Positions 1 through 64,000 of a DNA stretch of 64,000 nt are shown one piece after another. Positions within the stretch are counted from its first letter, which is position 1. The number at the start of each line of letters is the position of its first letter. The translations under genes and the position numbers were made by a program. Below the pieces are notes generated by a model. The model was given only the letters and a program-made list of their open reading frames with translations. It searched no databases and was not told the origin of the DNA. The stretch is from Haliclystus octoradiatus (lineage: Eukaryota; Cnidaria; Staurozoa; Stauromedusae; Haliclystidae), in NCBI GenBank assembly GCA_916610825.1, contig OU744451.1, forward strand, positions 13,355,520 through 13,419,519, in the 5' to 3' direction.

Positions 1-149
1 GTTTTTAATTTTTAGTATCACCGTCTGAAGATCGCAATAAAAGCGTGAAACTCCGAGTTACGGAAAAGGCTTTGCCTCGTCTCTGTTTTATACTCTATAT
101 ATATATATATTAAAAATATTAAAAATTTATATTATAAAATATAAAAAAT

Positions 150-199
150 AAAATATTATATTATATAAGATATAATCATCGCTTAATATTATATATATA
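150..199. repeat. Left arm of AT-rich inverted repeat flanking the hammerhead array
   Basis: This arm is the reverse complement of 931-980 over about 50 bases with one or two mismatches, including the non-repetitive core ATAATCATCGCTTAATATT. The two arms enclose the 260-bp tandem array, so array and arms probably inserted or rearranged together. The extreme AT content makes exact ends uncertain. Bases 1-149 before it show no gene. Confidence 0.75.
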
Positions 200-359
200 T
201 ATATATATACTATTTGCATTATGCATTGCCCACTATTTCGGTAGTTTGAGCACTCTGGTATGGCACAGATGTTTTTTTCATGTGATGAATTTTTTCACCA
301 CATTTATAACTCATCTTGACTTAGGTGTATACTGAAGTCAGTTCCTTGTTCGCTCACTG

Positions 360-409
360 AGCAGTACTGATGAAGGCTAATGGCCAGAAACATGTACTTG
401 TCTGCTGCT
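360..409 (+). ncRNA. Hammerhead ribozyme, copy 1
   Basis: All invariant elements are present. Stem I pairs 360-366 (AGCAGTA) with 403-409 (TGCTGCT), seven pairs with one G-U. The core CTGATGA is at 367-373. Stem II is GGC/GCC (375-377 with 383-385) closed by a five-base loop. The second core box is GAAA at 387-390. Stem III is ACA/TGT (390-392 with 399-401). The predicted cleavage site follows C402 in the GTC triplet. The very short stem III closed by a loop is characteristic of Penelope and retrozyme hammerheads. I folded this by eye; no search was run. Confidence 0.88.
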
Positions 410-619
410 ATGTATGTCTCAATTGCGCATGCGCAATTTTGAGCACTATCGACTCGGGATGTGTCTATACTATTTGCATTATGCATTGCCCACAACTTTG
501 GTAGTTTGAGCACTCTGGTATGGCACAGATGTTTTTTTCATGTGATGAATTTTTTCACCACATTTATAACTCATCTTGACTTAGGTGTATATTGAAGTCA
601 GTTCCTTGTTCGCTCACTG

Positions 620-669
620 AGCAGTACTGATGAAGGCTAATGGCCAGAAACATGTACTTGTCTGCTGCT
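620..669 (+). ncRNA. Hammerhead ribozyme, copy 2
   Basis: This copy is identical in sequence to copy 1, exactly 260 bases downstream, with cleavage predicted after C662. Cleavage at copies 1 and 2 would release a 260-nt monomer (403-662). Confidence 0.88.
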
Positions 670-879
670 ATGTATGTCTCATTTGCGCATGCGCAATTTT
701 GAGCACTATCGACTCGGGATGTGTCTATACTATTTGCATTATGCATTGCCCACAACTTTGGTAGTTTGAGCACTCTGGTATGGCACAGATGTTTTTTTCA
801 TGTGATGAATTTTTTCACCACATTTATAACTCATCTTGACTTAGGTGTATATTGAAGTCAGTTCCTTGTTCGCTCACTG

Positions 880-929
880 AGCAGTACTGATGAAGGCTAA
901 TGGCCAGAAACATGTACTTGTCTGCTGCT
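880..929 (+). ncRNA. Hammerhead ribozyme, copy 3
   Basis: The third copy, another 260 bases on, retains the core boxes, stems II and III and all of stem I. The repeat ends directly after the stem I strand at 923-929, where the AT-rich inverted arm begins, so the ribozyme is intact although its unit is truncated. Confidence 0.87.
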
Positions 930-930
930 A

Positions 931-980
931 TATATATATAATATTAAGCGATGATTATATATTATATAATATAATATTTT
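931..980. repeat. Right arm of AT-rich inverted repeat
   Basis: Near-perfect reverse complement of 150-199, including AATATTAAGCGATGATTAT. The short word GCGATGATT recurs at the end of the arm, just where the Penelope-like coding remnant begins. Confidence 0.75.
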
Positions 981-984
981 AGCG

Positions 985-1560
985 ATGATTGACAAACACT
1001 TTCCGAAAGCCCATAGACTCCACAATATTTTTAATAGAAATAATGTTAGGGTATCTTACAGCTGCATGGGCAATGTCCAAACTATAATTAGAAGCCATAA
1101 TAATAAAACCCTAAGTGACAATAACAGCACTAAACCAAAAAAGACTTGCAACTGCCGCGACAAAGACAATTGCCCGTTGGACAACTAATGCCTATCCTCA
1201 AGGCTAGTTTACAAGGCCAACGTCACAACGGCACAGGACAGCATAGGCCAAAACTACATCGGTTTGTCTGAAAGCACCTTCAAGCAGCGCGCAGCCCAAC
1301 ATAAGATGTCCTTCAAAACAAAGAAATATGCAAACAGCACAGAATTATCGAAACACATTTGGAAGCTTAAAGAGAAGCATATCAATTACAAAATAAAATG
1401 AATAATACTAGCCATAGCGGCTGCCTACAGTAACAAAACTAAAAAATGTAATCTATGTCTAATGGAGAAATTCCACATAACTTATTATAAACGTTACAAT
1501 TTACTAAATAAAAGAACGTAACTCATTTCCAAGTGCGGACAGGAAAACAACTATTATTTA
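985..1560 (+). mobile_element. 5'-truncated Penelope-like element, GIY-YIG endonuclease end
   Basis: Frame 1 starts with a Penelope connector (IFNRNNVRVSYSCM) and a Cys cluster with CNC and CPL, then meets a TAA stop at 1186-1188. In the same frame, the reading continues with VYKA and NYIGLSESTFKQR, an H-x3-SF segment, and NSTELSKHIWKLK, which together are the GIY-YIG nuclease core with its YIG motif. Later stops at about 1399 and 1520 show decay. The reverse transcriptase part is missing. Same strand as the hammerheads, which in this class sit in pseudo-LTRs, so the array and this fragment are probably parts of one insertion. Confidence 0.8.
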
Positions 1561-2463
1561 AGAAACTATAAAAAGAACAAGTAGATTTTAACTATAGCAT
1601 CTATAATACAATAGAATGTAATAATTGAACAATAGAAATGCTTCCTTCAGTCATGTATATACTTGAGTTTTGTTACCATCTTGGAATCAATCTCCAGCAG
1701 AATTTCACAATCAGCGAGTTATGCGCGTCTAAAATTGGTATTTTCTAGAATCTAGGAATTTTACACACATTTCTCCATTTCCGTAGTGGCTAAATTGTTA
1801 GCAAGATCAGGCCAGTATTACACTCAGGGAAATCACTCGTCATGGTGGCTCAAGATTTTCAGATCTATTCTCATATTCTTCCTACATGCTTCTCATGGCT
1901 CACAGAAAGGTTACGTTAATTGTTTAATTGTATACACATAGATATTGATATACAATTATTTCTAATAATATTAAGCAATTGGCGCACAGTTTCCTATGAG
2001 TTATTGATATTTGGCGCACGACAGGCACATAAGGAGAAAACGAGAAGGCATCAAAAATTACCAGCCGCCTTGGCGAGTAATTTTCTCCTTTGAGTGATCT
2101 CCTGAAGTGACTCGAGTGCGCTAAATATCAATTGTGTACCAATTGCTTTGTATTATAACTAGCACACCTTTTACAAGTATTTACATGACTTTCTTACTCA
2201 TGAATTGCTTTCGAAGACTACTGACCAAAATGTAAATTCTTATTTGTGATATCAAGTTTGAATTAAAAGATTAATTGTGTTTTCAAATCTAGTTTTGATA
2301 TGGTAGTTTGGTGTCAACTCTAAACCAATCAGATTATTCGAATCATTTTCGTTATAATACAAATAGTTATGTCAATAGTTTCAATTATGATTTAAAATTC
2401 TAAACTATCATAACATGATTGAGGTTGAAAATTGAGTTCAAAAATTATGAAGATACAACTTAC
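1561..2463. other. Noncoding stretch, probable MARCHF6 intron 2
   Basis: No conserved reading frame, RNA gene or clear repeat was recognised. The third MARCHF6 exon (rest of the RING-CH domain) was looked for on the minus strand here and not found, so it must lie left of the window. Confidence 0.5.
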
Positions 2464-2642
2464 CATTCCTCGTGAATGTATTTTATACTGCCAGTGCAAA
2501 TACATGGATAAAACAATGGACGGTCACTCGTTGCTTCTGAACGACACACCCTACATATATCTGAAAAAAGACGACAGTAGAAATAACTAAAAAAAACTTG
2601 CATACCCTCTCTCTCATTCCGTCTGTCTTCATTAAAATCCAT
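2464..2642 (-). CDS. MARCHF6: MARCHF6 (TEB4), proximal first exon and RING-CH exon, partial
   Basis: MARCHF6 is the multi-pass ER membrane E3 ubiquitin ligase of ER-associated degradation, equivalent to yeast Doa10. Exon 2 (2464-2560) follows a TTTTTTCAG acceptor and encodes [14 protein letters not shown] and [15 protein letters not shown]: the C-x2-C, C-x-C and His of the C4HC3 RING-CH finger, ending in phase 2 inside the next Cys codon before GTAAGT. A candidate exon 1 (2606-2642) encodes [12 protein letters not shown] plus one base, in correct phase to give Asp before ICRVC, as in vertebrate MARCHF6. The intron between them would be only 45 nt (2561-2605) with donor GTATGC. A second copy of exon 1 lies at 7971-8007. 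All transmembrane exons are left of the window. Confidence 0.88.
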
Positions 2643-3734
2643 AACAGTATATTATTAAACACAAAAATAGAACCAATGACCTTGAAATTGTTGAATAAGT
2701 AAGAGGCCAATCTGATGGAGCTATACAGGCATGTTTGAGCTACGGTATTCATATTAGCTTCCATGGCACGAAAAAGCTAAAAACCACACGCATCGGTGGT
2801 TTGTGATTCTATAACGCTTTTCTTGTGACTCATTACTCGATACGTAGTGACCATCCATGGGCATCCATAATGGCTAACGCAAGGCAAAATTTGTGAAGCC
2901 GCGTTTTGAATAGTTTTTGTTTGTAAATGAAGCAAATTTTCTCTGATGAAAAAGTTAGTAATCAATTCTTGTCTTATTCTTGAGTGATAATGTCCATTTT
3001 TTAATCGTTTTTGAATGTAAATAGTTTGTTGGCAATGAAAATTTGATAAGAATAGCGCTAAAGTCAGTATATTGCATGATTTGCATCAGCCATCTTTGTT
3101 AACCATCTTGCATATGCTAGCCAGCACTCAGCAGTCTATGTAGGCCTAAGTCTATGGTATCAACGTAACATGTTATCAAGGCTGGATATTGTGTAAGTTA
3201 CCAAAAAAAGGTAACTAGTTAGGCCTAACAGTTACTAGTTAGGCCTACTTGTCAAAAGGAGTAGCTAGTTACCACTAAAAGCTACTTTCTAACAAAGATA
3301 AAAAGTTGCGGTTACAAGTTACTCACAAGGTAAAAAGTTACTATAAGAATTATTTCAAATTTGACCAAACTTGAAATACTTTTGAAAAGACTTCAAAAAG
3401 GTTTACAGTTGACAGGGAGTTTGAGTAATATTTGCAATAGGATGTTTGTCAGTAACAAATTTAAGTTTTCTTAAGTACATATGTCACTATTAGTGTAAAA
3501 TTTAATCGGTTAACAAATGAGTAATCAAAACAATTAAATATTTACGCACAAATCATTTTGTATGTATGTATTTTTGTCAAATATGATGCCACTTATGTGT
3601 GCCGCTGAATGATTTAATAGCTAAATACAATTAGTATAATCTATTTGTAATCATTTGTATATCGAATAATATGGTAATTTAATTTTTCGAAGTGAATAAT
3701 GTTCCGGCAGCCGGAATTATGAGTACTAGAGGTA

Positions 3735-4436
3735 ATGTTCCGTGCGTCTTTTGCGCATGCGTAATGTGTTGTTTGCGTTTCTCTCCTCGTTCAAGATGCA
3801 ATGGCGACGGACGGTCCTGTTCCTCGATCACGTTATTAATAAAAATTCTGTTCATCAACTTAATAATAGAATGTAAAATAATTTAAATTTAAAGTTGCTA
3901 GAGGTTGAAAACACTTTATATATGTTCTTATACACCAAACCGTTCTTCCAAACTTATAGAAAAAGTTTATAGTTTTGAGTTTCAGAGTTTTGACTTTTGG
4001 TATACGACAAAATCAGAATTGGTAGGCATATAGCATCAGTTACGGGATAAGGAAATGACTAATAAGTAATTATACCATATTATTACAAATCATCAAAGTA
4101 AAAATGCTTTGAAATACTGTTAGGCTTCAGGCTACATAAATATTCTCTGAAACTTTTTAAGAGCATCAAATAAATAATGTCACGACACTCAAATATTGAA
4201 AACGCTGGGTCGCATCGCTGAAAGGCTTCGATAAATCAAACACAGAATAAAATGATAAATAGATACCGGTATGTTGAATATCGTTTCTGTCATATATTTA
4301 TTCCAAACAGTCGATCTGATCTACGGTGTCGGTGCTATGAATTATTTTACAAACTATCAAGATTTAATTTGAATCGATCGAACAGCCATGTTTACTATCA
4401 AGATACGCATGCGCAAAGGACGCACGGAACATTATC
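3735..4436. mobile_element. Foldback (MITE-like) element
   Basis: TAATGTTCCGTGCGTC at about 3734 followed by TTTGCGCATGCGTA recurs inverted at 4401-4432 with one mismatch, giving arms of about 31 bases. The flanks also mirror each other (GGCAGCCGG near 3708, GGGCAGCCGGC near 4456), so the real element may reach about 3695-4475. No coding capacity. Confidence 0.55.
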
Positions 4437-4759
4437 TTTTGAGGACAGCTTTCGGGCAGCCGGCATAATATCCCCTGCGATAATTTTTATTTAACTTTTA
4501 TTATTTTTTTAGTAGTAGATAAAAGAAATGTTAGTAATAATTACAATACTGTATTGACTCAGGTCTAATTTATTTATTTCTGATTCAAAAGTGATATTTT
4601 CACAAGTTACTACATTATTCGGAATATCATATACCCCCATGATATTGTTTGTGTGGCAAATGCATGTTGGGGATGCTGGTTTGGGGGATTTCTTGATATT
4701 GCAATTTCAAAGAATGTCCGCCAAAGTCTTATTTTGTCATCTTGAAACTTAAAATATCA

Positions 4760-5190
4760 TCAAAATTCAACTTGACTAGTCCCTTGGCGATTCGGAATAC
4801 GATACATAGATCTTGCTTTAATCGACGTAGCTCAAGCCTCTCAATATCTAAAGCTTCTAGCCTGTTCTTGTAGGAATTGAATTTGATGCCAGATACCCAA
4901 CACAGATTACATGTGAATTTCTGTTGAATCTTTTTAATCTTATCTTTTCTTTATCTTTGACTGGCCTAATATAAACTTTATATGTTCTTAACAGCATAGT
5001 TGCATCTCTGGAGATAAATATACATGTGCCTCACAAGGTAGCTCATCGATGAAGCTTTTGGTGCCAAATGAGCACAATGGTCTGAGAACTTTAAATTACT
5101 TGTCATTGTCAAACAGATACCAAGATCACAAACTTTAGATAAATGGTGTAGTTTATGATATGCCATAAAATATTCTTGCTTGGAAATGTT
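4760..5190 (-). pseudogene. Non-LTR retrotransposon (LINE) reverse transcriptase 3' remnant
   Basis: Minus-strand translation gives VCDLGICLTMTSNLKFSDH and then APKAS, the conserved segment after the RT fingers/palm (usually V-x-DLGV...LKFS-x-H...KA). After several stops it continues IQQKFTCNLCWVSGIKFN and then LEALDIERLELRRLKQDL, the C-terminal part of CR1/L2/Jockey-type RT. It is broken by multiple stops and 5' truncated. Confidence 0.75.
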
Positions 5191-6262
5191 TGTGTTACCA
5201 GTTCAAGAAAAAATATGACTTTTTGAAAAGAAATTTTAATTTTGAATAACATTTCATATCTCTATTATTGGTACAACTCAATAGAGGCCAATAGATAACA
5301 AAGCAAACGAACTACGTAAATTATTTGCTTTAAAATTATTAACAGCACCATGCATTGTATGGAATACACAAATCTTCAGAATTAAATTGCAGATTGTGAA
5401 GAAATGTTTTGTTGTTCTGTTTGATATGTTTTTTTTGTTCATAATTTTTGTAATTTGTTGTTTTCTTATGTCCCACTCTTTTCTTAAATCATGCTTAAAA
5501 GCCGATAAAAAAATTAGCATGTGTCCTTTCTTCTACTGTGCATGTGTCATGAGAACAAGTAAAGAGGCTACTGAAAAAGGGATAAACTCATGTGTCAAAT
5601 ATATCCAGTGGAGTTTGTTGCCAGAAAATCTTTGTCTACCAGACATTCTCATTATCTTGTCAAAAAGTTTACTCATGTCTGTACAAAACTACAAATGTAA
5701 GATTCAATAAAATAATTTGAAGTAAGTTTGGCATAAAATTTACTAGTTAAAATGCCATTAGTTACAATTACAAGTTACTTCATTTCAAATAGTTAGTTCT
5801 ACCATCAAAAGTTACTCAAAAAGTAGCGATTATCAACCTTCATAAGCCCCAGAAACGCATTATGTGCGGTCAAGGCCGTATTTTTCTCGGAAAGGGTGCG
5901 ACTGAAAGCCAAATTCTGGTGCAATTTTGCACAAGTGTACTCTATTTAAGCAAATTTTAATAAAATCTGAATAATCATGGAAATGATACCATTTTCTTGT
6001 ACATTATATATTCTTGTGCAAGGCTGTTATTTCAGCTGCAAAAGTGATTATGCAGCCAAAATCTTTCCCGCAAACACCATTCTTTCCGGTCTAGCATGAG
6101 CCCACAATATGGAAGAGGGGGAGGGGAATGCATGGATGAATACAATCGTAGAAAATTAAATTACAAGGGTGTCGTTGGTTGTAAGCTTAGGCCACTTCAG
6201 TGATGTCCAGCATAGTTAGTTACAGTTAGGCAGCTTCAGTCTGCAGATTATGGCAATGGTGC

Positions 6263-6597
6263 TGTAGCGGGTGGAATGAGTCGATGACTATTAAATACCA
6301 CACGCGTACATAGACGTTGATAAGATATATATATTTGTGTAATAGTTGTAGCTGGCCACCAACAGGGAGAGGATGAATGAGGGTTAATATGACCGTTGAT
6401 AAACAGAGCCTCTATGAAGGTGGACCAGCTTTGCTAATGTAGATGTTGTCGCCACGAAGGGCAGACGAGAAGAGGGTGATTACATTACAGACAGTGATTT
6501 ACATTTACAAGGTATACGTGATTACAAACGGAAGCTTTACAGTTAACAAAGGAAATACATTATGGATAAGACAATAGACATAAAACAATCCACTACA
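6263..6597 (-). repeat. LTR (3' LTR in element orientation)
   Basis: 335-bp direct repeat with TG...CA ends, apparently identical to 7194-7528; preceded in element orientation by a G-rich polypurine tract. Confidence 0.88.
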
Positions 6598-7193
6598 TAA
6601 CTTCCCCCCACGGAGACGGAGTCCCGTCTGTGAGTGAAAGATATGAAATAATATATACAGGACGAATGAATGAATAAAAATACGTATAATAAAATAGAAT
6701 ATGATTTAAAATAAGTTAATAATAATGTTTTGATTGAGTTAGATGAATTAGATTGTTTGTTTTCTTTCATGTTGTATAGTTGGTTAAGTATGTGTTGTAT
6801 GGTTGTAGCGACAAAATCTTGTAAATATTTAATAATTCTTTGTGGTGGGCCTTTGTGCAAGTCATGATTGTATATAGCCTATATTTTTGATCTTCTGTTT
6901 TTGATATGGTGTTATGTATCTATGTTGGTAATGTTGTTTTGTTGTTACAATTCTTTGTGCTCAAGCCTGGCAATCTTTATTTTCTTGTCGGGTTAAGCCC
7001 TAATAATTTTCGTGGTTCCTGCCAGAACTTGGCTTGTGATGGCGTGAGTGCATTCCATTATTTTCTTCTTTTTATTTCTTCGTGATAACACTCACCCAGG
7101 AGCGAATTTCAACTAAAACGTTGACAGATATTCCAGGGTTTACGACGCGTAACATTCGGCTGCGTTTTTCAGATCACGTCGAGGTCACCAATA

Positions 7194-7528
7194 TGTAGCG
7201 GGTGGAATGAGTCGATGACTATTAAATACCACACGCGTACATAGACGTTGATAAGATATATATATTTGTGTAATAGTTGTAGCTGGCCACCAACAGGGAG
7301 AGGATGAATGAGGGTTAATATGACCGTTGATAAACAGAGCCTCTATGAAGGTGGACCAGCTTTGCTAATGTAGATGTTGTCGCCACGAAGGGCAGACGAG
7401 AAGAGGGTGATTACATTACAGACAGTGATTTACATTTACAAGGTATACGTGATTACAAACGGAAGCTTTACAGTTAACAAAGGAAATACATTATGGATAA
7501 GACAATAGACATAAAACAATCCACTACA
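7194..7528 (-). repeat. LTR (5' LTR in element orientation)
   Basis: 335-bp direct repeat, apparently identical to 6263-6597; followed in element orientation by the candidate primer-binding site. Confidence 0.88.
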
Positions 7529-7660
7529 GTGCACCCGAGATTCAACAATATTAGATATTTCACGGTCAAACGTCAACAAAGTATTTACTGTTGCGCACCC
7601 GAGATCTCGGCGAAAACTGCCTTTTCTGCAGTCTGGGTACAGTCTGGGCAGCTTGGCATA
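7529..7660. repeat. Dispersed repeat split by the LTR element
   Basis: The sequence CACCCGAGATTCAACAATAT and the later GCGCACCCGAGATCTCGGCG recur inverted at about 43080-43215 in PDCD5 intron 1. The 43-kb copy also contains, without interruption, the sequence that here lies left of the LTR element (CTGCAGATTATGGCAATGG at about 6242-6260). Confidence 0.75.
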
Positions 7661-7970
7661 CTTAAAATTCTAAATAGTTTCATATGTGGTCAAAAGACAA
7701 AATTGTTATAATCAGATCATATAGAGAAATATTTTACAGACACCAAATATTTCATTTGACCAAGAATCATATTGTACTTGATGGAGTCAGTCACAGAGAT
7801 GTGCATCAACCCTGGATATTAAAAAAGACAAAGGAAATCATCTGACCATATCTTTCTAGGTAATAAATAATCAATAATTTGGAGGGCATTTAGCATTTTT
7901 ATTTATGAAAGGTATTTTGATCTAGCAAATAAATCTTTGCAAACAACTAAACAAAAATTGCATATCTTAC

Positions 7971-8007
7971 CCTCTAGCTCACTCCCTTTGTCTTCATTAA
8001 AATCCAT
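7971..8007 (-). CDS. MARCHF6: MARCHF6 distal (alternative) first coding exon
   Basis: This 37-nt exon encodes MDFNEDKGSELE plus one base and is followed by the good donor GTAAGA. It has the same start, length and phase as the copy at 2606-2642, and the similarity extends on both sides (about 7943-8040 against about 2586-2680), so the two arose by duplication. Spliced to exon 2 it too restores Asp before ICRVC. It lies 350 bp from the DET1 start in head-to-head orientation, which suits an original promoter position. Transcript data are needed to know which exon is used. Confidence 0.6.
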
Positions 8008-8357
8008 ACCAGTATATTATTCAACATAAAAATAGAACCAATTTGTTAAGTGACCTTCTCGGGCTCCATTTCACAAAATCACGAAGGACAACATCATCTC
8101 TTTTCAATTATCATGGATTTGAGACCGTGCCAAGAGGCTTATTCAAAATTCCAGCAAATCGCAATATTTTGGATTTGATCCTGCTTCACTCTACTGTTTT
8201 TTTGCTACTGTTTGGCGTTTGCTGTTTGCCAAATTTTGCTACCTTATTCCTGAAGTGTCATTGCATTTTGTCCTCAATAGTGGCATTAATGATGTGAAAT
8301 ACTACTAGCAATTTATATCTTGACTCTGGCGTCAATTCTTAAATTTAAAGTTGTAAA
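8008..8357. promoter_or_regulatory. Divergent intergenic region MARCHF6 / DET1
   Basis: Only 350 bp separate the distal MARCHF6 start codon (-) from the DET1 start codon (+), so any 5' leaders and core promoters must lie here. No clear TATA box in a useful position and no CpG-rich core were seen. The role as a shared promoter is inferred from position alone. Confidence 0.4.
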
Positions 8358-11300
8358 ATGGATAGTGAATTTGGAGACATTCAAGCAAGAAAGATTGCAA
8401 ATCAAAACGTCTTACTCAAATTAATGAGACGAGAAACTGGCATCAGACAACGTGGAACACAGATGCATGTTGCTAAATCATTCAACCTTAATATATTTCC
8501 TAATTTTACTGTTGTGAACGTTGAAAAACCTCCTTGTTTTCTTCGGAAATTCGCTCCAGATGGTAGGCATTTCATTGCATTTTCTCGAGACCAGAGTTCT
8601 TTAGAGATATATGCATTTAAGGGACCGAGTGCTGCTGAAGAACTTCTAAGAAAATGCAATGATGGTAAAAAGAAGAGAAATAATACATCTGAAGTCCGGG
8701 CTCAATTATTTGATAAATTTTTTGAAAGAAAATCAATTGTTGCTGTTGCATGTAATGGTGAGCATCTAAACAGAGAATGCAGCTTATTCACTGACAATGG
8801 TCGTTATGTTATTGTTGGGTCAGCTGCTGTTATTCCAGATGAACCCTATCCTCCGTTCTTTGATATTTATAGGAATAATGAAGCTGTCACACCAAACCAG
8901 CGCTATCCATTAGAGGATTACACCATCCACATCATTGATCTGTACACTTGCAACCTAAAAGACTGTATTGAATTGAAGAGAGACAAGGTGTTTTTGTCTC
9001 ATAACCAAGGACTGTATTTATATAGAGATACGCTAGCAGTCCTCTCTGTTCAACATCAAACAGTTCATATTTATCAAGTAACTACAGACGGACATTTTGT
9101 AGAAATACGAGTTGTTGGTAGGTTTTGCTATGAGGACGATGAGTATGTATATAACAGTGTTAGAGAATACCAAGAACTAAGGTCCTTCCGTGAGGCTACA
9201 ATCAACAGTCTGAAGCATCGCATATTAGTTCATTTGTTTCGTTTCTCTAGTAAAGATTCTTCAAAAGAGGCGATTCGACGATTTTATCAGCACTTTGATC
9301 AATTTCGCCGTCTTCGTATGTGGAAGATGCAATTACTTGATGAAAACCATCTTCTTATCAAATATGCAAGCGAAGATGTTGTTACTTTGCGACATCAAGA
9401 TCCACATTCTCAGCCTTCATTCTTTGTAGTTTATAACATGTCAACAACTGAAGTAATTGGTGTCTATGAAAACAGCTCCGAGGAATTCTTAAGATACTTT
9501 GAAGAATTCTGTGACTCTTTCCGCAATGCTTTGCCAGCAGATCAAGCTCAGTTTACATGCTCGACTTCAAGTAACATCCATGCAAGACACAATCATCGCT
9601 GCTTTAAGCACACTATTATCAATGCCAAATATGGTGGTAATAGAGAAGCTGTGAAACGTTTATTAGCACAACTACCAATTAGTGCACAATCATATAGTAG
9701 CAGTCCTTATCTGGATCTGTCTTTGTTTAGTTATGATGACAAATGGGTATCTGTTATGGAAAGACCGAAGGCATGTGGGGATCATCCCATAAGGTGAGTC
9801 ATTGTGTCTCATTGCTCTATCATTGTTGCTTTTCTAACAAGCAAAACAATTGGATGATGCCAATGGAAGATTTGTTATACGACCAAATGATTACCAATCT
9901 TTTGGATAGTCTAATGGCAATCTTACCACAATTCTGTAATAGATCCTTCAACAATAGAATGCATCAATGCTAGATCATGTTAAAGGGCCTATGAAATGAA
10001 AAATCAATATTGGGTTTTTCACATACAGTGACATTATTTTGATTACAAAAATTAATCTAAATTTCTAATGTTAAAAATTGAGAAATGTGAAAATTAGGAA
10101 ATATCTGCACAAAACGTATCGCCAATGAATATGACAACAAAAATACTAATACAATTTCTCATACATAAATGTGCAATGTACAACAATTCTGGCGGCAATA
10201 TTTTTTATAATAAACCTGCTGACCATAAATTGCATTACCCGGGGTTTTTCTCGGGGGTGCAAACAAAAGTTGCAAAAGAAGACGAAACCCCTTCCTCCTA
10301 GGGCATCTATTTCTCAAAAATACTCAACTAATCTCCCTGGGAGCCTGGGGTTTTTTGTACTAATGTAGTATTTTATCTCCTTATTCCGATAGTGTGGGTA
10401 AATAAATTTTACGAATTTTTGATCCACCTATTTTGAACTCCAGAAAACAGGTATTTTTAACATTAAAAGGAGAAATTTTCGAGGTTAGATTATGCAAATG
10501 AAGCGTGTGACGTAATAGGTTGAAGGCTACACATGCAAATAACAGATAAGCAATAAGCATGAAGGAAGAAGTTAATCAATAGTTAATTGTAAGCAAATAT
10601 TACTTACTGTAAAGAGATGGTTCATTTTATGGAAACACTGGGTTAAATTCTTGTTAATCTTGACTTTGTGATTGGAATTATGGAATTACAGATGTGTACA
10701 ACCTATTATGTCATTAGTGCCCATGCCTATTTTTAAATTTGTGCAAAATATGTCATGTTTAAGGCAACAACGAAAATACATTTTACTTCAAATTTAAAAT
10801 TGTCAAAATCAAATATTACCATCGTCGGTCTACTAAGTTGAATAATGCAATTTTGCATCAATCCACCGGGTCCTTTTCATCTAATTAGTAGGCTATTATT
10901 CTCGCTACCAGTATATTAATAAAAACAAAGCTTTTGTATTTGCGGCACTTGTTCAACTAGAGGGGATGTTAACAATAGAAAATAGTTAGTTTTTAATTCT
11001 GAAGTTCTGAACGTCGACAATTTAACAAACTTTCACAGCAGATATAAATGCTCCTAGGAAATGAAAAATTAAACATTTTCTTAGTTGGTAAGCTGACTGT
11101 CTCCGAGTTTGACAAATTAGTACATTTGCAAGACTTTTGCACCCTCATTGGATGCTAAAAATTGAAAATACATGTACTTCGTTTTCAATTCTGAATTTTT
11201 GAACGTTAACAAACAAACCCCCATGCGACAGGAGATCCCCTGCAAGAAATAGTTCAGGAGTTCATGAACAGTTCATGAACGTTAAATGGCTTTAATTTTT

Positions 11301-12551
11301 CTGAACTGTTCATGAACCCTCACAGACAGTTCATGAACAGTTCATGAGAGTTTGGGGCCATTTAACGTTCATGAACTGTTCATGAACTGTTCATGATCTC
11401 CTGAGCTGCCTACGCCCTAACATTCAATTTACGTTTGAAAGTAAATGGCATCAGGAACAAGAAGTTCACATCAACAACAATCACACATACAATCACTTAC
11501 TTCCCGTCACAAATACTTCCCGTCGACTGGACCGCCTTGGCTTGGCTATAGGCTATCTATATCAATTTAATTGATAAGGCATCTTTTTTGAAGCCATTGT
11601 GACAATCATTAAAAACAAATGTAGGGTTTATCATCAGTATTAACTAATTTGCAGCATTCAAACGAATGGTGTATTTTTTCACAACATTATCAATCATACT
11701 CAATGATGTTTTGGTGGGAAAACGCAGGGGAATGCCGTTCCTCCACTACTTTCTCTGGGGGAACGGCGTTCCCTCACTTTTTCATTTGAAGTGAAGTTTT
11801 ATATGTTCTTGTTCCGAGTAATATTGTCATCAATATTATCAGTAATAGAAGTATTATTTTTAAGGCAAATGTCCGTGGCAAAAGTTTCTCGATTTGTTAT
11901 TTATATCAAAAGCGTTTCGGCTAATATCTCTAGCCATTTTCAAGAGAATAAAATTTTTAAATTGTACATAATATATGCGTTTTCAAAATTCAAGAAAGTT
12001 TTTAATTTGCATATTATGTAAGTTTTAAAATTAAGTAAGAGTTTGATGCTAACAAATTGTGTGGAATGTGTTAGAATAATTTTTTTCAGAAAACATCACT
12101 GGTCATGCTTAACTTCTCACTGATTAAAGCCTGGCATTCAGTTGTAACGTTATGAGCTATATCACATCATGATTTGCCTTGAAAAACATTTTTAAAATAT
12201 CAACGCCACTGAAAATTAGGTTTGACGTGATAGATCAAAGCTTTATATCCCTGCAAATGCTCTGAAGTCTTACAATAAAAGTACTGGTAATTGATACCAA
12301 CACTGAAATAACTGAAATTATCTATCATTTCTGAATTATCTAGGTTCTTTGCACGTGATTCTGGCTTATTGAAATTCAAGATTCATGCCGGTCTCATTGG
12401 ACAGTTGTCTCCACCATCAGCACGGCGTTTAGTTGCGTTTACATTCCATCCGTTCTACCCATTTGCTATTAGTGTACAGAAAAATAATTCAGAATATGTT
12501 GTAAATTTTCATGTTAGACATTTACCTTTGGATAATGATGATCACTTCTAA
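8358..12551 (+). CDS. DET1: DET1 homologue (de-etiolated 1), two exons
   Basis: DET1 is a subunit of DDB1-CUL4 ubiquitin ligase assemblies (with DDA1 and COP1) in the nucleus. Exon 1 (8358-9793) carries nearly the whole protein: [19 protein letters not shown] (about residues 48-66), [48 protein letters not shown], and [19 protein letters not shown] followed by [14 protein letters not shown]. It ends CATCCCATAAG before GTGAGT. Exon 2 (12344-12551) follows TTATCTAG and continues in phase with [30 protein letters not shown] and [10 protein letters not shown]. The product has 547 residues against about 550 in human, ending in a short acidic tail (PLDNDDHF). The start is the first ATG of the open frame and matches family length. 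Confidence 0.97.
9794..12343 (+). other. DET1 intron 1
   Basis: 2,550-bp intron with donor GTGAGT and acceptor TTATCTAG. It contains one GTTCATGAAC-family foldback (11251-11406) and otherwise only AT-rich sequence; the small frames in it have no recognisable content. Confidence 0.9.
11251..11406. mobile_element. Foldback MITE, GTTCATGAAC family, copy 1
   Basis: AGTTCAGGAGTTCATGAACA and the following GTTCATGAACGTTAAATGGC at the left end mirror GCCATTTAACGTTCATGAAC to CTCCTGAGCT at the right end. The ten-base palindrome GTTCATGAAC is repeated several times. The same ends occur at 30730-31915 and 50160-50620. Confidence 0.75.
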
Positions 12552-14396
12552 TACATCACTTATTTCTTATTAATATTAACATTTTCAATTCATTAATTAT
12601 ATTAATTGTTCTCCATCATTTGTCCATGTATAGTCGAATGTTAAATGTCTAGTCTTTCCATTCAGACTTCCACCTAGCCTGCGCGCAGACCTACTATTTT
12701 CCTTTGTCAAGCGTAGGGTCTGTGAAACGCTGGCAGAATCTCAGTTCACGCTCCTGTGGTATAACAAAAAGCAGAAGACCAATTAGCTGCAATCGAATCG
12801 AATTCCTTTTATTAACTCAACCGATTTTCCTAGGCCATAAAGGACGGCGCCTTGGTTTCGTCGGGGAACTGCAATGTCATCCTGAACTGAGATTCTGTCA
12901 GCGTCTCGCAGACCCTACGATTGATGAAGGAAATTGTAACTATATAAAATTTTGAGTTCGTGATTCTATATTTGTCAAATAACTTTAACAGACAAATACA
13001 ATTTTATAAAATGTTAAAAGTGGAGGCATCGGAATGCGACAACTATAGGATGTCATCTCCTGAACGAGGCTCGGATGCTTCAACTATTTAAATTTTCAAC
13101 AAATCTTTAAATGCATTCATTAGTGAGCATTTACTCGTAAACCGCGTCCCCATTAGAGCAAAAATAACATCAAAATTATTTCTATTAATAGAAAACATGA
13201 AGATTGTATCCAGATTTGACTTAGTAGATTTTAGAAACATTCTGTCTGGTCTAAAATTATAAGAACAAATTAAGAACATCTCGAGGCTCATTTTAAGATT
13301 AAGAACAGGTTTTAAGAACATTCCGAGGCTCAAATAAAATAAAAAAAGAACTAGCTGAGCCTCTCTCAAAATTATAAAAATCCGGGTAGTACCTTTAGAC
13401 AGGTAGGGTATATATTTGTACTTGGGCTAAAATATATTGTTACACGAAAAAAATTGCTTTCGCAAAATCGTCCTATATTATATTATCAAACATTCACATT
13501 AGTCATATCCACGGTCATATATGGTTATTTGCTCAAACGAATACGTATAGTAGTTTTCATAATTTTTACAATACTATCATTAATGTGGCCTCAATCTGGC
13601 CAATCAATTATTAATTCAGTAATTATCATACTACTTTTCTCAGATACTCTTTGGATCACATTGTATGTTCAAATATGCCTATTGGTAATTATTGTCTTCT
13701 TTTTATAACAAATAACATCTACGCCAGCCTTATTTCCAGGCGCCAAAGTGCTTTATCATGCCTCTATTTTTCTCTACTTTTAATATGTTCTTCAAGAAAA
13801 CACAAAATGGTTTTTTCGCAAATATTTCTAGGTCAATCAAATCCCAACTGGATTAAAATAGTTATCCAAGCGGAGACTACGATAGATTATTCAAGGCATG
13901 GGTTATACGAGCAACTCGAACCTATAATTAGATTTATCTCCAATAAAATTATCCCTTGACAAATGAGAATCAGAATTTGGTATGTGGGGAACGTGAATTT
14001 CAAAACATTTCCTCCTTATACAGTTGTACCGATAGATAACTAAATGATCACTCAGGCAACGATTTCTGGCTAAACGTATAAAAACTGAATGAGATTATCT
14101 ATGCAATGTGATTTTTACTGAGGGACGCTAGATTTGCGATAGATAGCGTCTTGATCGATGTAACAATCAGGAAATTTAATGTATGTAAATAGATATTAAT
14201 ATGTTAGTAATATCATACTTACGTCGCCTTTGCTGTATTAAGAGTGCTCGATGCAGAGCTTTTAATAATAAATAAACGAAAAATCAGACATTCATATGGA
14301 GAAAAAAAGAAAAGAATGTGTAGTATGTGTGAATATATAAATAAATAGCTTCTCTTGATTCTTTAAATCTTAAAATTACAAATAAAAACAGCCCAT
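12552..14396. other. Convergent gap DET1 / APCDD1
   Basis: It holds the 3' untranslated regions, a MITE at 12698-12933 and AT-rich sequence. Two hydrophobic reading frames at 13454-13959 are not recognised and have no intron or codon signal to support them. Confidence 0.6.
12698..12933. mobile_element. MITE with 51-bp terminal inverted repeats
   Basis: The left arm 12698-12748 (with CGTAGGGTCTGTGAAACGCT, GGCAGAATCTCAGTTCA) is the inverse of 12883-12933 with about eight differences. The 134-bp centre is noncoding. It lies about 150 bp downstream of the DET1 stop, probably in its 3' untranslated region. Confidence 0.8.
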
Positions 14397-17300
14397 TTAA
14401 CGCAGATACATAATAGATATTACTGCTAACATCCATAGAGTAATAGAATTGATTAATACTTTTTGACCGATACCTCGAAGATTGCGCGCCCTCGAATTAT
14501 CGTCAGGCTTCACATTGTTCGATATCGGGGTTGACAATCGACCGAGTACATTCGGTGGTATCGTGAAACGCGGTTTCAAGAACCGTATAGTCCGCCTAAC
14601 AGTCGGCGCTGAAGTAGTGATTGGCTCTACACCTCTAATCACATCACTGCATCGTTTAAGTGGAATACCAAATGACGTAGGTCTCTTGCTTGCCGAATCA
14701 GGCGTCGACAAATCAGTTGGGCGTTGACCAGTGAATAATCGTCGTAGTCCATTGCTTTCCCGAATTACTTTAATTACATCGTAGTCAAGAGACGGAAGCT
14801 TCAATCCAAATGCAGAACATCCGCCAGTCTTTGTGACATCTTGTTCTGACCCCAGGCGCCAATTGGAGGCGATACCGCATGTACCGGTATCTGCCGCCCG
14901 TAAGAAAGTAACAATTAATTCCTCCATCGGAGTGATCTTCAAATGAGTCAGTTCAAATATGTAGTTGCTTGCACCTGCGATAACAGAAGAAGGACTGTAG
15001 TCTGTGAAGTTACCCCGAGCTTTTATTACGTAACTCAATGTTTTACAATTCGGATCAACGAAGTAATGATACTGCAGCTGCCAGACACTTTTCTCGTTCC
15101 TGTTGCGTTGATTATTATCAAAATTCAAATACCTTGTTACAAATAAGTCTGATTGAATTTCACAAATTCCACTGACCCATGATCCGCTAAAATCAAAGAG
15201 ACGACGATCCGTGCGTAAGACAGGCGGTGACATAACAGTGGAGCTCATTATTTTACGACAGGCATCGCAACTTCGAGATTCTGAACGTTTCAAAGGCAGC
15301 TGAAGAGTGGTTGATGAGAAAGTTTTCTTTGCACGGTGGGTTGGTAGCTCACTGAAGTATAACTCATCTTTCAATTTTGATGAACCACGTTCTGTTATCT
15401 TCCGAATGATTCGATAAGAATGCAAGTGTAGACCAAGGGCTTCACGGCACTCACGTCTTCTGATAGCCTCTTTTCCAACCGTGATGTTGGTACCAATCGG
15501 TGATGATCTGATGTCGCTTGCTTTTTTGAAAAGAGGCAATCCCGCACCAGGGCAATGGCTGGCTGCCATTCTAGAAATGGATATCATTGCATCCGTATTA
15601 TGTGCAACGAAAACAATTTTATCAAATGTGAAATCACAATTGTAGGAGCCTCGGACACTCGTAGATTCACCCTTGATATTGTATCTGCCCTCAACAACGA
15701 CAGTGAATACTGCACTGGAGCACCAAGCATCTTTGTAATGATGTAGCACTAGCTGCCAAGTAGAATGTCGATTTATACGAATGTCGCGTAAAACAAATTT
15801 TGGACCAGGCGTAACTTCACAACTGCAACAAAGCAAAAAGGAGATATAACTGTAAGTTTGAAAGTCGTAGCATAAGTTTAATGGAAGATTAAAATGTTTA
15901 TACTTGGATAAGAGCCTAAACGAGTTCATAAGTTAACTTACTTAAGCTCGTTAAACACGACAATGTAACTACTTCAAACTGTTGAAATTGAGAAATAAAT
16001 AGTCCACAGTGAACACCCCAATAGTATAGTATGTATATATAGCGTGAAGTTACAATATGCATGTAAAACCTAACCCGGGTCCGGCCGTACTTTAGTTTTC
16101 ACAAACTACAACAAACTACCAGGGTCGATCATAGACTTGTTTGGATATCAAATAAGTCCGAATGGGTATAATTATTACAGGATACTAAGTACTTGGGTAG
16201 AGCTATAATATACATAAATACTACACATACTATACAATACTACACATCTACATAAACATAGCATAAAAGAATTACAACATTCAAATATAATAAATACAAT
16301 TCTTCAGAGAAAATCGTTTTTGTACGCCCGACCTATAACGTGACTCTCGTGACTAATAGAAACATTGGCATACTGGTAACACCAAAGACTACGAAGAAAA
16401 GACCAACTATAATATTTGAACCATAATTTTTATCTATTAATTACATGCAATTGCTTCATTGATTGGTTGTGATAGATATATTATCTATAATTTACAATTT
16501 TATTAAATATGTAACCATTCTATTTTACATTTATTCTACGTTATTTTTATTATTTCTATTTTACAATCATCAGCTATATTACCTTCATATAAAATTAATG
16601 TAGATGTTAAACACCGGGGCGGTGCTTTTTTTAACAGTGGGGGTATGTTATGCTAATGCGTATTACCATAATTAGACTAATATCGACTTCCCCTTTCCCC
16701 TGTGTATTGCCCTTTATTTTATTAATTACATTTGACTCCGTTTTGAAATCTCTACGAGAGTGGATGTTATTTTATCGCTCTCAATCAATTTTACCCTCAT
16801 AACAATAGAATAAGATGGTGGAATAAGATTGTATTTCGGCGGATAAGAACTTGTTCTTATGACGGTGACAGAGGACTGTTATTGTTGCATTTTAAATGAC
16901 TAAACAATTAAATCAATGAGAACGAGGTTAGGTCTTAAGAGGTTACAATCTTATTCAAGAATTAGAAAACGAGTCCGAGTTGGCTACCGTTGAATAGTCA
17001 CTGAGATCCTCCGAGGGCATCTAATCATCAAAAAAAGAATTAGGTCTGCGCGCAGGCTATAGCCGATCGTAGCTGCATCTGGATATTCAGATTTGACATT
17101 GTGTAGGGTAGCGTTTATGTTACAAAATAATCCAAATTTATACGAACTTTTAAGATACAAACTAATTAATAAAGATCTAAGGATTTGGAATAGGTCGTTC
17201 CACCACAGGACAGCGTGATTGCAATATTCGTATATGATCATATGCGTTTTTACCGAAATGGATTTAGTTTAAATATTATCTAAAACGACGACAGTCCTAG

Positions 17301-20300
17301 CAAAATGTGTGTAATTGTAAGAATTTTTTGTGATCAAGGCATCAAGGAGGTTGATTAGCAGCGATTTGTAAATTTAAAAAAAGAATAGTGTAGGCCTACA
17401 CACTTGAATTTGTTTTTGGAAATTGGACTTTGAGAAATGAACAACAACCTATTTTTGCTAAAGAAGATTAAAATTGAGACTGCACAGTGCAGGCGTGACT
17501 ATTCTGGCACGACGTTACAGCACGACGTTTGATCGAGGCTTCTTTGAGCATCGTTTGATCAGAATAGGACCTTCAACTCACTTTTTCAAAAATTACAATA
17601 CTTCACATTGGTAAAGTCTCAGACTCCTAGTATATACAGTAGGCTATCAGTAGTGAGGATAGTGAGTGACTGATGATAATCGTTTTTAAAATCTGAGTCC
17701 AGCGACTTCAATTCTGTGCCTCGCATGAGTTCCCGGGGGAGGGTCTTCCATACATTGGCTATACGGGGACGTGAACATTTTTAAGGGGTGCCTTTTTCCA
17801 AATTCTAGTGAAATTTTAAGATGTCAATTTGGAGATTTTCGAAATTTTTAGAACTTTTCCTTTGTTTTACTCGTAAAAACATGAATCGAAGTACCCCCCC
17901 CCCCGGGCATGAGTTGCAATTCGGCATAGTTGGATAAGAAACTGAACAATATTCAGCCTAACTCGGGGCCTAACTATATTTATCTATGGCTCTAATTGAG
18001 CCGATAATTGACTTATGTGGTTGGCGGTAGATTTGTAATTTTTAACGGGAAAGTGTAGCTAAACGGGATTTTTGATTGATCTCACTAAACCCTTCTTCTG
18101 TTCATTATGATCTGTTAGTCGCCATAATTTCATTTGATTTGATATATTTTGTCAAAAATAAAAATGAGAATTTTGACAGGCAAATAAAAGGAGTCTGAAA
18201 CATGCCACAAAGACCATTCATACATACGAATGATAATTGAATACACTGTATACAGTTTACTCTTAGTAAGGCCTAATAAGCTCACATTCCGCAGCTAAGG
18301 ACATTTGGAAGCCCTTACAGGTAGTCAACTATAAACCTTAAGTACGTCATCTCCTGTTCACACGCTGGATTAGACCAACACAAATTTGCATTTATGCAAC
18401 GATTAAAATACGTAAAGATTATAACAACTGGAGGAAGGGCCTCAAATAAAGAACTCTTTGAAAGTGTTTATGTTTCTAACGAGAGGAGGTGCCAAGTGGT
18501 ATATGCGGTCGGATCATTCACGAAAATCTTGTGGAGCTTAAAGGGAGAATACTGACCGGGGAACGTTGCGCGCGGAACTTGAATTCTTCATACCAAATTC
18601 AAGTACTCGTTTTGAAACAGAGTCGGCCTCGCCTTAATTCTATTGTTTTGAACGAAATAATCAAAAGCACGAGACAGGAACAAATGTCGAAGCCGTGAAC
18701 TCGTGACAATCATCAACGAATCAATGTTTTTGAACAACGATTTATTCCATGTATTTAACTCAGATTCGCATAGTTTTATTGAATTATCACATTAGTTTGC
18801 TTTTGGTATATTTATCCTTGGTTATATTTACTGAAGTTGCCTTGTTATTAGTTGGCAAGCTTTTATGGACCGATCGTTACATCAAAAACATGAAAAAGAA
18901 CGATAGTCGATACGCAAGATGACCTAAGATGTCAAGAAACACAAGGATTTGGCTTTGTAACAAAAATAAAAATGTTAAACAAGGTTCTTGTTTAGTGTTA
19001 CTTTCGTTCAACATATCAATCGAACTGATCGAACTAAAACCGCTTCTGCACATCATACTGTTGATCACATAGTAAACAATACATTAAAGTCCAGGACGTG
19101 ATAAAATAAGTACGTAGTATTGCTCCCAAATTGTGATTTTAATTTGTTCATTTGAAATGCTTTACCATAAAATCAACATACGGCCAGAATAATAAAACGA
19201 AGCTCACTCGGAACTCACACGCACGGCAGCTTTTCTCAAAGCTTTGTTTAAATTGATGACGTATGAGTTGGTTGAGCGCGCAATGTTCCCCGGTCAGTAT
19301 TCTCCCTTTAAATATGAACACAGCTTCCTGTGTAATATTCCAAGGTAAGGTTTTCAGCAGAAACAGTAGTAAAGTTTAGAAATGTTTTCAAGTGGAATAT
19401 GTTAAGTCAAGTGGAGCAAAAACCACAAAGAAGATAAACCCCATAGCAAAAAAGACCACTCCCCATTGGTTTCATGTTGTCATCTGATTTCGTAAAGGCC
19501 CATGCTTTACACATGATCACTTGATCAGCCACACTTTATTGAAAGTAGATCAAAATAGAATTGAAAGACAACTATACTGTATTAAATAACATTAGCTAAG
19601 CGGTCTATAATGGGTGCGTCATTATATCCATAACTATCAATTATAATGTAATCAGGCAATTACACGCGCGATTGATCATCCGTATGTCTCAAGTCACTGC
19701 ACAAACCATTTTATCAACTAACTGTAGATTTGTAAATATTTATATCTAAAAAATATAGAGTGGTTGAAGATTTGATACAATCGAGCTTCATCAAATCATC
19801 ATTGCAAATCAAACCGATATCGGGGACAAGTCTAGAAACCAAACCAACGTACCTTTCAGATGTCCATCTACCAACGGGATTAGGAGGAATCTCTGCTTGT
19901 GACTTGGAATAAGTCGCGAAATTTCTGGCGTAGTTTGGACAGAAATCAGGCCGTGGTTTACTAGAGTCACTTTTGGCAACTACAGGGTATAGATAATAAG
20001 GAATCTAGGTTAATTATGATCGAAGAGACAAATTGTGATATGTGATGAGGAGCCTGGAGAATGGAGATGCCAATCTCGGACGCATATACATAAGATAATA
20101 TTGTCAATATTAAATGTAAATCATAAGAAGTTTCGTATATATATACTGTTATTTTAAGAATATGGGTTAGTATTATAGTCATAGTGATTTGATCAAATAA
20201 TTACTGCAGCAAATCATGGAATTTGACATAAGTCAAGTTACTTAACAGGTCTCAAACAAATGTTTACCACCATAGTTAACAGGTGAAACACGAGATGAAA

Positions 20301-20467
20301 TTTAAACATAAAAATAAACAACAAAATATTACAAAAAGAAACACGATGGCTTGAAATCGAATGCATTCATTGTTCCCCATCATAAATGAATGAAATAGCT
20401 TAAACTAACTGAACTTACCAGATAGAATACGAAGAAAAGCAACGACGAACAATAGCAACGTAGCCAT
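14397..20467 (-). CDS. APCDD1: APCDD1 homologue (Wnt-pathway inhibitor), three exons
   Basis: APCDD1 is a cell-surface glycoprotein that binds Wnt and LRP and dampens canonical Wnt signalling. Exon 1 (20419-20467) encodes a signal peptide, MATLLLFVVAFLRILS, ending before GTAAGT. Exon 2 (19853-19979) encodes the start of the first APCDD1 domain, with PVGRWTSE, and ends before GTACGT. Exon 3 (14397-15822) follows TTTGTTGCAG and continues with CEVTPGPKFVLR; the second domain begins GSWVSGICEIQSDLFVTRY, and later come TPMEELIVTFL and FTGQRPTDLSTPDSASKRPT, both hallmark blocks. It ends in a hydrophobic segment (SITLWMLAVISIMYL) fitting a C-terminal membrane anchor. The 533 residues compare with 514 in human. 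The frame open upstream of exon 3 is intron read-through; the signal exon decides the start. Confidence 0.95.
15823..19852 (-). other. APCDD1 intron 2
   Basis: Acceptor TTTGTTGCAG at the 15823 side and donor GTACGT at the 19852 side. It contains the TTAA-flanked element at 18542-19307 and a C-rich tract near 17892; no gene was recognised in the remainder. Confidence 0.85.
18542..19307. mobile_element. Non-autonomous TTAA-flanked transposon (Kolobok- or piggyBac-like)
   Basis: Terminal inverted repeats of about 31 bp (AGGGAGAATACTGACCGGGG ... inverse at 19277-19307, one mismatch) are flanked by TTAA on both sides (18538-18541 and 19308-19311). TTAA duplications are used by piggyBac and Kolobok elements; the AGG...CCT termini fit Kolobok better than the usual CCC start of piggyBac. 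The 766-bp body has no transposase. Confidence 0.8.
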
Positions 20468-22384
20468 GTGATAATTACAATGAAAGCGATGCCACAAACG
20501 ATTGTTACATTTGTATGCTAATGCCAAAGATAAACAGCTGCTCTTTGATTTCACTTAAGTGATAAAAGTAAGGAGTTCGCTACTCAGAAATTGTTAATGA
20601 TGGCGATTCTGTGAAACAGTTTTGCTGATTTCTTTGCAATGACTATTGAGTTTGTGACTGCGACAGTTGAAATGAGCATCGTTTCACAGCGTGAGAGCAA
20701 CACAACTGATATTTGCACGGTCAGTGAGGCAAATAGATTCTGATGTGTTGATAGGTGGCGAGCAGGCATAAAGCGATAGCCACGCCTTCTGTTAATAGCC
20801 GTTGACATTTTGATGGTGACATTGTCAACGCCACGAGCCACTTTCTACGGCAGATCGATTACATCCCAGCAATTCTAGCCATCATAATATAAACCAACCT
20901 GCCAATCATAATCATCAACAATAACAATACGCAATCAGTTCCTTATTGTGTACAAAGCTATCAATGGTGGAATGCGCTACAAGTAACTTGATTATCCTCT
21001 TTAAGGACCAATTCACTAATCAGCCAATAGGTAGACAGAATCAGTATATTCACATGAGTAGTGTAATGAATTGAAGACGTAGCTGCATTTCATGCCGCCA
21101 TATCGAAATGTTCCTTTTTAGATATTAAATTAAATTAGCATTCGAGTGTTGAAATCCTTTGAGACCGCGATGCCCTTCACGATTTTGCAAAAATTACTTG
21201 TTGGGAGTTTCTTCACATTAAAAAGATGTTGACAATTAAAATAATGCTATCACGACAAAAGAAAACTCGAAAAGGCCGAGCAATCAGCAAAGACAATTGA
21301 TTCGCTTACAAAATGAGGTTGAAACTGCAATTTAGCCTGGATTTTTGTGAATAAGAAATCAGAATTATAGATTAACTAAATTAATCCAACATAATTATCT
21401 GCACATGACAATAGCTGTCAAAATAGAAGAAATCCTTGATTTAGGAGTCCGGTATCCGCCTTACCTTCTTGACATGTCAGGAATTGTTTGGTGTATTTAG
21501 GCTAAGTTCTTTCCTTCTTAGCTAGTAATCCTTGTCTTATTTTGACAGACAGTACTTGCCTGTCAGTATATTGTCAGTTACAGCTGTCGTTCCATGCTAT
21601 ATCACCATGGTTACATGGTTTGTCATTGCTGCATTGACCGACGCCCACTTCTGATGATGTCTATTTGGCCATAATAGTACATGAATTCATTAAATTCCAG
21701 TCACAAGTTTAAATATTTACACAAAAGATACACTTTTGCTAACTAAAGCTATTAAGAGAGGATTTACCTTAAGTGTAAATATTTCGCTGCTTATTAATAG
21801 ATTGTCAATAGGTGGTATACGAGTTGTAAAAGACAGGGCGCGTTTAATTTATTAGTGTCTATAGATGCAGTGGCCTTTTGGATAAATGTTGTATATTTTG
21901 AGATCCCTTTAATGAAAACAGTCTTAATAAATTGGCTCGAAAATTAATAATAGAGTGCGTCAATTTATGTCTTTGCATCCGACATAATTCCATCGAAACT
22001 CTTTTCAATCAGCTCTATAGCCAGCCAGGTGGTGCCTGCCTGTGAAACTGTCGTTCTGCCTCAATGAAAGCGAGTTATAAATACTTTGGTACAGTATATA
22101 TAGCAAAGTTTGTAAAGTGTATAGTTGAAACAAGGAAATGATCAGCGTAACAATTATCACGCATTCAGTTGATGGCACTAACAATGAACAAAATGAGCAT
22201 GGAAAGCTAGAATATCATGGTTCAAGTATCTATACTTATATTTGGATTTATTGCAAAAATAGCTGGTATAATTAATTCATGATATCGTTTGTACTTTTGC
22301 AAATTTATATACTATACATGGCCTTTTGTTATTTGTTATAATATTAAATCTTCAATTACATTAAAGTATAACAACAGCGTCCTT
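20468..22384. other. Intergenic region APCDD1 / NUP93
   Basis: It contains the APCDD1 upstream region and the NUP93 3' untranslated region, since both genes run leftward. I see no further gene, RNA or repeat in it. An AATAAA on the minus strand at 22247-22252, 133 bases past the NUP93 stop, is a plausible polyadenylation signal. Confidence 0.6.
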
Positions 22385-41984
<19,600 letters not shown>

Positions 41985-42167
41985 GATACTCTTTAGTTGA
42001 TATTTTAAAATTAAAGTAAGCAAAAGCGACTAGTAAAGTAATGCGGGTGATAAATCACTACTAATTATCGGCTTCAGTTCTGATGCTGAAATTCGCGCCG
42101 TTGTACTAAAACAGTACCATCATCTAAGAGCCTCGTTTCAGTAAGAAAGATTGTAAATATTTTCAAT
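41985..42167. promoter_or_regulatory. Bidirectional promoter region NUP93 / PDCD5
   Basis: Exactly 183 bp separate the NUP93 ATG (-) and the PDCD5 ATG (+), so both 5' leaders and both core promoters must be in or just around this segment. There is no evident TATA box for either side. An E2F-like word TTCGCGCC lies at about 42092. Shared control is inferred from the arrangement. Confidence 0.65.
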
Positions 42168-45100
42168 ATGGCGGAAGATGCAGAACTTGCCCAAATTCGT
42201 GCACAGAGAATGGCCCAGCTGCAGCAGCAGGAAGGAGGGGTGAGTCATTGAGATTTAAACGTGTATTATCTGGCTGAGTTTGAAAGTCATCTGGAAGAAA
42301 GTCTTATCATATCTGTGCTTTGGTTTAGAGTGGACAGCCATGACAATGGTGTGATGGCTGGGCAGTCTGCAAATTAATAAGAATGGCAATCTCGACGTGA
42401 TCTCGGGGATGGCAGCGCCAAAAAGGCGGGGGCAGCAAATGATCAAATTTCATTTCAGGGGTGCCAAACTTTATCATTTCAGCAAAAAAATTGAAGAAAA
42501 TGACAAAAAAATTAATTTTTAATTAACTGCTGATTTTGATGAAAACTGCAGCTTTAGGGGCGGCAATCACGAGAAAGTTTCTCATTACGGGGCGCAGCTG
42601 CCATGCTTTGCAGACCGGATGGCTGGTGCTGGACGCTGGTGCTGGTCCCAGGCTGCCAGCGCCCAGAGGCACAGGCTCAGCGGAGTCATCAGTGGACTCT
42701 GTCAGTGTGTCACAGTCACTTTACTGTTATTAATTATGATATTGAATCATTCTGTGACGATGATAGCTTTAATAAGTTGGGCCTACACTGACTATTGATT
42801 CACAATAGGCCAGTCTGCAAAGCTCAGACTGCATTCCACAGGCTTCCCGCCGGATATTTCCGGCGTTGCAAGCCATCAGAACTTCGGCGTTAATGCCAAA
42901 TTGGCATGGAATTTCTCTCTTATTTTTGGATTTTGTATCGTATTTTGGTAAAAAAACACAATGCTTTTTCTATTGTTATCATATAATTTTGGAGGGAAAA
43001 TCAGGGTTATAAAATATTTGTGGAAAATATCCAGCGGCGAAAATTTCCCTAATGCAGACTGGTGCAGAGCCAGTCTGCAGAGTAGGGTAGTTTTCGCCGA
43101 GATCTCGGGTGCGCAACACATAATACTTTGTTGATGTTTGACAGTAAAATATCAAGTCTATATTGTTGAATCTCGGTTGCGCCATTGCCATAATCTGCAG
43201 ACTGGCTGCAGAGTACGTATAGCAGAGCCTCGCAGCCGCCCCCTCCTCTGAAAACTGGACAATAGGTAGTTAGTAGCCGGTCTGCATCTCCAAATTGCCG
43301 GTACTCTAAATATTGACTTATTTATAATAGTGGTATTTGTTTTGGGTTTAGGGTCAAGATGCAAAGAAACAACAGGAAATGGCACAAAAGTAATAATAGC
43401 CATACTAAGATAAATAATATCAGATAGCGTCACAGTCATCACTTCCTTGCTATCAGTTTAATGTTGCTTTTGTTGCAGACAAGCAGATATGAAGAACACA
43501 ATGCTAGCTCAAATTTTAGACCAAGGGGCACGTGCAAGATGTAAGTAAATTCCCAACCTTTGATTGATAGGAATTTGACAATTTCAATATTAAATGCAAC
43601 CCATCGGAAGGGGAAATCCCGAGGTTTCACTAGATTCAGTATATAGTCTATCATTATGGTAAGCCATTGAAGCTGAAATCACATCATGATATGGTGGTTA
43701 TTCATTTGTCAAATTTAACAAATTGTATTATCATGTATCTATGCACCCATGTTAGTTATTAGTATCATCGTGTCACAATGTCATATTCAATATTTTCTTC
43801 AGTAGCCTATGTTCTAAGCAACACTGAAACAAAGCTGTTCGCTGACACCACATCATCATTGTTAAGCATGCAGCCTAATCGAATCGATTATTTTATGTTC
43901 ATTGGTAATGAAACATCCATTAGAGTCGAATTCAGTCAAATAGAGGAAACCCTTCAAAATACATTGAAAAGATACCCAGATCATTGTTTTCTTTGTTTGG
44001 GGCTGAGAGAAGAAAAGGAATTCCCCTGATTGGAAGATATTTCTCATGTTGAATTTGTGCTGTTACTGTATACATTGTAGGCTTAGGCTTGCAAACCTGC
44101 GTCAAGTACCGCGATTCATTCACGAAAGAATACTTCTGTGTGAATTGCTCGGTTTCTCTGTCCGGGCCTCATATCAGAATCAGACTGATGTTGCATAGTT
44201 ATATATGATTAAGGTGATTCTCACTGGGATTCTCACACTACTTTGTTTACTAAGTTGAAATGACTTGAAGGTGTAAAAACTGTGATTTAAACACATTTTA
44301 ATTCTGCTTGTTTTCGAATATTATGCAACCTTTCTTTGAAAACTTTATTTAAACCAAATGTTCTGTTTGTCAATAATGTACAAACACCAATATGAAGAAA
44401 TATCCAGAAGTGCTGTATTTTTGAGGGCTTGAATCCTTGTTTTGCTGATTCCCGCTCTGCTAATTTCTGTAACAATAAAAATCGTGCTATTAATTACGTG
44501 CTATTAATTCTATTTTAGGCTTCGTAGCTATGACAATTAATTGATCAAACAGAGGTGATGAAAATCCTGACCTCTTATAGCACGAAGTCAGACAATTGTT
44601 GTAGTAATTATTGAAAATTTAGATGAAGTAATGAAGCTAAACCCTATATCCTTCATTGTTGTGTGACGACTGACGCTCCAGAGAGGAACGCTAATATAAT
44701 GGCAGGGTAAAAATCAGATTCTTTCATTTGCAAATTCCGGAATCATTGATCGTATCAGAACTCCTTCATTATATAAGCACTTAATGTTTGTTGCATGCAT
44801 GCTAACAATGCTCCCAGTAGTTGTTGTGGCCTGACTATACAACCAACCAACTGGGCACCAGGAGTATGCTGACCATAGACTTATTAGAACATCTAGACCG
44901 CTAACTTCTGACGTCACAGTGTCTGCTCGAAAACCATTGAATAAACGAAATCCGCCATGTTGGCCTCACCACATTTTCAAAACGCCATTTAAAATATTAG
45001 GAAACTGACAAATGGAGTGAGAGTAATAAGCTATTGTGAGCGCAATTGAATACCGATCGTCATCATAGATTTTGCTAGACAATGGGCGTGTTCAATCCGA

Positions 45101-47140
45101 TTGGTAACTGAGAGATTAGCGAAAAATAGAACGAACTACTTTCAGAGATATTGTTGTAAATATATTTAAAATTCAATTAATGATGTAAACATATGTCAAA
45201 GTATCTAAATCAATAGATAATAATGATAGCATGATTATTCATACAAATTAAAGTGTAATAATCTATCTAAATGTTACATAAATTGTGTGTTCAGCTAAAA
45301 AATACCCATTAATTCATTTATGTAGCTGCTAATCATGTCACCAATCTGATTAAACACCTCCATTGTCTAGACAAATCTATGATCTTCAAATGATTGAAAT
45401 TTGATGACGATCAGTCTTCCAATGCGCTCACAATACCTTATTTCCTCCACTCCATTTGCTTGTTTCCTAATATTTTAAATAGACTTTTGAAAACCTGGTG
45501 AGGACAACATGGCGGATATTCTTTGCGTTTTTCGAAATTTCGAGAAATTTTGATGGACATTCGATTTTAGGGCTTGTTAATGGATGACGTCAGAAGTTAG
45601 CGGTCTAGATGTTCTAATAAGTCTATGATGCTGACTCAGTGCGATATTCAGGACATTACACTGTCATGTATAGTGAAGGGCTCAATTGTCTATTATTGCA
45701 TTTAGTTGTCAATACTAACTAAATGTGTGATGCGGTTAAGGATTTATTTCATCGTTGCTATCATTTTCATCTCTTAATTGGCTTGACATGTCTCAGCTGC
45801 ATGCAAGGATGCATCATTATTTATGTCTGTTGTGATTTGATTCTGTTTATTGTATATTATATATTCATTTCAAGTAAACAGCATTGCCCTTGTAAAGCCA
45901 GAGAAGGCAGGAATGATTGAAAATATGCTGATTCAGATGGCGCGGACTGGTCAAATTGCTGGACGTGTAAGCTTGTACAGTTTTTTTTTCATTAATGCTT
46001 GAAGGTGGAAATGGGTAAAATCATTCTTTAAAATTAAAAATATATTATCCATTATATTTCATTGTTATTATACAGTGTTACCGTGAAACTAGTTTATTTT
46101 CTTTTGGTATGATGATGTCAATTCAAATCGTTGTACAGTAGTAGGCCTACCATCATCGTCATCATCATCATCATTAGTTACTTATGTGTTTACTATAGCT
46201 GTCTATAGCACCACAATGTTCTAATTTTATTTAATTACCACCCAGAGATGGTGCTATTACATTACTGTATTAATTTTGGTGAAGGACAATGTAGCATACA
46301 TGTATTCATAACCACATAATATTATTATTACTAATACTAGTGATATCATTTGGTTAAAATCTAACTGACTTTGCGTTTAAATTGCAGTTAAATGAAGAGG
46401 GCCTGGTCAATGTACTTGAACGTGTCAATGAGCAAACTGCCAAGCAATCCAAAGTAAAGGTAAGCTATTATGGCAGATGACTGTTCAGTGCAGTACAAAG
46501 TCATCAATTTTAGTTGAGCTAGAGGCATAAAGTAAATATTTTGCCATTAATTTAATTTCCCCATTTTCCCGGAGATATGGGACGACAGCAGCCAAACAGG
46601 AATAATTCATGAGAGGTTTCTGACATGACAGGATATGATCTTGTTAGAAGAATGATCATTGCCTCCTTGTTGATTGGACCTATTGATATTTTCACTCAAA
46701 CAAAGATAATGGAAATTTAAAAGTCGATCATTCTCATAGCTATGCCAGTAGGGCAGCAACATTCACGAATTTTGATGAACAAATGCAAATTGAAGCAGGA
46801 AATGTAAAATCATAGTTAGGCTATATATAGAGACAAACATGAGGGAAAGCCTTTTCCGTTTTTCCATCTTTGTCTCTTATTAAATAATGTTTTGTTTCAC
46901 CCAACATTGAGCACTTTCACATTAGGCCTATATGTGTTTCTGAGTTTCTCACTATAATTAATTTTTTAAATTTATTATTATAAAATCATAATTATAAATC
47001 GCAGTATATTTAGATTAACACAGGTAGCCTATATCCCATCAACCTAGACCAGTTTATAATACTAATTGCCATTGTTGTAACCATCCTTACAGATAAACAG
47101 AAGGCGATATGCAATGGACTCTGATGAAGATGACTATTGA
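42168..47140 (+). CDS. PDCD5: PDCD5 (programmed cell death 5 / TFAR19), six exons, complete
   Basis: PDCD5 is a small helical-bundle protein of the nucleus and cytosol, linked to apoptosis, TIP60/p53 signalling and the CCT chaperonin. Exons: 42168-42239, 43352-43389, 43479-43540, 45875-45966, 46388-46459, 47093-47140; 384 nt, 127 residues (human 125). Landmarks: MAEDAELAQIRAQRMAQL, ADMKNTMLAQILDQGARAR, IALVKPEKAGMIENMLIQMA, EEGLVNVLERVNEQTAK, and the acidic end RRYAMDSDEDDY. The exon 4 acceptor is the less usual AAG (CATTTCAAG), the only one giving the conserved Arg-Leu-Asn junction. AATAAA at 48255-48260 would give a 3' untranslated region of about 1.1 kb. Confidence 0.96.
43053..43215. repeat. 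Paralogous dispersed repeat (intact equivalent of the LTR insertion site)
   Basis: Read on the minus strand it contains, uninterrupted, CTGCAGATTATGGCAATGG followed by CGCAACCGAGATTCAACAAT, which at 6242-7550 is split by the LTR element. It lies in PDCD5 intron 1, and the surrounding 42840-43260 has further diverged repeat sequence. Confidence 0.75.
44874..45627. mobile_element. hAT-like foldback transposon with 8-bp target duplication
   Basis: The first 43 bases (CATAGACTTATTAGAACATC ... TCTGACGTCA) are perfectly inverted at the end (45585-45627), with imperfect pairing much further inward. ATGCTGAC is duplicated at 44866-44873 and 45628-45635. An 8-bp duplication is typical of hAT elements. 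754 bp, in PDCD5 intron 3, no coding capacity. Confidence 0.85.
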
Positions 47141-48540
47141 TTTTAAATGTAAGAAGACATGTTAAATATTTGATGATTGTGTGATACATAATTGGTTTAG
47201 GACAACATATTCATCTTGAGACTGAACTAGGCTCTTGGTGCACGAAGCAATGTAAATTCTGTTACATATTCAAATTGATGAACTTACAAAGTTGCCACCA
47301 TTTTTCCGGGTCTTAACATGGTAAATTTTAAAGTCAGATATAAAGTACAGTACTAGTAAATATATTTAAAACATGCCTTTACTGAGAAGAATAACGAAGA
47401 AGAAAAGTATGGTGAGCCATTCAAATGCTTTCAAATTTGATAGGATTTGAGGTGATGGCTAAGATGCCTTAATTAATCATGGAAAAGGTGTTTGTAACCC
47501 GCGTAGTACCAGCGCACAGGCAAGACGTCGCATCTTTAGAAGCTAGTTCTCAGAAAGCCAGCATTAATACAGAATATTCATATTTATTTTCTTATTTGAA
47601 ATTACCATTGTTCGATTTATTTTCAGCAGATAATTTTTTTCAATTTATGTCATAACTCTCCAAAGCTTTGAAATTAGCCATGTTATTATAACTTTTATAA
47701 CACTTCCTCAAAAGCCTGAAACATTTCAAAAATCAATTTTGGGAGGCTTTGATTCTAACTGTTTTTTTATTATAAGGCACAACTGAAAATATCCTTTTAT
47801 AATTTTATTCTCGAAGGTATAGGAAAGATAGACATTTTTGATGATGCACTACTGTTTCATGCTGGAATGGATATTAAAATTTCCAGTGTCTTATAAATGT
47901 TAAATTATTTCTATTCAAGGTGAATTTCCTGTTGCATTATTTCTGCTCAAGGTGAATTTACTGCTAAAAGATTCGCCTGACAACCTTTTAAAAATAACAA
48001 GATAAAAACAGCATATCTCAGATCTCATGCTCACTAAATAGGTTGTATTATTATTGTTTGGTAATGACACCATTATAACCAAAGTGTAGTTTATTTTTAT
48101 TTTAATAATAATTTCTCATTTATTCAAAATTATTGGTGCAAGTACTATGTTGATACATGTTTCTGTTTTTTGTTTGTTGTCTGTATAGAAGTGTTTCATT
48201 AAGTACATTGAGATTTCTTTGTATTCATTTACATCTTAAATTTGATTTGATTCAAATAAATAACTTTGCTATTAGACTTTACAACCTTGCCTCATTATAA
48301 ATGCTTTGAGAGTTCAAAATACATTAAGTAACTAACATGATAATACTATTTTCATCTTCGTTTTCTGTCTTCCATCTCCCACAAAGAAAGGAAGATTTTA
48401 TCGTTTTTTGTAATATTGAACAAATTTCTCTTCAAACAGCATATTTCTGCCCTTGATAGGCTGATGCAGTGATTTAATCGTAGAAAACCCTTTATTATAA
48501 TATCTATTTGACTTGAATAGCTCTGTATTGAGTTATAATA
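47141..48540. other. Convergent gap PDCD5 / CLPTM1L
   Basis: It consists of the two 3' untranslated regions. PDCD5 has AATAAA at 48255-48260 (+), and CLPTM1L has AATAAA on the minus strand at 48491-48496, 45 bases past its stop. No other feature was seen. Confidence 0.65.
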
Positions 48541-51500
48541 TCATTGTGTTTTCTTCGTTTCCATGGTTTCCCTTGTGTTTTCATCTGATGCTTCTGTCAC
48601 TTGGTCTTCCCCATCGTATGACACACCAAATTCATTTACTCTCTTTTTATCAACTGGATACAACCTAGAACAAACAAATTCAGCAATGATTAATGACTGT
48701 AGATATTCTTAATAGAGGATGTGCGCTCAAAAACACTAATTTCCGGTCTCATTTGAAGAACTGCTGCTTATTTTCAGGCATTACCATGCAGCGAATTCCT
48801 TCATAAAACCAAAATATGATTTAAATCAATTTTAAATGTGATTGCTCAAATATAAAGGCCAAAGCATATTTTATCGGATACTCTACTTCTTTGCTTAGAA
48901 ACATTTTGAGTCTGCACGCAAGCTACCAATTCACCATTCTGCCTAGCATGGTCCAACAAAAGCAGTAGTCTTAGATTCCGAAAGGCCAGACCAAATTCAG
49001 AAGAAAATTGTTGTTTGTTATGATTTATTGCTCAAACATCAAGAAACAGATTCAGAAGAAAATCTTGAAATGTCCCCAAGATTCCAGAAGGCTTGACTTT
49101 TTGTCCAACTCTGCTGCCTAGATAGACTGAGCTACGTCATTGAAAATTGTCCTTATTATCTCTATTTATTATGTATAAAATCTAATAAATACTGATTTAC
49201 ATACCATCGTTGATATAGATAAATGACAAATATAAAATCATCTCTAAAACATGCAATACGATGAGCTGTTGGCATTGTGATGACAAATGCAAATATATCG
49301 TCGATGAACGTGTTAAATGCCTAAAAAATATAACAATAGAATCAGGAAATTGATCATAAATATAATGTTCTGAATGTTTTATAGCTGTGTAATGGTTTAC
49401 ATATCATCATTAATGCTCTAGCTTTCTGTTTGTAACATATGTGCTGTAGCCTAGTCATTGTAAACATTTTATGTATGGGTCTCATGTTGTCTATTTGTAA
49501 AGATGACAACTCTTTTGCTTTAACCACCACCGAGTGTGGTTGATCCTGCAGTAGAGGCTTCTAACCAAATATATACATATAACATCATAACAACATTATC
49601 TTCCCCTGGAGAGTGACTAACCCAAAGTTTTCTTAAGTATATATGGCTATCGTATTAACATATTAACGTCATTCATGTTGCACATCTATCTATCTGATAA
49701 ATATCCATTTAACACTGGTGCACAAGGTTATGGGCAGTGGCAGAGTGTCCTCACTTTGTGCGGGAGGCCTCATCTGTGCACACAAGTTGTTTGTATTTGT
49801 CTGTAAATGTGTTTGTCCTCAAAGTAAACAAGAACTTGTGCTTACGGGTTGACTATCAGTTATCGTGTAGTAAACTAAAAATGGAATATTCTATCACTGA
49901 GCTAACATGAAATAACTGTTGCTAACCTTGTACATGAATGCTCTCCATGGCAGATGCGCAACAGATTTTAACTGTGAAAGAGAAACAAAAGCATATTGAC
50001 CAGAGGTCTACAATCTACATAGAGGCTGAAAGTTTGACTATGGGTATGGCATATTAAAATTTCCAATGAAAAGTCAGGTAAGCAACTATTCAGTACCATT
50101 ACGTATACATCGCATCAATATAGACCCACAAGCCTCTGTCACAAATAGAATATCCCTGCAGAAAAGTTCATGATCTTACGAACAGTTCATGAACTTCATG
50201 TCCACAGTACCGTATATGCGTACCATATACCTTCAAATGAAATAGTTGATTTTTTTTTTCAATGACTGTTTATGAAATCTTTTTTCTTGGTTGATTTTAA
50301 CAAGTAAATTATAACCTTGACAGCTGATAAAGATGATGGATATATTATTTACGTTTTTCAGGATAAAAAGTCAAGCAATTGAATAGTTTTGAGATGTGGT
50401 AATTATAAAATTTATTTCAATCTTCAATCTATTTTAAAAACTGAAATTAGTAAGTGATGTTTCAGCTTCGAATTACCCCTGCGAAACATTCATTTATTGA
50501 GTTCATGAACTAGTTCAGGGATGTTAAATGGCCCAATTTTCATAGACTTTTTATGAACTAAATTGTGAACACATGAAAATTGGGCAATTTAACGTTCATG
50601 AACTTTTTTAACAGGTGAATGTAAAACCTATATTCCTAACTGAATTTTAATATATTATTATTATTATTATTATTATATGCGATTTATGCAAAACAGTCTT
50701 GTGAACCATTGAACCTTCACTAGGTTGGTTGTGTGCACAATTGTCAAATATTCAACAATGCATGGATATGAGTTACTACCACAAATACACTAAGAAAACA
50801 AGATAGTTTTTACTCAGCTGTATTACCTTGTAATTGACAAATAATTGTGGCAGCATGAAGAGGAAACCAAATATGTAAATACCTATGCAAAATGAAAACA
50901 ACATACAGGTGACAACAAATCAAACTGTATTGAGCCTGAAATGTACTCCACAAGTCAATCGGCATCCCTGTGGGCATAATAACAGGGATTACCCAGAGCT
51001 AAAAGTCATTTGTAACAGACTCTGGGATGCCAGATTACATTAGGGACGCACAATTAAAAATTCCAACTTGTAATGAAAATATTAACATTGCTTATTGTCT
51101 ACCACATAACACATGTTTTGTACATCTATAATCACCTTCATGAAATAACGACAGTCGTGACACTTTCCCATAAAAAAGTTTCTGAGTTCATGAACTTAAT
51201 CAAAATTAAACCATTAAAAGGCTAATCAACTGTTTTCATAGTGGTGTTTGCAAAAGATACCCATGTGGCAGCCATAATGGTAACATTAAAATGATGAAGA
51301 GTTTTTTGTAAACAATAACCTTACCATTTACAAGACTCTTGACAACCCAAGAGTACCAACTAAAATAAGGAGAAAAGTAATGAAAATAATTAGTTTGACT
51401 TTAGTGAAACTCATACTAATAATACATAAATCATATTATTGTCAGCAGAATGATTTCCTACTTAAATACCTTTTCTGTGGATAATAAACCAATGAGTAGA

Positions 51501-54500
51501 TGGCACCAATTATAACCAATGGATATAGAGGGTATGACAAATATGTCATAGCCTGAAATATGAATGGTATATTTCAATTATTCAATAATCGAAACTCTCA
51601 AATATGGAAATGCAAAGTTTCCTTGATGGAGTTGCAAGTTTCAAATAATTAGTTTGCTATGTGGTTAATGGCTATGGTTTTCATGTTTGAAGTACAGCTG
51701 AAAGTCATTGAAAATGTTGTTTCGTTGTGTCATTTTGGGAAATATTTCTCAACTAGCAATTAGTGTTGGTCCAGTACTGGACTTTGAGTGATAAAACTTT
51801 CAGATCACTAATAATAAAACAGTTGACTAAGCTGACTATCACTCTATCATACGGAGAGTGAACTTTGGAGGAGAACATGAGACACAACATGCATTGAAAC
51901 GATGTACAATTAATCAAGACATCTTAATCATTTCCTTCATAAAATTTAATTCTTTTCACATCAATTGAGTCGATTGAACTGTAAAGAGAACGGCATATGA
52001 AAGGCATAAAATAGACCGAAGCGCCTTGCAGGCTCAAAGTTGAAAAGTGAATGCAATTTTTCAAGCTACAAATAGTGGTGTGAATCAGTGCATATTTGAA
52101 GACCAAGCGCAAAGGTTGCTGGCCAATTTTATGCATTCAACGTAGCTATCTACATAGAAAAACTTTATTTTTTGTGCTACGATCTGATCGCGTTCGGTTC
52201 GGATTCACAAATCTTTATTGCAATATGTATATAACATCTGATAACATTATCATATGACAGTATATGTGCCTATATATTTTTGATCTTAAAAATCTCAGCA
52301 AGTAAGCCTGTGATTTTCATGACAGTCTATCAAAATACTAAGAGTTTGTTGAAACTAGAATTTTATAAGCAAAAAAAGATGTGAAAAATGAGCCTTATAG
52401 TGCTTCTTGTTATCAAGTTTTCAAGAATGGGAGCATCAACATTCTTTTAAAATGAATTTGATAATTGGATTTACTTATATAGAAAATGAATCTACTTTAC
52501 AATGCATTTGATCGCGATATGAAATCTATCTTCGTCAGAAGTATTTCGCGATATGAAATCTATCTTCGTCTGAATTATTTTGAATAAAAGACAATTTATA
52601 TTTTATTCTTATCGAGTTTATATTCTTCTTCGATGAAGTATGGTTGCAATATAGCTGTATGTATATAAATGTTGTTGGAGATTATGCTGCTCATAATTAT
52701 TATTTGGATCTTATTTGGAAAATGGTAAGTTATATTTTAATAAATAATGTTTGCTATGATCGATTAATATATGCAACCTTTTTCACTTTTTATTTTTGTA
52801 ACACAAGATTTGTTACACTCATATCCAAACTGTATCAACTATTGAATTGTTTTTGTGTTTTTTAAGTTGAAAGTTTAAGCTGGCAGTGTGTTATTATTTG
52901 CAATATTGCACCTATGTCCCCCATAGGAGTTCAGATATGAGTCTAATGTTGTTGTGCAGGGCTGCACCTAGTTACAGCTGTTATGCTGGCAGTAGGTTGT
53001 CGAGTGCAGGGCTGCACCGACAATTCCAAGTAAAATTTTCCCTCCCTCACCTTTAATGTATAAGGTAAGTATATTAGGTACTTCACTGACTTAGCAGTGT
53101 GACTGGTGCTTGGTCTTGGTGGTGACAGGTGTGACAGGTGTTGGCTGCTGACCTCCCACCAACCAAGCACCAAAATGCCAAAAATAAAAAATATGTATTT
53201 GTGAATATGGAATGGAATAAATGTTATGCGATGCAGGCAATGATTTTAACATAATTTCCCGACAACGGATTATCTGTATTACTTCGCTAATAAGACGTAC
53301 ATAAGTCGCGGACAGACACAGAAATATCGAAATATCGAAATATTGAAATATAATGATATACAAACAGACAGTCTTATTAGTATAAGAAGATTATTTCAAC
53401 TGGTGTTTGTCTGGATGCCTTTGTTGTGGGCTGGCTTGATTGATCGATATGACTGATTATTTTTTAATTATTGCTTGGCTACTAAATATACTATGGAGCA
53501 GGTCTTGACTGTTATGTGAAACTTGTGTCATGATCATGGCAAAACACTATCAGGGCATATGTAGAATATGTCATTACTCACTATTCGCTGTGTCTTCTAA
53601 TCTCCCAACGACACAACCAAGCAGCACAAGAATGGTGGCTTATACATATTGACTCAATCACAATTATGCTGTTCTATTAATACATACTACAATGGAGACA
53701 CGTGATGTCATACATACCTGGCTATCATATGCTTCTGTTTCCTTTTCAGTGTCAGATTTTTCACCAAACTGATATCGAAATAATGTCAACGTCATAATAT
53801 ATTACATTTTATTTACAAATAATGTGATTGGCAATACTACATGATAAGATGATAAAACCGAGACTCACGTGGATAGAAGGCATCGTACCTGACCATGAGA
53901 CAGTGACCTTTAAAGCTTTGAACACTTTCCAAATCTATAACCGGTAATGAAAAAGAAGAGTTTCATTCCACTGCACTCCCTATATAATTATTGTCATAAT
54001 CTATTTAAACTGGAAAGTTTTTCAAAGAACTGATGAGATTCATGCATCATTCCCAAACGGTGTCAAAAGGTTTACCAGCAACTTTAAAGTTCCTTTCTTC
54101 TAGTATTTACAAACACAGTTGACTAACTCTCATAAATGTGACTCAGCTTGTTATAAATTTACTTGATAGTTTAATTTGACCACTATAGTGATATCAGAAC
54201 CAACTGCGCAAGTGTATTGCTACGTTTTTGGAACAGTTTATATAGTTATACTGTTTAAATTTGTTTAAAGCCAGTGTATGTGTGCATTTGAGTCGTATGC
54301 CTATGCATTATTTATCTACTGTAACTAAATGACACTCAATGAGATTATTCTATGATAAATATAATTAATACCCTTAAATTTTCAATTTCGAAAAAACATC
54401 ATTGATGGGATTTCCAAATCAAATATCAAGATAAAGTAAAATGAATAAGATATATGTATAAGTTAATATTTTGCCAAAGGGATGTCATTGGTTTTCTATT

Positions 54501-57500
54501 TATATCAATGACCTTATTTCTAAATTAGACCCACAATATGGCATCAGGTAAAGTGGAACATTGTTTAATAATTAATTTGTCTGCTGTTTGTTTTTGGCTC
54601 AACACTCACTTCAATTATGGTGCCAATGCCAGCAGGTACAAGAACAAGCAGACTTGTCTTCTCATCCATCAGATAAAGAAATATAATGGTAGTGCTGATA
54701 CATCTCCAAATAACTGATACAAAAAATGCATTTACCTATTAATACAATCATTACTGTTTAATTAGTTGAATATCACAACATGTCAGACCCTTCAGTTGAG
54801 ACATTCAATTGAGTCACGAATTCATTATAAACAGATTGAGAAAACGTAATTTCCATCTCCAATAAAAATGTTTTACCTGTTCTTGTTGACATTCCAACCA
54901 TCGACCGTTTTTGCCGCCAGTAGCTGATATCGTTTTTGAAGGCAAGAAAGTCAAAGAGTGCCTGAGATAGAAAATCATCACATCGCATTCAACAATCATC
55001 AAACAGTTTCCCCCTACAATATTGTATTTCAATGGAGGCGTTTATCATAAATATTTTGCTGCTAATACATATCAATTTTCTAATAATATCAATGAGTGTT
55101 TAAAGTAACAATGATGACGAGGGGGAGAATGACAACGGTTCTGGCATACTGTTACAAGGGTCTGCTATGTCTAATTCAGTATCCTACTTAAAAGATTTTC
55201 AGTATTTTTCAGTAGGTTCTAGGTTTTCAGATTTTCAAATCCATAGTGTGTGTAGCCTAGCATTGTCAAATTGTCAAATTTGATCTTGAACTGTGACTTG
55301 TTTAGAGCCCTTTTGGAGCTATACAGATTAAATTTGGGATGTACAGATTAGCTTCCATGGCAGCGCTATGATTAGGATAGATCGAATACTGTATATTTAA
55401 TATCATACTTGGAACATTGTTTAAGGCCATCAAGGACTTGGAAATGGAAAAACAACTTCCGTCAAACGAGAAGCTAAAATAAACTCACAGTGGCAACCCG
55501 TTATTGCTTTTGTAGTTAGTCATTTTGCACTGCTTGTGTTAATGGAATGCGATACAGTACACAGCTCTTATCTGTACCATATCACTTAGTTGTAATGTCT
55601 AGTTAATCAGTATCAAGGAAAATAATAATCCTTACATGTAAGATGGCAATAAAGAATGTGACAGCTAAGAAATACAAATTTGTATTTGTAAATATTCCTT
55701 TGATCTCATCCACATCTTTATCAGAGAACCCTACCAAATAATAAAAATCTGAGAGTAAATAAATTGAACATGAAGCAGATTGATAAAAAATATGCTACAG
55801 TGTAACCCGCTTATGTGCAATTCGGATAAGTGAAATATAATATCTGCAAACTGGCTTTGAAACCTGTTAAACAATTTCCTGGTCAAGTCCCTGGTGAACA
55901 ATTTCCGATAACTGCAAATTTGGATAAATGCAATGAAAACCGCTGGCAATTTTGACTTGCACTTAAGCGGGTAACACGGTATTTCAATCTCTGTCCTACC
56001 AAATCCCTTCATTCGTACTAGCGTCTGTTCAACTGTTGCCCAAATCCTCAAACGACCAATACTAACTGGATAATGCTCTATCACCAACGGTGCAATATCC
56101 ATAGATGCGTTGACTTCCTAAAAACAGTTTGAACAGTCCAAATTAGCAAGACAATATGAGTATGTATGTGAATAAATATTATAATTTCAATCTTCCCCTT
56201 ACTGAACTGTGCCTCTCAAGAGTGCTAAGGCCATCAATATATAACAATGGTAAATATGAGCCATCCCTTGAAAATCTAGAAAAAAACCAAACATTTTAAT
56301 AAGTAATAAAGTACAAAATATAACCACGGAATGAATGTATATAAATGTCTTAAGAATGTACAGAAATAGGCAAATTCGTTCCTTTCCCAGGTTGTTTGAT
56401 TTTGAAGAGTTGTTGATGAACTGATCAATGACATTTTGCGGACTATTGTCATGCACGGGACACTGACCTGATTCTCAGCAGGTTAAACGGTTGTTCATAT
56501 ATACGAGTCTGAAGTTATTTGTTCAAACTTATAACTTCATGACATCTTCAATAAAATAAAATAACTCACTTTATAATATGAAATATGTCACCAGGAATAG
56601 CCATCCTCTCAAATGATACATTATGCGTCACAGTATAAATGACTAGCTTATTGTAAACATGTGTCACAGGCTTTGAATTGCTCTAAAAGGTAAACATTTG
56701 AAAGAAAGATGAGTTGATGCCTACCATATATGCTTGCATTGGCTACAGGGTTGGCACCAGAGGGGGTAAAGGGGATACAGCCCCCTCGTTGGAGATGAAT
56801 TTTTTTAACATATAAATGGATAGATGAAAATGGATAGTATAAAACAAATAACATCATAATAAGACCATGGGAACTGTCCTACGCAATGATTGCTCTAAAG
56901 TAAGTATTCAAGAGCATCTACGTATAAGCATCTTGCTTGTGGATATCCAAATCCTCAACTAAACTTCTCGTGTTTGGATATTTCGTTTCAACTGTATACT
57001 GTAATAAATCAATCTGACATATCTAACACATCGGATATTATTAATGATATTGAAGTATTGAAGTGTTTTGTAATTGTACGGAAATACATTGAGTCTGTTT
57101 GTTATCAGGTCCAACATTGGTTACCTCCTTTTCTATACAAGATATTGTAAGGTTTTTTGGGTTAAAAAGGTTTAAAAAGGGGGAATAACCCATTTGAGCA
57201 GGAACATCCAAAAGTACCACAGCAAGCTTCCCTTCGTCATATGAGACAGATAGATTAAGTCTGACTCTGACTTTGACTTAAATATATGTAGATTTAGATC
57301 AGCAGCATTTAAATTCTATTCATGACAATGATTGCTTACCTCTGACATTTTGTCGGTTATCAAATTGAACGTCTTCCCCCTTGGAATACCATATCTTGTT
57401 AACTTTGTTCTCACATACGTTGATCTATCTTGTGTGTTAAATGGGGATTCAGAAATTTTATGAAGAAAGACATGGGCATATAAGGAGCCATTGTTTTTCG

Positions 57501-57720
57501 TTTTATTTGGCAGGGTTATGTTCACTATACTGCAACATATAAAAACACACAAAAATTTTTATCACCTACTTCAAAGATAATTATGCTGTCAAGCAAACAA
57601 GAACGGTCGCCATCTTACTTACTATTTGCCATATTCTTCTATGCTAAAACTGTCATTCTTAAACAACAAATCCATGTCATTTATTTTAAAACTATCAGAT
57701 GTACTAGTATAGACCGTAAC
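48541..57720 (-). CDS. CLPTM1L: CLPTM1L (lipid scramblase of GPI biosynthesis), last 16 exons
   Basis: CLPTM1L is a multi-pass ER membrane protein that scrambles glucosaminyl-phosphatidylinositol for GPI-anchor assembly. Exons: 57623-57720, 57340-57529, 56570-56682, 56203-56275, 56000-56117, 55636-55730, 54877-54961, 54610-54713, 53869-53934, 53718-53768, 51470-51552, 51325-51359, 50827-50882, 49927-49971, 49205-49320, 48541-48664; 1,452 nt in phase, 483 residues. Landmarks: [103 protein letters not shown]. Several hydrophobic membrane segments lie in the C-terminal half. The first exon (about 50 residues, with the first membrane segment) is not found to 64000; mobile elements fill 57.9-64 kb, so intron 1 probably continues outside. 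Confidence 0.95.
50158..50620. mobile_element. GTTCATGAAC-family element, copy in CLPTM1L intron
   Basis: AGTTCATGATCTTACGAACA then GTTCATGAACTTCATG at the left pairs with AACGTTCATGAACTTTTTTA at the right. A second pair of ends inside (50483-50612, with GATGTTAAATGGCCCAATTT) suggests nesting of two family members. Confidence 0.6.
53083..53173. repeat. Dispersed hairpin repeat, copy 2
   Basis: CACTGACTTAGCAGTGTGAC then TGGTGCTTGGTCTTGGTGG, and the inverse CCACCAACCAAGCACC at the right, match 34380-34492. Confidence 0.6.
55798..55979. mobile_element. MITE, CAGTGTAAC family (TA target), copy 3
   Basis: CAGTGTAACCCGCTTATGTG at the left is inverted as TTGCACTTAAGCGGGTAACA at the right. TA flanks at 55796-55797 and 55980-55981. 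182 bp, in a CLPTM1L intron, with interior similarity to the copies at 27172 and 30469. Confidence 0.78.
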
Positions 57721-57933
57721 CTAAACAAATAATAAGAAAAAAACATGAATAAATAGCAACAAACATACCATAAAAACAACAGGTTTGTACTCAGAATAGC
57801 TATGTGCTTAAATACATTGATCTATTTTGATCCCTCTCTCAAAGGGATATGAAAAAATCTTTGCAAATCAACTCAACGTCCATTTCAAAGTGATTGGTTT
57901 AAGTCGAGTCGAGGAGAGAGCACATGTTTTTTT

Positions 57934-58785
57934 TTGTTTTTTTTTCGTGTTTTAATTTTACGTTTATATTACGAATTGCAAACTGATGCTCATGGAGTGA
58001 AAAGGATATCGTACAGCCATACATACAACGTTCATGATATTAATGTACGGAAAGAAGAAATACAGAACTATTTTCATATACACGGATTTTACCAAGATGA
58101 CATTGAAAAAGATGACAATAACAAAAAATCAGAAAACAACATTACATTCTACCGGGAACAGAAGAAGAAAACCAAATATCTCAACTTTTCAATATTTCCT
58201 GAAGGTAAAGTAATTGTCACTATTGCTCTAGGATTAAGGGCTTTTGAGACCTCACATTTTCCTGCTTTGAAATTGTTGATCGCTGAGAAGTCCACCATTC
58301 GAATTGATGTTGATAAAAATTGAGAAACCTCTGTCAAGAAGCTTAATCCGACAAGGAGTCCAATTTCAGACCTATCCGAATCCGATCTATCAGTAACCAT
58401 GGTTACTCCTAAGCGATCCTTTTTAAATATAGGCCGCTTAACGAAGTCTCCAAGTACGCATACAGAATCTAAATCAGAATTAGATATCCTGAAAATTGAA
58501 ATGAAAGAAATTAAAGAAATGAATCTACTGCAGCAAAAGCAAATAAATACTTTAAGTAGCCAAGTCTCTTCAATGCTTAAATGTCTAGAAAATGTCAAAC
58601 ATGATAATGCTGTTTTAAAACAACAAATCTTAGTTTTGAGAATTCCTGATCAAGTCCAATCAACAGGTAACCCTAAACCGGCACAAAGTTATGCATCAGT
58701 CACCAATTCTTCAGCATCTTTTGTCAATTTGGTGAAAAAACTACAAAGAGAACAACACCATCAAATGCAAGAAAATCAAATATAG
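57934..58785 (+). pseudogene. LINE ORF1 remnant
   Basis: Two frames separated by one TGA (58321-58323) and a short gap read as one ORF1-like protein. The first part is basic and charged; the second has a coiled coil (about 58450-58650, heptads with MNLLQQKQINTLSSQVSSML). It then carries PAQSYASVTNSS, the P-x-SYA-x-V motif seen in ORF1 of many CR1/Jockey-type LINEs. On the opposite strand to CLPTM1L and presumably in its first intron. Confidence 0.65.
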
Positions 58786-60625
58786 TAGTTTCCGGACTAG
58801 AAAAACTTGCAAGTAAAACTGACGAATCTCTTATGGTGGAACTGGCTCATGATCTGGGTATAGATCTTCACAACATCGTTGTTTCGACAAAAAGATTAGG
58901 GAAAATAAATTAAGGGAAAGTACAGCCTCTTCTTGTCCAACTTAATCCCCTAAAGAGAGACCAATTCCTTAAGGTAGCAAAATATTTAAGGAAAATCAGT
59001 ACCAGAAAATCGGTATTTATAGCTTCTGATCTAACACCAGAGGAACAGAAAGCATCATTTGAAAATAGAAATAAATTAAGAGAAATGCAGAAAGCCTATC
59101 CTGGAGAAAACTTCAAATTAAATTATCGCTGTCAGTGCCCCATCTGAAAATAACGGTACATGACTTTCATCAAATTTATTACTTCATGTTTCCATTTTGT
59201 TATGGAATGTTGAAGGTTTAAACGGCATCCTGAATACCTATCCAAGTAAAGACATTTTCAATGATCCATCTATTATTATTTTAACAGAGACATTTACATC
59301 TTCTTACCCAACGGAATTTCCCGACTATTACACATTTATTGCTCCTGCCAAACCACCATCTGGCAATGGTACTTGCCCTACAAAAGGTTTACTTATTTTA
59401 TGCAAAGGGTTTTTAAACCCTCTTGAGATTGTAAATAGTCAAAGATGTATTGGCATAACCACGGATTTGTTCAACATTTTCTGTTTTTACTTTCCACCAA
59501 AAACTGACATTGCTCATATACTTGAGAATGTTACTTCTGTCTTAGCAACTGCCAGAATTTAATTGAAGGACTGTCTATTCTTGATTTTTATATTATAAAT
59601 GACCATATGAAACCAACCTACATCGGTCCAAATGGAAGTAGTACGATTGATCTTATCTTTACAAAGTTACCACCGTATCACATAGAGTCTCATTTTATTA
59701 CTTCGGAAGTTCATAGAAAACATCAACCAGTACAAACGAACTTTATTTTTCCTTCTGTAACACAACCACCAGTTATTCCTCAAAAGCCTAAGCTCAAGCG
59801 CATTGTTGACATTACAAGACTATCAAACCATCCACTGCTTGAAAACGCTAAGACTAACCTAGAAAATAGAGACATTGAAGGCTCTCTGGATTCTATCCAA
59901 AGTGCTTTGATTGATTCTTGTCCAATTTATATTAAAAAACCAAACTATCATCAACCTTGGTTTGACGGCGAATGCAAACAAAAGAAACTGGCACTTAAGA
60001 AAGTAAAACAGCACCCATCAGATAAAGTAACAAGACAGAAATATAATAGTTCAAGAATTGAGTACAAGAAAATAATTAACAACAAAAAAGAAGCCCATAG
60101 AGAGAAATCCATTTGTGATCTTCTAGAAAAAGTTAACAAAAAGCCTTGGTTACTATTTACAAAACATTCAAAACAATTCTCTACAACGATCCCCCTTTCT
60201 GTACTATCCATGCATTTCATAAATTTACTTGACCCGAACAATTAGTCTCCTGAATTCAATTTTGATGGTATCGATATTTGCACAAATCCTGATGACTCCG
60301 AAAACCTGCCCTGGTACAATCAATTATTCGATGAAGAAGAAGTTTACAGACAATTATACAAAAATTGACACGCAAGGCCCCGGGTTTAGATGGTATAACA
60401 AACGAACATTTATATTATTCTCTTGATATTCTTCTTCCTTATTGGACGGAACTTTTTAATTTATGTGTAATATTGGGGTATAGAGATATAATGGGAAATA
60501 ATAAATAGAGATTTGTTATTTGTCAAGCTTAAAGAACAATTTGGTATAAATGGTCTACTTCTGCGTTTAATAGGTGTTCTACTAAAAGGAAATTTTATCA
60601 ATGATTTGTACCATCAACTACAACA
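58786..60625 (+). pseudogene. LINE ORF2 remnant (endonuclease, linker, start of RT)
   Basis: Successive frames give LWNVEGLNGILN (start of the APE-type endonuclease), IIILTETFTSSYP, then GPNGSSTIDLIFT (endonuclease end). The linker contains PWFDGECKQKKLALKK. In another frame from about 60376 comes GPGLDGITNEHLYY with LDILLPYWTELFNLC (first RT motifs), and 60513-60620 resembles the next RT block. Several stops and frameshifts show it is dead. The rest of RT is missing where the Penelope-like element begins. Confidence 0.75.
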
Positions 60626-63620
60626 TGGTGCAAGAAGAGCTGATCGCAAAGACAAAAAACTTTGCCTGCACGATCCATCTCTTAAATGCAATTTATTCAA
60701 TGCTATTGAATACGCCAATGACAACAGGCGAGTTGTAGAAGAAGACAAGCAGTCGAGGCCCAGACACAACATTATACTGGATGAATTCAAAGATACTCTC
60801 TTTGAACTGCCAAATTCATTGCAGAATGCACAGCCCAGGAATGATGACAACAACAGTCATCACAACAAGCGGAACAAAAACCGCAACAACTCACATGGTA
60901 AACCAAAGCGTCTTGGGATGACAGGACCAAGATCACATTTACAAACCAAAAAACAATACACAAAAAATGACGATGACCAAACTGACAAAACTATTGACAA
61001 ACATGCAGACAAAATTGACAATACAAATGCTGACGAAAACGTTGACAGACCTGATGATAAAATAAAATCCACCACCACATCAAGCAACTCATTGAAAAAC
61101 ACCACCACCACAACCATGAGTAGCAGCAACAGCGACAACACTGTCAACACCAGCAGTACCAACAGCACCAATAGCAACGACAGCATACCAAATGGCCAAC
61201 GGAGCCCACAACACCAGGATGACCGCAGAAGTAGGAGCAGAAACACCAATGACATCAACAACAGAAGAAACAACAACAGAAGCAGTAGCAACAACAACAA
61301 CAACAACAGAAGCAGAAGCAACAACCACAACAACAACCACAGAAGCAGAAGCAACAACAACAGCAGCAGAGGCAGTAGTAACAACAGCAGCAGACGAGGC
61401 AGCCGTCAACATTACCGGTCGAACAACCATCAGGGTTATAACCATCAGGGTTATAGGCCTAACCACAGAGACGCTAGAGGCCGAAGCCACAACAGCAACG
61501 GCAAAAACAGGCAATCCAATCACAGGAGCTGACTGGGAAATTCACTGAAAAGCCTAGACAGCTTCTATTTCTATATAACAGGGCTAAGACCTGAAATAAA
61601 TAGCATGGTAACTAAACTAACCGATAAATTAACCATAGCTTCAATATTTCAAAATATAACAAATGAAAATTACATCACACAGTCTCCTAATTCACAGTCT
61701 CTCACAAGAGACCTCTTGCGCATGGGAATCCTAAAAGAAACTGTTGTCAATCTTAGCCACTTTGAGTTTACAAAAACCCAGATGCAGGTTTTATCTCTTG
61801 GTCCAAAGTACATACCTATTGACATAGGGGGACCAGACCCAATTGAGCTCACTAGACATCTAGATATCTTCAAACAGCGCATCAGACGCTCATATCGGCA
61901 ATGGGTAGACCGACATAAGCTACCTAACCAAGAATTAATACTGGTGAATCAGCTCTATAAGAAACTATACTTTAACAAGAGCAAATCTAAACAATCTAAG
62001 CAATCTAGTGGAAACAAAACCCTAGAAATTTACCTTTCTGAGCTCGATAACCATTTAGAATGTCTCTTGAAAATTGTACAGAAACAACACCAATCGACAA
62101 ATAACAATTCACGCATAATTCGGAAACTTGCCTCTCTTCGAAATACTCACGACTTGATCTTGAAAAGGGCAGATAAAGGAGGAGCACTGGTAGTCATGAA
62201 CAAAACAGATTATCTATCAAAATGCCTCAAACATCTTGACGACTTGCAAACATACCAACCATTGGGCCAAACGGACCCAAGCTCACGAATGAATACGTCT
62301 ATCGATCGCTTGCTAGATCGATTAGCTCGACAAGGTCTTATTGACGCGGCCACACGAAATGCACTGACCCTTCCAAGGGACACTCGTGCAAGCATTTTCT
62401 ACACACTGCCCAAGATACATAAAGCAGATGTACCAGGCAGGCCGATCGTTTCCAGTTGTAACTCACATACTGAGGGCCTATCCACATACGTCGATATTTA
62501 CAGCCACTGAGAAAACTAATCCGTTCTCACATTCGTGATTCATCTGATTTTCTTCAGAAAATCAAACATATCACAATTCCAGCAAATTCATTACTCGTCT
62601 CTCTTGACGTAGTCTCGCTGTACACGAATATCGACCGAAAACTTGGAATAGAGGCCGTGAAATCATTCATTTCAAAGCACAAACAGTCCTACACAGGACT
62701 ACCTGTCGATGCAGTCCTAGATAGCATTAACATGATACTATCTACAAATTACTTTCGTTTTGGACAGAACTTCTATCTGCAAATTTCAGGCACAGCAATG
62801 GGTACTCGATTCGCCCCCAGCTACGCCGATATTTATATGGCCGATGTCGAAGAACGCTTCTTAGACACACAAACAAAGAGACCGCTTTGTTTTTATCGTT
62901 ACCTTGACGATATATTCATGATCTGGCAACACCCTCAATCCGATCGATTTATTCGTCACGCATCTAAATCAGATCCATGAGAAACTGAAATTTACAGCTA
63001 GCATATCAACTACCAATATGCCGTTTCTAGACTTGAACATATATGTCTCATCAAATGCACTCCAATCTGACATATATATCAAACCAACAGATGCACACAA
63101 CATCGTATCGCTTGACTCATACCACAGTCCCGCCACTAAATGGGGCATTGTCAAGTCACAAACTAATCGATACCTAAATATCATTGCAGACTACACTTTC
63201 CGATTATATGTTCTCTACCTGCTGTTTGTGGCCAAAGGCTACCCCCACAAACAAGTACTTCAACTCATGCAGATAGCGTACCAAACACGCGGCCATGACA
63301 ACCGCCGCAAACCTAGAATAACACTAGAGAACTCGATTTTGATGACTGCACCATATCATCACTCTCTGAAACCCATATTCAATCACCTGTTTGAGACGAC
63401 CATCAAAACATTATTTTATACACATATGCAGTTCCATGATATGGAACCACACCTAACATTCAGCAGAAACAGAACTTAGGAGACGCTCTAATCAACACAT
63501 GTGATGGACCTAATGATGTTACGCTCTTGTAGAAATTGTTATCAGATAGCCTGTAACAATGATTAATTCAACATAATTCATTTAAGGGATCCTGCTGGGA
63601 ATTGGTATTAGTGCCTATGC
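60626..63620 (+). mobile_element. Penelope-like retroelement with Asn/Ser/Arg-rich leader frame
   Basis: The first frame (to 61532) is low complexity from about 60840, rich in N, S, T and R with repeated NNN and RSRS. RT frames follow, broken by frameshifts near 62495 and 62985. RT landmarks in order: LILKRADKGGALVVMN (62155-62205, the DKG motif shared by Penelope and telomerase), LPKIHK, GRPIVSS, LVSLDVVSLYTNI (motif A), GTAMGTRFAPSYADIYM (motif B), YRYLDDIFMIW (motif C, YLDD catalytic pair), MPFLDLNIY, and a thumb ending near 63478. No GIY-YIG endonuclease follows, so it is either an endonuclease-lacking type or 3' truncated. Boundaries are approximate. Confidence 0.8.
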
Positions 63621-63639
63621 AGTCACCCGCTCCACCCGG

Positions 63640-63972
63640 GCAATTTGTAAGTTTGATTGCACCTTTCTTAAAATTACACAATCTATTGGAAAATGACCAC
63701 CGCTATGCTCCAGTTCTGCAATAAGTGGATGGCAGTTGTCAAATCAACCAAATAGACATTATATCACGCGTCTATCAATCCACGGTTTTCATCATCTTAT
63801 CTGTATGACTAGTGGATTCCATCACCCTGATGAGGCATGTTCATGTAAACAATGCGGGTTATCTTCATCGTATTTGTACCATATTCTTAATTGTCCAAGT
63901 ATCGAGTCCTATACCGATTTTGTTAAAAAATATAAAGCAAAATAATGCTATTTGAATAAGAAAAAAAAAATT
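63640..63972 (+). pseudogene. LINE 3' end remnant
   Basis: A frame reading HHPDEACSCKQCGLSS and YLYHILNCPSIESY has the C-x-C-x2-C...H-x3-C pattern common at the C-terminus of non-LTR ORF2. An A-rich run follows at 63960-63970. It may be the tail of the LINE whose front is at 57.9-60.6 kb, separated by the Penelope-like element and a loss of most of RT. Confidence 0.55.
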
Positions 63973-64000
63973 ATTAATATAACTAACTACAGTAATTACA

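Follow-up and report, generated by a model that had tools for sequence, protein, structure and literature searches.

A candidate non-autonomous retrozyme in a TA microsatellite of Haliclystus octoradiatus, probably moved in trans by a Penelope-like element enzyme

The window, by which the whole analysed stretch of 64,000 nucleotides of Haliclystus octoradiatus DNA is meant, carries close to its 5' end a head-to-tail array of a 260-bp unit with three copies of a hammerhead ribozyme (HHR) motif (Table 1). The array sits between two remnants of Penelope-like elements (PLEs), with microsatellite separating the PLE pieces from it, and is surrounded by an AT-rich inverted repeat, apparently a palindrome that received the insertion at its TA centre. 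Elsewhere in the window, DET1 is encoded at 8349-9797, with matches in many animal phyla at up to 72% identity among the best 120 of 751. A decayed PLE-type reverse transcriptase lies at 61533-63479 (RVT_1 at 62474-62977), related families of which have open frames of 664-815 aa in the genome, and Tandem Repeats Finder revealed (CA)55 and several longer tandem repeats at 29511-29620, 32800-33102, 34119-34308 and 61256-61455.

Table 1. Features of the array and its immediate surroundings (window positions unless stated otherwise; L numbers designate loci).
Feature	Position	Strand	Remarks
GIY-YIG-type coding region of upstream PLE copy	L069, 1882-2268		just upstream of the window
Minimal type I HHR of upstream PLE copy	21-63	+	55.4 bits with model R2, sequence included in the R2 training set; descriptor match at 25
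3' "tail" of upstream PLE copy, then (TA)n	60-95	+	
Left arm of inverted repeat around the array	149-201	+	53 nt, 98% complementary, AT-rich
Candidate retrozyme array	206-930	+	2.8 units of 260 bp, head-to-tail; 5' truncation near unit position 64; 3' end TGCTGCTA
Second hairpin, then TTGAGCACT	232-254	+	stem intact; copies at 492-514 and 752-774 each with one broken stem pair
Type I HHR, copy 1	360-409	+	predicted cleavage after C402
One complete unit	403-662	+	260 nt, as predicted double cleavage would release
First hairpin, TCTC[AATTGCG..CGCAATT]TTGAGCACT	417-447	+	analogous to PLE 5' hairpin; copy at 677-707 with one stem base changed
Type I HHR, copy 2	620-669	+	predicted cleavage after C662
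Type I HHR, copy 3	880-929	+	predicted cleavage after C922
3' junction TGCTGCTA into (TA)n	923-930	+	end point common to 38/43 arrays
Right arm of inverted repeat	929-981	+	53 nt
Decayed PLE GIY-YIG-type coding region, 3' of array	970-1398	+	pieces 970-1185 and 1189-1398, stop between

The three HHRs on one strand at exact 260-bp spacing, as described in the initial annotation, were confirmed by Tandem Repeats Finder (period 260, 2.8 copies, 98% match at 206-935) and by the positions of CTGATGA...GAAA with GGC/GCC at 367, 627 and 887 (+). The make-up given there was likewise found for the 7-bp stem I (AGCAGTA/TGCTGCT, structure read from the sequence), CTGATGA, the GGC/GCC stem II, GAAA, the 3-bp stem III (6-nt loop) and GTC; an A.A mismatch at the start of stem II, at positions that we take to be 10.1-11.1 in the usual numbering, had been overlooked, and this mismatch may weaken catalysis. 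Since 10 of 14 PLE HHRs have U.U at 10.1-11.1, a non-standard pair there is considered normal in this genome. The letters CUGAUGA, GAAA and GUC match what we take to be the type I hammerhead core, and the motif was assigned to type I by reading, stem I being the open one; with regard to the tertiary contacts between loop 1 and loop 2 of a canonical type I HHR, no clear internal loop was read in stem I. The core is complete in all three window copies and in 93 of 105 full units genome-wide, with 12 failing the core check.

A structural descriptor applied to both strands of the window returned the three retrozyme sites and one more HHR, that of the upstream PLE copy; in 60 dinucleotide-shuffled versions of the window it matched three times under loose limits and never under strict ones, the strict limits having been chosen with the retrozyme motif already in view. 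The model search proposed in the initial annotation came out negative, Rfam release 15 showing no hammerhead at the gathering threshold in the window and none at E ≤ 5 on 1-1700. This carries little weight, because at E ≤ 1 the same library also found no hammerhead in four loci (10,114 bases) that hold covarying PLE hammerheads. The PLE-HHR model R2 gave the retrozyme HHR only 8.1 bits in an unfiltered search of 901 bases and did not match it in the whole window up to E = 10; as a held-out test of the retrozyme HHR, this model failed. By energy, the isolated 58-nt motif folded into another structure, favoured over the HHR by about 2 kcal/mol and no better than shuffles (z = -0.50), and within the 260-nt circle the HHR fold was 1.2 kcal/mol above the minimum; these energies leave the tertiary core out of account. 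The circular fold of the unit, at -58.3 kcal/mol against -58.1 ± 4.5 for shuffles (z = -0.04), was well paired, not above chance.

The unit was found to be dispersed in the 262-Mb, 33-contig genome with at least 162 matches, a lower bound obtained from scoring 40 of 1095 first-look candidates, which disposes of the earlier reservation that further genomic copies might be lacking. Junctions and arrays were analysed at 39 loci from the matches listed, where 43 array segments have a median length of 2.65 units (range 0.38 to 11.65). The unit is 260 bp long with 40% GC and without a long open frame, the longest stop-free stretch in a trimer being 77 aa. Units of the same array diverged by a median of 0.4% versus 1.9% between arrays, and no substitution separated the units in 10 of the 29 arrays with more than one unit, among them L067 with its seven units; the diverged array L038 is the exception to this near-identity. 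Sites that vary within each of two arrays were few, nine being listed, and outside L038 only position 226 (L047, L052) had the same two letters. Because of the type I HHR, the 260-bp tandem unit, 40% GC, the lack of a long open reading frame, the dispersed copies and the presence of PLEs in the genome, retrozyme is the best class for this array, which would represent a new family of the animal non-LTR kind.

A common 3' end, ...ACTTGTC followed by TGCTGCTA, was revealed in 38 of the 43 arrays, 8 nt beyond the predicted cleavage site, with one base altered in L042 and one in L065; arrays without it were L046, L041, L044, L068 and the first array of L037. The exact sequence GTCTGCTGCTATATATATA occurred 158 times genome-wide versus 0 for the reversed control. 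Behind this end, the 38 arrays continue into (TA)n (25 arrays), (TAA/TTA)n (5 arrays) or shorter or interrupted AT-rich sequence (7 arrays), and at L043 the end is followed by a copy of a 13-bp target duplication, the one clear target-site duplication (TSD), as a TSD cannot be distinguished in microsatellite targets. The five arrays with a trinucleotide repeat on the 3' side all have the same repeat on the 5' side, from which it follows that the repeat predates the array.

The 5' ends are scattered unevenly over the unit, with starts at positions 1-7 over-represented. An exact internal junction one unit upstream was present in 24 of 86 tails (C1-C5, among 100 tails listed), implying that many retrozyme insertions are short or diverged. 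Among 37 TA-flanked arrays with a 5' end near position 1, nine start within one base of the predicted cleavage site, three of them read as letters and the others deduced from match length, compared with about one under a flat expectation; the count covers 49 of 78 match rows (shortest match per locus), the flat null is crude, and another 5' offset is shared by five loci. The cleavage-site starts are no more than suggestive; if this reading is right, they would be an in vivo trace of ribozyme cleavage, and some templates would have been partly cut multimers whose 5' end the ribozyme had produced. Taken together, the fixed 3' end, the ragged 5' ends and the near-identical units read, at the level of sequence, as the marks of a target-primed reverse transcription that starts internally and leaves 5'-truncated copies.

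The same features bear on the explanation that the array is a repeat of an ordinary kind, either a satellite or one nested in a microsatellite, that owes its spread to unequal crossing-over or to a DNA transposon, with the HHR as a functionless relic. The 53-nt inverted repeats flanking the window array would suit such an origin, as would the conservation of the HHR, which is not significantly above that of the rest of the unit (7/57 versus 43/203 variable columns, p = 0.18). Dispersed arrays sharing one fixed 3' end with ragged 5' ends are not accounted for in this way, nor are arrays of 7-8 near-identical units, and no terminal inverted repeat common to the arrays was seen by eye; the explanation is thus considered very improbable. 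The inverted repeat of the window array is not common to other arrays. A DNA transposon with terminal inverted repeats was rejected, given that the flanks of other arrays show, by eye, different inverted repeats or none; some of these repeats are AT-rich or part of neighbouring elements (by eye).

The assignment of the neighbouring elements to PLEs is based on the order of reverse transcriptase and GIY-YIG-type C-terminus in relatives, using motifs that we take to be those of the two domains; on the JGI name "predicted GIY-YIG superfamily endonuclease" of one among 120 relatives listed; and on a low-confidence structure model (pLDDT 71, pTM 0.41) with weak Foldseek matches, mainly to reverse transcriptases. 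For the PLE fragments and relatives tried, neither Pfam nor NCBIfam called GIY-YIG. P0129 and P0162, relatives of the PLE in L060, have the reverse transcriptase catalytic site YRDDG and were not detected by Pfam RVT_1.

In an alignment of 14 hand-picked flank instances (A3), from which the L042 variant and incomplete or alternative-register rows were left out, stems I and II of the PLE HHR covary, with 17 double-change cells versus 5.6 in shuffles (reached by 0/500). The covariation score was likewise reached by none of 500 shuffles, and one of the five alignment measures fell below the shuffles. In PLE-type copies the HHR lies some 240-380 bp behind the GIY-YIG-type match, and its cleavage site is found, by eye, 30-45 nt before a 3' end that enters (TA)n or (TAA)n. 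This geometry was tested on 300-base stretches taken blind at the predicted place behind two 722-aa open frames (L082/L083); both contained an HHR (53.7 bits) and a tail, one followed by (TA)n and the other running into the next unit, with only the place of the HHR being tested, because its sequence equals one of the training sequences.

PLE HHRs were detected in the flanks of 24 of the 39 retrozyme loci, that of the window included, and within 300 nt of 18 of the 43 arrays; 19 of 25 are oriented so that their 3' end points to the array. These counts comprise 57 of 63 rows (E below 1e-5, L080 left out) and were made with model R2, which was trained on HHRs from the same loci; the background is the window itself, where one other cluster was found in 64 kb. 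That cluster, at 38423-38717, has HHR matches on both strands, the first two head-to-head, and a weak PLE-hairpin match at 38542-38566. Genome-wide, 9 of 100 retrozyme tails listed lie within 3 kb of one of 150 PLE copies listed, the latter being taken from 1641 first-look candidates; random placement gave a mean of 0.32 and a maximum of 4.

Several observations concern the PLEs themselves. Among the 150 GIY-YIG-type places listed, 22 of 30 pairs no more than 5 kb apart are head-to-head with their 3' ends outward, at distances that mostly suggest 5' truncation of both copies; two of the 22 have identical spacing and probably go back to one duplication. Head-to-head is the usual PLE arrangement according to the available text on rotifer Penelope (PMC3846280), and the pairs found here fit an enzyme that cuts and extends both strands. 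At L080 (C1:13710700-13715300), another PLE family with an 814-aa open reading frame forms a near-perfect 2610-bp tandem that stops at (TAA)n. Behind it comes a palindrome of 208 bp, likewise near-perfect, with two HHRs in head-to-head orientation between (TAA)n tracts.

The internal 3' end just past the HHR in an AT-rich target, seen in 38 of 43 retrozyme arrays, was also observed in the PLE copies L051, L066, L069 and L082. For an anole PLE (Poseidon PAc; Frangieh 2024, PMC11167929), reverse transcription in vitro is described, in the text available, as starting inside the RNA past the HHR on AT-rich targets, with both strands cut and extended and with HHR cleavage not required for insertion. 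Alternatively, the same retrozyme might be moved by a LINE with a chance preference for AT repeats. The fixed 3' end, the variable 5' truncation and the 13-bp TSD fit target-primed reverse transcription of the LINE type too; the genome contains many other reverse transcriptases, and among the 150 RVT_1 matches listed it is common to find open frames of 1000-1300 aa. Nesting near PLEs could stem from a common target preference without a common enzyme. Against a LINE stand the position of the retrozyme 3' end just past a type I HHR as in PLEs, the use of the same microsatellites together with physical nesting, and the documentation of internal initiation for a PLE. We consider a LINE unlikely.

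A further link is provided by a hairpin motif. Where one PLE unit reaches its 3' end, the next follows directly and opens with GCTC[stem-loop]T(T/C)GAGC(A/C)CT. The hairpin covaries in 16 instances, with a score reached by 0/500 shuffles and two of five shuffle measures not extreme (40 and 72 of 500); the alignment (A2) holds 16 of 17 instances, L058 having been misaligned by MAFFT and left out. In the majority retrozyme unit, a first hairpin followed by TTGAGCACT begins 6 nt behind the unit's own 3' end and a second lies farther on, and the stem is perfect at two of the five TTGAGCACT sites in the window array. A covariance model trained on the PLE hairpins gave the first retrozyme hairpin only a marginal 12.7 bits (E = 0.39 in 64 kb, third of seven matches), and in 164 kb of loci it revealed six more retrozyme-type matches at E 0.55-0.98. 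The same model gave a 22.9-bit match without a loop at window 14243-14259 (-). Two hairpin-T(T/C)GAGC(A/C)CT sites occurred in 1 of 20000 shuffles of the majority unit, and at least one site in 25 of 20000; the former figure flatters the motif, because the descriptor was framed after the motif had been seen in both elements. The hairpin and TTGAGCACT shared by PLE units and retrozyme support the link between the two as a weaker line of evidence, and could constitute a putative binding site of the PLE protein or a promoter element.

The initial annotation had named retrozymes and Penelope pseudo-LTRs (pLTRs) as the possible classes. In favour of the unit being a pLTR that an autonomous PLE has left behind, in tandem or solo form, the HHR and hairpin-TTGAGCACT stand in the order that is seen at PLE unit junctions, and PLE remnants lie on both sides of the window array. 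In 38 of 43 arrays, however, the unit 3' end meets an AT-rich repeat or a target duplication and not coding sequence. A BLAST comparison of the unit with the 39 loci, PLE ends included, gave no PLE UTR match at E ≤ 0.01, and the retrozyme HHR falls outside the PLE-HHR family. This origin is therefore judged improbable: of the two classes named, retrozyme was retained, the arrays being unlike a Penelope pLTR while bearing Penelope-type insertion signatures.

We conclude that the array is probably a non-autonomous metazoan retrozyme, residing in a TA microsatellite beside PLE remnants and moved in trans by a PLE enzyme. In the proposed mechanism, arrays would be transcribed into multimers, the HHRs of which would cut after ...GUC to give 260-nt units or partly cut multimers, and a host ligase could close them. 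Animal retrozymes yield abundant small circular RNAs in other species. The protein of HHR-bearing PLEs, with its reverse transcriptase and GIY-YIG domains, would then recognise the RNA and cut AT-rich repeat DNA, and reverse transcription by this presumed enzyme would begin internally at about U7/A8, where the junction is observed, just beyond the cleavage site and not at the RNA 3' end. Synthesis would proceed in the upstream direction, covering a fraction of a unit or more than one unit before stopping at variable points, and the fixed 3' and ragged 5' ends seen in the arrays would be the products.

The 3' junction has sequence from both sides of an intact cleavage site, so that a fully cut linear monomer cannot have served as template, which leaves a circle or an incompletely cut multimer. 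The near-identity of units within arrays fits the copying of one molecule several times around, and where 7-8 such units lie in one array, a circle or another step that adds length is favoured. A more far-reaching reading, to which we give somewhat less than even credence, is that the retrozyme is a parasite of HHR-bearing PLEs that carries their RNA recognition signal, with rolling synthesis on a circle or partly cut multimer building the arrays in TA/TAA microsatellites. The signal would consist of the 3' HHR just upstream and the hairpin-UYGAGCACU module just downstream of the PLE start site. If true, this would identify the enzyme by which animal retrozymes are mobilised.

Metazoan non-LTR retrozymes have been described in coral, mussel and axolotl (Cervera & de la Pena 2020, PMC7229834), where, in the sections available, the mobilising enzyme is left open between LINE and PLE, with PLE as a strong candidate. 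In the portions available, a 2020 review (PMC7761336) states that retrozyme repeats show no motif revealing the autonomous partner, PLEs being likely candidates, and a 2024 review (PMC11722881) repeats the absence of such a motif and proposes that retrozymes are reduced PLEs. For the rotifer Penelope, pLTRs are described as having moved a host gene in trans (PMC3846280, available text). In the literature searched, which consisted mostly of titles and abstracts with few subscription papers, no paper on retrozyme insertion junctions was recognised. The junctions described here are direct evidence on the mobilising enzyme of animal retrozymes, which was only guessed before; they indicate that PLEs supply the machinery, as has been suggested in print, and make the role of PLEs testable with purified PLE protein, the 260-nt RNA and a TA-repeat target.

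With the metazoan non-LTR retrozymes, as characterised in the accessible text of PMC7229834, the present family shares the type I HHR with a short stem III, tandem units (150-450 bp there, 260 bp here), a GC content below 50%, the lack of a long open reading frame and the presence of PLEs in the same genome. A TSD longer than 4 bp, when present, is a trait given there, and the 13-bp TSD found here at one array agrees with it. The stem II base mismatch is U.U in the axolotl HHR_Amex2 and A.A here, and mussel retrozyme HHRs are without most of the loop 1-loop 2 contact nucleotides. Seen here and not described in that accessible text are a constant 3' end beyond the cleavage site, insertion into (TA)n/(TAA)n and nesting with PLEs. 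Highly self-paired circles are reported for metazoan retrozymes, whereas the predicted circle here is no more paired than shuffles.

Like the plant LTR retrozymes, as presented in the parts available of PMC7229834 and PMC7761336, the element is HHR-delimited and non-coding, and its movement is supposed to proceed via circular RNA. The plant elements are described there with a type III HHR, LTRs, PBS/PPT, a 4-bp TSD and units near 700 bp; unlike them, the present family has a type I HHR, a 260-bp unit, one 13-bp TSD and flanks that by eye are not LTRs.

HHR-bearing PLEs, as far as described in the available text of PMC11167929 and PMC3846280, share with the retrozyme the internal start of reverse transcription past the HHR, the AT-rich target, the tandem units and the 5' truncation, and the PLEs of this genome occupy the same microsatellites. 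The retrozyme differs from PLEs in that its unit is without an open reading frame and, in the loci read, resembles no PLE UTR at the nucleotide level, and from the PLE HHRs in its longer stem I, its different stem III loop and a tail of 8 nt as against 30-45 nt.
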